A stretch of 64,000 nucleotides of DNA from Herminiimonas arsenicoxydans (lineage in GTDB: Bacteria; Pseudomonadota; Gammaproteobacteria; Burkholderiales; Burkholderiaceae_D), in NCBI GenBank assembly GCA_000026125.1, contig CU207211.1:744001-808000 (forward strand), in the 5' to 3' direction. The stretch's first letter is position 1; each line of letters begins with the position of its first letter. The position numbers and the translations under genes were made by a program. This document shows positions 1 to 64,000 of this stretch, piece after piece. Below the pieces are notes generated by a model. The model was given only the letters and a program-made list of their open reading frames with translations. It was not told the origin of the DNA and made no database searches.

Positions 1-31
1 TGTGCGTATCGTGCCTCATCGTGAGAAATAA

Positions 32-62
32 AAAAGCCTCGCGGAAAAATCGCGAGGCTTTT
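32..62 (-). terminator. Intrinsic terminator of the LivK-like gene
   Basis: A 12-bp perfect stem (arms 32-43 and 51-62, GC core GCCTCGCG) with a 7-nt loop is followed on the minus strand by a U-rich tract. It lies about 20 nt beyond the stop of the binding-protein gene. Confidence 0.85.
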
Positions 63-83
63 AAAGAAGCGTCTGTTTGCCGA

Positions 84-1229
84 TTACTTGGTCACTGCCA
101 GCATTTCGCGTTTGCCGCCCCTGAATGTATAGAGCGTCAGGGTGCCGTCCTTGATGTCACCCTTGGCATCGAAGGCAATGGTGCCGGTAATGCCGGGGTA
201 ATTGCTCTTTGCCAGTTCAGGCAGGTATTTGGCAGGTTCCCACGAGTTGGCTTTCTTCATTGCTTCGACGACGGCGTTAGTCGCGTCGTAGGCATAGGCC
301 GCGGTGTAGACCACTTCTACGCCAAAGCGTTTTTTGTAGGACGCGCGAAAATCTTCCACGCCTTTTCTGCGCGCTTCCGGTACGCCGCCGGCTTCGGCGC
401 AAACGACCTGGTTATCGCCCAGCGCGGTGCCGGCCAGACCTGGCAATGAGCCCGTGCAGATACCATCGCCGCCCATGAATTTGGCATTGATGCCCAACTG
501 CTTCATCTGGCGCAACATCGGGCCGCCGACCGCATCCATGCCACCGAAGAAAATGATGTCGGGTTTCTTGGCCTTGATCGAGGTCAGAATCGAGTTGAAG
601 TCGGTTGCCTTGTTGTTGGTGTATTGGCTGGCAACGATGGAGCCGCCAGCGGCTTTCACGCCTTTGGCAAATTCATCGGCTACGCCCTGACCGTATGCGG
701 TACGGTCGTCGATCACGGCAACGCTTTTCCCGCCCAGTGTCTTGACCGCGTACTGGCCCAGTACCTGACCCAGTTGCGCATCATTGGCCACCACGCGGAA
801 GGCGGTCTTGAAGCCCTGCTGCGTATATTTCGGATTCGTTGCGGAAGGTGATACTTGCGGGATGCCTGCGTTGGCATAAATTCTGGAGGCAGGGATCGTG
901 GTGCCGGAATTCAAGTGACCGATCACGGCAACAACGCCGGCATCGACGAGTTTTTGCGCGGCGGCGGTGGCCTGTTTCGGATCGGATGCATCATCTTCGG
1001 CCAGCAACTGGAATTTCACTTTCTTGCCACCTATGGTGGTGCCTTTGGCATTCAGATCTTCGACGGCCATACGCGCACCGTTTTCATTATCCTTGCCCAT
1101 GTGCGCATCGGTGCCGGTGATCGGCGCCACGCTGCCGATCTTGATGACCTGTTCCTGTGCTGCAGCGCCGCCTGCCAGGGCGAATGCAAGCGCGCCAGCC
1201 AGTGGAATCATTTTGCTCTTGAACTGCAT
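84..1229 (-). CDS. Branched-chain amino acid ABC transporter substrate-binding protein (LivK-like)
   Basis: Periplasmic binding protein of 381 aa that should deliver branched-chain or related amino acids to a LIV-type ABC importer. The N-terminus is a Sec signal peptide (MQFKSKM, a hydrophobic stretch, then GGAAAQ) and the mature part opens with IKIGSVAPITG, typical of type I periplasmic binding proteins. The body shows the family pattern, including VIGHLNSGTTIPAS and FFGGMDAVGGPMLRQ. I chose the start at 1229 because an AGGAGA ribosome site precedes it and the signal peptide begins there; a longer frame upstream has no signal sequence. No permease or ATPase genes lie in view. It is divergent from an Lrp-type regulator, a plausible regulator. 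The exact ligand cannot be read from sequence. Confidence 0.92.
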   Translation of the reverse strand: MQFKSKMIPLAGALAFALAGGAAAQEQVIKIGSVAPITGTDAHMGKDNENGARMAVEDLNAKGTTIGGKKVKFQLLAEDDASDPKQATAAAQKLVDAGVVAVIGHLNSGTTIPASRIYANAGIPQVSPSATNPKYTQQGFKTAFRVVANDAQLGQVLGQYAVKTLGGKSVAVIDDRTAYGQGVADEFAKGVKAAGGSIVASQYTNNKATDFNSILTSIKAKKPDIIFFGGMDAVGGPMLRQMKQLGINAKFMGGDGICTGSLPGLAGTALGDNQVVCAEAGGVPEARRKGVEDFRASYKKRFGVEVVYTAAYAYDATNAVVEAMKKANSWEPAKYLPELAKSNYPGITGTIAFDAKGDIKDGTLTLYTFRGGKREMLAVTK

Positions 1230-1369
1230 ATATTTTCTCCTGAGGATTGTAAAAATACAGAGTAGCTGCAACACTGAGCATGCATGCATCTCAAGATGAT
1301 GACCTTACAACAGAAGAAAATGCGACGCAAAGCGTTTTTGCGCGATTCTTCAGATTTACACAACCTCCC

Positions 1370-1879
1370 ATGTCCAAACTTCATACCCTAGACAAAGTCG
1401 ATCGCAAGCTTTTAAACCTTCTGCAGAAGGATAATCAGATACCGACACGCATTCTGGCGGACAAGGTGCATATTTCGCAGCCGACCTGCCTGCGGCGCAT
1501 ACGCGACATGCGCGATGCCGGCATCATCAGCGCCGATGTAGCGATGATCGATCCGTTTGCGCTGGGCTACGGGATGCTGGCATTTCTGGAAGTGTCGCTG
1601 GCGAATCAATCCGATGAGCATATGCTGGAATTTGAAACGCGCATGAACAGGGAGCCGGAAGTGATGCAGTGTTATTTCGTTTCCGGCGATTACGATTATT
1701 TTCTGGTGGTGCATGTAGTGGACATGGACGCCTATTACCAGTTTGTGCGCCGTGCGATTTCGGGCTCCGGCAATGTACGGCATTTTCAGTCGCGCTTCCC
1801 GATGAAGCGGGCGAAGTTCGATACGCGCATTGCGCTGGACGAGAAGGTCAGTGAGCTACAGGTGCGTATCGATAAATAA
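1370..1879 (+). CDS. Lrp/AsnC family transcriptional regulator
   Basis: 169-aa leucine-responsive type regulator. The N-terminal winged helix-turn-helix (LDKVDRKLLNLLQKDNQIPT, then the recognition segment HISQPTCLRRIRDMRDAG) is followed by a C-terminal RAM/AsnC ligand-binding domain (FLEVSLANQ, MQCYFVSGDYDYFLVVHV). I start at 1370 because MSKLHTLDK fits the family's N-terminus; no strong Shine-Dalgarno precedes it, and a 30-residue upstream extension has no family similarity. It is divergent from a LivK-like gene and convergent with dadA. Lrp-type proteins commonly control D-amino acid dehydrogenase and amino-acid uptake, so it may regulate both neighbours; that is inference. Confidence 0.9.
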   Translation: MSKLHTLDKVDRKLLNLLQKDNQIPTRILADKVHISQPTCLRRIRDMRDAGIISADVAMIDPFALGYGMLAFLEVSLANQSDEHMLEFETRMNREPEVMQCYFVSGDYDYFLVVHVVDMDAYYQFVRRAISGSGNVRHFQSRFPMKRAKFDTRIALDEKVSELQVRIDK

Positions 1880-1902
1880 ACGCAGGCATTTTCTTCGCGC
1901 AT

Positions 1903-1940
1903 AAAAAAACGCTGCATGAAATAACATGCCGCGTTTTTTT
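1903..1940. terminator. Bidirectional terminator between lrp-type gene and dadA
   Basis: A stem with arms 1903-1918 and 1925-1940 (one T/C mismatch), A-run on one side and T-run on the other, loop AAATAA. It sits between two convergent genes and should stop transcription from both sides. Confidence 0.85.
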
Positions 1941-1950
1941 TGAGACTTTT

Positions 1951-3267
1951 TTAGGCAGTGATCGATTGCGGCGTGATGATGCGATCGGATGAGCGATACG
2001 GCATGCCGGTGAAGCGGAAATTCACTTCCGGTTGATGTCCGGAAACGATATCTGCCAGGGCGCGGCCCGAACCGCAACCCATGGTCCAACCCAGTGTGCC
2101 GTGGCCGGTGTTCAGGAACAGATTGCTGAATTTTGTTTTGCCGATGTAAGGCACATTGGATGGCGTCAATGGGCGCAAGCCGGTCCAGTACACAGGGTTT
2201 TCGTAATCGCAGGCATCCGGGAATAATTCGCGCGTGCGGCGCGTGATGGCTTCGCAACGTGCGGTATTCAAGTCGCGCGTGTAACCGTTCAATTCGCAAG
2301 TGCCGGCGACACGCAGGCGATCGCCCAGACGCGAGACTACCAGTTTGTAGCCGTCGTCGGTCAGTGATACCGATGGCGCGGCGGACGGATCGGTCACGGC
2401 GTAGGTTGCCGAATAACCCTTACCCGGATAAATCATCAGATCGATGCCCAACGGTTTTGCCAGTGCGGTAGAAAAACTGCCCATCGCCAATACAAATGCG
2501 TCGGCGTGCAGGACTTCGTGGCGACCTTCCGGCGTGATGATTTCCACGCCGGTGATTTTGGCGCTGGCGCCGGCACCTTCGGTAATCAGGCGGGTGACCG
2601 TGGTATTGAATTGAAAATTGACGCCGGCTTCGGCTGACTTTTTCGCCAGGCCGGAAGTGAATTTGTAGACATCGCCGGATTCGTCGTTAGCGGTGAAGTC
2701 GCCGCCGACTATCTTGTCGCGTATGCGGGCCAATGCAGGTTCTATCCTGATGACTTCATCCGTGCTGATGGAATCGCGTGGGCAACCCAGATCGCGCATC
2801 AGTTTGGCTGCCGGCAGCGAATCGTCGAATTCTTTTTGTTCCGTATAGAAATGCAGAATGCCGCGATTCAGATTATCGTATTCGATCCCGGTTTCGGCGC
2901 GCAAACCGACCAGAGTCTGGCGGCTGTATTCGCAGATGGCGACGATCTGGCGGATGTTTTCATTGGTGCGGGCTGGCGTGCATTCACGCAGGAAGTTCAA
3001 GGCCCACTTCCACTGCAGCCATTCGGGGCGGAAGCGATACAGTAATGGCGCATCTTCCTTGCCCAGCCATTTCAGGACTTTCATGGGCGCGGCCGGATTG
3101 GCCCATGGCTCGGCATGCGAGACGGAAATCTGGCAGCCATTGGCAAAGCTGGTTTCCTGTGCGGCGCCAGGCTGGCGATCAATGACGGTGACATCATGGC
3201 CGGCCTTGTTTAAAAACCATGCAGATGCAGTACCGATGATGCCTGAACCCAAGACAATTACTTTCAT
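1951..3267 (-). CDS. dadA: D-amino acid dehydrogenase, FAD-dependent
   Basis: 438-aa flavoprotein that oxidises D-amino acids (classically D-alanine) to 2-oxo acids at the inner membrane, passing electrons to the respiratory chain. The N-terminal Rossmann motif GSGIIGTASAWFL (residues 6-18) binds FAD, and the C-terminal DAO-family segment includes GHGTLGWTMGCGSG. Length matches DadA. The start at 3267 places the FAD motif at the very N-terminus; a 12-residue upstream extension is unlikely. The upstream region 3268-3412 is strongly AT-rich, suitable for binding by an Lrp-type regulator such as the one at 1370-1879. No alanine racemase (dadX) is adjacent. Confidence 0.93.
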   Translation of the reverse strand: MKVIVLGSGIIGTASAWFLNKAGHDVTVIDRQPGAAQETSFANGCQISVSHAEPWANPAAPMKVLKWLGKEDAPLLYRFRPEWLQWKWALNFLRECTPARTNENIRQIVAICEYSRQTLVGLRAETGIEYDNLNRGILHFYTEQKEFDDSLPAAKLMRDLGCPRDSISTDEVIRIEPALARIRDKIVGGDFTANDESGDVYKFTSGLAKKSAEAGVNFQFNTTVTRLITEGAGASAKITGVEIITPEGRHEVLHADAFVLAMGSFSTALAKPLGIDLMIYPGKGYSATYAVTDPSAAPSVSLTDDGYKLVVSRLGDRLRVAGTCELNGYTRDLNTARCEAITRRTRELFPDACDYENPVYWTGLRPLTPSNVPYIGKTKFSNLFLNTGHGTLGWTMGCGSGRALADIVSGHQPEVNFRFTGMPYRSSDRIITPQSITA

Positions 3268-3412
3268 TTCAATTTCCGCCATTGTTGTTGTGCAATGGCT
3301 CAATTGTAGAAAATTATCTATTTTTTATGTGTTCATAATGATGGCAATAATTTGTATTTAATTACATTAATTATTATTTATTGTTTTAAAAAACAAAATA
3401 TTAAATATAAAT

Positions 3413-3880
3413 TTAGTTTTTTGAAAAATGAATTTTGTCTATTTCCTGCGCGACGGCGTCGCTGATGACTTCTTCCAGCGTCTCATGCAAACCCTGTCGT
3501 AATTCGTTCACGGCCAGTTGCACGCTGCCGGCAAGACTTTCCCTGATGCGTTGTTCGAGCACGGTATCGATGCGATCCAGAATTTGTGTCAGCACGCGCT
3601 CACTTATTTTCTGTTCCATGCGCGTCCATTCCTCATCCAGCCAGCCGGTAATCGGAGCATGTTCTATTGGTGTCAGTGTGGATTCGACTTCGACCTGAAG
3701 CACAGGGATCTCTGCCAGCTTTTCAGGCTCAGGTGACGGCGTAGGGGCAGAGAAAAATGCCGGAGCAGGTGCACGAGCAGGAGGCGGTGCGGGCGTTGAT
3801 GCCGCGCTTGATACGCGTGGCGGTGTCAGGATGACTTCGGTCAGGACGGGAATGCCGGAATCTGGCGGGGATTTATTCAT
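3413..3880 (-). CDS. DUF2486 family protein
   Basis: 155-aa protein of unknown function. The first ~75 residues are proline/alanine-rich and look disordered; the second half is predicted amphipathic helix (ERVLTQILDRIDTVLEQRIR, then VNELRQGLHETLEEVISD) and probably forms coiled coil. This architecture and its place directly after holC are typical of DUF2486 proteins in Burkholderiales. Its start codon overlaps the holC stop by 4 nt, so the two are translationally coupled. The linkage suggests, but does not show, a role near the replisome. Confidence 0.75.
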   Translation of the reverse strand: MNKSPPDSGIPVLTEVILTPPRVSSAASTPAPPPARAPAPAFFSAPTPSPEPEKLAEIPVLQVEVESTLTPIEHAPITGWLDEEWTRMEQKISERVLTQILDRIDTVLEQRIRESLAGSVQLAVNELRQGLHETLEEVISDAVAQEIDKIHFSKN

Positions 3881-4302
3881 GTACGTTCAGCCACAAAATG
3901 GGTCAGCGGGTAGCCGCGCTGTTTGTAATAAGCATAGCGTTCGCGTCCGGAAGATTTATCGGCATCGTCGGACGATACCACTTCAAACATCCGCTCGAAG
4001 CGTGCAAAGTGCTCGGGCGGTGTATCCGACAGATTGATCAGGATCTGGTGATGCGGCGACTTCATCGCCTGTTCGGTGGTCAGCAGAATCGCTGTTTGCG
4101 CAGCCAATGGATCGTCCATTCCAACATGCGGCAGGAAGTCGTGTTCGGAAAACGTCCATAGCGCTTCATCCAGTGCCGCAAGTTGCGCGCTATCCCTGGC
4201 TAATATCACTACTTGGAAATCCGCCTTGCGCGCCTTGCGTGCAAGGCGGCACGCATACGCGATTTTGTCTGGGACATTGCTGTGAAAGTCGATACGCGTC
4301 AT
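3877..4302 (-). CDS. holC: DNA polymerase III subunit chi
   Basis: 141-aa subunit of the clamp-loader complex; chi pairs with psi and contacts SSB. The N-terminus MTRIDFHSNVPDKIAYACRL and the segments VVILARDSAQLAALDEALW and TFSEHDFLPHVG are characteristic of HolC, as is the length. In many Burkholderiales holC follows pepA; here the upstream same-strand gene is a glutaredoxin-like protein ending 35 nt before. Confidence 0.93.
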   Translation of the reverse strand: MTRIDFHSNVPDKIAYACRLARKARKADFQVVILARDSAQLAALDEALWTFSEHDFLPHVGMDDPLAAQTAILLTTEQAMKSPHHQILINLSDTPPEHFARFERMFEVVSSDDADKSSGRERYAYYKQRGYPLTHFVAERT

Positions 4303-4337
4303 AAGATCAGGCTAAATGTGAATCAGAAACTTCTCGC

Positions 4338-4952
4338 TCAAAAGCGGAAGCCCGGCGGCGCATTGCCGCCAGCGGGCAGGGTATCGGTAAGTGGTGCGGC
4401 AGGCTTGTTGTCGGCAGCCCTGGTTTCTACCGATTTTGGTTTTGGTGCGGCAGGTTCTGGCGCCGGATTGCGATAGCTTTTCGGCAATTGGCTGCTGGCT
4501 GGATAGCCGGCGCTGGTCAACGCGGTATCCCATAACTCGGAATTGAAACCGGATTGTTTTTGTGAGCCTATCGTCGCGAAGGGCAATTGCCTGTCGCCGC
4601 CAGCCTGTTTCAGGCGTGCGATGTCATCATTGCTGTTGACGGTTTTTTCCGTGTACGGGACACCGCGCGTATTCAGCAGATTGCGCGCGTCCGTGCAGGC
4701 TTCGCACTTCGATGTTGTATATAGCGTGACCGGGCTGCTTTTGACTGCTTGTGCAAGTTCAAACGGGAACCCGACAGTAGAAGGGCCGGTAGCGAGTGCC
4801 TTCTCTTCCACTTTTTTCACGGACGATGGCGGCGGTGTGTCGCTATATGTGATCTTGCCGTCGGGCGCGACCCATTTATATAGCTGGGCATGCACATTGG
4901 CCGATACCAGCAACGTGATCAGTAGCGACAGCGGCAGCAAACCTTTTTTCAT
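4338..4952 (-). CDS. Glutaredoxin-like protein with N-terminal DUF4124 domain
   Basis: 204-aa exported protein. The signal peptide (about residues 1-22, ending ANVHA) is followed by a DUF4124 segment (LYKWVAPDGKITYSDTPPP) and then a thioredoxin-fold glutaredoxin domain with a CEAC (CxxC) motif in TTSKCEACTDARNLL, the conserved PYTEKTVN segment and a TIGSQKQSGF segment. The C-terminus is Pro/Ala/Lys-rich. It probably acts in periplasmic or envelope thiol chemistry; the substrate is unknown. It lies 35 nt upstream of holC and may share its transcript. Confidence 0.82.
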   Translation of the reverse strand: MKKGLLPLSLLITLLVSANVHAQLYKWVAPDGKITYSDTPPPSSVKKVEEKALATGPSTVGFPFELAQAVKSSPVTLYTTSKCEACTDARNLLNTRGVPYTEKTVNSNDDIARLKQAGGDRQLPFATIGSQKQSGFNSELWDTALTSAGYPASSQLPKSYRNPAPEPAAPKPKSVETRAADNKPAAPLTDTLPAGGNAPPGFRF

Positions 4953-5018
4953 TTTGTTGTCCCGGGTACCGTTTTATAAAACGTATTGCATGTGAGCTTT
5001 TGCATTGCAGCTTTATTG

Positions 5019-5052
5019 TACAAGCGGGCCATTCAATGAATGACCCGCTTGT
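5019..5052. terminator. Hairpin terminator downstream of prlC
   Basis: Stem arms ACAAGCGGG and CCCGCTTGT, extended by CATTC/GAATG past a C/A mismatch, with a very short loop. On the plus strand it is followed by a T-run; on the minus strand, the direction of prlC, the tail is only weakly U-rich. It lies between prlC and the glutaredoxin-like gene and probably separates them. Confidence 0.65.
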
Positions 5053-5062
5053 TTTTGTACGA

Positions 5063-7138
5063 CTAGGCTGCCATGCCGCTGTGTCGCAGCAAGGCATCGA
5101 TCGTCGGTTCGCGGCCGCGGAAGGCCTTGAACGAATCGATGGCCGGCCGTGAGCCGCCCATCGCCAGGATCTCGCGCAGGAAGCGGGCGCCGGTATCGCC
5201 GGACAAAACATTACCGCTGGCTTTGCCTGCTTCTTCAAAGGCGCCGTAGGCATCGGCAGACAGGACTTCCGCCCATTTGTAACTATAGTAACCGGCCGCA
5301 TAGCCGCCGGCAAAAATATGCGCGAACGAATGCTGGAAACGATTGAATTCCGGAGGCGTCATGACCGAAACTTGTGCGCGCACTGCATTCAATACATCCT
5401 GTACGCTTTGCTTGCCGTCAGGCTGGTAATCGTAATGCAGGTGCATGTCGAACAGCGAGAACTCGACCTGGCGCAAGGTCTGCAGGCCGGACTGGAAGTT
5501 CTTGGCCGCAATCATCTTGTCGAACAAGGCGCGCGGCAAGGCGGCGCCGGTATCGGCATGTGCAGTCATATGCTGCAGCACATCCCATTCCCAGCAGAAA
5601 TTTTCCATGAACTGCGAGGGCAGTTCGACCGCATCCCATTCCACGCCGGAGATGCCGGATACGCCGAGCTCTTCCACGCGCGTCAGCATGTGATGCAGAC
5701 CGTGGCCGAATTCATGAAATAGCGTGATCACTTCATCATGCGTGAAGAGCGCCGGTCTGGTTTTTCCATCGATGACGGCAGGTTCGGTGAAGTTGCAGGT
5801 CAGGTAAGCAACCGGCGTCTGGATGCCGTCCTTCGTACCTTCGAGACGGCGACGACCGCGTGCATCGTCCATCCATGCGCCGCCGCGTTTGCCCTGGCGT
5901 GCGTACAGATCAATATAGAACTGGCCGATCAGTGCACCGTCTTTTTCGATACGGAAGAATTTCACATCCGGATACCATACGGGTGCCGTGTCCGGTTTGA
6001 TAGTCACAGAGAACAGCGTCTCGATCGTACGGAACAGTCCGTCGATGACTTTCGGTTCCGGGAAATACTGTTTCACTTCCTGTTCGGAAAAAGCATAACG
6101 CTGCTCGCGCAGTTTTTCCGACGCGTAAGTGACATCCCATGCTTCCAGTTTTTCTATACCCAGTTCTTTTTGCGCAAAGCTGCGCAGTTCCACCAGATCC
6201 TTTTCTGCAAATGGACGTGCGCGCTTGGCGAGATCCTGCAGGAAGGTGATGACCTGATCCGGCGTTTGCGCCATCTTCGATACCAGCGACACTTCGGCGT
6301 AATTTTTGTAGCCGAGCAGTTTGGCTTCTTCGTCGCGCAGTTTCAGGATGTCGACGATGTTTTGCGTATTGTCCCATTCCGGTTTGCCGGCGAGCTCGGA
6401 TGCCTTGGTGGCATTGGCGCGATAAATCGTTTCACGCAGGCTGCGTTTGTCAGCGGATTGCAGGATGGGAAAATACGATGGGAAGTGCAGTGTGAATTTA
6501 TAGCCGGTCTTGCCGTCTTTTTCTGCAGCGGCGCGCGCAGCCTGCTTCGCATCGTCAGGCAAGCCCGCCAGTTCTGCTTCATCTTCAACGAACAGAGCGT
6601 AATCATTGGTCGCGTCGAGTATGTTTTCCGAAAATCTGGTGGTCAGTACCGCATGCTTTTCCTGAATTTCGGCAAAGCGCGGTTTATCTTCCTCCGACAG
6701 TTCGGCACCGCCAAGGCGGAAGTCGCGTATGGCGTTTTCAATGATCTTTTTACGCGCGGCTGAATAGCCGGCGTAATCCGGCCCCAGTTGCAGCGCCTTG
6801 TAATTGGTGAACAGCGTCAGGTTCTGCGCCAGCGCGGTCCAGAACTCGGTGATCTTCGGCTGGTTTTCGTTATACGCGGCGCGCAGCTCAGGCGTATCGA
6901 CGACGGCATTCAAATGTCCAACAATGCCCCACGCGCGGCTGAGTTTTTCGGTGACGTTTTCCAGGGGTTCGACAAAATTTTCCCATGTTACCTGTGCGAT
7001 CGGTGCTTCAAGTTCCTTGACGACCGTACGGCTTTGGTCGAGCAGGCTGTCGATCGCCGAACCGATATGTTCAGGTTTGATGGCTTCGAATTGCGGAAGG
7101 TCGGAAAAATCCAGCAGCGGGTTCAGGGCAATATTCAT
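5063..7138 (-). CDS. prlC: Oligopeptidase A (M3 family zinc metallopeptidase)
   Basis: 691-aa cytoplasmic zinc endopeptidase that degrades short peptides, including cleaved signal peptides. The zinc site HEFGH appears in TLFHEFGHGLHHMLTRVEEL, with the supporting acidic residues further on (SGVEWDAVELPSQFMENFCW). N-terminal FSDLPQFEAIKPEHI is typical of OpdA. The length fits (E. coli about 680 aa). The start at 7138 shares one base with the folD stop (TGATG), so translation is coupled to folD. A longer frame upstream runs antisense into folD and is not real. Confidence 0.95.
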   Translation of the reverse strand: MNIALNPLLDFSDLPQFEAIKPEHIGSAIDSLLDQSRTVVKELEAPIAQVTWENFVEPLENVTEKLSRAWGIVGHLNAVVDTPELRAAYNENQPKITEFWTALAQNLTLFTNYKALQLGPDYAGYSAARKKIIENAIRDFRLGGAELSEEDKPRFAEIQEKHAVLTTRFSENILDATNDYALFVEDEAELAGLPDDAKQAARAAAEKDGKTGYKFTLHFPSYFPILQSADKRSLRETIYRANATKASELAGKPEWDNTQNIVDILKLRDEEAKLLGYKNYAEVSLVSKMAQTPDQVITFLQDLAKRARPFAEKDLVELRSFAQKELGIEKLEAWDVTYASEKLREQRYAFSEQEVKQYFPEPKVIDGLFRTIETLFSVTIKPDTAPVWYPDVKFFRIEKDGALIGQFYIDLYARQGKRGGAWMDDARGRRRLEGTKDGIQTPVAYLTCNFTEPAVIDGKTRPALFTHDEVITLFHEFGHGLHHMLTRVEELGVSGISGVEWDAVELPSQFMENFCWEWDVLQHMTAHADTGAALPRALFDKMIAAKNFQSGLQTLRQVEFSLFDMHLHYDYQPDGKQSVQDVLNAVRAQVSVMTPPEFNRFQHSFAHIFAGGYAAGYYSYKWAEVLSADAYGAFEEAGKASGNVLSGDTGARFLREILAMGGSRPAIDSFKAFRGREPTIDALLRHSGMAA

Positions 7139-7989
7139 CAGTTGGTTTCTCTCTCTGCTGCTTCTATGGTGTTCACCAGAAGCATGGTAATGGTCATGGG
7201 GCCGACACCGCCCGGTACTGGCGAGATGTGGCCGGCGACTTCCTTGGCGGCAGCGAAATCGACGTCGCCGCACAGCTTGCCGTTGTCGTCGCGGTTGATG
7301 CCGACGTCGATCACGATGGCGCCGGGTTTGATCATGTCGGCGGTCAGTGTGTTGCGGCGGCCGGTGGCAGCCACGACGATATCGGCCTGGCGTGTGTGGT
7401 AGCCGAGATCTGCAGTTCCACTATGACAGATGGTGACGGTAGCGTTGGCTTGCAAGAGCAATAATGCCATCGGCTTGCCGACGGTATTGCTGCGGCCGAT
7501 GACGACAGCGTGCTTGCCGGCTATTTTGGTGCCTGTGCTTTCGATCAGCTTCATGCAGCCGTAAGGCGTACATGGACGGAAGCCGGGCAGGCCGGTCAGC
7601 AGTTCGCCGGCGCTCAGGACGGAATAGCCATCGACGTCCTTGCGCGGCGAAATTGCTTCGATCACTTTGGTCGGATCGATATGTTTAGGCAATGGCATCT
7701 GGACCAGAATGCCGTGAATCGCAGGGTCGTTGTTCAGTGCAGCAATGCGCGCCAGCAAGGCGGCTTCCGTCATATCGGCCTCGTATTTTTCCAGCAGCGA
7801 AAACAGGCCATTGTCTTCGCATGCCTTGACCTTATTGCGTACATATACTTGCGAGGCGGGATCGGCGCCGACCAGAATCACGGCCAGGCCTGGCTGTTTT
7901 CCTTTGGCGCTCAGTGCTGCCGCACGGGTTGCTACGTCCTGGCGAAGTTGTTGGGAAAGCAAATTGCCGTCAATGATGTGTGCGCTCAT
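7138..7989 (-). CDS. folD: Methylenetetrahydrofolate dehydrogenase / methenyltetrahydrofolate cyclohydrolase
   Basis: 283-aa bifunctional enzyme of one-carbon metabolism interconverting 5,10-methylene- and 10-formyl-tetrahydrofolate with NADP+. The motifs [14 protein letters not shown] (catalytic Lys), [27 protein letters not shown] (nucleotide binding) and [11 protein letters not shown] are all present. The start at 7989 gives the standard N-terminus [16 protein letters not shown]. It is followed without gap by prlC and is divergent from aceE across a 349-nt region. Confidence 0.96.
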
Positions 7990-8216
7990 GAATTTGATAA
8001 TAGAAATAGAGGAGAAAGACTGATTATAAGGGACGCAAAATAAGGGGCGCAAAGCAGGCATGCAAAGCGGGAGAGAAAGGTGGATGCAGCTGGCTTCCAG
8101 GCTAATTTTCTTGCATGGCGCTTGTCATGCGGGGCTAATAGTCCAGAATGGGCTAAAAGCCTTTAAAAATGCTGCTATGCCACATAATTTCGCATTATGG
8201 TAAATGATATCGCAAT

Positions 8217-8245
8217 TTGAAAATAACAAAAACAGCTGTTAAACT
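8217..8245 (+). promoter_or_regulatory. Likely sigma70 promoter of the pdh cluster
   Basis: TTGAAA (8217-8222) and TAAACT (8240-8245) are separated by exactly 17 nt in the AT-rich part of the folD/aceE divergent region. It would give a 5' leader of about 85 nt before aceE. The -10 is only a 4/6 match, so this is a reading by eye. The rest of 7990-8338 shows no gene. Confidence 0.5.
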
Positions 8246-8293
8246 CAGCTCAATCTGCACGACTATACGTGTTATCGGCTTTAAAAATGACGT

Positions 8294-8312
8294 CCGTTTT
8301 TACAAAAAACGG
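8294..8312 (+). other. Small hairpin in the aceE leader
   Basis: Perfect 8-bp stem CCGTTTTT / AAAAACGG with loop ACA, 26 nt upstream of the aceE start and just before the AGGAGA ribosome site. It could be an operator-like dyad or an mRNA structure; no known regulator motif is recognised. Confidence 0.5.
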
Positions 8313-8338
8313 CATTAAGACAAATCAGGAGACAAACG

Positions 8339-11035
8339 ATGTCCGCCCAAATCGACCAAGTACTGGCGCAAGCCGCCAACGATCCAGATGTAATGGAAAC
8401 GCAAGAGTGGCTGGATGCCCTCGAAGCCGTTATCGAAAACGAGGGTCCTGATCGGGCTCATTATCTGATGGAGCGTTTGATCGATCTGGCACGTCGTCGC
8501 GGTGCGCAGATTCCATTTTCCAGCACGACTGCATACGTCAATACCATCCCTGCCGATCTCGGCGAAAATTCGCCCGGCAATCTGGAGTACGAAGAGCGTC
8601 TGCGCTCATGGATGCGCTGGAATGCGATGGCGATGGTGGTCAAGGCCAACCGCGTCGATGGCGATCTGGGTGGTCATATCTCCAGCTTTGCGTCGCTGGC
8701 GAACATGCTGGGCACCGGCTTCAATCATTTTTGGCACGCGCCGACCGAAGATCATGGCGGCGACCTGCTCTATATTCAAGGTCACTCATCGCCGGGCGTC
8801 TATGCACGCGCCTTCCTTGAGGGCCGCTTGAGCGAAGAGCAATTGATCAACTTCCGTCGCGAAGTCGATGGTCACGGCTTGTCTTCCTATCCGCATCCGA
8901 AACTGATGCCGGACTTCTGGCAGTTCCCGACAGTGTCGATGGGCCTCGGCCCGCTGATGGCGATCTATCAGGCACGCTTCCTGAAGTATCTGCAAGCACG
9001 CGAGATCGCGAAAACCGATAACCGCAAGGTCTGGGTATTCTGCGGCGATGGCGAGATGGATGAAGTCGAATCGATGGGCGCAATCGGCGTCGCCGGTCGC
9101 GAACAACTCGACAATCTGGTCATGGTCGTCAACTGCAACCTGCAGCGTCTGGACGGTCCGGTACGCGGCAACGGCAAGATCATTCAGGAACTTGAAGGCG
9201 AATTCCGCGGTGCCGGCTGGAACGTCATCAAGATCATCTGGGGTTCCAACTGGGATCCGCTGCTGGCCAAGGATAAGGATGGCATCTTGCAGCGCGTGAT
9301 GATGGAAACGCTGGACGGCGAATACCAGAATTACAAAGCCAAGGATGGGGCCTACGTACGCAAGAATTTCTTCGGCAAGCATCCAAAATTGCTGGAAATG
9401 GTGTCGCGCATGTCGGACGACGACCTCTGGCATCTGCTGCGCGGTGGTCATGATCCACACAAGGTTTACGCCGGCTTCAAGCAAGCGCAAGAACACAAAG
9501 GTCAGCCGACCGTGCTGCTGGTCAAAACCGTCAAAGGTTATGGCATGGGCAAATCGGGCGAAGCGCGTAACACTGCGCATCAAACCAAAAAGCTCGACGA
9601 TGAAGCAGTGCGCGAAATGCGCGATCGCTTCAACCTGCCTATCGCTGACGAACATCTGGCCGACATTCCATTCTTCAAACCGGCCGACGATGCGCCTGAG
9701 ATGAAGTATCTGCACGAGCGTCGTGCGGCGCTTGGCGGTTATTTGCCGCAACGTCGTCAGCAAGCCGATGAGAAATTGCCGGTGCCTGAACTGGCCGCAT
9801 TTAAAGCAGTCCTGGATCCGACCGCAGAAGGTCGTGAAATTTCGACCACGCAAGCCTATGTGCGCATCATCTCCATCCTGCTGCGCGATGCAAGCCTGGG
9901 CAAACGCCTGGTACCGATTCTGGTCGATGAATCGCGCACTTTTGGCATGGAAGGCCTGTTCCGTCAAATCGGTATTTACAACCGTGAAGGCCAGTTGTAC
10001 GAGCCGGTCGACAAGGATCAGGTCAGCTATTACCGCGAAGACAAGGCCGGCCAGATTCTGCAGGAAGGCATTAACGAAGCTGGTGCGATGGCATCGTGGA
10101 TTGCGGCGGCAACCTCGTACTCGACCAACAACCGCATCATGGTGCCGTTCTACACGTTCTATTCGATGTTCGGCCTGCAACGCATCGGCGATCTGGCATG
10201 GGCAGCGGGCGACATGCGCGCACGCGGCTTCCTGCTCGGCGGCACCGCTGGTCGTACCACATTGAACGGCGAAGGCTTGCAGCATGAAGACGGTCACAGC
10301 CACATCCTGGCATCGACGATCCCGAACTGCGTGCCTTACGATCCAACCTTCGCGCATGAAGTCGCAGTCATCATGCAGGACGGCCTGAAGCGGATGATCG
10401 AAAATCAGGAAGATGTGTTCTATTACATCACGCTGATGAACGAAAACTATCCGCAGCCGGGCCTGAAGGAAGGCCAGGAACAAGACATCATCAAAGGTTT
10501 GTACCTGCTGCAGGAAGGCGCGAAGAAATCGAAGAACCGCGTGCAACTGATGGGTTCCGGTACCATCCTGCGCGAAGTGATCGCCGCTGCTGATCTGCTG
10601 AAAGACGATTGGGGCATTGTGTCCGACGTCTGGTCGGCGCCTTCGTTTACCCTGCTGGCACGTGACGGCCAGGATGTCGAACGCTGGAACATGCTACATC
10701 CGGCAGATGCGCCACGCGTTGCGCACGTTACGCAATCGCTGCAAGGCACCAGCGGTCCTATCGTTGTCGCGACCGATTACATGCGTACCTTCGCTGAACA
10801 AGTCCGTGCCTTCATTCCGAAAGAACGTACTTACAAAGTGCTGGGTACAGACGGTTTCGGCCGTTCGGACAGCCGTGCAAAACTGCGTGAATTCTTTGAA
10901 GTCAATCGTTACTTCGTGACGGTTGCAGCACTCAAGGCATTGGCGGATGACGGTGCAATTGCACCTTCCGTGGTTGCAGAAGCAATTGCGAAATACGGTA
11001 TCAATCCAGAAAAAGTCAATCCGGTAACGCTGTAA
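8339..11035 (+). CDS. aceE: Pyruvate dehydrogenase E1 component, homodimeric type
   Basis: 898-aa thiamine-diphosphate enzyme that decarboxylates pyruvate and acetylates the lipoyl group of E2. The ThDP motif begins at GDGEMDEVESMGAIG and ends at NCNLQRLDGPVRGN. Other family segments are HGLSSYPHPKLMPDFWQFPT, GEGLQHEDGHSH and the C-terminal LGTDGFGRSDSR. Length agrees with gammaproteobacterial AceE (about 890 aa). The start follows AGGAGACAAACG. It is first in aceE-aceF-lpdA. A long frame on the opposite strand is a codon-bias shadow. Confidence 0.97.
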   Translation: MSAQIDQVLAQAANDPDVMETQEWLDALEAVIENEGPDRAHYLMERLIDLARRRGAQIPFSSTTAYVNTIPADLGENSPGNLEYEERLRSWMRWNAMAMVVKANRVDGDLGGHISSFASLANMLGTGFNHFWHAPTEDHGGDLLYIQGHSSPGVYARAFLEGRLSEEQLINFRREVDGHGLSSYPHPKLMPDFWQFPTVSMGLGPLMAIYQARFLKYLQAREIAKTDNRKVWVFCGDGEMDEVESMGAIGVAGREQLDNLVMVVNCNLQRLDGPVRGNGKIIQELEGEFRGAGWNVIKIIWGSNWDPLLAKDKDGILQRVMMETLDGEYQNYKAKDGAYVRKNFFGKHPKLLEMVSRMSDDDLWHLLRGGHDPHKVYAGFKQAQEHKGQPTVLLVKTVKGYGMGKSGEARNTAHQTKKLDDEAVREMRDRFNLPIADEHLADIPFFKPADDAPEMKYLHERRAALGGYLPQRRQQADEKLPVPELAAFKAVLDPTAEGREISTTQAYVRIISILLRDASLGKRLVPILVDESRTFGMEGLFRQIGIYNREGQLYEPVDKDQVSYYREDKAGQILQEGINEAGAMASWIAAATSYSTNNRIMVPFYTFYSMFGLQRIGDLAWAAGDMRARGFLLGGTAGRTTLNGEGLQHEDGHSHILASTIPNCVPYDPTFAHEVAVIMQDGLKRMIENQEDVFYYITLMNENYPQPGLKEGQEQDIIKGLYLLQEGAKKSKNRVQLMGSGTILREVIAAADLLKDDWGIVSDVWSAPSFTLLARDGQDVERWNMLHPADAPRVAHVTQSLQGTSGPIVVATDYMRTFAEQVRAFIPKERTYKVLGTDGFGRSDSRAKLREFFEVNRYFVTVAALKALADDGAIAPSVVAEAIAKYGINPEKVNPVTL

Positions 11036-11071
11036 TCCACATACAAAAATCCTTCCTCATCAATGAGGTGA

Positions 11072-11120
11072 CGGGGATGCAGATGGTGCGCAAAAATACT
11101 GTCCACCATTTGCTTCCCCG
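11072..11120 (+). other. Long hairpin in the aceE-aceF intergenic mRNA
   Basis: Arms 11072-11088 and 11104-11120 pair over 17 positions with one T/T mismatch and one G-U pair, loop of 15 nt, no U-tract. A smaller hairpin (CCTCA / TGAGG, 11055-11068) precedes it. Position within the operon suggests an mRNA processing or stability element affecting E1:E2 ratio; function is inferred only. Confidence 0.55.
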
Positions 11121-11161
11121 CTGTCATGATGATGGATACGCAAACAAGCGGAGAATGAACG

Positions 11162-12529
11162 ATGAGCACGGTTGAAGTCAAAGTCCCGGATATCGGCGAT
11201 TTCAAGGAAGTTGAAATCATTGAGTTGTTAGTCAAGGTAGGCGATACGATCAAGATCGATCAATCGCTGATCACGGTTGAATCCGACAAGGCCAGCATGG
11301 AAATTCCATCCAGCCACGCCGGTGTCGTGAAAGAAATCAAGGTCAAGCTGGGCGATAAGGTTGCCGAAGGCTCCTTGCTGTTGACGGTGGAAGAGTCGGC
11401 TGCAGCTGCCGAAGCTGCACCTGCGGAAGCTCCTGCGCCAGCACCCGTCGAAGCGCCGAAAGCGGAACCAGTAAAAGCTGCTGAGCCAACACCAGTTGCA
11501 CCAGCTGAAGCACCTGCACCTGCACCAGCAGCGGCTCCTGCGGCACCAGCAGCGCCAGTTGCAGCTGCGGTACCAGCCACTGCAGCAAATGCTAAAGCTC
11601 ACGCCTCGCCATCGATACGCAAGTTCGCGCGCGAACTCGGCGTCGATCTGGGCAGCGTTGCCGGTTCCGGCCCGAAAGGCCGTATCACGCAGCAAGACGT
11701 ACAGACTTATGTAAAAACAGCATTGGCCGCCGGCCCGGTTTCGTCGGCACCGGTTGCTGCACCGCCAGGTGCATCGCGCGGCGGCGCAGGCCTCGATCTG
11801 TTGCCGTGGCCATCGCTGGATTTCAGTAAATTCGGTGAAACCACGCTGCAACCGCTGTCGCGCATCAAGAAAATCAGCGGCCCGAATCTGCATCGCAACT
11901 GGGTCATGATCCCGCACGTCACGCAATATGACGAAGCCGATGTGACCGAGCTGGAAGAACTGCGTAAATCGACGAATACCGCGCTGGCCAAATCCGGCGT
12001 CAAGCTGACGATCCTCGCGTTTGTGATCAAGGCTTGCGTCGCTGCGCTGAAGAAATATCCGGAGTTCAACTCCTCGCTTGACGCAGCCGGCGAAAACCTG
12101 ATTCTCAAGCAGTACTACAACATCGGCTTTGCAGCGGATACGCCACAAGGCCTGGTCGTACCGGTTGTCAAAGGCGTCGATCAAAAAACCGTCACGCAAA
12201 TCGCGCAGGAAATGGGCGAGCTGTCTGCACAGGCACGCGACGGCAAGTTGAAGCCTGCCGACATGCAGGGCGCAACCTTCACGATTTCTTCGCTGGGCGG
12301 CATAGGCGGTACGTATTTCACACCGTTGATCAATGCGCCTGAAGTCGCGATTATCGGTTTGTCGAAGACCTCGATGAAACCGGTGTGGGATGGCAAGCAA
12401 TTCGTGCCGCGCCTGATCATGCCTTTGTCGCTGTCCTACGATCACCGCGTGATCGATGGTGCGCAAGGTGCGCGTTTCGTCACCTACCTGAGCGAAGTGT
12501 TGACCGATTTGCGCAAATCGCTGCTGTAA
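11162..12529 (+). CDS. aceF: Pyruvate dehydrogenase E2, dihydrolipoyllysine-residue acetyltransferase
   Basis: 455-aa core subunit that carries acetyl groups from E1 to CoA. One lipoyl domain (residues 1-75, lipoyl Lys43 in VESDKASME), an Ala/Pro-rich linker (about 80-143), a peripheral-subunit-binding domain (SPSIRKFARELGVDLGSV...GPKGRI) and the catalytic domain ending with the active-site motif SYDHRVIDGAQGARF. It has a single lipoyl domain where E. coli has three. The lipoyl domain is almost the same as that fused to lpdA downstream. An 82-nt gap separates it from lpdA. Confidence 0.96.
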   Translation: MSTVEVKVPDIGDFKEVEIIELLVKVGDTIKIDQSLITVESDKASMEIPSSHAGVVKEIKVKLGDKVAEGSLLLTVEESAAAAEAAPAEAPAPAPVEAPKAEPVKAAEPTPVAPAEAPAPAPAAAPAAPAAPVAAAVPATAANAKAHASPSIRKFARELGVDLGSVAGSGPKGRITQQDVQTYVKTALAAGPVSSAPVAAPPGASRGGAGLDLLPWPSLDFSKFGETTLQPLSRIKKISGPNLHRNWVMIPHVTQYDEADVTELEELRKSTNTALAKSGVKLTILAFVIKACVAALKKYPEFNSSLDAAGENLILKQYYNIGFAADTPQGLVVPVVKGVDQKTVTQIAQEMGELSAQARDGKLKPADMQGATFTISSLGGIGGTYFTPLINAPEVAIIGLSKTSMKPVWDGKQFVPRLIMPLSLSYDHRVIDGAQGARFVTYLSEVLTDLRKSLL

Positions 12530-12611
12530 CCAGCACACGCAAAAAATTAGACCAAGGTTTGTGCCGCTGCTGTAAGCGCGGCGAACCGGATAAAAATACG
12601 GAGCTAAAGCG

Positions 12612-14447
12612 ATGAGCACGATAGAAGTCAAAGTCCCCGATATCGGCGATTTCAAGGAAGTGGAAATCATCGAAATGCTGGTCAATGTGGGCGATACGAT
12701 CAAGGTCGATCAATCGCTGATTACGGTTGAATCCGACAAGGCCAGCATGGAGATTCCATCCAGCCACGCCGGTGTCGTCAAAGAGTTGAAGGTCAAGCTC
12801 GGTGACAAGGTTGCGGAAGGTTCGCTGCTATTAATTTTGGAAGCGTCGGAAAGTGCAGCAGCTCCTGCGGCCGCACCGGCTGCGCCAGCGCCTGCTGCAG
12901 TCGCTCCAACTCCGGAACCTGCCGCAGCGCCAGCCGCCGCTTCTGTAAAAGCTGCTGCGCCTGTTTCAGCTCCAGCCGCCGCACCAGTGAATGCACCGGC
13001 CGCCGCCAGCTTCGCAGGCAAAGCCGATATCGAATGCGACATGATGGTGCTCGGCGCAGGTCCTGGCGGTTACTCCGCTGCGTTCCGCTCGGCCGATCTC
13101 GGCATGGCGACTGTTTTGATCGAGCGCTACTCAACACTCGGCGGCGTCTGTCTGAACGTCGGTTGCATCCCATCGAAAGCATTGCTGCACGTTGCTGCAG
13201 TGATCGATGAAGCGGCAGCGATGACGGCACATGGCGTCACCTTCGGCAAACCGCAAATCGATATCGACCAGCTGCGCGGCTACAAGGAAAAAGTCATCGG
13301 CAAGATGACCACCGGTTTGTCCGGCATGGCCAAGGCACGCAAGGTCAATGTAGTGCAGGGCGTCGGCCAGTTTGTCGGCACCAACCACATTGAAGTCACT
13401 GCAGCCGACGGCAGCAAAAAGACTATCCAGTTCAAGCAAGCCATCATCGCCGCCGGTTCGTCGGTCGTGAATCTGCCATTCATTCCTGAAGATCCGCGCA
13501 TTATTGATTCCACCGGCGCACTCGAATTGCGCAGCGTACCCAAGCGCATGCTGGTCATCGGCGGCGGTATCATCGGTCTGGAAATGGCAACCGTCTATTC
13601 AACGCTCGGTGCTCGCATCGACGTGGTGGAAATGCTGGACGGCCTGATGCAGGGCGCAGATCGCGACATGGTCAAGGTCTGGCAAAAATTCAACGAGAAG
13701 CGCTTCGACAAGATCATGTTGAAGACCAAGACCGTTGCCGTCGAAGCATTGAAAGAAGGCATCAAGGTGTCTTTCGAAGCGGCAGAAGCCGGCGTCACTG
13801 CGCCGGAGCCGCAAGTCTACGACATGGTATTGGTCGCAGTAGGACGCAGTCCGAACGGCAAGAAGATTGCTGCCGACAAGGCTGGCGTTGCGGTCACCGA
13901 TCGTGGCTTCATCGAAGTCGATGCGCAAATGCGCACCAACGTGCACCATATCTTCGCCATCGGCGATCTGGTCGGCCAGCCGATGCTGGCTCACAAAGCC
14001 GTGCATGAAGCGCACGTTGCAGCCGAAGCCGCAGCAGGCGAGAAGTCCTACTTCGACGCCCGCGTGATTCCATCCGTTGCCTACACCGATCCTGAAGTGG
14101 CATGGGTCGGCATCACCGAAGACGAAGCCAAGGCCAAAGGTATCAAGCTCGAAAAAGGCCACTTCCCATGGGCAGCATCAGGCCGCGCAGTAGCCAACGG
14201 TCGCGATGAAGGCTTTACCAAATTGCTGTTCGATGCAGAAACCAAGCGCATTGTCGGCGGCGGTATCGTCGGCACGCACGCGGGCGACATGATCGGTGAA
14301 ATCGCATTGGCGATCGAGATGGGTGCTGATGCTGTTGATATCGGCAAGACCATACATCCGCATCCAACCTTGGGTGAGTCGATAGGAATGGCGGCGGAAG
14401 TGTACAAGGGTGTGTGCACTGATTTGCCGCCGATGAAGAAAAAGTAA
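12612..14447 (+). CDS. lpdA: Dihydrolipoyl dehydrogenase (E3) with N-terminal lipoyl domain
   Basis: 611-aa flavoprotein reoxidising dihydrolipoamide with NAD+. Residues 1-75 form a lipoyl domain (Lys43 in VESDKASME), followed by an Ala/Pro-rich linker to about residue 135, then the E3 core: FAD motif [18 protein letters not shown], redox disulfide [20 protein letters not shown] motif [19 protein letters not shown], and the C-terminal interface HPHPTLGES with the catalytic His-Glu. Lipoyl-E3 fusions are known in Neisseria and Burkholderiales. The AGCTAAAGCG upstream is only a weak ribosome site. Confidence 0.96.
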
Positions 14448-14464
14448 GTCTTCATTAATAAAAT

Positions 14465-14493
14465 AAAAAAGCGACGCATTGCGTCGCTTTTTT
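14465..14493 (+). terminator. Terminator of the pdh cluster
   Basis: Stem built on GCGACGCA / TGCGTCGC with A-run before and T-run after, 20 nt beyond lpdA. It is symmetrical enough to work in both directions. Confidence 0.9.
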
Positions 14494-14652
14494 ATTTTCT
14501 GAATTGAGATTTATCCCATATTTATGGCTTGTATCAGTAAAGCTTAATCGGTAACTTAAGCAATATTGGCAAATGAAAATTCTTAACTGGTATAAATGCT
14601 CGCCCTGAAGTATGTCATGCAAGAGGGCGCATATTATTTACAAAGAAATTCG

Positions 14653-15361
14653 ATGAATTTTTTTACTATATCTCTGTGTTTGTTGCTTCGTTGTTATTGT
14701 CAGGATGCTTGGCAACAGCGCCGATGAAAGAGGGAAATCGGATCGATGAAGTGGTCATGTATGGCGGAATAGACCGATCAAAATTTCCTGAGTTAAAGGC
14801 AGGGGATGAGAGATTTATTTCTGATGTAACGGCGCACTTCGGTCCCGCGAACGTGCCAGCACGATATGGGTGAACCAAGGTTACAAGTTCTATCGGCAGA
14901 ATCAATTAGGGATGGCCATACGGCGATTTAACCAAGCCTGGCTCTTGAATCCGAATAATGCCGAGGTATATACCGGTTTCGCCGCCATATTGTCGGAACA
15001 GGACAATGAATGTGAGGCGATGCAAATGATGGAAAAAGCACTGGCAATGCCACACTATGAATTTCAGGGTGTTTATCCGGATGCAGGGCGTCTCGCTATT
15101 TTGTGCTCGGTAAGTGACAAGACTTTATCCAGTGAAGGCAAAGCGAAGTTATGGGCGCGATCTGAAGAGTTGTATAAAAAAGGTGAGCAAATCGAGCCCA
15201 ACAAGCGATACGTTTATGATTCCTGGGCTACTGCCTATTACTGGCAGGGTAAATATGCAGATGCGTGGGCCATGCTGGCTAAAGCACGCAAATTGGGTGG
15301 GGAGACACCGAAAAAATTCCTTGCTATGTTAAAGGCGAAGATGCCGCAACCATTAAAGTAA
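14653..15361 (+). pseudogene. TPR-containing lipoprotein gene broken by one or two frameshifts
   Basis: Three frames together make one protein. Frame A from the ATG at 14653 gives MNFFT. Frame B (open to 14873) gives a lipoprotein signal VFVASLLLSGCLA and a first domain with MYGGIDRSKFPELKAGDERF. Frame C continues to 15361 with a tetratricopeptide-like region (NQGYKFYRQNQLGMAIRRFN, LLNPNNAEVYTGF). Near 14843, frame B ends HFG and frame C reads SRERASTIWVNQGY, so one missing base explains the break. One missing T in the T7 run at 14658-14664 would likewise join the ATG to the signal peptide. Either a decayed gene, slippage at the homopolymer, or sequencing indels. Intact homologues are conserved envelope lipoproteins of unknown role. 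Confidence 0.7.
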
Positions 15362-15495
15362 ATAGCACATGCCAGTATCGGTACAACTGGAGAAAATAGA
15401 TTCCGAGAGCTTAATTCCAGTTCCACTTATATTTGTTTACTCGGCCCCATGAAATTTACGATCTTGTATGCAACAGAAGTTGGGGAATACTTTTA

Positions 15496-15762
15496 ATGAA
15501 TAATATGAAAACTCTTAGTCTTTCTATACTTTTACTTGCCGTCAGTTTGGCTGGGTGTGTCACGATGTCCGGTAATTACGTTGTGAGTGGCACGCTTCCT
15601 GATGGGACGGACATGAAATGGAACGTAAGTACGCAAGGTCGCGGGATATACACAGTGAGGAATGGAATGTGTGCCGCCCATCCTGGAGCCACTGTATTTA
15701 TTCGTGATGCGCAGACTGGACAAGAGTTGAAAGATGAAAGCCCGTATAAGTGTCGGAAGTAG
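15496..15762 (+). CDS. Small predicted lipoprotein
   Basis: 88 aa with a lipoprotein signal (MKTLSLSILLLAVSLAGC, lipobox LAGC) and a short mature domain (NYVVSGTLPDGTDMKWNV, VRNGMCAAHPGATVFI) with two further cysteines. No family recognised. I start at 15496 (MNNMKT); the ATG at 15505 (MKTLS) is equally possible, and neither has a clear ribosome site. It follows the broken lipoprotein gene by 134 nt. Confidence 0.65.
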   Translation: MNNMKTLSLSILLLAVSLAGCVTMSGNYVVSGTLPDGTDMKWNVSTQGRGIYTVRNGMCAAHPGATVFIRDAQTGQELKDESPYKCRK

Positions 15763-15849
15763 CACTGGCTGATATCGTTTTTAGTGTAACGTTACTCAGA
15801 TATTAATAGCAGAAAGCAATGTGTATAAGGAATTGCGCTCACGACAGCT

Positions 15850-16464
15850 TTATCTGAACCACCACTCAGACCATTCCTGCACCAATCTGGCCAAGCACTC
15901 ATATCCCTGTTTACCCGGATGCGCAAAATCATTGGCAATCGCTTCCTTCAGCCAATGCGCATCTTTACGCAAAACTTCAAACACAGATAAATACGGAACA
16001 TTCAGTGTTGCCGCCAGTTCGGCAAACTGTTTATCCAGCTGCGCGACGCGGCGGTTGTGCACGCTGTCCGGCATAGGCGGTGGGCCTATCATCAGGACTT
16101 TGTAACTTGATGAAGCGGTACGCAAGATGCTCTGGAAGTTGTCTATGCTTTCTTCCTCGGCGACGCGTAGTACACCTTCAACAATCGATGTGTCATTGAC
16201 GCCGAACGAGAACACGACGAGTGCTTCGTAATCGGCAGGCAGTCTCGCCGCACATTCCTGCTGCCAGCGTGCTGCGATATCGCGGCTGGTGTCGCGACGG
16301 ATGCCGAGGTTGTAGTGGGTGAGATTGATGCCGCGTGCCACGGCATCTTGCGCAACGCGACCAGCCCAGCCTAAACAGAGCGGGTCGCCTGTGCCTTGCA
16401 CGAAGGAGTCGCCGACAAAGCAGATACGGTGATCAGTTGCAGGCTTAAGTTTGAGGGTGTTCAC
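15850..16464 (-). CDS. SGNH/GDSL-family hydrolase
   Basis: 204-aa esterase-like protein. The four SGNH blocks are visible: GDS (block I, FVGDSFVQGTGDP near residue 18), a Gly block (YNLGIRRDTS), Asn block (SFGVNDTSI) and a C-terminal Asp-His pair (NDFAHPGKQGYE). No signal peptide, so probably cytoplasmic. Such enzymes cleave esters or thioesters; the substrate is unknown. It follows the NlpC/P60 gene by 20 nt on the same strand. Confidence 0.88.
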   Translation of the reverse strand: MNTLKLKPATDHRICFVGDSFVQGTGDPLCLGWAGRVAQDAVARGINLTHYNLGIRRDTSRDIAARWQQECAARLPADYEALVVFSFGVNDTSIVEGVLRVAEEESIDNFQSILRTASSSYKVLMIGPPPMPDSVHNRRVAQLDKQFAELAATLNVPYLSVFEVLRKDAHWLKEAIANDFAHPGKQGYECLARLVQEWSEWWFR

Positions 16465-16484
16465 ATTGCGTACTTGATGAAAGA

Positions 16485-17009
16485 TCAGTCGAAGTAGGTA
16501 CGAGCCATCTCAAACCGGGGAGCAAAGTACAGATTGTCCATGCGTTCGATACGCACTTTCCCTTTGCTCGATGGCGCGTGTATGAAGCGGCCATCGCCTA
16601 TGTACACACCGACGTGCGAAAACGAGCGGTTCAAGGTATTGAAGAACACCAGATCGCCGGGACGCAGGGTACGCGGATCGATTTCCTTGCCGCGACGTGC
16701 GATGTCTGCTGCGCTGCCGGTGACCTTGAGGTCCACTGCCTTACCATAGATATAAGACACCATACCGCTGCAATCGAGGCCGGCTTCCGGATTCTTGCCG
16801 CCGAACTGGTAGCCGGTGTCTATCATGCCCATGGCGTAGAGCGCGACCTCGTTGCCTTTTTCGCTGACCGGTTGCGGTTCATACAGAATGGCTTGCGCGC
16901 CTTGTCGCTTCACTGGACTTGATGTGCCGCAGGCGGCGAGTACCGATGCGGCAAGCAGCGCGAGAACAATGCCTCGCACATTGCTTGCCCTGGATTTCAA
17001 TCGCATCAT
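16485..17009 (-). CDS. NlpC/P60 (C40) family lipoprotein, cell-wall peptidase
   Basis: About 174 aa. A lipoprotein signal (IVLALLAASVLAACG) anchors it in the membrane. The peptidase domain has the catalytic Cys in AGLDCSGMVSYIYG, the His in SFSHVGVYIGDGRF and a second His in FIHAPSSKG, plus LRPGDLVFF. It should cut peptide cross-links of peptidoglycan. I chose ATG at 17009 (MMRLKSR); a TTG at 17024 adds MKKLT and has GAGGAG immediately upstream, leaving little spacing, so the start is uncertain by five codons. Confidence 0.9.
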   Translation of the reverse strand: MMRLKSRASNVRGIVLALLAASVLAACGTSSPVKRQGAQAILYEPQPVSEKGNEVALYAMGMIDTGYQFGGKNPEAGLDCSGMVSYIYGKAVDLKVTGSAADIARRGKEIDPRTLRPGDLVFFNTLNRSFSHVGVYIGDGRFIHAPSSKGKVRIERMDNLYFAPRFEMARTYFD

Positions 17010-17108
17010 CGTCAATTTCTTCAACTCCTCAAGCCCGCGTTCAATTTGGCATTTTGGATCAATTTCAGATCAGCGTTTCCGCCTGTTTCTTCAACCCTTG
17101 AGTTCAAA

Positions 17109-18311
17109 TCATTTCTTTAACTGCGCCAGCACATCGGACAGCATCGCGATCATTTGATCGATCTCTTCTATCGTCACATTCAATGCCGGCATAAAGCGCA
17201 GCAGGTCAGGGCGTGGCGAGTTCAGCAGCAAACCGACCGGGCCCATGTCGCGTGCCTTTTCCACGATCTGCGGGCCGATATCGGAGCCGAGTTTCAACGC
17301 GCGCAGCAAACCGTCGCCGCGTTCGCCTGCGAGTCCGTGTTGTGCTGTCAGTTTCAACAAGGCTTTGCTCAGATACTCGCCTTTGTCCTTGACCGATTGC
17401 ATGAATCCCGGCGCCAGCAATGCCTGGGCCACAGCGAGTCCGACGGCGGCCATCAAGGGATTGCCGTTGTAGGTGCCGCCCTGATCGCCTGGTTCAAAGC
17501 AGGCAATTTCTTCGCGACACAGCATCGCAGCCAGCGGCACGCCGCCGCCTATGCCTTTGCCCAGCGTCATGATGTCCGGCTCGATGCCGGACAGCTGATA
17601 GGCAAACAACTCGCCGCAGCGGCCCATGCCGGTTTGTACTTCATCGGTGATCAGCAGGATGTTGTGTTTTTTCGTCAGCGCGCGCAGTGCCTGCATGAAT
17701 GCACGCGTGGCCGGCAGCACGCCGGCTTCGCCTTGAACCGGCTCCAGCATCACGGCGACGGTTTTGCCGGTGATCAGTTTTTCCACGCTGGCGATATCGT
17801 TTAGTGTCGCCTTGAAGAAGCCCGGCACTTGCGGTGCATAGATCGTGTCCCAGCCGGCCTTGCCGCTGGCCGACATGGTAGCCAGCGTGCGACCGTGGAA
17901 GCTGTGATCGAAGGTAATGATTTCGTAGCGATTTTCGCCGGCGGCACTCTGGTTGAGCTTGCCCCATTTGCGCGCCAGCTTGATGGCGCTTTCATTGGCT
18001 TCCGCGCCGCTGTTGGCGAAGAAGACGCGATCGAAGCAGGAGTTCTCGGTCAACAAGGCAGCCAGTGCGATCGACGGTTCGTTGTAAAACGCCGGCGATG
18101 GATTGATCAGTTTTTTCGACTGTGCTGCCAGCGCATCCTGTATGCATTTCGGCGAATGGCCGAGACAGTTGACAGCCCAGCCTTGCAGGTAATCGAGATA
18201 GCGTTTGCCATTATGGTCGGTCAGCCACATGCCGTCGCCTTCGGTAAAAACCAGCTCCGGACGGTTGGTGATATAGAGCAGGGCATTGACTGGGTATTGG
18301 CTGAATTCCAT
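17109..18311 (-). CDS. argD: Acetylornithine/succinyl-diaminopimelate type aminotransferase
   Basis: 400-aa class III PLP aminotransferase making N-acetylornithine in arginine synthesis. Features: [58 protein letters not shown] and the PLP lysine in [16 protein letters not shown]. The start at 18311 follows CAGGAG. Class III members overlap in specificity (ornithine, GABA), so the assay is not settled by sequence. Its upstream region (18364-18527) holds a promoter, a 22-codon ORF with three Arg codons and a terminator, which supports an arginine-related role. Confidence 0.88.
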
Positions 18312-18363
18312 TTCGACTACTCCTGAGTGCAAATAATGTAAAAGATGTCTGGTGCAAATTACT

Positions 18364-18394
18364 AAAAAAAAAGCCACAGGATTTGCCTGTGGCT
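18364..18394 (-). terminator. Intrinsic terminator between leader ORF and argD (candidate attenuator)
   Basis: Perfect 9-bp stem AGCCACAGG / CCTGTGGCT with a 5-nt loop, followed on the minus strand by nine U. It is 28 nt past the leader stop codon and 52 nt before the argD start, so any argD transcript from the upstream promoter must read through it. It could also simply end the ascD transcript. Confidence 0.85.
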
Positions 18395-18422
18395 AGGTGA
18401 GCGTGAATTTAAAACTACACGC

Positions 18423-18491
18423 TTACACGCACGGCATCCCTGCTTGGGCAGTGGGGGTACGGCGTCGCAAGAGTGGGGCGGTCATCTTCAT
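18423..18491 (-). CDS. Candidate 22-aa leader peptide of argD with three consecutive Arg codons
   Basis: ATG at 18491 opens a 22-codon frame whose product begins MKMTAPLLRRRTPT and ends PCV, stop at 18423. Codons 9-11 are CGA CGC CGT, all arginine (18459-18467). A strong promoter is placed so that the transcript would begin at or within a base of this ATG, so it would be leaderless. A hairpin (AGCGTG / CACGCT, 18400-18423) begins at the stop codon, then comes the terminator. This fits a ribosome-sensing leader. I did not find a clear alternative antiterminator pairing by eye, so a regulatory small RNA or peptide is also possible. Confidence 0.6.
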   Translation of the reverse strand: MKMTAPLLRRRTPTAQAGMPCV

Positions 18492-18498
18492 GTGAAGA

Positions 18499-18527
18499 AT
18501 ATTAAGTCGTTTTGCGCAGTGCGTCAA
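18499..18527 (-). promoter_or_regulatory. Near-consensus sigma70 promoter of the argD leader
   Basis: On the minus strand TTGACG (18527-18522), a 17-nt spacer and TAATAT (18504-18499). The expected start site is 18491-18492, i.e. the A of the leader ATG or the base before it. Confidence 0.75.
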
Positions 18528-18563
18528 AACGTTTTTCCCGCTGTGGCGCGCCGTCCGGATACT

Positions 18564-19592
18564 TTATCCCATGGCCAGATCGGCTTCTGAAGTAAAGGCA
18601 TCGGCGTAAAACTCTTCTTCGGGCAAATTGCAGCTGGCGCTGAAATCCGTCCGTGCTGCATCGACCATCGCCGGAGCGCCGCAGGCATAGACCTGATAAT
18701 TCGACAGATCAGGCAGATCGTTCATCACCACCTGATGTACAAAACCTGTTTGTCCATTCCATTGATCCTCCTGCGTGGCGTTCGATATCACGGGAACATA
18801 ACGGAAGTTCGGTATGGTGCGCGCCCACTCTTCGCACAGCGCATGCATGTACAGATCTTTCGGACGGCGGCCGCCCCAGTATAAGGTCATCGGACGCTCG
18901 CTCTTGATATGCACGGCTTGTTCGACGATGGCCTTGATCGGTGCGAAGCCGGTGCCCGATGCCAGCAATACCATCGGTTTGTCCGAGTCTTCACGCAGGA
19001 AGAAACTTCCCAGCGGTCCTTCAAAGCGCAGAATGTCGCGCTCCTTCATCGTGCTGAATACCTGATCGGTGAATAGCCCGCCCGGCATATGACGGATGTG
19101 CAGGGTGACGTGTTCACCCACGTGCGGCGCGTTGGCCAGACTGTAGCTGCGACGCTTGCCATCCTTGAGCATGAACTCGATATATTGACCGGCGCGGTAT
19201 TGCAGTTTTTCGCTAGCCGGCAATTGCAGGGCGATGCTCATCACGTCATCGCCGACGCGTTCCAGTCTGGCAATGCGTGACGGCAGTTTCTTGATCGGGA
19301 ATTCACCCAGACCGAGCACTTCGCGCGCTTCGATCACGACATCGCCGTGCGGCCGCGCGCAACAGAACAGGGAAAATCCTTTGGCTTCGTCGGCGGCCGG
19401 TAGCGCTCTTTCCTGATGGGCGCCATGCGTGACGTCGCCTGACAAGACCATGCCCCTGCAACTACCGCAGGCGCCGTTTTTGCAGCCGTAAGGCAGGCCG
19501 ACGCCAGCGCGAATCGCCGCGCTCAAAATGGTTTCATCTGCCTCGCAGCTGAATTGCCGACCACTCGGCTGAACGGTTACTTGGAACGTCAT
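18564..19592 (-). CDS. ascD: CDP-6-deoxy-delta-3,4-glucoseen reductase-type flavin reductase
   Basis: 342-aa electron-transfer protein. N-terminal 2Fe-2S ferredoxin domain with CKNGACGSCRG and the later FCCARP cysteine; then an FAD-binding reductase domain (RSYSLANAPH) and an NAD(P)-binding domain (MVLLASGTGFAPIKAIVEQA, YACGAPAMVDAAR). The name follows the usual annotation of this family in Burkholderiales; the partner is unlikely to be a deoxysugar dehydratase since no such gene is near. Its start is 12 nt from the divergent SDR gene. Confidence 0.82.
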   Translation of the reverse strand: MTFQVTVQPSGRQFSCEADETILSAAIRAGVGLPYGCKNGACGSCRGMVLSGDVTHGAHQERALPAADEAKGFSLFCCARPHGDVVIEAREVLGLGEFPIKKLPSRIARLERVGDDVMSIALQLPASEKLQYRAGQYIEFMLKDGKRRSYSLANAPHVGEHVTLHIRHMPGGLFTDQVFSTMKERDILRFEGPLGSFFLREDSDKPMVLLASGTGFAPIKAIVEQAVHIKSERPMTLYWGGRRPKDLYMHALCEEWARTIPNFRYVPVISNATQEDQWNGQTGFVHQVVMNDLPDLSNYQVYACGAPAMVDAARTDFSASCNLPEEEFYADAFTSEADLAMG

Positions 19593-19604
19593 ACAATCCT
19601 GTTA

Positions 19605-20519
19605 ATGAAAATTAAAACTACAAACAAAAAGCTTTCCTGCAAATTCGGCAAGCCGCGTTTGCTCATCCTGGGGTGTGGCGATGTAGGCATGCGCCTGTTG
19701 CCGTTGTTGTGTACGCGTTTCCGCATTTTTGCGGTGACGACGCAGGCATCGCGACAGGACGCGTTGCGTGCTGCAGGCGCAATCCCGATTATTGCGAATC
19801 TGGATCAGCCGGCTACGCTGGCGCGCCTGGCAAGGCTGGCGCAAAACATCATTCATCTTGCCCCACCACAATCGGATGGCAGTATCGATCGCCGTACCCG
19901 CAATCTGACCTCCATTTTACCCGACCATGCGGTACTGGTTTATGTCAGCACGTCAGGCGTGTATGGCGATTGCGGCGGCGCATGTATAGATGAGACGCGC
20001 ACTGTACAGCCGCATAATCTGCGGGCCACGCGGCGGGTCGATGCGGAACAGGTTTTACGCAACTGGGCCAGGCGCTCGCAATCGCGCCTGGGAATTTTGC
20101 GCGTGCCGGGTATTTACGCCGGCGATCGCCTGCCGCTGGAGCGCTTGCAAAAGGGCTTGCCGGCGCTGGCGGCGGATGAAGATGTCTACACCAATCATAT
20201 CCATGCCGATGATCTGGCGCAGGTGATTGCGTTGGCGCTGTTTCGCGCCCAGCCGGGCCGGGTCTATCACGCAGTTGACGACAGTGAAATGAAGATGGGT
20301 AGCTATTTCGATGCCGTGGCCGATGCCTTTGCGCTGGAACGACCGCCGCGCCTGACGCGTGAAAAATTACGGTATGCAGTGTCGCCGATGATGCTCTCTT
20401 TCATGTCGGAATCGCGCCGCATGAGCAATCAGCGCATGAAAGCGGAATTGGGTATGCGACTCAGGCATCCTACGGTTGCGCATGCATTGAAGCAGGCCGG
20501 CAACGTGCCATTAAAATAA
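19605..20519 (+). CDS. NAD-dependent epimerase/SDR-like protein
   Basis: 304-aa protein with an N-terminal dinucleotide-binding motif LLILGCGDVGMRLLPLL, a VYVSTSGVYGDCGG segment corresponding to the SDR Ser/Tyr region, and GRVYHAVDDSEMKMG. It resembles the YeeZ-type SDR proteins common in proteobacteria; the substrate is unknown. The start MKIKTTNKK at 19605 has no clear ribosome site, and leaves only 12 nt to the divergent gene. Confidence 0.8.
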   Translation: MKIKTTNKKLSCKFGKPRLLILGCGDVGMRLLPLLCTRFRIFAVTTQASRQDALRAAGAIPIIANLDQPATLARLARLAQNIIHLAPPQSDGSIDRRTRNLTSILPDHAVLVYVSTSGVYGDCGGACIDETRTVQPHNLRATRRVDAEQVLRNWARRSQSRLGILRVPGIYAGDRLPLERLQKGLPALAADEDVYTNHIHADDLAQVIALALFRAQPGRVYHAVDDSEMKMGSYFDAVADAFALERPPRLTREKLRYAVSPMMLSFMSESRRMSNQRMKAELGMRLRHPTVAHALKQAGNVPLK

Positions 20520-21087
20520 GAGATGTAAAGAATACGTTAAGAAAAAATAAGACTTTTTGCCATTTTCATGAAAAAAATTCTGCCCATCATGCTACGCAGC
20601 GATACTCTAAAATCCACACTCCTCTCCTGACCTCTGTTCCCCCATTTTTTCTGTAAAAATTGCATTTTCCCTCTGTAAAAACTAAATTTACAAGATTTTC
20701 ACTGCTGAAAATGAATGATTTTATATCTGTTTTTATATGAGTTTAAATAAAACAGTTCGGTTTTTACGTATAAACATAACGCTAAATTCGATTTTTCACT
20801 CTGTTAGAATTTCGTTAAAGTCTCAGCACTGTCAAAAACAGTTGATCCATAGAATTTTAAGGGGGCTGAAATGTAGGACTGTGTGCTGGTTGTTTATGGA
20901 AAAGTATTTTAAAAACGAAACAAATGGCAATAGCCGCTTCATTCAGAGCCTGAGCGATGGGCAATTGGTAATGAGCAAAAAGAAACAAGCAGCGCATTTG
21001 ATTTGACCGTAAAGAGACGGCGATCAAATCAAATGCATTTTGGCGCGACGTACACCGTCGACCATCAATCAACTATTTGAGATAAAC
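20520..21087 (+). other. 568-nt gene-free region upstream of terC-type gene
   Basis: AT-rich, without credible genes; weak frames lack ribosome sites and family similarity. A GGGGGCTGAAATG segment near 20862 and a strong hairpin at 20994-21036 suggest a structured 5' leader. TerC genes in other bacteria often have a manganese riboswitch (yybP-ykoY), but its conserved loop sequences are not seen. Confidence 0.6.
20994..21036 (+). promoter_or_regulatory. Strong stem-loop in the terC leader
   Basis: Perfect 13-bp inverted repeat GCATTTGATTTGA / TCAAATCAAATGC enclosing a second 4-bp stem CCGT-AAAGAG-ACGG with a 3-nt bulge. It ends 51 nt before the start codon. A weak T-run (ATTTT) follows, so it could act as a leader terminator or expression platform. 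Confidence 0.6.
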
Positions 21088-21858
21088 ATGGAATTCCTAC
21101 AAGTATTTACCACGCCGGAAGCATGGATAGCATTGGCAACATTGGCAATGCTGGAGATTGTGCTGGGCATCGACAACATTATTTTCATTACTGTTCTGGT
21201 GGATCGCCTGCCGAAACACCAGCAGCAAAAGGGCCGCATCATCGGTCTGGGCCTTGCCATGGGTACGCGTATCCTGCTGTTGCTGAGTCTGTCGTGGATG
21301 ATGGGTCTGGTCGAACCGATCTTCAGCCTTGGCGATATGGGTTTCTCGGGACGTGACTTGATCCTGTTCTTCGGTGGCCTGTTCCTGCTGTACAAGGCAT
21401 CGTCGGAAATCAAGGAATTGATGAGCGGACCTGAAGAAGAGCATGAGCAGGCTACCGGCAAAAAATCCAGCTTCATGATGACTTTGGCGCAAATTGCCGT
21501 GATTGATATCGTGTTCTCGCTGGATTCGGTGATTACCGCAGTGGGCATGGTCAAGGAAGTGGAAATCATGATCGTTGCCATCGTGATCGCCGTCGGTGTG
21601 ATGATGTTTGCGGCAAAAGCGATTGGCGACTTCGTTACCGCCTTCCCGAGCATCAAGATGCTGGCACTCTGCTTCCTGGTGATCGTCGGTGCGGTACTGG
21701 TTGCTGAAAGCTTCGAGATCCATATTCCTAAGGGCTACATTTACGGCGCAATGGGCTTCTCGCTGATCGTTGAACTTTTCAACATCCGGATGCGCAAGAA
21801 CCATCACATGGAAGCATGCGATTTGCCTGAAGTTGGTGGTCACAACGCAACGGCATAA
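21088..21858 (+). CDS. TerC family integral membrane protein
   Basis: 256-aa membrane protein with about seven hydrophobic segments. The signature acidic motifs are present: EIVLGIDNIIFITVL near residue 24 and DIVFSLDSVITAVGMV in the second half. Family members export manganese (Alx, MeeF) or are linked to tellurite resistance. The start at 21088 follows an AT-rich leader with no strong Shine-Dalgarno (GAGATAAAC). A structured leader upstream hints at riboregulation. Confidence 0.9.
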   Translation: MEFLQVFTTPEAWIALATLAMLEIVLGIDNIIFITVLVDRLPKHQQQKGRIIGLGLAMGTRILLLLSLSWMMGLVEPIFSLGDMGFSGRDLILFFGGLFLLYKASSEIKELMSGPEEEHEQATGKKSSFMMTLAQIAVIDIVFSLDSVITAVGMVKEVEIMIVAIVIAVGVMMFAAKAIGDFVTAFPSIKMLALCFLVIVGAVLVAESFEIHIPKGYIYGAMGFSLIVELFNIRMRKNHHMEACDLPEVGGHNATA

Positions 21859-21928
21859 CAGGTAGATGTGAATGATGCGGTGCTTAGGTGCCGCATCATG
21901 TACGGCATCTAACGAGATGCTTGAAATG

Positions 21929-21957
21929 AAAAAGGAACCCTAATCGGGTTCCTTTTT
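21929..21957 (+). terminator. Terminator of the terC-type gene
   Basis: Stem AAAAAGGAACCC / GGGTTCCTTTTT, loop TAATC, T-run. A second hairpin (GATGCGG / CCGCATC, about 21875-21898) lies between it and the stop codon. Confidence 0.9.
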
Positions 21958-22052
21958 TTATTGTCTGCAAAGGTATTAGTTTTTCGCAGCCCAAAATGAA
22001 ATCAGCACGACCAAGCGTGCTGATGTTGATGATTTCTATGATTCTGGAAGCA

Positions 22053-22163
22053 TTACTGACGCTTTGACTCTTCCTTCTTCAGCTTCTTCGCTTCCTTTTT
22101 TTCCTTCATCGTTTTGAGAGGCTCTTTCTTCACGGCCTTTTTGCTGTCCTGACTTTTACTCAT
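22053..22163 (-). CDS. Small lysine-rich protein
   Basis: 36-aa ORF beginning MSKSQDSKKAVKKEPLKT and ending KKEESKRQ, with about 14 lysines. A good ribosome site (GGAGAAC, 3 nt before ATG) supports translation. Highly basic and probably disordered or helical; very similar small Lys-rich proteins are common in Burkholderiales. Function unknown; nucleic-acid binding is a guess. Confidence 0.65.
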   Translation of the reverse strand: MSKSQDSKKAVKKEPLKTMKEKKEAKKLKKEESKRQ

Positions 22164-22301
22164 GATGTTCTCCGTAACAGATCAATGAACGTTAATAAAT
22201 AGCGCTGCAAGTGCGTCTTCCTCACTATAGCAAGCTATTGCATATGTACCGAGCTATTTAGGACGTCGCTAGTCACTTTGCCTGTATTGCATGCAAGACG
22301 A

Positions 22302-23093
22302 TCAATTTGCGAGCATCCAGTTGGACATTTTTCCGACCACATCGTTGTCGAGTCCATTGAATCCGTGATGCGCGCGTGCGTTGCAGGCATCGCCCACATC
22401 GTCGCCGCCCGTAAAGGAAATCAGCTGTTTCCTCGGCGCATCGCGCAGCTTGTCCATCAGATTGGAAGTCAGACTGAAGGAACAGAGTCTGCAACCATCC
22501 TGTTCGTGATGAGCGACAAGTACGGGAATCCGCAAGGTGTCCATAGGCATGGAGAGTACGGATGGTCCGTCGCTATCGACCAGTATGGTGGAAGTGAGCG
22601 CCAAGCCATCCGGCCCGTCTGGCGGCTGCAGTTGCGTCGCGACAAAGGCGGCTGATTGCGTACCGCGACTGGTGCCGGCCAGCCAGACCGGTGTCTTTGT
22701 CTGTCCTCGTGTCCAGGCAATGATGGTCTTGATATCGGTCAGGTGTTCCGGTGTCTGGCGGAAACCCCTCAAGAATGGCGGGGACAGGCGGTCGGAGGGC
22801 GCATCGACGAGTACCACCAGCAATCCTTGATGAGCGAAGAGTTGCCTGGTGCGAACCAGAAAATTATCCCGGCCCCAATGGATAGCCCCATCCGATGATA
22901 TTTGCAAACCGCCATGACCGCCCGCAAGCAAAATGACGGCAGCTTTGGGTGCGGGCGGGGTCAGTACGAGTATGCGTTGCATCACGCCGGGTCTGGTCGG
23001 GATATCGATGACTTTTTCCGGGGTTTGCGCGTAGACAATATTCAGGCAGAACGTTAGGCATAACGCTGATATGGATTTCATCATGCCATTCAT
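22302..23093 (-). CDS. Exported alpha/beta hydrolase
   Basis: 263 aa with a signal peptide (MMKSISALCLTFCLNIVYAQ). The hydrolase fold is shown by ILLAGGHGG, the nucleophile elbow WLAGTSRGTQSAAFV (Ser in GTSRG) and a C-terminal ARAHHGFNGLD that supplies the histidine. No specific family recognised. The start at 23093 is preceded by GGAGAACTGCG; a much longer frame upstream runs antisense to the GspE gene and is rejected. It lies 68 nt after the GspE gene. Confidence 0.82.
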   Translation of the reverse strand: MNGMMKSISALCLTFCLNIVYAQTPEKVIDIPTRPGVMQRILVLTPPAPKAAVILLAGGHGGLQISSDGAIHWGRDNFLVRTRQLFAHQGLLVVLVDAPSDRLSPPFLRGFRQTPEHLTDIKTIIAWTRGQTKTPVWLAGTSRGTQSAAFVATQLQPPDGPDGLALTSTILVDSDGPSVLSMPMDTLRIPVLVAHHEQDGCRLCSFSLTSNLMDKLRDAPRKQLISFTGGDDVGDACNARAHHGFNGLDNDVVGKMSNWMLAN

Positions 23094-23161
23094 CGCAGTT
23101 CTCCGGGATGGTCGTTCATGACGGGATGAACGGCTTGCGTTTGGTTTGATGTAGCGTATTG

Positions 23162-24979
23162 CTAGGTCAATGCAGCGGTGACCTTCAGGACTTCTTCTGC
23201 CGTCGTCACGCCTTCGATGATCTTCAAGGCGCCGGCCAGGCGCAGCGGTTTCATGCCATCTGAAATGCTTTGCTGCTTCAGCTGATGGATATCGGTTTCG
23301 GCCTTGATCATCTTGGAAAACGTTTGCGTGATGGTCAGCAATTCGTACAGGCCGGTACGGCCGCGATAACCGGTCTGGCGGCATTCCGGGCAGCCGACAG
23401 GGCGATAGATGACGGACGGTTTCGGAATATCCCAGCCTTCGGCAAGACTTTGCCAGACGTCATCGAGCATTTCACCGTCCGGCGATTTGCAGTGATTGCA
23501 CAAGGTGCGCGTCAGGCGCTGCGCCATGATGCCGATTAGCGTCGATTCCAGCAGGTAATAGGGCACGCCCAGTTCCAGCAACCGCATGACGGCGGACGGC
23601 GCATCGTTGGTGTGCAGGGTGGATAGCACCAGGTGGCCGGTGAGCGCAGCCTGGATGGCCATTTCGGCAGTTTCCAGATCACGGATCTCGCCGATCATGA
23701 TGATGTCCGGATCTTGCCGCATCAGCGAACGTACGCCATCGGCAAACGACAAATCGATGCCGTGCTGCACCTGCATTTGATTGAACGATCCTTCCACCAT
23801 TTCAATCGGATCTTCCACCGTGCAGACATTGACTTCGCTGGTCGCCAGCGCTTTCAGCGTGGTGTACAAGGTTGTGGTCTTGCCGGAGCCGGTCGGGCCA
23901 GTCACCAGAATGATGCCGTGCGGCCGCGCGGTCAGCTTGTCCCAGCGCGCTGCATCGTCCGGCGGAAAACCGAGCTCGGGCAGCGATTTGACGACCACAT
24001 CGGGATCGAAAATCCGCATCACCAGTTTTTCGCCAAAGGCGGTCGGCATCGTCGATAAACGCAATTCGACTTCCTGGCCGTTATTGGTGCGCGTCTTGAT
24101 GCGGCCATCCTGCGGGCGGCGTTTTTCGATCACGTCCATGCGGCCCAGCAGCTTGATGCGCGCAGTCATCGCGATCATGACGATGGGCGGTACCTGATAC
24201 ACCTGATGCAGCACGCCATCGATGCGGAAGCGGATCGCGCACAGGTCGCGCTTCGGTTCCAGATGGATATCGGATGCGCGCTGATCGAATGCGTATTGCC
24301 ACAGCCAGTCGACGATATTGATGATGTGCTGGTCGTTGGCATCGACTTGCTTGCTGCTGTTGCCGAGTTCGACCAGTTGCTCGAAGTTGTTGCGTAGCGC
24401 CAGATCCTGGCCGTTCAGTTTCTTCGCGCCCTTGATCGATTTTGCCAGCGCAAAAAACTGTGTGGTGTACTGTGCGATTTCGAGCGGATTGGCGATCACC
24501 AGCTTGACGTTGCGGCGTGTGATCTTGGCTATCTCGGCTTCCCATTCGATGGCGAAAGGCTCGGACGTTGCAACCACCAGTTCGCTCGGCGTCATTTCAA
24601 CCGGCAGGATATGGAAGCGGGTGGCATACGAAGCCGACATCACATCGGCTACACGGGTGAAATCGATCTTCAGCGGGTCGATGCGATAGAACGGCAGCTT
24701 GACCTTGCCGGCCACCCATTCAGTCAGCCAGTCCAGTGTGACCGGCCTGTGCGGCGCCATAGCCGACAGCAGCTTGCATTGCGCCACCGCCACCAGCGGA
24801 TGCATCGCGATCGACGCATTCTTGTAAATGGCCTGCGACTGGTTGTAAAGGGCTTTGACATCATCCTTGGCGACGATGCCGTCGGCCAGCAGCCAGGTGA
24901 AAATCTGCTGCAGGTCCAGTTTTTTGATGGCAGGCTTATTCGTCGCAATCGGTGTAGCGCTAGCAGTTGGCATGACCAT
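23162..24979 (-). CDS. GspE/PulE/PilB-family secretion ATPase
   Basis: 605-aa hexameric ATPase for type II secretion or type IV pilus assembly. An N-terminal GspE-type domain is followed by the nucleotide core: Walker A GPTGSGKTTTLYTTLKAL, Asp box VEDPIEM, Walker B PDIIMIGEIRDLETAEMA, His box TGHLVLSTLHTNDA. The Zn-binding tetracysteine is present as CNHC and CPEC. No other gsp or pil genes are nearby, so it is an orphan whose partner system lies elsewhere. Confidence 0.9.
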   Translation of the reverse strand: MVMPTASATPIATNKPAIKKLDLQQIFTWLLADGIVAKDDVKALYNQSQAIYKNASIAMHPLVAVAQCKLLSAMAPHRPVTLDWLTEWVAGKVKLPFYRIDPLKIDFTRVADVMSASYATRFHILPVEMTPSELVVATSEPFAIEWEAEIAKITRRNVKLVIANPLEIAQYTTQFFALAKSIKGAKKLNGQDLALRNNFEQLVELGNSSKQVDANDQHIINIVDWLWQYAFDQRASDIHLEPKRDLCAIRFRIDGVLHQVYQVPPIVMIAMTARIKLLGRMDVIEKRRPQDGRIKTRTNNGQEVELRLSTMPTAFGEKLVMRIFDPDVVVKSLPELGFPPDDAARWDKLTARPHGIILVTGPTGSGKTTTLYTTLKALATSEVNVCTVEDPIEMVEGSFNQMQVQHGIDLSFADGVRSLMRQDPDIIMIGEIRDLETAEMAIQAALTGHLVLSTLHTNDAPSAVMRLLELGVPYYLLESTLIGIMAQRLTRTLCNHCKSPDGEMLDDVWQSLAEGWDIPKPSVIYRPVGCPECRQTGYRGRTGLYELLTITQTFSKMIKAETDIHQLKQQSISDGMKPLRLAGALKIIEGVTTAEEVLKVTAALT

Positions 24980-25027
24980 GACCCATTAGATGGAACAGTG
25001 AAACGATGTTAACACACGGCTGATGCC

Positions 25028-25858
25028 TTATTGCTGCGTCTGCCATGCCTTGATGCCGTTGACCCAGGATTTTGCCGGTAATTTTGTGGTCGCAGTGATC
25101 TGCGCCGCGCGTTCGTACAGCGCCGCGATATCCAGCGTCGGCGTGGTATTGAATGCGATGGCGATGACATTGCCGTCATGGACTTCTGGCAGGGAAATCA
25201 CGGTATCGAACGCAAAGTGCATCGCGCTCAGATTTCTGGCGTAGCTCGGATGATCGCCAAACAGATTCACCGTCATGATGCCGTCCGGCGTCAGGCAGGC
25301 CGCGCACGATTGATAAAATTCCGGCGTATCGAGCACCGGGCCGCGAGCGGTGGCGTCGTATACATCGACCTGCAAGGCATCGATGCGGCCCAGATTGGCC
25401 GGATCGTTGACGTATTCCAGCGCATCCATTTCGATCACGTTCAGCCGCTCGTCGTTAGGCGGCAGCTTGAACATCGTTTCGCAGATCGTGATGACGGAAG
25501 GATTCAGATCAACTGCCGTGACCTGCGCTTCGCGGAACCATTTGTAGCTGAACTTGGTCAGTGCACCGGTACCCAGACCGAGTTGCACGATGTGCTGCGG
25601 TTTGTCGTTGAACAGCATCCACGCCATCATTTGCTGCGCATATTCGAGCTCGATCCAGTCGGGTTTGCTGATGCGCATCGCGCCCTGTACCCATTCGGTG
25701 CCGAAATGCAGATAACGCACACCGAACTGTTCGGACAGGGTGACCGGAGCGAATTTTACTTTCCGTGCCGGCTTGGGTTTTGCAGGTGCAATAGATTTTT
25801 TGCCCGGGCCGCTTTTCAGATTGGCGTCGGCTTCTATGGATTTACGTTTGATCAGCAT
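25028..25858 (-). CDS. Spermidine synthase-like protein (polyamine aminopropyltransferase family)
   Basis: 276 aa with a SAM-type Rossmann fold: IVQLGLGTGALTKFSYKW, VTAVDLNPSVITICE, and QVDVYDATARGP where spermidine synthases have the catalytic DxxD region. The N-terminal 40 residues are Lys/Pro-rich and likely flexible. It resembles SpeE-like proteins of unknown substrate in Burkholderiales. Probably in one transcript with the glycosylase (24 nt upstream) and the GspE gene (48 nt downstream). Confidence 0.8.
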   Translation of the reverse strand: MLIKRKSIEADANLKSGPGKKSIAPAKPKPARKVKFAPVTLSEQFGVRYLHFGTEWVQGAMRISKPDWIELEYAQQMMAWMLFNDKPQHIVQLGLGTGALTKFSYKWFREAQVTAVDLNPSVITICETMFKLPPNDERLNVIEMDALEYVNDPANLGRIDALQVDVYDATARGPVLDTPEFYQSCAACLTPDGIMTVNLFGDHPSYARNLSAMHFAFDTVISLPEVHDGNVIAIAFNTTPTLDIAALYERAAQITATTKLPAKSWVNGIKAWQTQQ

Positions 25859-25882
25859 GAATTCAGTGTGAGGATTTTTAAC

Positions 25883-26392
25883 TTACAACATGATACCGCG
25901 CCAGACGGCCAGCTTCTGTTCAAATGTCATGGCGGCATAGGCGGGAGATGAGGATGGCAGGACGAATGTTTCAAAACCGGCTTCCGCGAATAATGCCGCT
26001 TGCTTGCCGGCAGTCTTGCCGTTGAAGGCGATGCGCGTGAGTGCCGGTGCCAGTTGTCTGAGTTGTGCGTAATCGTTGTGTATGGCCGCTCGGATTGCAC
26101 TATCCAGGCTGCCCTGGCGTGTACAGACATCGATCACGTCCCATACGCCGATGCGATGGGACAGTAATGTACCCAGCCGGTCTGCATATGGCAAAGCAAC
26201 TAGATCTTCATTGATCAGCGCCGATAGCAGACGCCAGAATTGATTGCGCGGGTGCGCGTAATATTGTTGGGCCGTTAATGACGCCAATCCGGGAAAGCTG
26301 CCCAGGATCAGAATCTCAGTCCTGCGATCGATGACGGGTGCGAAGCCGGACAGCAATGTATCCTGGCGCGGCGGTTGGCTGGAAGCGGACAT
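25883..26392 (-). CDS. DNA-deoxyinosine glycosylase (uracil-DNA glycosylase superfamily, family 6)
   Basis: 169-aa base-excision repair enzyme. Characteristic motifs are ILILGSFPGLASLTAQQYY (residues 28-46), AHPRNQFWRLLSAL and the C-terminal VLPSSSPAYAAM. Family 6 enzymes remove hypoxanthine produced by adenine deamination. The start at 26392 is divergent from an SDR gene across 66 nt. Confidence 0.88.
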   Translation of the reverse strand: MSASSQPPRQDTLLSGFAPVIDRRTEILILGSFPGLASLTAQQYYAHPRNQFWRLLSALINEDLVALPYADRLGTLLSHRIGVWDVIDVCTRQGSLDSAIRAAIHNDYAQLRQLAPALTRIAFNGKTAGKQAALFAEAGFETFVLPSSSPAYAAMTFEQKLAVWRGIML

Positions 26393-26458
26393 GCTGGTAT
26401 TTTAATGTACGACTGCAGACTGGCAGCATTCAAATTTGACGCGATCGGGAGAGAGTAC

Positions 26459-27208
26459 ATGAGCAAGAAAGTGATGATCGTCACCGGCGGCAGCCGTGGC
26501 ATAGGCGCTGAAATTGCCAAGCTGGGTGCCATCGACGGCTATGCCGTATGCATCAGTTATCTGCATAACAAGACTGCAGCAGATGCAATAGTCGATCTTA
26601 TCAGGCTGACTGGCGGCACAGCGATGGCTGTCGCGGCCGATATGGCAGTGGAAGCCGACATTTTGCGCATGTTTGAAACCGTGGACAGGGAGCTGGGCCC
26701 GCTCACCGCACTGGTCAACAATGCAGGAATACTGGAGCAGCAGATGCGCGTCGATCAGATGGATGCCGCGCGCATGCAGCGCATCTTCACCACCAATATT
26801 GTCGGAAGTTTTCTGTGCGCACGCGAAGCGGTCAGGCGCATGTCGACGCTGCATGGCGGAGCAGGCGGTGCCATCGTCAATGTCTCCTCGGTCGCGGCGC
26901 GTACCGGCGGCCCCGGAGAATATGTCGATTACGCCGCCTCCAAAGGCGCGATCGATACACTGACGATCGGACTGGCGAAGGAAGTCGCGACGGAAGGCAT
27001 ACGCGTCAATGCAGTCCGGCCCGGCGTGATTTATACCGAAATACATGCCAGTGGCGGTGAACCTGGACGCGTGGACAGGGTCAAGGGGAATGTACCGATG
27101 CAACGCGGGGGCGAAGCGAATGAAGTTGCGCAAGCGGTGTTATGGTTGTTATCGGACAAGGCGTCTTACACGACAGGGACTTTGCTGGATGTAACTGGCG
27201 GACGATAG
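26459..27208 (+). CDS. SDR family oxidoreductase
   Basis: 249-aa classical short-chain dehydrogenase. NAD(P) motif TGGSRGIGAEIAKLG, NNAG motif (ALVNNAGILEQQMRVD), catalytic Ser in IVNVSSVAARTGG and YxxxK as YVDYAASKGAID, with the C-terminal SDKASYTTGTLLDVTGG. Glucose/3-oxoacyl reductase-like; substrate unknown. Ribosome site GGAGAG precedes the chosen start. Confidence 0.92.
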   Translation: MSKKVMIVTGGSRGIGAEIAKLGAIDGYAVCISYLHNKTAADAIVDLIRLTGGTAMAVAADMAVEADILRMFETVDRELGPLTALVNNAGILEQQMRVDQMDAARMQRIFTTNIVGSFLCAREAVRRMSTLHGGAGGAIVNVSSVAARTGGPGEYVDYAASKGAIDTLTIGLAKEVATEGIRVNAVRPGVIYTEIHASGGEPGRVDRVKGNVPMQRGGEANEVAQAVLWLLSDKASYTTGTLLDVTGGR

Positions 27209-27243
27209 ACATTTTCAAGCAGGGCAACTCATAAGGATTGCAA

Positions 27244-27747
27244 ATGAAATTGGCTACCAATGTCTTTCGCCTCATGCATGGCTTGATGGCCATCTTCTTT
27301 GCGCTTGCTGCCTTGATACTGATTGCCATCGCCGTGCGCATCGGATGGCAGGGACTGATGGGCGGCCTCGATCAAGCCGCTGCACAGACCATCATCGAAG
27401 CGGTGGGTTTGCTGGCCGCTGCGGTAGTGGCCTTGCAGATCGCCGAAACCATCGTCGAAGAAGAGATCGTGCGCGACGCCGACATCAGCGCGCCGACCAG
27501 GGTGCGACGCTTTCTGTCGCGATTCTTTGTCGTCATCATTGTCGCACTGGCGATCGAGGGACTGGTGGCGACATTCAAGGCCATGCATGAAGATACGGCG
27601 CAGCTTCCTTATGCTGCGAGTATCCTGATGGCGACCGCATTGCTGCTTGCAGCCTGGGGTGTATTCGTTCACCTGAACCGTTCCGCTGAAGAGCTGGAGC
27701 CGGAAGCAATGGAAGATGCAAAGAATGAAGATCACAAACTGAAATAG
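27244..27747 (+). CDS. Conserved inner-membrane protein
   Basis: 167 aa with four hydrophobic segments (about residues 10-32, 46-70, 88-108 and 120-142) and charged loops such as ETIVEEEIVRDADI; acidic C-terminal tail. No named family recognised. It begins 35 nt after the SDR gene with AAGGA upstream and probably shares its transcript. Confidence 0.7.
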   Translation: MKLATNVFRLMHGLMAIFFALAALILIAIAVRIGWQGLMGGLDQAAAQTIIEAVGLLAAAVVALQIAETIVEEEIVRDADISAPTRVRRFLSRFFVVIIVALAIEGLVATFKAMHEDTAQLPYAASILMATALLLAAWGVFVHLNRSAEELEPEAMEDAKNEDHKLK

Positions 27748-27828
27748 CGCCTGCCTGTTTTTGCAGGCACGCTATCGAACAAGGCCGGTTTGCCTGCATA
27801 TGATTACCCAACCGAAACTGAGAGAAAA

Positions 27829-28305
27829 ATGAAAAAATCATGGTTCATCACACTGTTCGCATGCGTGCTCGCAATGCCGATTGCACACGCCGCCGACAAT
27901 ATGAAAGCATTTCCGCCTGCGGAACAGGGGATGACACGTCATGTGCTGCAACTCCCTAAACAGAAGGATGAATCTGTCTTCAAGGTAGAACTGATGGTCG
28001 GCAAGACCGTATCGGTGGATAAAGGAAATCGTTATTTCTTCAGTGGTGCGATAGAAGAAAAAAACATAGAAGGCTGGGGATATACGCGATACGTCTTGAG
28101 CAATATCGGGCCCATGGCCGGCACGCTGATGGCGGTTGATCCGGATGCATCAAAAGTAAATCGTTTCATCCCGCTAGGTGGTGAGCCATATCTGATTCGC
28201 TACAACAGCAAGTTGCCGGTTGTAGTCTATGTACCTGAAGGCGTGGAGGTGCGTTATCGGATCTGGCGTGCAGGAGCAAAGATCAAAGGCATGAAACAAG
28301 GGTGA
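27829..28305 (+). CDS. eco: Ecotin, periplasmic serine protease inhibitor
   Basis: 158-aa protein with signal peptide (MKKSWFITLFACVLAMPIAHA). Ecotin landmarks: FPPAEQGMTRHVLQLP, VELMVGKTVSVD, KNIEGWGYTRYVLS, the reactive loop GPMAGTLMAVDPD and RYNSKLPVVVYVPEGVEVRY. It dimerises and blocks trypsin-fold proteases by substrate-like binding. Compared with E. coli ecotin both disulfide cysteines (50 and 87) are replaced (Lys and Val by alignment), and the P1 position aligns with Leu instead of Met. Confidence 0.95.
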   Translation: MKKSWFITLFACVLAMPIAHAADNMKAFPPAEQGMTRHVLQLPKQKDESVFKVELMVGKTVSVDKGNRYFFSGAIEEKNIEGWGYTRYVLSNIGPMAGTLMAVDPDASKVNRFIPLGGEPYLIRYNSKLPVVVYVPEGVEVRYRIWRAGAKIKGMKQG

Positions 28306-28422
28306 ACCGGCATTTTCAAAAATAATTGCCTGGAGTGGTGCGATCAATTGTTAGTATCAAACCGGTAATACAGCTCGATTCGGATGTTTGATCGTCAGAG
28401 TCATTTTTAAAAGGAAAACAAA

Positions 28423-28644
28423 ATGAATGCAGTCAAACTCGCAGGTATCGTGCTGATCGTGGCAGGAACACTTGGTCTGGTATACGGCAGCTTCAGCTAT
28501 ACCAAGGAAACGCATGAAGCCAAGCTGGGGCCGCTCCAGTTCTCCGTGCAGGAAAAAGAGACCGTGAACATTCCGGTATGGGCTGGCGTGGGCGCAATCG
28601 CCTTGGGCGGTTTGCTGCTGGTGTTTGGCGGCAGGAAGGGTTAA
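28423..28644 (+). CDS. Small two-helix membrane protein
   Basis: 73 aa: transmembrane helix AGIVLIVAGTLGLVYGSF, an extramembrane part (TKETHEAKLGPLQFSVQEKE), and a second helix WAGVGAIALGGLLLVFGG. Resembles DUF3185-like small membrane proteins. Ribosome site AAAAGGAAAAC precedes. Function unknown. Confidence 0.75.
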   Translation: MNAVKLAGIVLIVAGTLGLVYGSFSYTKETHEAKLGPLQFSVQEKETVNIPVWAGVGAIALGGLLLVFGGRKG

Positions 28645-28734
28645 CGATATTTGCCCCCTCCCTGCAGCATATGTTTATGCGCACGCAAGCGCACTGCTTA
28701 CAATGTCCGCTTTAAACCCACGAGGCCATAAACA

Positions 28735-29001
28735 ATGAAAAAAACAGGAATGGCAAAAAGCGACGCCAAGAAGTTGATGGGCAAAATGGCCGCGCCCGGC
28801 GCAGCAGATTTTGGCAGCGACAGTGCTGTAGTAATTGACCGGCGCGAACAACGCAAACGCGATCAGGCGCTGGGATTGATACCGTTTGCGGTCAAGCTCA
28901 ATAGCGATCTGGTGCAGCAGTTACAGGCGCTGGCAAAAGAACGTGGTCTGGATCTGAATGAGGTGACTGCAGAGGTATTGATGAAAGGCCTCAAGGCTTG
29001 A
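28735..29001 (+). CDS. Conserved small basic protein
   Basis: 88 aa. The N-terminal half is Lys-rich (MKKTGMAKSDAKKLMGKM), the C-terminal half resembles a short helix-turn-helix or ribbon-helix-helix segment (FAVKLNSDLVQQLQALAKER, then LDLNEVTAEVLMKGLKA). Possibly DNA-binding; not a recognised family. Translation start is preceded by an AGG only. Confidence 0.6.
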   Translation: MKKTGMAKSDAKKLMGKMAAPGAADFGSDSAVVIDRREQRKRDQALGLIPFAVKLNSDLVQQLQALAKERGLDLNEVTAEVLMKGLKA

Positions 29002-29100
29002 GTCACGTAGTAGAAGTATCAGGCAACAGGAACGGCAGCTTGGGTTGACGATTTATCAGCCCAAGCCACCGTACTCGCAGAATGTGGAGCGGTTCAATCG

Positions 29101-29496
29101 TTATTGAGAAAGTTTATCCCTGGCTTTCTGCAATTCGGCTTCCGCTTCTTGCAGTTTCTTTTGTTGCTCAGTGATTTTCTTTGGTTTGCCGCTGGCCTGG
29201 GCTTTTTCCAATTCCGCCTTGCGTTCGGCTACCTTGTGTTCTTTCTTTTTCACGTCGGCTTCACGTTCGCGTCGCAAGCCTTCATCTGTGCAGTGATTGC
29301 TTATCTGTTTGAGTGCGATCTTCAGTTTGGCTTCTTGTGCTTTGTTGCCATGTGCGCGTGCATGGTCGAGCTGGGTTTGTACTTCCTGGCGTTTGGCGGC
29401 ACAGCCGGTGAGCGTGTTTGCTTCGGCGGCGTGGCTGGTCGGCAAACTACACAGCAACAGAAGACCTAACAGATAACTACTTGAGAAGCTTTTCAT
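29101..29496 (-). CDS. DUF1090 family periplasmic protein (YqjC-like)
   Basis: 131 aa with signal peptide (MKSFSSSYLLGLLLLCSLPTS...HAAE). The mature part begins with CAAKRQEVQTQLDHARAHGN and a second Cys (SNHCTDEGLRRERE), followed by a long Lys/Glu coiled coil. These features are those of DUF1090. Start 29496 has AAGGAG upstream. Function unknown; stress-related in E. coli. Confidence 0.85.
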   Translation of the reverse strand: MKSFSSSYLLGLLLLCSLPTSHAAEANTLTGCAAKRQEVQTQLDHARAHGNKAQEAKLKIALKQISNHCTDEGLRREREADVKKKEHKVAERKAELEKAQASGKPKKITEQQKKLQEAEAELQKARDKLSQ

Positions 29497-29574
29497 CGGG
29501 CGGCTCCTTACATTGAGGGAATGTCGCTTCACTGTATAGGAACAGAAGTCTTGGTGGCAACAGCATCCATAAAT

Positions 29575-29603
29575 AAATACGGCGACCGGTGGTCGCCGTA
29601 TTT
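29575..29603 (-). terminator. Terminator downstream of aspA and the htpG remnant
   Basis: Perfect 13-bp stem AAATACGGCGACC / GGTCGCCGTATTT, loop GGT, with a T-rich tail on the minus strand. Confidence 0.85.
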
Positions 29604-29619
29604 GAGTATTACAAGTGAG

Positions 29620-29703
29620 TTATCTGGATGCCATGCCTAACAACATCTCGATCAAACGTTGCACGCATCCAGCCGGCTCACTAAGATTTCCGTCTTCAGC
29701 CAG
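29620..29703 (-). pseudogene. Remnant of an htpG 3' end
   Basis: Read on the minus strand, 27 codons plus TAA encode LAEDGNLSEPAG...EMLLGMASR, aligning end to end without gaps with the C-terminus of the intact HtpG at 45879-47807 ([12 protein letters not shown]...EMLLGLASK), 19 of 27 residues identical by my count. No start or upstream htpG sequence exists here because aspA begins immediately. It is a decayed fragment of a second htpG copy. Confidence 0.8.
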
Positions 29704-29705
29704 CC

Positions 29706-31106
29706 TTAGCCTGAAATCAAGGCGCCTGCCTGAGTCAGGTTTTCAGGTCGCAAGAATTTCTGCATGTCAGCCTGACTCATGATGCCCAGCTCTTCTGCCA
29801 CCACGGCAATCGGCTTGCCGCTTGCGATGGCGGCTTTTGCAATCGCCGCCGCCTTTTCATAACCGATCAGCGGATTCAGTGCCGTGACCAAGGTGACGGA
29901 CTCTGCGATACGCTGCGCCAGTAAATCCTGATTGCTCTTGATGCCTTCTACGCAGTTCACCTGAAGCGTGTGGCAAGCCTTGGCAAGGTGTATCACACTC
30001 TTGTGCAGTGCCCAGCCGATCAAGGGTTCAAAGGCGTTGAGTTGCAGTTGCCCGCCTTCCGATGCCATGGTGATGGCAACGTCGTTACCGATGACTTCAA
30101 AGGCCACCTGGTTCATCACCTCGGGGATCACGGGATTGACCTTGCCCGGCATGATCGACGACCCTGCCTGCCGCGCCGGCAACTGGATGTCGCCGATACC
30201 GGCCTGGGGGCCGGAGGAGAGCAGACGCAGATCGTTGCTGATCTTGGAAAGCTTGGTGGCGATGCGCTTGAGTATGCCCGAGACATCGACGAAGCCGCTG
30301 GTATCCGAGGTCGCGGCAATCATGTCGCGTGCCTTGGTTACAGGGACGCCCGACAGTTCGGCGAGTTTGGGAATGACGACATCGACATAACCCACCGGCG
30401 CGTTGATGCCGGTACCGATGGCGGTGCCGCCCAGGTTCACTTCGGTCATCAGGATGGCGGTTTCCCGCAGGCGCTTCTCGTCGTCGGCAATCATGCTGGC
30501 AAATGCTGCAAATTCCTGCCCCAGCGTCATCGGCACGGCGTCTTGTAACTGGGTACGTCCTATCTTCAGAATGGAAACGAATTCGGTGGCCTTGGCTTCA
30601 AAGGCGCCGCGCAGATTAGCGAGGGCCTGCAGCAGCTGATGAAGGTCGAACCAGATCGCAATTTTCAGTGCTGTTGGATAGGCGTCGTTGGTACTCTGGG
30701 ATGCATTGACGTGATCATTCGGGTGAATGACGTCGTAGCGACCCTTGTCCAAACCGAGGTGCTCAAGCGCACGATTGGCGATTACCTCGTTGGCATTCAT
30801 ATTGGTTGATGTGCCTGCGCCACCTTGTATGACATCGACGACGAATTGGTCGTGCAGTTGTCCGGCGATCAGATCGTCACATGCTTTTGAGATCGCGTCG
30901 GCCTGGCTGGTGTTGAGTACGCCCATTTGCAGGTTGGCATGAGCGGCAGCTTTCTTTACGAATGCAAAAGCACGAATGAGCTCCGGCATTTGCGCAACGG
31001 TTTGTCCGGTGATGGGAAAATTCTCCACTGCGCGGGCCGTGTGTACACCCCAATAGGCTGGTGGAGGGATGGCTTTGATGCCGAGGAAGTCGCGTTCTTG
31101 ACGCAT
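29706..31106 (-). CDS. aspA: Aspartate ammonia-lyase
   Basis: 466-aa fumarase/aspartase superfamily enzyme, L-aspartate to fumarate plus ammonia. Signature loop GSSIMPGKVNPVIPE near residue 320, plus NVNANEV-type segment TSTNMNANEVIANRAL and HPNDHVNASQSTNDAYPTAL. SSTN-type aspartase features distinguish it from fumarase, though the families overlap. Start 31106 (MRQERDFLGIK) fits the family; 37 residues of frame upstream do not. Immediately after its stop lies the htpG remnant. Confidence 0.9.
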   Translation of the reverse strand: MRQERDFLGIKAIPPPAYWGVHTARAVENFPITGQTVAQMPELIRAFAFVKKAAAHANLQMGVLNTSQADAISKACDDLIAGQLHDQFVVDVIQGGAGTSTNMNANEVIANRALEHLGLDKGRYDVIHPNDHVNASQSTNDAYPTALKIAIWFDLHQLLQALANLRGAFEAKATEFVSILKIGRTQLQDAVPMTLGQEFAAFASMIADDEKRLRETAILMTEVNLGGTAIGTGINAPVGYVDVVIPKLAELSGVPVTKARDMIAATSDTSGFVDVSGILKRIATKLSKISNDLRLLSSGPQAGIGDIQLPARQAGSSIMPGKVNPVIPEVMNQVAFEVIGNDVAITMASEGGQLQLNAFEPLIGWALHKSVIHLAKACHTLQVNCVEGIKSNQDLLAQRIAESVTLVTALNPLIGYEKAAAIAKAAIASGKPIAVVAEELGIMSQADMQKFLRPENLTQAGALISG

Positions 31107-31490
31107 GATATGTCCTAGAAAAATGGTTGGAAAGTTGGCGTGGCTATGCATCATGTATGTGTGTACCGGGAATCTGCAATCGCCCCGCCAGGCAGGGGGT
31201 GTTGTCAGCCTGATCACCTCGGGTTGCGAGGGGGCGCCAAGCTAAGCGACTCCGAACTTTGATAAGAGGGAGCCATGAGCAAGTTCACCTGAGGTCCGTG
31301 GGTACGGCCAAGGTGCAGCGCATCAAGGGGGACAAGGCAGAAAAATTATGGAAGTACTAAAAACGTATAACTCCCGCAAACATGAACGCTTTGGAAATCA
31401 AACGCCTTCGATATGATATCAGGATTGAAAAGTACGCAGGAGAAGTGCGTGATCACTTGTAACCATTGCTGCTTGAAATGGTTTTCGTCG
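31107..31490. other. 384-nt spacer between aspA and LysR gene
   Basis: No supported gene. A 26-codon frame at 31382 lacks a ribosome site. No repeats or clear promoter seen. Confidence 0.5.
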
Positions 31491-32408
31491 CTACCAGATG
31501 GTGTTGCCTCGATCCGTCCGATGGCTTTCAAACGCTTGCAGCATGAAATCGACCAACGCACGCGTCTTTGCGGACAGGTGATTTTTAGTCGGGAACACAA
31601 TATAAATGTCAGCCTGCGGAAGCTGCCAGTCTTCAAGTACTGTTCTAAGTCGCCCTGATCTGAGATAGGGGGCAACGTCCCATTCCGAACGCACCACAAT
31701 TCCCTGCCCGTCTAGTGCCCAGGCAGTCGCGCATTCTCCGTCATTGGCGCTTAAGGAACCGCGCACCTTAACCGTTTCCTGTTTGGTGCCCGAGCTGAAG
31801 TGCCAGCTTCCGTATATCTCATCGCTTTCACGCAGCAGGATGCAATTATGTTTTTGCAGGTCGCGTGGCGTCAGCGGAATACCGTGATTTTTCAGATAAG
31901 CGGGTGATGCACAAACCAGGCGGCGGTTGTCGGCAATTTTGCGCGCAGTGAGCCGTGCATCGGGAAGCTGGCCGAAACGGATGTCGGCATCAAAACCCTG
32001 TTCCACCAGATTGACGGGGCGATCGGTTAGATGCAACTGCACATCGACCTCTGGATACAATCGTGCAAAGGCTGACAGTTGAGGCGTGATGTGTCTGCGA
32101 CCGAAGCCGAATGTGGCGCTGATTTTCAATAATCCCTTGGCGGTAACGTTACCTCCCGAGATGCGCTGTTCCAGTGCTTCGAGTTCAGCAACCAGGCGCG
32201 CTCCATCTGCGAGATATATTTCCCCCTCAGGCGTCAGGCTGATGCGCCGGGTGGTGCGATTGAGCAGGCGGACGCGCAAGCGGGCCTCTATGCCAGCCAG
32301 CCGTTTGCTGACAGAAGGGGGCGTCACGCCCAGCTCTTGCGCAGCAGCGGCCAGGCTGCCACGCTTCACCAGCAACGCGAAAAATGCCAAATCCGAGATA
32401 CCGTCCAT
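31491..32408 (-). CDS. LysR family transcriptional regulator
   Basis: 305 aa. N-terminal helix-turn-helix (AFFALLVKRGSLAAAAQELG, TPPSVSKRLAGIEARL), then the substrate-binding domain (DVQLHLTDRPVNLVEQGFDA, GSWHFSSGTKQ). Divergent from a TTT-type binding protein across 101 nt that hold AT-rich dyads (around 32433-32470), the usual position of a LysR operator. It most likely controls the 32510-36685 cluster in response to its substrate. Confidence 0.92.
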   Translation of the reverse strand: MDGISDLAFFALLVKRGSLAAAAQELGVTPPSVSKRLAGIEARLRVRLLNRTTRRISLTPEGEIYLADGARLVAELEALEQRISGGNVTAKGLLKISATFGFGRRHITPQLSAFARLYPEVDVQLHLTDRPVNLVEQGFDADIRFGQLPDARLTARKIADNRRLVCASPAYLKNHGIPLTPRDLQKHNCILLRESDEIYGSWHFSSGTKQETVKVRGSLSANDGECATAWALDGQGIVVRSEWDVAPYLRSGRLRTVLEDWQLPQADIYIVFPTKNHLSAKTRALVDFMLQAFESHRTDRGNTIW

Positions 32409-32509
32409 TGGTTCCTAAAACGACTGAATGAATTAATTTTAAGTAAATTATATAGCTGTTAATTACGAATAAGATGTGCGCTCTTACAAAAAATAAATCG
32501 GAGACCGAT

Positions 32510-33484
32510 ATGAAGCGTTCCTCTTTCATAGCCGCAGTATTTTTACTTCCCCTGAGTTTTGGCGCGGCCACATTTGCTGCAGCAGAAAACTATCCCGCTC
32601 GCCCAATACGCATGGTCGTCCCTTATGCACCCGGCGGTAGCGCAGATATCGTTGCTCGACGCATTTCAGACGAATGGGCCAAAGCGCTAGGCGGCAGCAT
32701 CTATATTGAAAACAAGGCGGGTGCAGGCGGCAATATCGGCGTCGATGCGGTGGCCAAGTCGGAGCCGGATGGCTACACGATTGGTTTGCAGACCGTATCG
32801 CTTGCAATTAATCCTTCGATCTTTCCCAAGATGCCTTACGACACGCTGAAAGATCTGGCACAAATCAGTACCGTGGCAACTTCCCAGCATGTACTGGTAG
32901 TCAACTCGAATTTTCCTGCGAAAAACACAAAAGATCTTCTGGCGCTGGCGAAAGCAAATCCAGGCAAGTTCAATTATGGTTCCGCTGGTAGCGGCAGCAC
33001 CTTTCACATGTCGGCAGAATTATTCAAATCTGTCGCAGGTGTCGATGTCATCCACGTCCCATACAAGGGTGGCGGTCCGGCAATGATCGATACTATTTCC
33101 GGCCAGGTCGACATGTGCTTCCCGGTTCTGTCTGCGGCGGCACCACATGTCAAAGTGGGCAAGCTGAATGCGATCGGCGTCACCGGTTCCAAGCGCTCGC
33201 CGTTGATGCCGGATGTGCCTACACTGGCTGAATCAGGTGTGCCGGGTTACAGCTTTGAAACGTGGTTCATCGTCTTTGCGCCAGCCAGCACACCGAAGCC
33301 GCTTATCGACAAACTGAATGCGAGTCTGGTAAAAGCGCTCAATGGGCCGGTTTTGAAAGAAAAAATGATCAAGGAAGGTTTCGATCCAGAGACGTCCACA
33401 CCCGTTGAAGCGCGGGCGAAGCTGACAAAAGAGCTGGCACTCTGGGCCAGGCTCGTCAAGGAACGCGGCATCACTGCGGAATAA
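32510..33484 (+). CDS. Tripartite tricarboxylate transporter substrate-binding protein (TctC/Bug family)
   Basis: 324-aa periplasmic protein. Signal peptide MKRSSFIAAVFLLPLSFG... ending FAAA. The Bug fold is recognised from YPARPIRMVVPYAPGGSADI, ENKAGAGGNIGVDAVAKSEP and FNYGSAGSGSTFHMSAELF. It should bind a carboxylate and deliver it to a TctAB permease, which is not in the window; orphan Bug proteins are very common in Burkholderiales. Ribosome site GGAG at the right distance. Confidence 0.92.
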   Translation: MKRSSFIAAVFLLPLSFGAATFAAAENYPARPIRMVVPYAPGGSADIVARRISDEWAKALGGSIYIENKAGAGGNIGVDAVAKSEPDGYTIGLQTVSLAINPSIFPKMPYDTLKDLAQISTVATSQHVLVVNSNFPAKNTKDLLALAKANPGKFNYGSAGSGSTFHMSAELFKSVAGVDVIHVPYKGGGPAMIDTISGQVDMCFPVLSAAAPHVKVGKLNAIGVTGSKRSPLMPDVPTLAESGVPGYSFETWFIVFAPASTPKPLIDKLNASLVKALNGPVLKEKMIKEGFDPETSTPVEARAKLTKELALWARLVKERGITAE

Positions 33485-33487
33485 TCT
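33470..33487 (+). repeat. Direct repeat, copy 1 (3' end of the Bug gene)
   Basis: 18 bases (ATCACTGCGGAATAATCT) spanning the stop codon of the Bug gene; an identical copy lies at 34604-34621. Confidence 0.85.
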
Positions 33488-33611
33488 GCAGCGAATAAAT
33501 GAAAGGCGCCGATTTGGGATATCTCATTTTTACAGTTGCTGTCATCAGCGCTGCCCTCGCTCAAATAGGCGCCTCGCATATGTTCCATTTCTGCAGCAAA
33601 GAGAAGCATTC

Positions 33612-34538
33612 ATGACGATCACTGCGCACCCTCACAATCCGGCCAAGGTGTTGTTTCCCGACAGCGACAGCCTGCTCATCGATACTGCCGCCGGCGTGCA
33701 AATACATGTTCGGGTATTTGGCGAGGGCCCGCCCTTGCTATTACTGCACGGTCATCCGCAAACGCACGCAATCTGGCATCGCGTCGCGCCCACTTTGGCT
33801 GCCAACTTTACGCTGGTATTGGCTGATCTGCGCGGCTACGGCGATTCATCCAAGCCGCAAGGCGACGCCGTCCATGGCAACTACAGCAAACGCACGATGG
33901 CCCTGGACATGCTCCGCGTGATGCAAGCGTTGGGGCACGAAAGATTTGCAGTGTTGGCGCACGACCGCGGTGCGCGCGTGGCGCATCGATTGGCGGTTGA
34001 CCACCCGGCTGCTGTATCGCGACTGGTGACGCTGGACATCGCACCCACATTGGCGATGTATGAGCAAACCAGTCAAGCCTTTGCGCGCGCCTACTGGCAC
34101 TGGTTTTTCCTGATTCAGGCCGCCCCTTTGCCCGAGCGCTTGATTGAAGCTGATCCGGCGGCCTACATACGTGATGTGATGGGGCGTCGCCATGCCGGCC
34201 TGGCACCGTTCGATCCGCGCGCGCTGGCTGAATACATGCGTGCAATGGCCTTGCCTGGTGCCGCGCATGGCCTGTGTGAAGACTACCGTGCATCCGCAAG
34301 CATCGATTTAGTGCATGAACAAGCCGACCGCGATGCAGGGCACAAGATGAGCCAGCCACTGTTGGCACTGTGGGGCGCCGAAGGCGTTGCGCAGCGCTGC
34401 TTTGACACACTGGCTGAATGGCATCGCGTGGCGAGCGACGTGCGCGGGCAGGCGCTACCTTGCGGTCATTACATTCCCGAAGAGGCGCCGGATGCATTAC
34501 TGGCGCAGGTGCTGCCTTTCCTGCAGGCGGCATCATGA
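33612..34538 (+). CDS. Alpha/beta hydrolase, haloacetate dehalogenase-like
   Basis: 308 aa. LLLLHGHPQTHAIWHRVAP oxyanion region, DLRGYGDSSKP, and an aspartate nucleophile in VLAHDRGARVAHRLA (HDRG rather than GxSxG), with the base in ALPCGHYIPEEAPD. The Asp nucleophile and RGYGDS are typical of fluoroacetate/haloacetate dehalogenases. Dehalogenation is not proven; related enzymes act as epoxide hydrolases. It lies between the Bug gene and leuC and is flanked by an 18-bp direct repeat, suggesting it was inserted. Confidence 0.85.
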   Translation: MTITAHPHNPAKVLFPDSDSLLIDTAAGVQIHVRVFGEGPPLLLLHGHPQTHAIWHRVAPTLAANFTLVLADLRGYGDSSKPQGDAVHGNYSKRTMALDMLRVMQALGHERFAVLAHDRGARVAHRLAVDHPAAVSRLVTLDIAPTLAMYEQTSQAFARAYWHWFFLIQAAPLPERLIEADPAAYIRDVMGRRHAGLAPFDPRALAEYMRAMALPGAAHGLCEDYRASASIDLVHEQADRDAGHKMSQPLLALWGAEGVAQRCFDTLAEWHRVASDVRGQALPCGHYIPEEAPDALLAQVLPFLQAAS

Positions 34539-34603
34539 GCACATCCGCGTCACGCAATGCTGGATCACTGCCGCGTATCACCGCTGCGCATTACCGCCGA
34601 ATA

Positions 34604-34621
34604 ATCACTGCGGAATAATCT
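34604..34621 (+). repeat. Direct repeat, copy 2 (before leuC-like gene)
   Basis: Identical to 33470-33487. It sits 17 nt before the leuC-like start. Surrounding sequence (34563-34603) holds further degenerate copies of the same ATCACTGCCGC-type unit. Confidence 0.85.
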
Positions 34622-34637
34622 AAAAGGTCGATTCAAT

Positions 34638-36050
34638 ATGGCACGCACGCTTTACCAAAAACTGGTGGACACGCACACGGTAGCGCAGCTCGACAGAGAC
34701 AACGTCCTGCTGTTTGCCGATCTGCATTTGCTCAACGAGTACACCAGCCCGCAAGCATTTGCCGGGCTCGACGAGCGCGGCCTGCGCGCCCTGATTCCCG
34801 GACAGAACGTGGCGACGGTGAGCCATATTATTCCCACGACACCTGATCCGCTGCGGATCATCAGGGATACGGATTCTGCGCTGCAGGCCAGTAACCTGAA
34901 ACGCAATTGCGACCTGCACCACATTCCATTGTTCGATACGAACGACGCCTTGCAGGGCATCGAACATGTGATCGCGCCTGAGCACGGCATGATTCGGCCC
35001 GGCATGGTTGTCATCTGCGGTGATAGCCATACCACCACTTACGGCGCATTGGGCGCGCTGGGTTTTGGTATCGGAACGACGGAAGTCGAACACGTGCTGG
35101 CAACCCAGACCCTGGTTTATCGACTTGCAAAGAACATGCGCATTCGTGTCGATGGCAAGCTGCCGAACGGAACGACCGCCAAGGATCTGGTGCTGATGAT
35201 CATCAGTCGCATCGGTGCACAAGGTGCACGCGGTTTCGTGGTCGAGTTCAGCGGCACCGCGATTGATGCGCTGAGTGTCGAAGCGCGCTTTACCTTATGC
35301 AATATGGCCGTGGAGGCGGGTGCACGTGGAGGCTTGATTGCGCCTGACCAGGCCGCGGTGGACTACGTCATGCAACGATGTCCTGACATTGCGGCCAATC
35401 CTGCCTGGCGTGTAGCGGCGCTGGCCGATTGGCAAGCGCTGCGCAGCGATGAGGATGCGGCGTTTGATGTCGACCATGTCTTTGCGGCCGCAGATGTTGC
35501 GCCATTCGTGACGTGGGGAACCAGTCCTGATCAGGCGATCCCGATTAGCGGTCATATCCCTGAGTGCGATCAGGAGAATGACGCAGAAAAAGAAAGTACC
35601 GAACGCGCGTTGCGTTATACCGGTCTGCAGGTCGGCATGTCCCTGGAAGGCTTGTCGGTCAAGCATGTGTTTATCGGCTCATGCACCAACGGCCGGATTG
35701 AAGATCTGCGCGCCGTGATTGCAACGATAGGCGATCGCAAGGTTGCGGCCGGCGTGCGGGCGATGGTCGTGCCGGGTTCGGGGGCAGTGCGCATGCAGGC
35801 GGAACAAGAAGGCATAGCCGCAAAGCTGATTGCCGCCGGATTTGAATGGCGCAAGCCCGGTTGTTCCATGTGCCTGGCCATGAATGACGACGTACTTGCA
35901 TCCGGCACACGTTGCGCATCAACCACCAATCGCAACTTCGAAGGCCGCCAGGGTCGCGGCTCCATTACGCACCTGATGAGTCCTGCGATGGCGGCGGCCG
36001 CCGCCGTTACCGGCACGATTACCGATGTGCGCAAACTGGAAATCCGATGA
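34638..36050 (+). CDS. leuC: 3-isopropylmalate dehydratase-type large subunit (aconitase superfamily)
   Basis: 470 aa. Fe-S cluster cysteines are visible in VFIGSCTNGRIEDLRA and KPGCSMCLAMNDD; other family blocks are CGDSHTTTYGALGALGFGIG, TTNRNFEGRQGRGSITHLMSP. It is close to LeuC throughout, but the segment where LeuC has STQTKDI reads PTTPDPL. No leuA or leuB adjoins, and the gene is downstream of a Bug binding protein, so it may isomerise or hydrate an imported dicarboxylate instead of serving leucine synthesis. Confidence 0.88.
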   Translation: MARTLYQKLVDTHTVAQLDRDNVLLFADLHLLNEYTSPQAFAGLDERGLRALIPGQNVATVSHIIPTTPDPLRIIRDTDSALQASNLKRNCDLHHIPLFDTNDALQGIEHVIAPEHGMIRPGMVVICGDSHTTTYGALGALGFGIGTTEVEHVLATQTLVYRLAKNMRIRVDGKLPNGTTAKDLVLMIISRIGAQGARGFVVEFSGTAIDALSVEARFTLCNMAVEAGARGGLIAPDQAAVDYVMQRCPDIAANPAWRVAALADWQALRSDEDAAFDVDHVFAAADVAPFVTWGTSPDQAIPISGHIPECDQENDAEKESTERALRYTGLQVGMSLEGLSVKHVFIGSCTNGRIEDLRAVIATIGDRKVAAGVRAMVVPGSGAVRMQAEQEGIAAKLIAAGFEWRKPGCSMCLAMNDDVLASGTRCASTTNRNFEGRQGRGSITHLMSPAMAAAAAVTGTITDVRKLEIR

Positions 36051-36685
36051 AAACCAAAACCACTTTGATAGCAGGCATCGCGGCACCTTTGGCGCAGGCC
36101 AACCTCGATACTGATCAGATTATGCCCAAGCAGTTTCTGCGCGGAATAGACAAGCAAGGCTTGGCTGCAGGCTTGCTGTACGACCTGAGGTTCTATCCGG
36201 ATGGCAGGGCGCGTCCGGATTTCATTTTAAATTTGCCTGAGTATAAGAACGCTACGATTCTGGTCGGCGGTGCCAACTTTGGTTGTGGCTCCAGTCGCGA
36301 ACACGCAGTATGGGGGATGCAGCAGTTCGGTATTCAAGCTGTCATTGCGTCGAGCTTTGGTGAAATCTTTTACTCCAACGCGATGAACAACGGGCTTCTG
36401 CTGGTCATGCTTCCGGACGAAGCAATTGAGCAACTGATGGATGGTGCAGGTACAGACCCGGTGCGCCTGACCATCGATATCGAAAAACTGGAAGTCAGCA
36501 ACGGTCGCGTATCCGCCTCATTTCATCTGAGCGAGCGCCATCACAAAATGATCCTGAACGGGCTCGACATGCTCGGTGCGTCTCTGCTTTACAAGACGGA
36601 GATCATCAGCTTTGCCGAGAAATGGCACGAGCAACGTCCGTGGCTGAAAGACGTTGCGCGCAAGGTCAGAGAAAAGCTGAGTTGA
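36047..36685 (+). CDS. leuD: 3-isopropylmalate dehydratase-type small subunit
   Basis: 212-aa swivel-domain partner of the preceding large subunit. DTDQIMPKQFLRGIDKQGL, the conserved GGANFGCGSSREHAVWGM loop and FYSNAMNNGLL identify it. Its start overlaps the large-subunit stop (ATGA). Start at 36047 gives the standard N-terminus. Confidence 0.92.
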   Translation: MKTKTTLIAGIAAPLAQANLDTDQIMPKQFLRGIDKQGLAAGLLYDLRFYPDGRARPDFILNLPEYKNATILVGGANFGCGSSREHAVWGMQQFGIQAVIASSFGEIFYSNAMNNGLLLVMLPDEAIEQLMDGAGTDPVRLTIDIEKLEVSNGRVSASFHLSERHHKMILNGLDMLGASLLYKTEIISFAEKWHEQRPWLKDVARKVREKLS

Positions 36686-36877
36686 AAACTATCCTTATCT
36701 GTTTTCTATCATCAGCAATGTTTGCTTTGGGTTGCAGATTCAAGCGGTGTATGCGTTTCTTCGATGCACCGGTATTTATTGTCAGATGAAACCTTGATGT
36801 ACAGGGATAGCATCCGCTCCTGGACATAGGCTATCAGCGACTTGCAGCAGCTCTCGAGATGGAAACATTCAAGCGTA

Positions 36878-36903
36878 AGCCTGCATCAACAATGATGCAG
36901 GCT
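36878..36903. other. Hairpin between convergent leuD and ycaO genes
   Basis: Perfect 11-bp stem AGCCTGCATCA / TGATGCAGGCT with loop ACAA; no T-run on either side. Possibly a weak terminator. The surrounding 36686-36968 has no supported gene. Confidence 0.5.
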
Positions 36904-36968
36904 GGTACAGATGAGCGCTCCGGTATCGATCGTGCTGGCATCAGCGCATCCGGCCATGATTCGACATC

Positions 36969-39173
36969 CTAACCGGCTGTCGCCTTCACATTGCCCCGTG
37001 CCTTATGCAATTTTTTGTAGCTGTCGATCAGGCGGTGGTGTCTATCGAAACCTTCCAGTTCCATACTCGTTGGCGTCAAGCCGAAGAAGCGCACGCTGCC
37101 GTCCACTGACCCCATGACCGCATCCATCCGCTCATTGCCAAACATCCGGCGGAAATTGACCACGTAATCGTCCAGTTCCAGATCGTCATCCAGCAGCACC
37201 TCCAGCACCACATTCATGGCCTGATAAAACAATCTGCGCTCGACTGTGTTGTCGTTGTACTGCAGGAAGGCTCCCACCAGCTCATGCGCCGCCTCAAATT
37301 GCTGCAAGGCGAGATGTATCAGCAGCTTCAACTCAAGAACTGTCAGCTGCCCCCAGTCCGTATTCTCGTCAAATTTGATGCCGATCAATGTGGCGATGTC
37401 GGAATATTCATCGAGCTCGCTGTTATCCAAACGCTCAAGCAGCGCTTCCAGGCTGGCATCGTCCAGATCATGCAGATTCAAAATATCGGTGCGGAACAAC
37501 AGCGCCTTGTTGGTGTTATCCCAGATTAAATCTTCTATCGGATAAATCTCGGAATAACCCGGCACCAGAATCCGGCAGGCAATGGCGCCTAGCTGGTCAT
37601 ACACCGCCGTGTACACCTCTTTGCCCAGATCTTCGAGTATGCCGAACAGGGTCGCAGCTTCCTCGGCATTGGAGTTTTCACCCTGACCAGAAAAATCCCA
37701 TTCGACAAAATCGTAATCGGCTTTGGCACTGAAAAAGCGCCATGACACGATGCCGCTGGAATCAATGAAGTGTTCGACAAAGTTATATGGCTCAGTCACG
37801 GCTTCACTTGCAAAGGTGGGCCGAGGCAAATCGTTCAGGCCTTCAAAACTGCGACCCTGCAGCAATTCCGTCAGACTGCGTTCCAGCGCCACTTCTAGGC
37901 TTGGGTGCGCACCGAACGACGCAAATACGCCGCCTGTGCGCGGGTTCATCAAGGTAACGCACATCACCGGGTACACGCCTCCCAGCGACGCATCCTTTAC
38001 CAGCACCGGAAAGCCCTGTTCTTCCAGGCCCTGAATGCCGGCCAGAATGCCAGGGTATTTCGCCAGCACTTCCTGCGGCACATCGGGCAATGCGATTTCA
38101 CCTTCCAGAATTTCGCGCTTTACCGCCCGTTCAAAAATTTCGGACAGGCATTGCACCTGCGCTTCGACCAATGTGTTACCGGCACTCATGCCATTGCTGA
38201 CGTAGAGGTTTTCGACCAGGTTGGATGGGAAATACACCACCTCGCCGTCCGACTGCCGTACATAGGGCAGCGAACAGATACCGCGCTGCACATTGCCGGA
38301 GTTGGTATCGATCAGATGCGAACCGCGTAATTCGCCATCCGGGTTGTAAATTTCCAGACAGTAGTCATCCAGGATGTCAGCCGGCAGCGCATCCTTGTGG
38401 CCGGGTTTGAACCAGCGTTCGTTCGGGTAATGTACAAATGCCGCGTTGGCGATGTCTACACCCCAAAACGAACCGGCATAAAAATGGTTGCAACTGATTC
38501 GTTCGATATATTCGCCCAAGGCCGACGCCAGCGCGCTTTCTTTGGTCGCTCCCTTGCCGTTGGTAAAACACATCGGCGAGTGCGCATCGCGGATATGCAG
38601 CGACCATACATTGGGGATGATATTGCGCCACGAAGCGATTTCAATCTTGATACCCAGATCCGCCAGAACGCCCGACATATTGGCGATGGTTTGCTCCAAG
38701 GGCAGATCCTTGCCCGCAATATAGGTGCTGGCGTCAGTAGCCGGATTCAAGGTCAGCAAGGCCTGCGCATCGGCATCCAGGTTCTCTACCTCTTCAATGA
38801 CAAACTCGGGTCCGGCCTGCACCACTTTCTTAACCGTACAACGCTCGATGGAGCGCAAAATACCCCGGCGGTCTGCGTCCGGAATATCCGGCGGCAACTC
38901 AACCTGAATCTTGAAAATCTGCTGATAACGGTTTTCCGGATCAACAATATTGTTCTGCGACAGACGGATGTTTTCGGTCGGAATATTGCGCGTGTCGCAA
39001 TACAACTTCACAAAGTAAGCCGCACACAAGGCCGATGAAGCCAGAAAGTAATCGAAAGGACCGGGCGCCGAGCCATCGCCCTTGTAGCGGATAGGCTGGT
39101 CGGCTATGACCGTGAAGTCGTCGAACTTGGCTTCAAGACGCAGCTTATCGAGAAAGTTGACCTTAATTTCCAT
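36969..39173 (-). CDS. OsmC domain/YcaO domain fusion protein
   Basis: 734 aa. Residues 1-~145 form an OsmC-like domain (GDGSAPGPFDYFLASSALCAAYF); residues ~150-570 are YcaO (KIEIASWRNIIPNVWSLHIR, CFTNGKGATKESALASALGE, YVSNGMSAGNTLVEAQVQ, ASFGAHPSLEVALERSLTEL), followed by a helical repeat-like C-terminus as in E. coli YcaO. YcaO domains bind ATP to phosphorylate amide backbones; E. coli YcaO supports RimO methylthiolation of ribosomal protein S12. The OsmC fusion is known in proteobacteria. Nothing in the neighbourhood suggests a peptide natural-product cluster. Confidence 0.92.
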   Translation of the reverse strand: MEIKVNFLDKLRLEAKFDDFTVIADQPIRYKGDGSAPGPFDYFLASSALCAAYFVKLYCDTRNIPTENIRLSQNNIVDPENRYQQIFKIQVELPPDIPDADRRGILRSIERCTVKKVVQAGPEFVIEEVENLDADAQALLTLNPATDASTYIAGKDLPLEQTIANMSGVLADLGIKIEIASWRNIIPNVWSLHIRDAHSPMCFTNGKGATKESALASALGEYIERISCNHFYAGSFWGVDIANAAFVHYPNERWFKPGHKDALPADILDDYCLEIYNPDGELRGSHLIDTNSGNVQRGICSLPYVRQSDGEVVYFPSNLVENLYVSNGMSAGNTLVEAQVQCLSEIFERAVKREILEGEIALPDVPQEVLAKYPGILAGIQGLEEQGFPVLVKDASLGGVYPVMCVTLMNPRTGGVFASFGAHPSLEVALERSLTELLQGRSFEGLNDLPRPTFASEAVTEPYNFVEHFIDSSGIVSWRFFSAKADYDFVEWDFSGQGENSNAEEAATLFGILEDLGKEVYTAVYDQLGAIACRILVPGYSEIYPIEDLIWDNTNKALLFRTDILNLHDLDDASLEALLERLDNSELDEYSDIATLIGIKFDENTDWGQLTVLELKLLIHLALQQFEAAHELVGAFLQYNDNTVERRLFYQAMNVVLEVLLDDDLELDDYVVNFRRMFGNERMDAVMGSVDGSVRFFGLTPTSMELEGFDRHHRLIDSYKKLHKARGNVKATAG

Positions 39174-39532
39174 GGGGGAATTCCAAAAATGGTGCGCAAA
39201 ATGATGTGGCCGCTATTATCCGTCACCACGCCGATGCCGTGTAATACATCGGTGCTTTTCACAAACGCGGCCGCATACGGATAATTTGACAGGCGAGCAC
39301 CATGGCGCAGGACGTGGTTGGAACTGGCGAGCGTCCATGCACCACGGCGATATCCACGGCTACTCCAGGTGCGTGGCACGAAACTGCATTGCTACGAGTT
39401 CCGCCTATGCCCGCTTTTCGGGGGAACCGATGGTCAGGTATCGGCCAATTACGGTCATTAATTTGACAGCCAATATGTCTGCCCACTTAACTCACTGAGA
39501 CCTTGACGTGCTTTGTTATGTGCTGGCTTACA
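39174..39532. other. 359-nt spacer with unassigned coding-like sequence
   Basis: On the minus strand, frames with normal amino-acid composition (for example SNYPYAAAFVKSTDVLHGIG) run toward the YcaO start but have no start or family similarity. It may be a decayed gene; I cannot identify it. Confidence 0.35.
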
Positions 39533-41239
39533 TCATGAAAGCAATGCTACATGTCGGCCATTGGATATCACTTTGTTACGGCCTGACTTTTTGGCTTGGT
39601 ACATGCATTCGTCTGCTCGGGTAACTGCCACATCTTCATTAATATCATTTACGGTTACTTCTTGAACCCCGATGCTGACCGTCAAATTTCCGACAGGACC
39701 TATAGGTGTTGACTCAATGGTGTTACGTATCTTCTCGGCGACCACCATTGCTGCCGATGAATCCGTCATCGGAAGAATGGATAAAAACTCCTCACCACCA
39801 TGACGTCCCACAAAGTCTGTCTTTCTGACTGTGGCCGAAAGAATGGATGCAACATGTTTTAAAACCTCATCACCAACTCCATGTCCGTAGATGTCGTTGA
39901 CCCGTTTGAAGAAATCTACGTCGAGCATCAAAATACAGTATGGAATTTTGCTACGTTTGAAGCGTGCAAATTCTTCTGCTAGACGTTCATTTGTATGCAT
40001 ACGATTGGCCAAGCCTGTCAGCGCATCAGTGCGAGCTAGTTGTTCCAGTGTGATATTGAGTTCTTGCAATTCAGCTGTGCGGGCGGATACCTTGGCTTCC
40101 AGCTCTTGATTACTTTGGGCCAGCGCTTCCCTTTGCTGAATCAAAGTATTGGACATACCACGTAAAGCATCAGACAGACGCTGCAACTCACGTGCCCAGA
40201 ATTTCTCAGCAAAACCTACTTCTTTTTCACCGCTTTCAATCCGCCGGGCAGTACGCGTTAAGTCTTCAACTGGCCGGCTAATACGATTAGCGACAATCCA
40301 CGCCAAGAACAAGAATGCGATACTGGACGTTAGCATGGTAAATAAATTAACTCTTTCCAAGTTTTTCACTTCTGTAAGCACGCTTGTATCAACTTGTCTA
40401 ACAACTACTTGCCACCCAAGAGATTTCACTGACGCGGGGGTCTTTACAGCGGCAGAGGTCGTCAGATAAAGCTTATCTTCACCCCAACTCACAAATTTTT
40501 TATCAGCGCTATTAGAAAGCGTATCCAGGCTTGGCACTCTCAGTTTTTCCGGTATTTTTTCGGGGTAAATGACCTCGCCTTTATGGTTCAAAATAAACAG
40601 GTCAATACCATCGCGTTGGGCATGTATGGGCGCCATTGTTCCTACCAATGAACCGGCCCATTGCCAGTGAGCGTGCGCGGCAAGTACACCTTTTACTCGT
40701 CCGGAGGCATCAAAGATGGGGGCTGAGAAATCAATAAATCGAATTGGCTGGTTAGGCGAAGGATTGGGTAAAAGTTTGGCTAGCAGTAATGCTTCATGCA
40801 AGTCACCCACAAATGGTCCTTTTAATCCTTCTTGAAACCAAGGACGCTTCGACACGTCTGCTCCTTCAAGGTGCGACGAAGTGGCGGACTGGACAAGGCC
40901 CTCCGCATTTGCAATGCCTATCCAGGAATAATGAGCATAAGACTGTTTGACGCGTTCCAAGCTAGCACGTACATCAGCCATTCTAAAATCTGACTTTTGG
41001 TAGGAGGGGGTCTGAGTCAGCAATACGATTTCACGGTGACGCTCTGCCAAGCTTTCAGTAAGAATGGTCGCAGCTGCATTTGTCACACCCTTAAGCGTTT
41101 CACGCTTGTACTCAATCAACTGCGCTTTGTGCTGATTACTAATATAGAAATAAGCCGGCAGACTTATAAAAAGAGAAATTACTCCAAAGAGCAACGCCAT
41201 CTGCACGCGAAAAGTGCGTGGAACAAATCTTAAAAACAT
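39533..41239 (-). CDS. Membrane diguanylate cyclase with Cache-type sensor
   Basis: 568 aa. Two transmembrane helices (about residues 11-33 and 302-323) enclose a Cache-like periplasmic sensor (PWFQEGLKGPFVGDLHEA, FSAPIFDASGRVKGVLAAH). Then HAMP (RISRPVEDLTRTARRIESG), a coiled coil and a GGDEF domain with TDALTGLANR, the active site GRHGGEEF and an intact inhibitory site RKTD. It should make cyclic di-GMP in response to a small external ligand. Start 41239 avoids a 20-residue extension. Confidence 0.92.
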   Translation of the reverse strand: MFLRFVPRTFRVQMALLFGVISLFISLPAYFYISNQHKAQLIEYKRETLKGVTNAAATILTESLAERHREIVLLTQTPSYQKSDFRMADVRASLERVKQSYAHYSWIGIANAEGLVQSATSSHLEGADVSKRPWFQEGLKGPFVGDLHEALLLAKLLPNPSPNQPIRFIDFSAPIFDASGRVKGVLAAHAHWQWAGSLVGTMAPIHAQRDGIDLFILNHKGEVIYPEKIPEKLRVPSLDTLSNSADKKFVSWGEDKLYLTTSAAVKTPASVKSLGWQVVVRQVDTSVLTEVKNLERVNLFTMLTSSIAFLFLAWIVANRISRPVEDLTRTARRIESGEKEVGFAEKFWARELQRLSDALRGMSNTLIQQREALAQSNQELEAKVSARTAELQELNITLEQLARTDALTGLANRMHTNERLAEEFARFKRSKIPYCILMLDVDFFKRVNDIYGHGVGDEVLKHVASILSATVRKTDFVGRHGGEEFLSILPMTDSSAAMVVAEKIRNTIESTPIGPVGNLTVSIGVQEVTVNDINEDVAVTRADECMYQAKKSGRNKVISNGRHVALLS

Positions 41240-41384
41240 ATATGTCCCTTTTGCTGCATTCCTGTTATGAATTGGGATTCTACAAATACGTAGTAGCAAA
41301 GACTATGTTAATTCAAAGTAACGTGCTTGGAGCATGGGTAGGTAAGGTAATTGAAGCAGCTGCAATGTCCGCTTTGGGTCGATA

Positions 41385-41407
41385 GACGCCGCTTTATGAG
41401 CGGCGTC
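41385..41407. other. Hairpin next to the integrase remnant
   Basis: Perfect 8-bp stem GACGCCGC / GCGGCGTC with loop TTTATGA, 10 nt beyond the integrase stop codon and immediately beside a TGTCCGCTTTGGGTC motif. No U-tract. Could be a remnant of an attachment or recombination region. Confidence 0.45.
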
Positions 41408-41417
41408 ATCTTCAAGG

Positions 41418-42045
41418 CTAGACCTCAGTTTGCTCGGCTATTTCGAGAGCGTCATCGACCTCTATTCCAAGGTAACGTACTGTGCTCTCCAGTTTGCTGT
41501 GCCCAAGAAGAAGCTGAACTGCACGGAGGTTCTTAGTGCGCCGATAGATTAGTGTCGTCTTAGTCCTTCGCATGGTGTGAGTTCCATAGGCTGCAGAATT
41601 TAGGCCAATAGATACTACCGAAGGCTTCACAATCCGAGCATATTGGCGTGTAGATAAGTGCTTTGAATTTGCAACTCGACTTGGAAAAAGCTACTGTCCC
41701 GATTGCAAATTTTTTTTGCTTGACCCATTCCGCAACAAATTGCTTTATTAGTTCAGTGATTTCAAATTGAACTGGGCATAACGTTTTTCGCTGCATTCCA
41801 ATTGCCCTGGAAAGAATCGAGCCACCTTGTGCGATGTCCGCCACCCTAAGACTAACAAGGTCGCACCCACGTAGCTTACTGTCGATGGCCAAGTTGAACA
41901 GCGCGAGATTTCGAATTTGATGGGAGAGCTGTAGACGTATTCGGATACCCCAAATTTCCTTGATTTTTAAGGGTGCCTTCTGGCCAATTAATTTACCTTG
42001 GTTCCAAGGTAGAGAGAACTTGATGGGATGATGTGCTTGCCTCAA
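41418..42045 (-). pseudogene. Frameshifted small tyrosine recombinase/integrase
   Basis: The N-terminal part (from 42045) reads MRQAHHPIKF...QLSHQIRNLALFNLAID and KLRGCDLVSLRVADI; the C-terminal part reads YGTHTMRRTKTTLIYRRT and VQLLLGHSKLESTVRYLGIE, containing the HxxR and H...Y of tyrosine recombinases. Between them the frame changes twice: at the A8 run (41710-41717 on the plus strand reads T8) and at a second run (41685-41689). Translating the third frame between recovers LFPSRVANSKHLSTRQYARI, which fits the family, so the gene was once whole (about 205 aa). Confidence 0.85.
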
Positions 42046-42169
42046 GATATCTCCCCGTTATAAAGGAAATATCAGTGTGCAGTGATTGCGACGTCGTCTT
42101 ACGGCCAAGAGCAGCCACACAGATGCGCCTACCAGAACAAGGCCGAATCAAGTCCGGAACACCCTTACG

Positions 42170-43072
42170 TCAGGCCGAAAAAATCCTGTCTTTGCCCATG
42201 CTTTTGACTTCATACAGGGCGCGATCTGCCCGTTTGAGTGTGTCCTCGTAGGATCGATCTTCCGGCGTGATAATTGTCACACCAATGCTCACTGTGACGA
42301 CAGTGCCTTCCACTGAAAACCGGCTGAGCTCTTTTCTGAAGCGATCATGTAAACGCTTGGCGAACTGCATGGCCTGCTCACGCCCAGTACTGGGCAGAGC
42401 AACGACAAACTCATCGCCACCGAAGCGGTATGCGGTATCCGTTTTCCGGATCGCTGAACGACAAATGTTGGCCACAGCCTGGATGATCTCATCTCCTGCG
42501 TGATGCCCCTTGGTGTCGTTGATTTTCTTGAAATTGTCCAGATCAAACATGAAGATGGAAGTCGGCACGGAATACCGTGCCGATGACGCGTAGTGAAGTG
42601 TCAGGTCATGCTCGAGTTTTCTTCGGTTGAAAAGGCCGGTGAGCTGATCGGTATCGCTTAGCTCCCTCAGCCTGTCCTCCAGGATGTGTCGCTCCGAAAT
42701 ATTACTCGCGACCCAGAGTACCACCTCCTCATCATCCACTAAAAAACTCAGGGCCTGGATGCGCCCTTCAAACCAGATCGGATCCTTAGGGCCGTCATCG
42801 GCTAGACCTTTTACATCTTTGTTGCTCAGTTCGTACTCTTCGACTAGTAGTTTCCGGGATTCCAGCGCCCTCGCAATCTGTTCGAGAAACCAGTTTGCCT
42901 TTTCAGGCTTGACCAAGTCTGAAATATACTGACCGACAAGGCCGGTACCATCGTGGTAATAGCGCGTATCACGGCCACCGAACACCGCAACGTATTTTCC
43001 GCTGTGGGATAGGATGAAGGCTGGATCCGGCAAAGCCTCCAGAATTAAGTCCATCTGTTCAAGATTGATCAT
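42170..43072 (-). CDS. PAS-GGDEF diguanylate cyclase
   Basis: 300-aa soluble protein. N-terminal PAS-like domain (LILEALPDPAFILSHSGKYV, WFEGRIQALSF, VLWVASNISERHILEDRL) and a GGDEF domain with TDQLTGLFNR, FMFDLDNFKKINDTKGHHAG, active site RFGGDEF and inhibitory site RKTD. All catalytic features are intact, so it should synthesise cyclic di-GMP under control of an intracellular signal. Confidence 0.92.
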   Translation of the reverse strand: MINLEQMDLILEALPDPAFILSHSGKYVAVFGGRDTRYYHDGTGLVGQYISDLVKPEKANWFLEQIARALESRKLLVEEYELSNKDVKGLADDGPKDPIWFEGRIQALSFLVDDEEVVLWVASNISERHILEDRLRELSDTDQLTGLFNRRKLEHDLTLHYASSARYSVPTSIFMFDLDNFKKINDTKGHHAGDEIIQAVANICRSAIRKTDTAYRFGGDEFVVALPSTGREQAMQFAKRLHDRFRKELSRFSVEGTVVTVSIGVTIITPEDRSYEDTLKRADRALYEVKSMGKDRIFSA

Positions 43073-43811
43073 GCAGGGCTTCTTCCAAGTCGTTTAATTG
43101 GTGGCAGATAATTAGGTTAAAAAAAGGGGGGCAGATTTTTCTCTGCGCCAAGGTCTATCGAGAAAAAGTGGGCAGTCCAGCCCGGGGATTCGTGAGTATG
43201 GCACTGCCCGATAGCACCTGATTCAATACTCGGCTTTTCTTCTTGCTCTCAACGCCAATTCCTCCAGCCCATCGGCGTAATGGCGACTGAAGATGTCATT
43301 ATGCCATCGCCAGTTGAATGAGTGTCCTGGATGCAGTGACTGCCTTTGGTGCATAGCTGCCCTGCTTGAAGGACAGCTATGGGTTGGAAGCAGACATCCC
43401 CTATTGGCCAAAAGCATACATTCGCGAATCGATTGGTATCCCATTCATATTCAAGCGGGCTTTATCAGCTTGTCCTACATCGGATTGAGACTAATGATGG
43501 CAGCATGTATTCGCTTCGATTTGTCTCTTGGTGTTACGGTGAAGGTACTGAAGGCTACCAAGACGAAAAATAGCCCGTGTATGTGAGCTGTTCCTGTGAA
43601 ATCAATAGGTAAAAAGCGTCATCGATAGTTGGCTACCAATCAATATTGTGGTGGTGCCTCGCTTTGGTTTTTGTATTGCTTATTCGCGAAAAATGGTAAT
43701 TCATCTTCAAAAATTAATTGAGAATGCGACTGAGATACAGCGAGCAGTCTTCAGAGAAGCCTTCGACACTCGAAGTGTAATGATCCGCATAAACTCACTA
43801 ATTGGATTGCC
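43073..43811. other. 739-nt region with no secure gene
   Basis: The only candidate is a minus-strand frame at 43223-43444 (73 aa, ending ADGLEELALRARRKAEY) whose C-terminus looks coding; it may be a gene fragment. A dispersed motif pair lies at 43371-43424. Otherwise nothing recognised. Confidence 0.4.
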
Positions 43812-44591
43812 ATGACTTTCGACCGACGCTGTTCGGGAATTGCTGATCGACGAGATTTCTTGACCGAGGGAATTTTGCCCGCCGAAACACCAACGAGCGA
43901 TTCGTCAAAAAGCGAAAATAGTATGAATACCTCGGTCAAATTGACAACCGAGAGTTTGAACCAGCAACTGGTTCAAGCAAACGAGAACTTGGTAATCGCC
44001 TCTATCAAATGTCAGACCATCGCTGAGAATCTGGAGAAGTCGAGTGCAAAAATGATGCATTTGGCTAACCATGATTTTTTGACCGAACTACCCAACCGCA
44101 TGCAGCTAAATGACCGGATTGGCCAGGCAATCCTGCTTGCAAAACGTGACAATAGCAAATTGGCAATCTTATTTTTGGATCTCGACAAGTTCAAGGCGGT
44201 CAATGACGTCTATGGACATGGAATGGGCGACAAGCTTCTGCAAGCTGTCGCTGCACGTCTTCAGATCGCCATTCGTAGCAGTGATACTGCTAGTCGGCAT
44301 GGCGGCGATGAATTTATTCTGTTGCTTTCCAGGATCGGAGACAAAGATAGCTTGTGCCGAACGATTAAAAAAATACAGCACATCGTTTCCGCTTCGTACC
44401 TCATTGCGGAAACCAATATATCTATCGGCTCTGCCATTGGCGTAAGTATCTTTCCAGAGCATGGAGAAGATACGCAAACATTAATACATTGTGCTGACAT
44501 CGCGATGTACAACGCCAAGCAGCGAGGAACTAACCAGTATGAGATCTTCAGCCCTGATATACATAACCCTGCCAAAGCGAGTCTTGAATAA
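43812..44591 (+). CDS. GGDEF domain protein (diguanylate cyclase)
   Basis: 259 aa. A short N-terminal region with a predicted coiled coil (SLNQQLVQANENLVIASIKC) leads to a GGDEF domain: HDFLTELPNRMQLNDRI, LFLDLDKFKAVNDVYGHGMG, active site RHGGDEFILLLSR and inhibitory site RSSD. No sensor domain. The ATG at 43812 has no clear ribosome site; ATG 43923 would remove 37 residues without touching the domain. Confidence 0.88.
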   Translation: MTFDRRCSGIADRRDFLTEGILPAETPTSDSSKSENSMNTSVKLTTESLNQQLVQANENLVIASIKCQTIAENLEKSSAKMMHLANHDFLTELPNRMQLNDRIGQAILLAKRDNSKLAILFLDLDKFKAVNDVYGHGMGDKLLQAVAARLQIAIRSSDTASRHGGDEFILLLSRIGDKDSLCRTIKKIQHIVSASYLIAETNISIGSAIGVSIFPEHGEDTQTLIHCADIAMYNAKQRGTNQYEIFSPDIHNPAKASLE

Positions 44592-44762
44592 AACCAAGGG
44601 AGTTACTCACAATCTCAACACCAACAACAAAAAGCTCGCCGTGAACTCACTGTGGTTGGTAGAGAATACACATGATCTACTAACGGCCAAAAGAGGACAT
44701 CCGATCATTTGTTTTCCGAAACGGTTCGAATTTAGATGCTGATCGTTCAAGCGTGGGTTGCA

Positions 44763-45128
44763 TTAATCGAAGTATTGACTTGATGCTTCTGCATCTAGTT
44801 GTCGCTTTTTTACACCATCATGTCTATAGAGGACCTCAGTCACAGGATCGACCCAAACTCCATGTGAGTACTCTAGGTGTATTCCACGCACCGCTTTCAG
44901 TTGTCGAAATGATGTCGTTTCACATGGCTTACAACGCACGATCTGCATCGCTTCCATGACGACATCTATTATTACTGTCACCTTCTTGCAGTCGTCGTAC
45001 TCAGTATATTCAACATATGTCTCATGGGAGGCAACAATCTTGTGAGGCGTGATTTTCCCACACGCTGGACAGGGAATCTGATGCAGCCCTCGCAAATCTG
45101 TTTTTAAGTTCTCAATTTTCGTTTTCAT
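44763..45128 (-). CDS. Hypothetical zinc-ribbon protein
   Basis: 121 aa. Two CxxC pairs (IPCPACGKITPHK and IVRCKPCETTSF) form a likely zinc ribbon that spans a beta-rich segment (KVTVIIDVVMEAMQ). It recalls the N-terminus of DUF4145 proteins but is too short to be sure. Start 45128 (MKTKIENL). Flanked by the GGDEF gene and an orphan Cys-rich gene in the AT-rich accessory stretch. Confidence 0.6.
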   Translation of the reverse strand: MKTKIENLKTDLRGLHQIPCPACGKITPHKIVASHETYVEYTEYDDCKKVTVIIDVVMEAMQIVRCKPCETTSFRQLKAVRGIHLEYSHGVWVDPVTEVLYRHDGVKKRQLDAEASSQYFD

Positions 45129-45554
45129 TTGAGATTCAATGCTGGGAGATGCGAAATATATCATGATATGACATATCTATCCAGCGCAGAGGGAAGGTCT
45201 ACTGGCCTTGAATGGCTTGGGAAGCAGCTTGAGTTTTATCCAAATAGTTCAAGCCAATCCGCTAACTAGGGACAATGGGTTTGTCGTGGAGGAGGTGTAC
45301 AACAGCCACAAATCGTCGGTTTCTTACCTTTGTGTTGATGTCTGCTTTCGGTCAAAAGCTGCCGTGCCCACCAATAAAATTCGGATGGGAAAAACCTTCC
45401 TAACCTATCTTCAACATACACCAACAAAGTGTGGACCAGGACATGCGCATCCCCATGCGCGGCCGCATTTGTGAAACTTGATTTGTAACAAAGAATGATA
45501 AAAGCGGTTTTTCTTATGCATACGCGCAAGCTCAATGCATATCAGGAGAACGCT
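45129..45554. other. 426-nt spacer with no secure gene
   Basis: Weak frames on both strands have no ribosome site or recognised family. A dispersed motif copy lies at 45338-45366. Confidence 0.5.
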
Positions 45555-45737
45555 ATGTCATATCAATGCCAAAACGTGAAGTGCATGTGCGTAGTACAGA
45601 AAGCCAATACGACGTGTTTTAAGGATGGGAAAGGTACGTATTTCATTTGCTCATTCTGTAAATTAAAAACGTACGTTTCTTATTGCGCTCCATCTGCTCC
45701 GTATACACAATCCATGTTTGACCGTCGCAGCATGTGA
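45555..45737 (+). CDS. Small cysteine-rich hypothetical protein
   Basis: 60 aa with seven cysteines in patterns QCQNVKCMCVV, TTCFKDGKG and ICSFCKLKTYVSYC, suggesting one or two metal sites. The ribosome site AGGAGA five nt before the ATG is strong. Low GC and no known family; probably an accessory gene. Confidence 0.6.
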   Translation: MSYQCQNVKCMCVVQKANTTCFKDGKGTYFICSFCKLKTYVSYCAPSAPYTQSMFDRRSM

Positions 45738-45822
45738 TTGTACTCATCCCGCATAAACACCAAGCCTGCTTTGGATCGAAAGCGGACGGCCAGAAAGAAA
45801 CTTTCATCAATATGCTTTACAA

Positions 45823-45856
45823 AAAAAGGCCGCGCTATTGCTGGCGCGGCCTTTTT
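45823..45856 (-). terminator. Terminator of htpG
   Basis: 13-bp stem AAAAAGGCCGCGC / GCGCGGCCTTTTT with an 8-nt loop; U-tract on the minus strand. It is 23 nt past the htpG stop. Confidence 0.9.
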
Positions 45857-45878
45857 CATTGGTATCTGAAAAGCGGAA

Positions 45879-47807
45879 TTACTTGCTTGCCAGCCCCAGC
45901 AACATCTCATTCAAACGCTTAACAAATCCAGCCGGATCGTTCAGGTTGCCGCCTTCAGCCAGCAGGGCTTGATCGAATAAAATATTCGACCAGTCGTCGA
46001 ACTTGGCCTCTTCGTATTTCAAACGCTGCACCAGCGGATGATCCGGATTGATTTCCAGAATCGGCTTGGCATCCGGCGCATTCTGACCGGCCGCTTTCAG
46101 CATGCGCAGCAGGTTACCGGACAGTTCGTTTTCATCCGCCACAAGACAAGCCGGTGAATCGGTCAGGCGGAAGGTGACGCGTACTTCCTTGGCTTTGTCG
46201 GCCAATGCGGTCTGCATCTTGCCGACCAGCTCCTTGTACTGGTCTTCGGTTTCCTGATGCTGTTTCTTCTCGGCTTCATCTTCCAGCTGGCCCAAATCGA
46301 GATCGCCTTTGGCTACCGATGCCAGTTCCTTGCCTTCGAAGTCTTCGAGGAAGGACAGCATCCATTCATCGACGCGGTCGGTCAGCAACAGTACTTCTAT
46401 GCCTTTCTTGCGGAAGATTTCCAGGTGCGGGCTGTTCTTCGCGGCGTTGTACGATTCGCCGGTTGCATAGAAAATCTTGGTCTGACCTTCCTTCATGCGC
46501 GAGACGTAATCGGCGAACGAGACGGTTTGCGCATCGCTGTCGTTATGCGTCGAGGCAAAGCGCAGCAGCTTGGCGATACGCTCCTTGTTGGTTGCGTCTT
46601 CGCCCATGCCTTCTTTCAACACTTGACCGAACGCGTTCCAGAAGGTGGTGTACTTGTCTTTCTTTTCTTGCTCGTCGGCGTTTGCCAGTTCTTCCAGCAT
46701 GCCCAGCACGCGCTTGGTCGAACCTTCGCGGATGACTTTGACGTCGCGCGACTCCTGCAGAATTTCACGCGACACGTTCAGCGGCAGGTCGGCAGAATCG
46801 ATCACGCCCTTGACGAAGCGCAGATAGACCGGCATCAGTTGTTCGGCGTCGTCCATGATGAAGACGCGCTTGACGTACAGCTTGATGCCGCCGCGCTTGT
46901 TGCGGTCCCACAGGTCGAACGGTGCCTGCGACGGGATGTACAGCAATTGCGTGTACTCGCTGCGGCCTTCGACGCGGTTATGCGTGTAGGTCAGCGGTTC
47001 GCCGAAGTCGTGCGATACATGTTTGTAGAACTCGGTGTACTGCTCAGGCGTGATGTCGTTCTTGCTGCGTGCCCACAGTGCGCTGGCCTGATTGACGGTT
47101 TCCAGTTCGTCGGTAACGACGGTTTCCTTTTTCTCTTCGTTCCACTCTTCCTTCTGCATCACGATAGGCAGCGAGATGTGGTCGGAATATTTGCGGATGA
47201 TGGATTTCAGTTTCCATGATGACAGGAACTCGTCTTCGCCTTCGCGCAGATGCAGAATGATGTCGGTGCCGCGCGTCGGCTTGTCGATTGCTTCGACGGT
47301 GAAGTCGCCTGCGCCTTCGGATTCCCAGCGCACGCCTTCATTGGCTGCTGCGCCGGCGCGACGGGTTTCCACCGTGATGCGGTCCGCGATGATGAAGCCG
47401 GAATAGAAGCCGACGCCGAACTGGCCGATCAGCGCTGCATCTTTTTGCTGGTCGCCGGACAGGCGCGAGAAGAATTCCTTGGTGCCGGATTTGGCGATGG
47501 TGCCCAGATGTTCGACCGCGTCGTGGCGGGACATGCCGATGCCGTTATCGGAAATCGTGATCGTGCGTTTTTCCTTGTCGAAGCTGACCTTGATCTTCAG
47601 CTCGGTGTCGTTCTCGAACAGCGCGCTATTGTCGATCGCTTCAAAGCGCAGCTTGTCTGCGGCGTCGGATGCGTTGGAGATCAGTTCACGCAGGAAGATT
47701 TCCTTGTTGGAATACAAGGAGTGAATCATCAGTTGCAGCAGTTGCTTTACTTCGGCTTGAAAGCCCAGGGTTTGCTTTTCTGGATTTTTTTGTTCGGAAA
47801 CGGCCAT
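45879..47807 (-). CDS. htpG: Chaperone HtpG (Hsp90 family)
   Basis: 642-aa cytoplasmic Hsp90. The GHKL ATPase domain shows [37 protein letters not shown] and [15 protein letters not shown]; the middle domain includes [20 protein letters not shown]. Length is standard. Start 47807 follows GAGGAC; an extended frame upstream is not used. A heat-shock type promoter lies at 47946-47973. Confidence 0.97.
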
Positions 47808-47945
47808 TTTGTCCTCAAGAATCAAAAAATAAAGGGAAATACTGTTGAAAGTCTGACAGCGGGAGCTGCTGTGCTTGTTCGCAACCCGCAATGATGTTGC
47901 TTCGCGAGGCGCAGGTCAATCCAGACTTCCAAAACGTTTGCTTGG

Positions 47946-47973
47946 AAATTGGGGCGTAATCGCCAATTTCAAG
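47946..47973 (-). promoter_or_regulatory. Predicted sigma32 (heat-shock) promoter of htpG
   Basis: On the minus strand CTTGAAA (47973-47967), a 12-nt spacer and CCCCAATTT (47954-47946) closely match the RpoH consensus. It lies about 140 nt upstream of htpG and its -35 overlaps the last codons of the mocR-type gene. Confidence 0.8.
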
Positions 47974-49429
47974 ATTGACCTATCTCCCGCTCCAGGAAGG
48001 GCAGGATGCCGGGGTCGGCCATCGCAGCGACATTGAAGCGCATATTGGTCGACGGCAGCTGATTCGGTGAGAACAGGCTGCCGGGCGCCAGCAGATAACC
48101 TTGTTCCATCGCTCTCTCGGTCAGCGCATTGCTATCGCAGCCGACATCGGTCCAGACGAACATGCCGGCCGGTGTGCTGATATTGATCTTGATGCCTATG
48201 CGTTCCATTTGTCGCACTGTCTTGTCGCGCACCGCATCCAGCTTGTTGCGCAGGCGGTCGGCGTGCTTGCGATAGTGTCCTTCGGACAGGATGCGATACA
48301 CCACGCGCTCGGTAATTTCGGTCGTGGTCAGCGTGGTCAGCATCTTGCGATCGCACAGATGCTTGGCGATTTCCGGCGAGGTGGCGATGAAGCCGACACG
48401 CAAATTGGCGGCCAGTGTTTTGGAAAAACCGCCGAGGTAAATCACGCGATTCAACTGATCGAGTGCCGCTATGCGCGTGGCCGGCTGCACGGTGGTGCCG
48501 GGATGCATATCGCAATAGATATCGTCCTCGACGATCATGAAATCGTATTGCTCGGCGATCTTCAGTACCTGAAACGCCTTGGCGGCGGAGAGCGAGGTCG
48601 AGGTCGGATTGTGCAGGACGGAATTGATCACGAACAGTTTGGGACGGTGCAGCGCAGCCAGTTCTGCCAGTTGCGCGATATCCGGGCCGTCGGGCAGACG
48701 CGGGATGCCGACTACTTTTGCACCCAGCATTGCGAATGAGCCGAACATCAAAAACCAGGCAGGGTCATCTACAAAGATGGTATCGCCCGGTTGTATGTAA
48801 TGACGCGCGACCAGATCCAGTGCTTGCGTCACGCCCAGGGTAGTGACGAACTGATCGGGCGTTGCGGAAATTTCCAGTTCGGCGAGTTTCAATTGTAGTT
48901 GCTGGCGCAGTGGCAAAAATCCTTGCGGATTGCCGTATTGCAGCGGCAGATTCTGCCGGCTGACGGCGCGCAAGGCATTGGCGACCAGATCGGCGTCCAG
49001 CCATTCATTCGGCAAGAGGCCGACGCCCGGCATTTTTTGCGGTGGCAATTGACGGAACATATTGCGCACCAGCCAGACCACATCGACTGGCTGTCGTGCG
49101 GTGTTGGTACGTTGCGCGCGCGGTGCCAGCATGGGTGTGCGGTCGCGTACATAGAAGCCGGAGCCGCGGCGCGACTCCAGCAAGCCACCGGCGACCAGAC
49201 GATCATAGGCTTCCACCACGGTGAAGCGCGATACCTTGTGCTGATCGGAAAATTGGCGGATCGAAGGCATGCGTGCGCCGGTGCGTAACAATTTATCGTC
49301 GATGCGCGCAGTGACCAGTTGCACGATTTGCGCTATCAGCGAACCGCCAGTTTCGCGTGATAACAGTGGGCGAGGTGGCTCGGTATTGGACGCAGAGGCG
49401 GCGTTATTCGGTTTGGCTGTACTGGTCAT
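47969..49429 (-). CDS. MocR-type regulator (GntR DNA-binding plus aminotransferase fold)
   Basis: 486 aa. Winged helix N-terminus (LIAQIVQLVTARIDDKLLRT, MPSIRQFSDQHKVSRFTVVE, GLLESRRGSGFYV), then an aminotransferase-I domain with NPQGFLPLRQQL, VINSVLHNPTSTSLS and PLP lysine in YLGGFSKTLAANLRVG. MocR proteins sense PLP or amino acids. It is divergent from LysE across 122 nt and probably controls that cluster. Confidence 0.92.
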   Translation of the reverse strand: MTSTAKPNNAASASNTEPPRPLLSRETGGSLIAQIVQLVTARIDDKLLRTGARMPSIRQFSDQHKVSRFTVVEAYDRLVAGGLLESRRGSGFYVRDRTPMLAPRAQRTNTARQPVDVVWLVRNMFRQLPPQKMPGVGLLPNEWLDADLVANALRAVSRQNLPLQYGNPQGFLPLRQQLQLKLAELEISATPDQFVTTLGVTQALDLVARHYIQPGDTIFVDDPAWFLMFGSFAMLGAKVVGIPRLPDGPDIAQLAELAALHRPKLFVINSVLHNPTSTSLSAAKAFQVLKIAEQYDFMIVEDDIYCDMHPGTTVQPATRIAALDQLNRVIYLGGFSKTLAANLRVGFIATSPEIAKHLCDRKMLTTLTTTEITERVVYRILSEGHYRKHADRLRNKLDAVRDKTVRQMERIGIKINISTPAGMFVWTDVGCDSNALTERAMEQGYLLAPGSLFSPNQLPSTNMRFNVAAMADPGILPFLEREIGQS

Positions 49430-49551
49430 TTTGCCGTGACAGTTAGGAGATTAATTCCTTAAGTGTACTGGTACTGTATTGGTTTTGTCGATTAGGATGT
49501 TTTGACGATAAAAACAGCAAGGCTCAGGGCTTTGCATCCTCTTGGAACAAT

Positions 49552-50142
49552 ATGGAATCTTTGCTTCCGCTTTGCCTTTTTGCCTTCGTCTCCTCGATTA
49601 CGCCGGGGCCGAACAACATCATGCTGACTTCATCCGGTATTCGTTTCGGTTTTGTGCGTTGCATTCCGCACATGCTGGGCGTTGTCTGCGGTTTTGGTGT
49701 GATGCTGGCACTCTGTGCGCTTGGTATCGACAGTTTGATTGTGGCGATGCCTGCATTGCATATCGTGTTGAAAACAATCGGCTCCACGTATCTGATTTAT
49801 CTGGCGTGGCAGTTGCGCAGCATGGCATTCAGTCAAAGCGAGGGTGATAGCGGGCGTCCGATGTCCTTCATCGGAGCCACACTTTTTCAGTTCGCCAATC
49901 CCAAGGCATGGGTGATGGCGGTGACCGGCGCTTCCGCCTTCCTGCCGCCCATGCAACCGGCATGGTTTGCGATTGCCGTGTTCTGTCTGGTATTCAGCGT
50001 GATCAATTTGCCGTGTATCGGCATATGGGCGGGCACCGGCGCCATGCTGCGGCGTTATCTGACGCAGGCCAAATGGCAGCGGCTGTTTTGCGCAATCATG
50101 ATTGCCTTGACTCTCTATTCTGCATTGGCGATCTGGTCATGA
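49552..50142 (+). CDS. LysE family amino acid exporter
   Basis: 196-aa membrane protein with about six helices. Family signature SITPGPNNIMLTSSG at residues 15-29 and LFQFANPKAWVMAV. Exports amino acids or homoserine-like compounds. Its stop overlaps the start of the EamA gene. Confidence 0.9.
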   Translation: MESLLPLCLFAFVSSITPGPNNIMLTSSGIRFGFVRCIPHMLGVVCGFGVMLALCALGIDSLIVAMPALHIVLKTIGSTYLIYLAWQLRSMAFSQSEGDSGRPMSFIGATLFQFANPKAWVMAVTGASAFLPPMQPAWFAIAVFCLVFSVINLPCIGIWAGTGAMLRRYLTQAKWQRLFCAIMIALTLYSALAIWS

Positions 50143-51080
50143 GCGCGCATGACAGCCAGAGCGCACTCGCCAGCACAGTCAGCAATGCTAAAGTGCCGAC
50201 GATGATGACATCTGAAACCAAAGGAATGTGGCTGGGCGCCATAGGCATTGCCATTTTCAGCCTGACTTTGCCATTCACGCGTATGGCAGTTGCAGAATTG
50301 AACCCGGTATTGATGGCACTCGGTCGTGCGGTCGTCGCTGCCTGTTGCTCCGTGCTCTTGCTGTGGTGGACCAATGCACCACGTCCAACGCGATCGCAAG
50401 TGAAATCGCTGCTCATCATTGCATCGGGTGTCGTGGTTGGCTTCCCGGTGTTCTCATCGATTGCGATGAGCCATATTTCCGCTTCACATGGCGCGATTAT
50501 TCTGGGTATTTTGCCGCTGGCAACGGCCTTGTTTGGTGCCTTGCGTTTTGGCGAGCGGCCATCACTCGGATTCTGGATTACTGCATTGATCGGTAGCGCG
50601 CTGGTTGCCGCGTTTGCAGTGGACGAGGGCGGCGGTTCTTTCCAATGGGGCGATCTGGCGATGCTGATTGCGGTGATCGCTGCGGCGATGGGATATGCAG
50701 AGGGCGGTCGCTTGTCCGAGTCCATGGGTGGCCAGCAAGTGATTTCATGGGCGCTGGTATTGTCCATGCCGATAGTGTTGCCGGTGACGATCTGGCTGGC
50801 GTTGCATTACGGCGTCCAGGCATCGGTCAGTGCATGGGTCGGATTTGCCTACGTTTCATTATTCTCGATGTTTATCGGTTTCTTTTTTTGGTACAAGGGT
50901 TTGGCTTTGGGTGGAATTTCACGTGTCGGACAAGTGCAATTGATACAACCATTTTTGACCTTGCTGGGTGCGGCAGTGATTCTCGGGGAACTGCTGGAAT
51001 GGCGCACTTTTCTGTTTGCACTTGCCATTATTGTCGTCGTGGCAATGGGAAGAAAAATGCCGATCAAGCGCCAAAATTGA
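50139..51080 (+). CDS. EamA/DMT family transporter
   Basis: 313 aa with ten predicted transmembrane helices in two EamA repeats (IFSLTLPFTRMAVAELNPVL; ISWALVLSMPIVLP... VGQVQLIQPFLTLLGAAVIL). Likely exports amino acids or metabolites. Start 50139 overlaps the LysE stop by 4 nt (ATGA); an internal ATG at MMTSETKG is an alternative. Confidence 0.9.
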   Translation: MSAHDSQSALASTVSNAKVPTMMTSETKGMWLGAIGIAIFSLTLPFTRMAVAELNPVLMALGRAVVAACCSVLLLWWTNAPRPTRSQVKSLLIIASGVVVGFPVFSSIAMSHISASHGAIILGILPLATALFGALRFGERPSLGFWITALIGSALVAAFAVDEGGGSFQWGDLAMLIAVIAAAMGYAEGGRLSESMGGQQVISWALVLSMPIVLPVTIWLALHYGVQASVSAWVGFAYVSLFSMFIGFFFWYKGLALGGISRVGQVQLIQPFLTLLGAAVILGELLEWRTFLFALAIIVVVAMGRKMPIKRQN

Positions 51081-51270
51081 ATATACATGTCCTCTTCTAC
51101 GCTTTATGGCGTCAATAGTTGGGAAGGAATGCCGAGGATTTGAGATAATCTCCAGTATTCCTTCCGTGAGCGTCGGAAATACAAGGCATGTAGTCAACAT
51201 CGCGTTCACGGACATTTGTTAATGGCCATTCCCGCATTGCATGGAATGGCATCAATTTTTTGGAGCACTT

Positions 51271-51729
51271 ATGTCTTTTTACGACAAACTGAAAGCATTG
51301 AATATCGAATTGCCTGCCGTTGCGACGCCTGCTGCGGCTTACGTCATGTACGTACAAAGCGGGAACACGGTATTCCTTTCAGGCCATATCGCCAAAAAAG
51401 ACGGCAAGCCGTGGGTAGGCCAGTTGGGCAAGAATATATCGACAGAAGAAGGCAAGCTGGCAGCGCGCGGCGTCGCCATCGATTTGATCGCGACCTTGCA
51501 GGCAGCATGCGGCGGCGATCTGAATCGCGTTCAGCGCATCGTCAAGGTCATGAGCCTGGTCAATTCGACCGGCGACTATACCGAGCAGCATCTGGTCACG
51601 AATGGCGCATCGGAATTGTTCGGTGAAATATTCGGTGCACAAGGCGTGCATGCACGTTCGGCATTCGGCGTGGCGCAAATTCCATTGGGCGCCTGCGTGG
51701 AAATCGAATTGATCGCGGAAATCAAATAA
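51271..51729 (+). CDS. RidA (YjgF/YER057c) family protein
   Basis: 152 aa. The long RidA subfamily pattern: TPAAAYVMYVQSGNTVFLSG, VAIDLIATLQAACGGDLNRV, RIVKVMSLVNSTGDYTEQ, HARSAFGVAQIPLGACVEIE. The arginine in ARSAFG fits the imine-binding site, so it may clear reactive enamine/imine products of the nearby PLP enzyme. Ribosome site TTGGAG precedes the start. Confidence 0.92.
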   Translation: MSFYDKLKALNIELPAVATPAAAYVMYVQSGNTVFLSGHIAKKDGKPWVGQLGKNISTEEGKLAARGVAIDLIATLQAACGGDLNRVQRIVKVMSLVNSTGDYTEQHLVTNGASELFGEIFGAQGVHARSAFGVAQIPLGACVEIELIAEIK

Positions 51730-51809
51730 GCAGCTGAGCAGTAACAATGCATGAGCCGGTCAATCCGGGCCTGCCTGTTATCACATCGCAGTCATAGAAC
51801 ATCGCAATA

Positions 51810-53003
51810 ATGAAAATCGAAAATCCAACGCCTATCAAATGGCAATTCGCTCAGCGTGCAGAACAATTGCAAAGCTCGGTCATCCGCGAGATCCTGAAAA
51901 TCACGATGCGCCCGGACATCATTTCCTTCGCCGGCGGCTTGCCGTCGCCGGAAACCTTCCCGGTCGAGCACATGAAGGCGGCCTTCGATACCGTGTTGTC
52001 GCAGCAGGGCAAGATCGCATTGCAGTACGGTCCCAGCGATGGATATGCACCGCTGCGCGAATGGATAGCGGATTCATTGTCGATACCCGGCGTGACGATT
52101 ACGCCGGATCAGGTGTTGATGGTGTCGGGTTCGCAACAGGCGCTGGATTTGCTCGGCAAGGTATTGATCGAAGAGCACAGCAAGGTGCTGGTAGAGACAC
52201 CAAGCTACCTTGGCGCCTTGCAGGCTTTCTCGGTCTATCAACCTGAATTCGTTTCGATTCCGACCGATGATTTTGGTTTGCTGCCGGAAGAAGTCGCAAA
52301 AATCGCAGACGGTGCGCGCCTCTTGTATGCGCTGCCGAATTTCCAGAATCCTACCGGCCGTACGATGTCGGTCGAGCGTCGTTTTGCGCTGGTGGAAACC
52401 TGTGCACGTCTCGGCTTGCCATTGATAGAAGACGATCCTTACGGCGCGCTCAGCTATCGCGGCGAACCGCTGCCGAAAATGCTGACGATGAATCCGAACG
52501 GCGTGATTTATCTGGGATCGTTTTCCAAGGTGCTGACGCCAGGCATACGTCTCGGCTACGTGGTGGCGCCGGTGCCGCTGGTGCGCAAGCTGGAACAGGC
52601 CAAGCAGGCCGCCGATCTGCATACTTCGCAATTGACGCAGATGGTGGTGTACGAAGCTATCAAGGATGGCTTCCTCGAGAAACATATTCCATCGATACGT
52701 ACACTGTATGCGAATCAGTGTCAGGTGATGCTGGATGCGCTGACTGAATTTTTCCCTGCAGGCGTTACATGGAATAAACCGGAAGGCGGCATGTTCATCT
52801 GGGTGACATTGCCTGAGCATATCGACTGCATGAAATTACTGGAAGAATCGATTACGCAAAACGTAGCCTTCGTTCCTGGTGCACCGTTCTATGCGAATGA
52901 GCCGCAGAAAAATACCTTGCGCCTGAGTTTTGTCACGGTGCCACCGGAGAAAATCCGTGAAGGTGTGGCCAAGTTGGCGAAATTGATTGCAGCGAAAATT
53001 TGA
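51810..53003 (+). CDS. PLP-dependent aminotransferase (class I, LysN/2-aminoadipate type)
   Basis: 397 aa. Features: ISFAGGLPSPETFPVEHMK, LQYGPSDGYAPLREWIADSL, YALPNFQNPTGRTMSVERR, PLP lysine in YLGSFSKVLTPGIRLGYV and KNTLRLSFVTVPPEKI. Members transaminate 2-aminoadipate, aromatic or branched-chain acids; the precise substrate is not settled. Last gene of the cluster, followed by a terminator. Confidence 0.9.
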   Translation: MKIENPTPIKWQFAQRAEQLQSSVIREILKITMRPDIISFAGGLPSPETFPVEHMKAAFDTVLSQQGKIALQYGPSDGYAPLREWIADSLSIPGVTITPDQVLMVSGSQQALDLLGKVLIEEHSKVLVETPSYLGALQAFSVYQPEFVSIPTDDFGLLPEEVAKIADGARLLYALPNFQNPTGRTMSVERRFALVETCARLGLPLIEDDPYGALSYRGEPLPKMLTMNPNGVIYLGSFSKVLTPGIRLGYVVAPVPLVRKLEQAKQAADLHTSQLTQMVVYEAIKDGFLEKHIPSIRTLYANQCQVMLDALTEFFPAGVTWNKPEGGMFIWVTLPEHIDCMKLLEESITQNVAFVPGAPFYANEPQKNTLRLSFVTVPPEKIREGVAKLAKLIAAKI

Positions 53004-53016
53004 TTGATCGCATGCA

Positions 53017-53061
53017 AAAATAAAACTGGCCGCTGCCGAAAGGAGCGGCCAGTTTTATTTT
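53017..53061 (+). terminator. Terminator of the aminotransferase gene
   Basis: 18-bp stem (arms 53017-53034 and 53044-53061, core ACTGGCCGCT / AGCGGCCAGT), loop GCCGAAAGG, T-rich end. Confidence 0.9.
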
Positions 53062-53216
53062 GTGGGTTTAATCGGATGGTTATTTTCGAGTAGGGTGTAG
53101 CAGGGATTTCGAGCAGCAAGCTGCGCGTCTGCGTAACGGTCTGAAACTGGTTTAGACCGTACGAAGGCGGGTATCCAGAGCGACTCTGTCGTTATCTACT
53201 GGTGTTAATAAGATTT

Positions 53217-53778
53217 GTTTTTCTTCGATGAGAGTCAGCTGCCGGGAGTGGCCCGGCGGCCACCTTCTTTCTTTGCTTCGCCAAAGAAAGAAGGCAAAGA
53301 AAGGCGACCGCACAGCCGCTGGCCCTACGGGCTCCCCAATGCTGCGATGCCAAAAATGGGAAGTGAACGAAACTCGCCTACGGCTCAGACAACGTTCACT
53401 TCTTGATCCATTTTCGGCATCGCATCACTGGCAGCGTCACAGCGGGACGGCATGCTTCCTCGCCTGCGGCATTGGGCGCTTGATGCACGGGTTTTGAATC
53501 ATTAGCCAGTGTTTTTGGTTCCGCAATGCCGAAGGCGAGCCGGACCTGCTCCTTCCGCTGTGACGCTGCCGTTTGTGCCGTGCAGAAAATGGATCAAGAA
53601 GTGAACGTTGTTTGAGTGTAGCGAGTTTCGCCCGTTTCCCATTTTTTGCGCGGCATAAACGGGAACCCGCAGGGCAGCGGCTGTACGGTCGCTTTCTTTT
53701 GCTTACTTTTCTTGGCGAAGCAAGAAAAGTGAGTAGCCGCCGGGCTACCCCCGGCAGCTAACTCTCATCGAAGAAAAA
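53217..53778. repeat. Long imperfect palindrome (about 560 bp, arms about 270 nt)
   Basis: The ends TTTTTCTTCGATGAGAG (53217-53233) and CTCTCATCGAAGAAAAA (53762-53778) are exact reverse complements. Inward the arms keep pairing with gaps: GCTGCCGGG / CCCGGCAGC, TTCGCCAA / TTGGCGAA, and ACGTTCACTTCTTGATCCAT (53385-53404) against its complement near 53588-53607. The unpaired centre is near 53490-53520. Short frames inside are not genes. It resembles intergenic repeats I have seen in Oxalobacteraceae and relatives. It separates the aminotransferase and parC genes; nothing else lies in 53062-53852. Confidence 0.8.
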
Positions 53779-53798
53779 ACCTCAGCTATCGTCAAACT

Positions 53799-53824
53799 GT
53801 AGCGAGGCATTTCTGCCTCCCTAC
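53799..53824. other. Hairpin downstream of parC
   Basis: GTAG-c-GAGGCA / TGCCTC-c-CTAC with loop TTTC and one mismatch. No strong U-tract; may weakly terminate parC, 29 nt past its stop. Confidence 0.45.
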
Positions 53825-53852
53825 GTGAGAATGACAAGCACAGATGCCCAGA

Positions 53853-56183
53853 TTATTCAGCACTGGCCTTGGTCACCGGCGTCAAGGTTGTCGCCTTGAT
53901 CTTCGATTCCAATCCCTTGCCCTTGCGCGCCCGCTTGCCGATGTGTACTGCAAGTCCGGAAGCCGACAGCAAGATCTCTTGCGCCTTCGCACCGCGTCCG
54001 ATACCGGACACGACTACACCGCGCTGGCTGATAGGTTGCGCCGCCAACAGCTTCTCGTTCTTTTCCAGATCCATCAGAATCACGCCGCGACCGCCGGCAG
54101 TCAGCGATTTGATTTCATCGATGCCGAATACCAGTACGCGACCTTTTTCCGACAGACAGGCAATTGCACTTGCACCTGCAAAGATCGGACGCGGTGTCAG
54201 CGGTTCGTCGCCTTCATCCAGCGTGATAAAAGCCTTGCCGCTGCGTGTGCGGCTGACCATATCGCCTGACTTGGCGGTGAAGCCGTAACCGGCGGTCGAT
54301 GCCAGCAGCAAGGTGACATCGGCCGGGCCGGCGAAGTAATGCAGCACGCGCGTGCCGCTCGCCAGTTCAACCAGGGTCGTGATAGGCACGCCATCGCCGC
54401 GTGCACCGGGCAGGGCAGCGACGGCAACCGAGTAAATGCGACCATTTGAGCCGAAGACCAATAGCGTATCGACGGTGCGGCACTCGAACGTGTCGTACAG
54501 CGCATCGCTGGCCTTGAAAGTAAATTGCGCGGCATCGTGGCCGTGGCCGGTGCGCGCGCGCACCCAGCCTTTTTGCGAAATGACGACCGTCACCGGTTCA
54601 TCGATCACTCTGGTTTCGACCACGGCTTTTTCTGCGACTTCGATTAGCGTGCGGCGTTTGTCGCCGAACTGTTTCTCATCCGCTTCGATTTCCTTGATGA
54701 CCAGGCGCTTCATCGACGATGGATTGTCGAGCAGATCCTGCAGCGTCGATTTTTCGCTGCGCAGTTCTGCCAGTTCCTGCTGGATCTTGATGGTTTCCAG
54801 ACGCGCCAGTTGACGCAAGCGTATCTCAAGAATGTCGTCGGCCTGACGCTCAGACAAGCGGAACGCATCCATCAGGGCCGGCTTGGGTTCATCCGATTCA
54901 CGGATGATTTTGATCACCTTGTCGATGTTGAGCAGGATTGCTTCGCGACCTTCGAGGATATGGATGCGGTCGTTAACTTTCTGCAGCTTGAATTGGGAGC
55001 GACGCGTGATCGTCGTGAAGCGGAAATCCACCCATTCGCGCAGGATGTCGCCCAGCGCCTTTTGCCTTGGCTTGCCGTCGCCGCCTATCATGACCAGATT
55101 GATCGATACGCTGGTTTCCAGCGAGGTATGCGCCAGCAGCATGTTGGTGAATTCGGTCTGGTCCTGATTTTTCGATTTCGGTTCGAACACCAGACGCACA
55201 GGCGCATCGCGGCCGGACTCGTCACGCACTGTATCGAGCATCGCCAGCACGGTTTGTTTCAAGGCCAACTGTTCCGGCGACAGCGATTTCTTGCCGAGTC
55301 TTATTTTCGGATTCGTCAGTTCTTCGATTTCTTCCAGCACGCGTTGCGATGAGGTGCCGTGCGGCAGTTCGGTCACGACTGCCTGCCACTGACCGCGTGC
55401 CATGTCTTCTATCTTCCACGTTGCGCGCACCTTGACGCTGCCGCGTCCGCTGCGATAAATGTCGCTGATGGCAGTCGGCGAAGTGATGATCTGTCCGCCG
55501 CCCGGGAAATCCGGGCCCGGCACGATCGCCACCAATTCTTCGTGCGTCAATTTCGGATTGCGTATCAGGGCAACCGCCGCCTGTGCGACTTCACGCAGAT
55601 TGTGCGAAGGAATTTCGGTTGCCATGCCGACGGCAATGCCGGATGCGCCATTCAATAATACGAAAGGCAAACGGCTGGGCAGCAGTTTCGGTTCTTCGGT
55701 CGAACCATCGTAGTTGGGCTGGAAATCGACGGTGCCCATATCGATTTCTTCCATCAGCAATTTTGCGATAGGCGTCAGGCGCGCTTCGGTATACCGCATT
55801 GCTGCTGCACCATCACCGTCGCGTGAACCGAAGTTGCCCTGACCATCGATCAGCGGATAACGCAAGGAAAAATCCTGCGCCATGCGCACCAATGCGTCAT
55901 ACACGGATTGATCGCCGTGCGGATGCAGTTTGCCGAGTACGTCACCGACTACGGCTGCTGATTTACGCGGTTTGGCGGCAGAGTTCAGGCCCAGTTCGTT
56001 CATCGCAAACAGGATGCGGCGTTGTACCGGTTTCTGGCCGTCGCAGACATCCGGCAGGGCACGGCCCTTGACCACGGAAATTGCGTAATCCAGATATGCG
56101 CGTTCGGCAAAGGTTGCCAGTGTCAGTGATTCGCCGCCATCGGCTGGTGCTGCAGTGTCAAAAAGATTGGCTTGATCGGTCAT
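53853..56183 (-). CDS. parC: DNA topoisomerase IV subunit A
   Basis: 776-aa subunit that cleaves and rejoins DNA to unlink daughter chromosomes. N-terminal breakage domain [53 protein letters not shown], and the active-site Tyr in [14 protein letters not shown]. The C-terminal part has shortened GyrA-type blades, fitting ParC. Follows the transglycosylase by 22 nt, parE being first. Confidence 0.96.
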
Positions 56184-56205
56184 TATTGTTTGGTTTTTAC
56201 AGGGA

Positions 56206-57015
56206 TTATTCGATGGAAGTAATGGGGAAAGCAGACGATGTGTCCGCAGGAGAGCTGGTGTCGCGGCGTCCCGGGATGATCATGTGTATGCGTCTGGAAT
56301 CCGAACGCCGACTCGAGAAAACAGCATTGTCCGCAAAGTGCGAGATCGGCTGATACAGTCTGTAAAACTGCGTGACCAGCTTGACGTAATTGCGGGTTTC
56401 CGGAAACGGTGGAATCGTATTGTTGTATTTTTGAATTGCACCTTCGCCGGCGTTATACGAGGCCAGCACCAGATGCTGCTGATTCGGATACATGTCGCGC
56501 AGCACGCGGAGGTAACGTGCGCCCAGGCGGATATTGGTTTTCGGATCCGTCAGTTTCTGTGCAACCGTTTTCTTGCGGTCGGCTTGCAGGCCGAAGCGCT
56601 CGGCCGTGGCCGGCATCAACTGCATCAATCCGACCGCGCCTTTGGGCGAGACGGCATTCGGATTGAAGCCTGATTCCGCTGCCATCACCGCTTTCAACAA
56701 GGCCGGATCGAGATTGAATTCATTGGCTGCATCGTTCAACAGCTTTTCGTATTTTTTCAGATTCGGATGTTGCGACAGATAGCGAAACAACGGGGTTTCC
56801 TTTTCTGCCCCTTTTTCTGTACTACCCAGCGGCACGAGTCTAGCCGCATTCAACACCTGGTCGCCGCGTGCAAACAACTGGTAACGCTGGTCGAGTTTCT
56901 CCGTCGCGAAATGCGCTTCGCCGCTGGCATCGATATAGCCGTACACGTCCGCATGTGCTGCGACGGATAACAGCGATAACGACAAAGCCAGCAGGGAAGT
57001 GCGCACGATGCTCAT
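56206..57015 (-). CDS. Soluble lytic transglycosylase with DUF4124 domain
   Basis: 269 aa. Signal peptide [22 protein letters not shown], then DUF4124 ([18 protein letters not shown]), then an SLT domain with the catalytic Glu in [33 protein letters not shown] and [15 protein letters not shown]. It cuts peptidoglycan glycan strands. It starts 2 nt after the parE stop and is followed by parC after 22 nt, so the three are one transcript. Confidence 0.92.
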
Positions 57016-57017
57016 GA

Positions 57018-59003
57018 TCAGATATCGGCCTCTGCTTCGTTGCCGTGCTCTTCTATCCATGTGCGGCGTGCAGCGGCTTCGCCTTTGCCCATCAGCATGT
57101 TGAAGCGCGCTTCGGAGAAGTCCAGATCGAATTCGCCGAGCGCGACTGGCAACAGGCGACGCGTATCCGGATTCATCGTGGTTTCCCACAACTGTTCTGC
57201 ATTCATTTCACCCAGACCCTTGAAGCGCGAGATGGCCCACGCTGATTCCTTGACGCCATCCTTGCGCAATTTGTCTTCGATTGCCGCCAGCTCGCCATCA
57301 TCGAGTGCATAGATTTTTTGTATCGGTTTCTTGCCGCGCGCCGGTGCATCGACACGATACAGCGGTGGACGCGCGATGCAGATGTGGCCGCGCTCTATCA
57401 GTTGCGGGAAATGCTTGAAGAACAGCGTCAGCAACAGCACCTGGATGTGCGAACCGTCGACGTCTGCATCGGACAGGATGCAGATGCGGCCGTAACGCAG
57501 GCTGCTGAAATCGACGGTATCGTTTTTGCCGTGAGGATCGATGCCGATCGCGACCGCGATATCGTGAATCTCGTTGTTGGCGAACAGGCGGTCGCGCTCG
57601 GTTTCCCACGAGTTGAGTACCTTGCCGCGCAGTGGCAGGATGGCCTGGAATTCCTTGTCGCGGCCCATCTTGGCGGAGCCGCCGGCGGAGTCGCCTTCGA
57701 CCAGGAAGATTTCATTGCGCGAGGTATCGCTGGATTCGCAATCGGTCAGCTTGCCCGGCAATACGGCCACGCCTGAGGATTTTTTCTTTTCTACTTTTTG
57801 TGCAGAACGCAGACGCGATTGCGCCTGCTTGATGACGAGTTCGGCCAGTTTCTTGCCGTAATCGACGTGCTGGTTCAGCCACAGTTCAAGCGCCGGGCGC
57901 GTATAGGTAGCGACCAGTCGCACCGCATCGCGCGAGTTCAGGCGCTCCTTGATCTGGCCCTGGAATTGCGGATCGAGCACTTTGGCCGACAACACGAAGG
58001 ACACGCGTGCGAATACGTCTTCCGGCAATAGCTTCACGCCCTTGGGCAGCAGCGAATGCATTTCGACGAAGCTTTTTACCGCACCGAACAAGCCTTCGCG
58101 CAAACCGGATTCATGCGTGCCGCCGTTGGAAGTCGGAATCAGGTTGACATAGGATTCGCGCACTACTGCGCCGTCTTCAGTCCATGCGACGACCCAGGCT
58201 GCGCCTTCACCTTCGGCAAAGCCTTCGGTATCGGCATTGGCGTATTGCTCGCCTTCAAACAGCGGGATGACCGTTTCTGCATTTGATGCCTGTGCCAGCG
58301 ATTCGGTCAGGTAACCGCGCAAGCCCTGATCGTATTGCCAGGTTTGCGTTTCGCCACTTTTGGCATGCACCAGTGTGACTTTGACGCCCGGCAGCAGCAC
58401 CGCCTTGGAGCGCAGCAGACGTTGCAGTTCTGCCTGCGGAATGACAGAGGAGTCGAAATATTTTGGATCGGGCCAGGCTGTGACACGGGTACCGCTACGC
58501 TTTTCATCGCGTGCAATGGCGCGTGACTTCAGCGGCTCGATGACATCGCCGCCGGAAAAAGTCAGCGTGTGCACGCCACTTTCGCGCCACACGGTAATTT
58601 CCAGCCGGGTGGAGAGCGCGTTCGTGACTGAAACGCCAACACCATGCAAGCCGCCGGAGAATGCGTAGGCGCCGCCAGAGCTCTTGTCGAATTTGCCGCC
58701 CGCATGCAGACGCGTAAAGACAATTTCCACCGTCGGGATTTTTTCTTCCGGATGCAGGCCGACCGGAATGCCGCGACCGTCATCTTCTACGCTGACGCTG
58801 CCGTCCGTATTCAGGGTGACGACGATGTGCTTGCAATAGCCGCCCAGCGCTTCATCGGAGGCATTGTCGATGACTTCCTGAATGATGTGCAGCGGGTTCT
58901 CGGTACGGGTGTACATGCCGGGACGTTGCTTGACCGGCTCCAAACCTTTCAATACACGGATGGAGGATTCGCTATAGTCTGCAGAGGATTTTTTAGTGGC
59001 CAT
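57018..59003 (-). CDS. parE: DNA topoisomerase IV subunit B
   Basis: 661-aa ATPase subunit. GHKL ATP site EVIDNASDEALGGYCKHIVV, DGRGIPVGLHPEEKIPTVEI, YAFSGGLHGVGVSVTNALS; TOPRIM domain EIFLVEGDSAGGSAKMGRD, PLRGKVLNSWE and SDADVDGSHIQVLLL. Length fits ParE, not GyrB. Confidence 0.96.
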   Translation of the reverse strand: MATKKSSADYSESSIRVLKGLEPVKQRPGMYTRTENPLHIIQEVIDNASDEALGGYCKHIVVTLNTDGSVSVEDDGRGIPVGLHPEEKIPTVEIVFTRLHAGGKFDKSSGGAYAFSGGLHGVGVSVTNALSTRLEITVWRESGVHTLTFSGGDVIEPLKSRAIARDEKRSGTRVTAWPDPKYFDSSVIPQAELQRLLRSKAVLLPGVKVTLVHAKSGETQTWQYDQGLRGYLTESLAQASNAETVIPLFEGEQYANADTEGFAEGEGAAWVVAWTEDGAVVRESYVNLIPTSNGGTHESGLREGLFGAVKSFVEMHSLLPKGVKLLPEDVFARVSFVLSAKVLDPQFQGQIKERLNSRDAVRLVATYTRPALELWLNQHVDYGKKLAELVIKQAQSRLRSAQKVEKKKSSGVAVLPGKLTDCESSDTSRNEIFLVEGDSAGGSAKMGRDKEFQAILPLRGKVLNSWETERDRLFANNEIHDIAVAIGIDPHGKNDTVDFSSLRYGRICILSDADVDGSHIQVLLLTLFFKHFPQLIERGHICIARPPLYRVDAPARGKKPIQKIYALDDGELAAIEDKLRKDGVKESAWAISRFKGLGEMNAEQLWETTMNPDTRRLLPVALGEFDLDFSEARFNMLMGKGEAAARRTWIEEHGNEAEADI

Positions 59004-59392
59004 TCAATCTGATACGAGTAAGGAGCTGAAAAATAATTGCATGTCGCTTATGCAACACGGCACAGCATCGAGTGTCTGCATTCTAATGAAAAAAACCGAA
59101 GTGCATAATTTTTAACGTGTTGATCCTGGAGGAGGAAAAGAGGGGAATTGTTAAATAAGGTTAGATTGGCAATGCGCCACTGGTAGTTTTTGAATAAAAG
59201 CGTTCAAATGTGAGAAATTTGATAAATAGTTGACATAATTTTATACATTTCTCTCTGCAGCTTTCCTGATTTCGTCAGGGCAATAACTATTATTTGTAAG
59301 ATGAATGTTAAATATGCAACATAGGTACGCCTCAGATATTGGTATAAAGATGCTTGCATATAGAACAGCGATTGCGTTTTCCTTCATGACCG
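59004..59392. other. 389-nt divergent intergenic region
   Basis: Between parE and the receiver-like gene. AT-rich with a TTGACA near 59232 but no correctly spaced -10. No gene or structured RNA recognised. Confidence 0.5.
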
Positions 59393-60223
59393 ATGCCCGT
59401 TAACAGTTTCCCCTTCGCGGTACGCCTGATTGGTTTTAATCAACAGGAGACCGATATCTTCGATGCCACTTTTGCCTTGGATCAGGGCAAGGGATACGGC
59501 TATTTCCGGCTGGCCGAAGATAATTTGCAGGATCCGGATTTATATATCGCCAACGGGGAAGACCTGCGCGCATTGGTAGCCGTATCCGATTTGCGTCCCA
59601 GCGATGTGCGGCCGGTGCTGCTGGTCGGTACGCCTGATATTACGCTGCCGTATGCGCGGGTGGAGCGTCCGATACGCTGGCAGCGACTGTTTGAAGCACT
59701 GGATGCATTGATCGAAAAACGCGCCGATACGCTGGCGCGGCTGGAGGCGTCAGATGTCATCCTGGTGCCGGAGCGCAGACGGCGCAATCGGGTCGATATC
59801 GATTTGACCGATCCGGTTGCCTACGAAGGATTGCGTACCGAGTTGCCGCATGGCGGTGCCGTGCTGCTGATCGACAAGACACCGGCCTTTCGCGATTTCG
59901 TCGCCGAATTTATGGCGCGTTACCAGGTTGAAGTTCTGTGGGCCAAAGGCGAATCGGAAGCGGAGGATGCCTGCGTGCGTCAGCGCGTATCGGTAGTGCT
60001 GATTAATACTTCGGTGTCGGATATCGATCCGTTTCGTTTATGCCAGACAGTCAAAACGGCGCGTCCGCATGACAAGACTTCCGTTATTTTCCTGGTCAGC
60101 AAATCCGGCGATTATGATGTCGAGATGGGGCGCAAGGCGGGGGTGGACGGGTTTCTGACCAAGCCGGTTGCCAGCCATCACTTTATTAGCGCGCTGAAAA
60201 AATTCATGCATCTGCCGCGCTAA
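59393..60223 (+). CDS. Degenerate receiver-domain protein
   Basis: 276 aa. The N-terminal ~130 residues have no recognised family. The C-terminal ~130 residues have the receiver fold: VLLIDKTPAFRDFVAEFMAR, VVLINTSVSDIDPFRL, SVIFLVSKSGDYDVEMGRKA and DGFLTKPVASHHF. The usual phospho-acceptor Asp after beta-3 appears replaced by Asn (LIN), and only one acidic residue is left of the first pair, while the conserved Lys of TKP remains. It may therefore signal without phosphorylation. Confidence 0.75.
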   Translation: MPVNSFPFAVRLIGFNQQETDIFDATFALDQGKGYGYFRLAEDNLQDPDLYIANGEDLRALVAVSDLRPSDVRPVLLVGTPDITLPYARVERPIRWQRLFEALDALIEKRADTLARLEASDVILVPERRRRNRVDIDLTDPVAYEGLRTELPHGGAVLLIDKTPAFRDFVAEFMARYQVEVLWAKGESEAEDACVRQRVSVVLINTSVSDIDPFRLCQTVKTARPHDKTSVIFLVSKSGDYDVEMGRKAGVDGFLTKPVASHHFISALKKFMHLPR

Positions 60224-60280
60224 CTCGGGCGCTCTGCTGCACACAGTGACTCTCTTGCGCGCGGCCTTCTTCTGCCGTAG

Positions 60281-61450
60281 CTATTTGCTCAGCGTGCGCA
60301 TGCCGCGCTCCAGACCTTCCAGCGTCAACGGATACATGCGATTGTCCATCTGCTGCCGGATGATCGCGATCGACTGCCGGTATTCCCAGATATTTTCCGG
60401 TTCCGGATTGAGCCAGATATAGCTGGGGAACATGCTGGTAAAACGCTGCAGCCATTCGGCGCCCGCTTCCTCATTGTGATAGTCGATCGCTGCGCCTGCC
60501 TGCAGGATTTCATACGGACTCATCGTGGCATCGCCGACGAAAATGAGTTTGGTGTCGGGCGCATACTTGCGCAACACATCCCAGGTGGCAAAGCGTTCGG
60601 CGTGCTTGCGCTGGTTGTTGCGCCACAGGTAGTCGTATACGCAATTATGGAAATAATAAAATTCCATATTCTTGAATTCGCTCTTCGCCGCAGAAAACAA
60701 TTCTTCTATGCGCTGGATATGTTCGTCCATCGTGCCGCCTACATCCAGCAGCATCAGGATCTTGATGTTGTTGCGGCGTTCCGGCTGCATCTTGATATCG
60801 AGATAGCCGGCATTGTTCGCGGTAGCGCGTATGGTCGCATCGAGCGCCAGTTCATCGTGCGCGCCCTGTCGGGCAAACTTGCGCAGCCGGCGCAACGCGA
60901 CCTTGATGTTGCGGGTGCCGATTTCACGCGCGGTATCGTAATCGCGGTAGGTCCGCGTTTCCCATATCTTGACGGCGGAACGATTGCCGCCTTCGCCGCC
61001 TATGCGTATGCCTTCCGGATTGACGCCGCTATTGCCGAAGGGCGAAGTGCCACCGGTGCCTATCCATTTGCTGCCGCCTTCGTGACGTTCCTTCTGTTCC
61101 TTCAATAATTGCTTCAGGCGTTCGGCGAGTTTGTCGTAGCCGAATTTTTCGATCAGCGCACGTTCTGCAGCGCTTAAATCTTTCGTTGCACGTTTCAGCA
61201 GCCAGTCCAGCGGTATCGCTGCGTTTTCATCGAAAGCGGCAGCAATGCCTTTGAAGTACATGCCGAATGCGCGATCGAATTTGTCGAAGTGCGCCTCATC
61301 CTTGACCAGCGTCAGACGCGCCAGATAGTAGAAATCATCCAGCGAGGGACCAATAACTTCTTTTTCCAGTGCTTCCAGCAGCAGCAAAAATTCCTTGATC
61401 GAAACCGGAATTTTTGCTTCTTTCAGCATGAAGAAAAAATCGATTAACAC
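60281..61450 (-). CDS. VWA domain protein (CoxE-like)
   Basis: 389 aa. The von Willebrand A region starts at IKILMLLDVGGTMDEHIQRI, where the MIDAS reads DVGGT rather than DxSxS, and continues with FYYFHNCVYDYLW and KLIFVGDATMSPYE. An N-terminal helical domain and a glycine-rich linker (GSKWIGTGGTSPFGNSG) precede it. VWA partners of MoxR ATPases assist protein or metal-cofactor maturation. It is 21 nt downstream of the MoxR gene. Confidence 0.9.
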   Translation of the reverse strand: MLIDFFFMLKEAKIPVSIKEFLLLLEALEKEVIGPSLDDFYYLARLTLVKDEAHFDKFDRAFGMYFKGIAAAFDENAAIPLDWLLKRATKDLSAAERALIEKFGYDKLAERLKQLLKEQKERHEGGSKWIGTGGTSPFGNSGVNPEGIRIGGEGGNRSAVKIWETRTYRDYDTAREIGTRNIKVALRRLRKFARQGAHDELALDATIRATANNAGYLDIKMQPERRNNIKILMLLDVGGTMDEHIQRIEELFSAAKSEFKNMEFYYFHNCVYDYLWRNNQRKHAERFATWDVLRKYAPDTKLIFVGDATMSPYEILQAGAAIDYHNEEAGAEWLQRFTSMFPSYIWLNPEPENIWEYRQSIAIIRQQMDNRMYPLTLEGLERGMRTLSK

Positions 61451-61471
61451 GGCAATTCCTGTCGGCGCGCT

Positions 61472-62326
61472 TTAGCGATTGGTGCGCGACATGAACACCA
61501 GCCGCTCGAACAGATGTATGTCCTGCTCGTTTTTCAGCAAGGCGCCATGCAGCGGCGGGATCACGATTTTGTCATCCTGGCTGCGCAGCGCTTCTGCAGG
61601 AATATCTTCCGCGAGCAGGAGCTTGAGCCAATCGAGCAATTCGGAAGTGGACGGCTTTTTCTTCAGGCCATTGATTTCGCGCACCTGGTAAAACATTTCC
61701 AGCGCTTTCGCCAGCAATTCCTTTTTCAGATCGGGAAAATGTACGTCGATGATTTGCGCCATCGTATCGCGATCGGGAAACTTGATGTAATGGAAGAAGC
61801 AGCGGCGCAGGAAGGCATCCGGTAATTCCTTTTCATTATTCGACGTGATGATAACGAGCGGCCGGTGTATGGCTTTCACCATTTCACGCGTTTCGTACAC
61901 ATGGAATTCCATGCGGTCGAGTTCGCGCAGCAAGTCGTTCGGAAATTCGATATCGGCCTTGTCGATTTCATCGATCAGCAAAACCACTTGTTCATCAGCG
62001 GCGAATGCCTGCCACAATACGCCCTTGAGTATGTAGTTATCGATGACCTTGACGCGTTCGTCGCCGAGTTGCGAATCGCGCAGGCGCGATACGGCATCGT
62101 ATTCATACAGACCCTGCTGTGCCTTGGTGGTGGATTTGATATGCCATTGCAGCAAGGGCATCCCGAGTGCGGCGGCGACTTCTTCCGCCAGCATGGTTTT
62201 TCCGGTGCCCGGTTCACCCTTGATCAATAGCGGGCGTTGCAAGGTCAGGGCCGCGTTGACGGCGAGCTTCAAATCGCTGGTGGTAACGTAAGTGCGGGAA
62301 CCTTCAAAGCGTGTGTCTTGTCGCAT
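61472..62326 (-). CDS. MoxR-family AAA+ ATPase
   Basis: 284 aa. Walker A LIKGEPGTGKTMLAEEVAAA, Walker B VVLLIDEIDKADIEFPNDLL, sensor 1 LVIITSNNEKELPDAFLRRC. MoxR ATPases act as chaperones with VWA proteins encoded next to them, as here. Client unknown. Divergent from the Gcr-type gene. Confidence 0.93.
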   Translation of the reverse strand: MRQDTRFEGSRTYVTTSDLKLAVNAALTLQRPLLIKGEPGTGKTMLAEEVAAALGMPLLQWHIKSTTKAQQGLYEYDAVSRLRDSQLGDERVKVIDNYILKGVLWQAFAADEQVVLLIDEIDKADIEFPNDLLRELDRMEFHVYETREMVKAIHRPLVIITSNNEKELPDAFLRRCFFHYIKFPDRDTMAQIIDVHFPDLKKELLAKALEMFYQVREINGLKKKPSTSELLDWLKLLLAEDIPAEALRSQDDKIVIPPLHGALLKNEQDIHLFERLVFMSRTNR

Positions 62327-62478
62327 GACGTGTCATTAAGATGAAAAGAAATCGGAGTATAAGCGAGAACAACGCAAGCAGCGCTGTCAGCGAGGCAACA
62401 GAAAATACATGCAACAAGACCCGCCTGGAGTAGGTTCGGCAGTCTTTCCTGGAAATATTCCATCATTACAATCAATCA

Positions 62479-64000
62479 ATGAAAATTTCTTTTCTCCGAA
62501 TCTGTGCCGTGTGGCGCAGATTCCGCCGCGGTGCATTGCGGCATCACACGGATCACGCGTCTTACCTGCCGCAAATTGAATCGCTGATGCGTCGCGCCGA
62601 TCCTCACGCATCCTGGCATGCGCGGGCCAACTGGATGATCGATCTAGCCGACTGGGTGCGTCGCGAGCCCAAGGTGTCCCTGATGGGGGATGGCGCATGG
62701 CGGCGCGTCAAGCATCAGCGTATCCGTTTCATGCTCGACTGGCTGGATGGCAATCGTGATGTGAAGCAAGTCGTGCAGGCAAGCTTGCGGAAGACCTTGC
62801 GCGAAGCGACCGGTCCCGAACTTTTTTCAGCTACCGGCCTGCCGCGCGAATCGGCATTCTTTTCCGAGTTGTCGGAACGCATGGTCAAACTGATTTTGCC
62901 GCGCCCGGTCGGGCAGCAGGATTTATCGACCTTGTTTACCGCCATGTTTCCGGATGAGTCTGACGCCGAATGGCTGCTGGAACTCGACCACAAAACCTTG
63001 TCGCGGCTGTGGAAACTGGCCGGGGACGATGGTATTGCACACGGCTACCGGCAGCAAATTGATGAAGCCATGCTGTATCTGGTCACGATGGTCATTTCGG
63101 TCGGCATCAGCCCGGCGTTTCGTCAACGACTGGCGCCGCGCATGCCCTTGCTGGCGACACCATTCATGTCGCTGCGCCGCGAGCTGGAAAATTATTTGAT
63201 GAGCAGCGTCAGGGACGACGCAGGCTTGCGCAGCGTGCGCATGCTGATTGCGGTGTGCCAGGCGCAAACCGACAAGATCTATGCGCATCTGGATGAATAC
63301 GGTGTATCGGTCGGACTGGTTTATCACGTCGAACGCATGCGCGCGCACCTGATCCGTATTTCGCGCCTGCTGGATTTGCGGTCCGCACCGCATGTAGATG
63401 GTGGTGCGAGTCAAGTACAGGCGGTGCTGGTCGATTTGATCATCGCCCATCATCGCCGCTCGTCGGTGCGCGAGTTGGTCAATCGCAGTTTTTCTCTGCT
63501 GGCGCGCAAAATGGTGGAGCGCAACGCCAACCATGGCGAGCATTACATTGCGCGGGATCGGACCGAATACCGGGCCATGTTCAGAGCGGCCATGTGGGGC
63601 GGTGTCATTACCGCTTTCACGGCCTTGATCAAGCTCGGTATTACGGGTCTCGGCCTGGCGCATTTTTTCGAGGGCGCCTTCCTGTCGATTAATTTTGCCT
63701 TGAGCTTTCTCCTGATTGCCGCGATCGGCGGTGTGCTGGCGACCAAGCAACCGGCGGTTACCGCACCGGCGCTGGCGGCACAGATGGGAGGCCTGGATAC
63801 AGTCGAAGGTTTGCGTGAACTGCTGGCGCGTATCGCCGCCTTGCTACGTTCGCAGGCGGCGGCGGTGTTCGGCAATCTGCTGGCTGTAGCGCCAGTGGTG
63901 GTGGCGCTGTCACTCGCTGTCGTGCTGATGTTCGACAAGCCGCTCATGAGTGCAGATAAAGCGCACTCCACCATCGCCTCCCTGTCGCTGGTCGGAGTGA
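62479..64000 (+). CDS. Site-specific recombinase Gcr family protein (5' part, runs off the window)
   Basis: At least 507 aa without stop; the ORF continues past the edge. It starts MKISFLRICAVWRRFRRGAL and has an all-alpha N-terminal half (YLPQIESLMRRADPHASWHA) and hydrophobic segments from about residue 372 (AAMWGGVITAFTALIKLGIT, FLSINFALSFLLIAAIGGVL, LAVAPVVVALSLAVVLMF). This matches proteins annotated as site-specific recombinase (Gcr), named for a gonococcal factor; membrane helices make direct recombinase activity doubtful. The start has no clear ribosome site. Confidence 0.8.
   Translation, partial: MKISFLRICAVWRRFRRGALRHHTDHASYLPQIESLMRRADPHASWHARANWMIDLADWVRREPKVSLMGDGAWRRVKHQRIRFMLDWLDGNRDVKQVVQASLRKTLREATGPELFSATGLPRESAFFSELSERMVKLILPRPVGQQDLSTLFTAMFPDESDAEWLLELDHKTLSRLWKLAGDDGIAHGYRQQIDEAMLYLVTMVISVGISPAFRQRLAPRMPLLATPFMSLRRELENYLMSSVRDDAGLRSVRMLIAVCQAQTDKIYAHLDEYGVSVGLVYHVERMRAHLIRISRLLDLRSAPHVDGGASQVQAVLVDLIIAHHRRSSVRELVNRSFSLLARKMVERNANHGEHYIARDRTEYRAMFRAAMWGGVITAFTALIKLGITGLGLAHFFEGAFLSINFALSFLLIAAIGGVLATKQPAVTAPALAAQMGGLDTVEGLRELLARIAALLRSQAAAVFGNLLAVAPVVVALSLAVVLMFDKPLMSADKAHSTIASLSLVGV

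Follow-up and report, generated by a model that had tools for sequence, protein, structure and literature searches.

A putative arginine-codon leader-peptide attenuator with a predicted leaderless start upstream of argD in Herminiimonas arsenicoxydans and related bacteria

The trp, his, leu, thr, ilv and phe leaders of proteobacteria are ribosome-mediated attenuators of amino-acid biosynthesis. The leader upstream of argD that is described here resembles them in having a short ORF with codons for the pathway product, overlapping alternative helices and an intrinsic terminator ahead of a biosynthetic gene. Unlike them, it would sense arginine, is predicted to lack a 5' UTR, and has an antiterminator that is not yet secure in the family to which our window (the whole 64,000-nucleotide stretch of DNA that was analysed) belongs. 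Judging from the accessible parts of the two source papers, the nearest precedents are S. meliloti trpL and the Salmonella speF leader. The S. meliloti attenuator RNA (rnTrpL) begins with the ATG of the leader ORF and is released as an sRNA upon termination, trpL exerts control by attenuation without repression of transcription, and trans roles have been reported for both the RNA and its peptide (accessible sections of PMC7298713). This system shares with the argD leader the leaderless ATG start and attenuation as the means of control (both predicted for argD), and differs in that it responds to Trp instead of Arg and precedes another gene. In the speF leader, two consecutive Arg codons of orf34 sense arginine via ribosome pausing and alternative folds (accessible sections of PMC6386406). 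Consecutive Arg codons in a leader ORF are thus common to both, but according to the same sections speF orf34 serves polyamine synthesis, depends on Rho-dependent termination and RNase G with no intrinsic terminator, has a Shine-Dalgarno sequence and does not stand before an arginine-biosynthesis gene. Within open full texts, a body that most subscription papers lie outside, we found no description of a leader-peptide attenuator for arginine ahead of argD.

From the sequence of the window, all elements of the leader were found to lie on the minus strand upstream of argD, between this gene and a flavin reductase gene that is its upstream neighbour on the same strand. In the direction of transcription, the features are:

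18522..18527, minus strand: -35 element TTGACG, from a promoter consensus scan
18499..18504, minus strand: -10 element TAATAT, from the same kind of scan, 7 nt before the ATG
18423..18491, minus strand: leader ORF MKMTAPLLRRRTPTAQAGMPCV followed by its stop codon, 22 codons, predicted to be leaderless; from ORF reading and comparison, with the start taken from the promoter spacing
18459..18467, minus strand: Arg codons CGA CGC CGT (codons 9-11), the proposed arginine sensor, from conservation
18462..18471, minus strand: region 1, CTTGCGACGC, 5' arm of the protector helix with two Arg codons inside, from covariation
18427..18436, minus strand: 5' part of region 2, TGCCGTGCGT, the proposed antiterminator strand, from cross-lineage pairing and the switch model
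18422..18430, minus strand: 3' part of region 2, GCGTGTAAG, 3' arm of the protector helix, overlapping the stop codon, from covariation
18384..18393, minus strand: region 3, GCCACAGGCA, 5' arm of the terminator with the beginning of its loop, to which region 2 would pair, from pairing comparison
18364..18394, minus strand: intrinsic terminator, a 9-bp stem and U run, from folding, scan and alignment
17109..18311, minus strand: argD, acetylornithine transaminase, the regulated gene in the model, from NF002985 at 743 bits

The two promoter elements are separated by a spacer of 17 and match 9 of 12 consensus positions. The decisive evidence for the leader is its conservation, while the promoter match alone is within chance (one site in two registers against 1.3 expected in the consensus scan). 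The ATG of the leader ORF occupies 18491-18489, and the terminator stem-loop AGCCACAGGCAAATCCTGTGGCT spans 18394-18372, with the U run extending down to 18364 and a further 52 nt leading to the argD ATG at 18311. The layout given in the first-pass annotation (a promoter, an ATG, a 22-codon ORF, CGA CGC CGT and a 9-bp U-tailed terminator, with argD 52 nt on) was found as it had been stated. The leader of the window folded with a z of -3.1, and none of 200 shuffles was as low. A known riboswitch or T-box was dismissed, since no Rfam model matched in the window at its gathering score. The product of argD was assigned through the NCBIfam equivalog NF002985, whose cut-off is 568 bits, and the broader TIGR00707 (argD) scored 389.5, just short of its cut-off of 410.

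Taken together, comparison of these sequences leads us to consider it highly probable that the argD leader is a ribosome-mediated transcription attenuator, tuned to the supply of charged arginyl-tRNA and carried on a leaderless transcript. In this model, transcription would start at or beside the leader ATG and a ribosome would load onto the 5' end without a Shine-Dalgarno sequence. When arginine is plentiful, the ribosome would pass CGA CGC CGT, reach the stop codon and cover region 2, so that terminator formation leads to the release of a short RNA. When arginine is scarce, it would stall on the Arg codons and cover region 1, by which region 2 would be freed from the protector helix and could pair with the 5' arm of the terminator, and RNA polymerase would continue into argD. 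Without translation, the protector helix would keep region 2 occupied and termination would win. Of these steps, we infer where transcription starts, that the ribosome stalls, that the antiterminator forms in vivo and that argD responds to arginine.

To detect the reading frame without presupposing it, a frame-blind search was used that asked only for the promoter, an ATG 4-9 nt past the -10 box and CGACG downstream. This yielded 97 distinct cases from 168 upstream regions (142 distinct). Measured from the ATG, the first CGACG lay a multiple of three away in 97 of 97 cases, a count that is not one of independent events because the sequences are kin; the distance was 24 nt in 80 cases, while eight other lengths, from 18 to 72, accounted for the rest. 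The last CGACG was in frame with the ATG in 96 of the 97. The frame kept in all 97 argues for a short translated leader ORF of the kind an attenuator needs. Alignment A1 pointed the same way: in 31 of 32 rows, the length from the ATG to region 2 deviated from the commonest one by whole triplets. The row that did not conform is L048, where 5 nt are lost after the Arg codons and the stop comes early. A1 retained 32 of 37 rows (L023, L024, L043, L044 and L049 were dropped) and a second alignment, A2, retained 30 of 34 (without L077, L085, L086 and L092), the dropped rows being hard to align or near-duplicates.

The gap between the -10 box and the ATG was 6 or 7 nt in 96 of the 97 frame-blind cases, and the -35 element read TTGACG in 55 and TTTACA in 30 of them. 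From this spacing, the transcript is expected to start at or beside the A of the ATG, which agrees with the start at or next to the ATG that had been predicted on first reading. Comparison supports the frame of the ORF, its Arg codons, the spacing between promoter and ATG, the terminator and the protector helix.

Conservation was assessed on the regions upstream of ArgD at 104 loci, comprising 80 named loci and 24 of the 30 fetched from relatives, with some genomes represented twice; the six remaining fetched loci were left out as a distant paralogue. At 84 of the 104 loci (71 distinct), an ATG opened a short ORF that had Arg codons side by side, and a U-tailed hairpin came after it; detection required adjacent Arg codons and such a hairpin, and the codon rule admitted CGA or CGT as the first Arg codon. 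The start codons of L024, L043, L044, L045, L049 and L078 were assigned by hand. A second, partly overlapping set, in which the first Arg codon had to be CGA, gave a leader in 50 of 64 upstream regions. Among the named loci, the leader was carried by Herminiimonas, Collimonas, Undibacterium, Noviherbaspirillum, Paucimonas, Glaciimonas and Herbaspirillum, and further carriers were Caballeronia, Paraburkholderia, Trinickia and Pandoraea. Leaders with quite different peptides and terminators were found in further families (for example L174, L176, L182-L184 and L187-L189). In carriers, what appears to be an intrinsic terminator stands between the leader ORF and the gene, as in other attenuators, although the U-tailed hairpin was itself required for detection. 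No leader was found at 20 of the 104 ArgD loci, those of Azonexus, Azoarcus and Dechloromonas among them.

Several of the deviating loci are informative individually. At L019, L054, L056, L106 and L108, no leader was found and argD starts shortly after the upstream frame ends; control of argD has therefore probably changed there. L084 (Candidatus Burkholderia pumila) is a natural loss of the attenuator, with the leader missing and a promoter of the same type directly before the ribosome-binding site of argD. L161 (genome G073) has the usual promoter, ORF end and terminator and a single Arg codon (MNIQTKFNRGSTSLVQSGKPCA), its sensor being decayed or retuned. At L022, no leader lies upstream of argD and the gap is filled by repeats of the type GCCTCCGTGCCTGCG in both orientations.

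With E 0.001 as the limit, a covariance model had matches in 140 of the 294 family genomes, covering 26 of 40 genera, where the 140 includes some weak matches and weak ones can be mere terminators. Twenty regions with matches were fetched; six were argD leaders (L156-L161), all of them real leaders before argD, and the other 14 were judged to be ordinary gene-end terminators with similar stems. Such weak matches are therefore no evidence of further leaders, and a regulon drawn from the secondary matches was dismissed. The terminator-only matches include the best match of G075 (E 5e-8) and L142, which lies 1.5 kb beyond the window and is one of three matches in the host genome, where the main one is the argD leader. 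At the level of the order, 33 of the 250 genomes searched had an ArgD of this type (E 1e-140 or better).

Among 95 distinct leader ORFs, Arg occupied slots 1 and 2 in all (adjacent Arg codons having been required for detection) and slot 3 in 86. In combination with the same arrangement at 84 of 104 loci, this answers the check for conserved Arg codons and terminator in relatives that the first-pass annotation had proposed. Its attenuation reading is likewise supported by the comparison; two findings that would speak against it, Arg codons not conserved among relatives and a start predicted elsewhere, were looked for and neither was seen. With argD confirmed, the Arg codons would form the run of codons for the pathway end product that is typical of attenuators. 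The first Arg codon was CGA at 83 of 84 loci and in 70 of 71 distinct leaders, a count that draws on a detection round in which no codon rule was set. In seven genes of the window, CGA makes up just 4 of 123 Arg codons. CGA, CGC and CGU are decoded by one inosine tRNA, CGA slowly. A first codon that is nearly always CGA, rare in genes of the window and slowly read, points to selection for a stall-prone sensor codon.

Pairing between the Arg codons and the end of the ORF was studied in 32 aligned Oxalobacteraceae leaders. The Arg-codon region CTTGCGACGC pairs with the ORF end GCGYGTAAG, with 93.4% of cells paired, and the covariation of this protector helix was 0.285, as compared to 0.022-0.109 for slid partners. 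Three of five measures were reached by none of 500 column shuffles; for the remaining two, pairs changed on both sides (of which there were 3) and pair types, 147 and 70 of the 500 shuffles were as high, respectively. In 30 Burkholderiaceae leaders, RNAalifold drew an equivalent helix between the Arg codons and downstream sequence unprompted. A protector helix that includes the control codons, as attenuators have, is hence well supported by comparison. In L010, the stop codon comes six codons early and GCCGTGCG is retained downstream of it, which argues for a role of GCCGTGCG as RNA.

A hairpin at the stop codon had also been pointed out on first reading. This AGCGTG...CACGCT hairpin is present in the window, where it overlaps the leader stop codon, but AGCG...CGCT pairing at the stop was seen in just 5 of the 32 aligned Oxalobacteraceae leaders, so that it is probably not the working part.

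No convincing antiterminator had been recognized by eye. One is now proposed, in which region 2 at the ORF end pairs with the 5' arm and loop of the terminator; it gains support across lineages and none within Oxalobacteraceae, the family of the window, alone. In the latter family, the pairing energy was no stronger than that of shuffles (mean z -0.16 over 35 leaders; -9.9 versus -10.4 kcal/mol for the window). Region 2 of other lineages even paired better, on average, with Oxalobacteraceae terminators than their own did (-13.4 versus -11.2 kcal/mol), and for the terminator of the window a swapped region 2 was as good or better in 32 of 35 cases. The antiterminator columns in this family are almost invariant and therefore cannot covary. 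For Burkholderiaceae, the pairing had a moderate advantage over shuffles (mean z -1.33 over 32) and was stronger with own than with swapped partners (-14.0 versus -10.7 kcal/mol), and in L024 and L074 it was strongly better than both shuffles and swaps. When seven lineage groups (34 leaders) were compared, with row and column means removed and with groups and representatives picked by hand, own pairing beat swapped pairing by a mean of 2.1 kcal/mol, and 27 of 5040 permutations were as good. This signal came mostly from groups B2 (L074, L080), E (L023, L182-L184) and F (L024, L187-L189), with little from A and B and none from C and D. The candidate antiterminator is thus plausible from cross-lineage comparison, and weaker than the protector helix.

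The consequences of ribosome position were modelled by folding 103 distinct leaders with a ribosome footprint. The terminator arm was sequestered with a mean probability of 0.75 when the ribosome was stalled, 0.26 when it was at the stop codon and 0.31 without a ribosome; the corresponding values for the window were 0.77, 0.05 and 0.29. Sequestration in the stalled state exceeded that at the stop by more than 0.1 in 94 of the 103 leaders and not in the other 9, with L168 showing the reverse. Part of this contrast is geometry, because a ribosome at the stop hides more RNA. A shuffled middle still sequestered the arm at 0.57 in the stalled state, and when set against shuffles only 28 of 103 leaders reached p 0.1 or less. 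Counted from the first Arg codon in the window, the antiterminator strand begins 31 nt on and the stop codon 42 nt on. Given the size of the ribosome footprint, this spacing means that a stalled ribosome would leave the antiterminator strand free while a ribosome at the stop would cover it.

The genomic setting is one in which the usual regulator of arginine synthesis did not pass the Pfam cut-offs. For ArgR, PF01316 gave one match in the host genome, which was below the cut-off, and PF02863 gave none over the cut-off in 116 family genomes and one below it; as a control, 8 of 14 genomes, E. coli and B. subtilis included, were over the PF02863 cut-off. Control of argD by ArgR was dismissed on these grounds. 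The accessible part of a comparative study describes ArgR as kept in gammaproteobacteria and missing from other classes (PMC5343134). No leader with Arg codons and a terminator was found in the 480 nt upstream of each of argF, argC and argJ of the host, and within the four genes examined (argD, argF, argC and argJ) the device is therefore specific to argD. In the host genome, argG is the same-strand gene after argF, and the two matches are 138 nt apart.

In part of the relatives, the leader coincides with a catalogued RNA. Rfam family RF02884 (Burkholderia sRNA 7, BcKCsr7) matched the argD leader in L169 with 92.6 bits (one of eight loci given) and in L059, L062, L066, L074, L079 and L088 (six of 12 loci given). 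The leader of the window aligned over the full length of this model with 19.1 bits (E 0.073), below the cut-off of 59. B. cenocepacia RIT34, also named nc5U30 and Bc_KC_sr7, is listed as an expressed RNA of 147 nt in the accessible part of a 2024 review (PMC10987360, Table 2), which credits the name Bc_KC_sr7 to Ghosh et al. 2017; from the Rfam match, we infer that it lies upstream of argD (BCAL2701) in that species. The nc5U names appear to denote short 5'UTR transcripts from Sass et al. 2017, whose accessible text ascribes this class to processing or attenuation (PMC5688073). RF02884 is catalogued as an sRNA, and neither an ORF nor Arg codons nor attenuation is mentioned for it in the accessible sources.

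The small-RNA alternative raised in the first-pass annotation therefore stands to the extent that the Burkholderia version is a catalogued sRNA, and this fits the terminated product of the same attenuator. The stronger form, in which the short transcript is mainly a trans-acting small RNA like RF02884 and both the ORF and the place before argD are incidental, could draw on that Rfam entry and on the expression of the homologue, which goes down in C. elegans infection and up under organic peroxide according to the accessible part of PMC10987360 (Table 2). We regard this as very unlikely, since the Arg codons are in frame in 97 of 97 cases while other residues of the peptide vary, and since the terminator arm and region 2 differ together between lineages, which a seed for a distant target would not predict. 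The loci were fetched via ArgD, so elements elsewhere would have been missed, yet the six real leaders among the 20 covariance-model regions were all before argD.

Somewhat better prospects, though still doubtful ones, attach to a reading in which attenuation and a trans function coexist, by analogy with S. meliloti rnTrpL and peTrpL. The RNA released by the attenuator might then have two roles, one in cis at argD and another in trans, as a leaderless mRNA for an arginine-rich peptide and as a small RNA with targets, and RF02884 and the Oxalobacteraceae homologues might belong to a single family of dual-function signals for arginine starvation in betaproteobacteria that lack ArgR.

Slightly less credible than a mainly trans-acting RNA is an arrest peptide, whose nascent chain would sense arginine or a related metabolite in the ribosome tunnel. 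SpeFL is such a peptide, its nascent chain sensing ornithine. The leaders do have a short conserved L-R-R-R core, and Leu precedes the first Arg in 74 of 95 distinct ORFs. In arrest peptides, it is the chain ahead of the stall that is conserved, whereas the residues ahead of this core vary widely between lineages; if high arginine caused the arrest, argD would be raised just when the cell has no need of it. We give the least credence of all to a terminator that merely insulates argD from read-through of the flavin reductase gene, with argD expressed from an unseen promoter between terminator and ATG: the leader does sit between two same-strand genes, and the consensus scan that saw no second promoter there is of a weak kind, but the dedicated promoter, kept frame, conserved Arg codons and covarying helix would be needless for insulation, and L084, lacking the leader, has the same promoter type directly before argD.

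If the argD leader is a ribosome-mediated attenuator, it offers a candidate explanation of the way in which betaproteobacteria that lack ArgR could adjust their arginine synthesis, and the leader may stand in for ArgR. Arginine would join the amino acids that are made under leader-peptide attenuation, and the model supplies a testable mechanism for a catalogued small RNA, which the leader may explain. With a near-invariant CGA and a predicted leaderless start across distant lineages, it could be a good system for studying the coupling of ribosome and RNA polymerase on leaderless mRNA.

Three further observations were made at the margins of this analysis. Upstream of argC of the host, at a distance of 58 nt, is an 8-codon ORF, MRRHRLLK (L194), which contains three Arg codons and has no terminator behind it. 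The leaders of Caballeronia, Paraburkholderia and Trinickia (for example L059-L065 and L079) mostly have GTTTACA at the -35 position, which contains the methylation motif GTWWAC. Finally, a manganese riboswitch (RF00080, 106 bits) is located close downstream of argD at L186:2795-2971.
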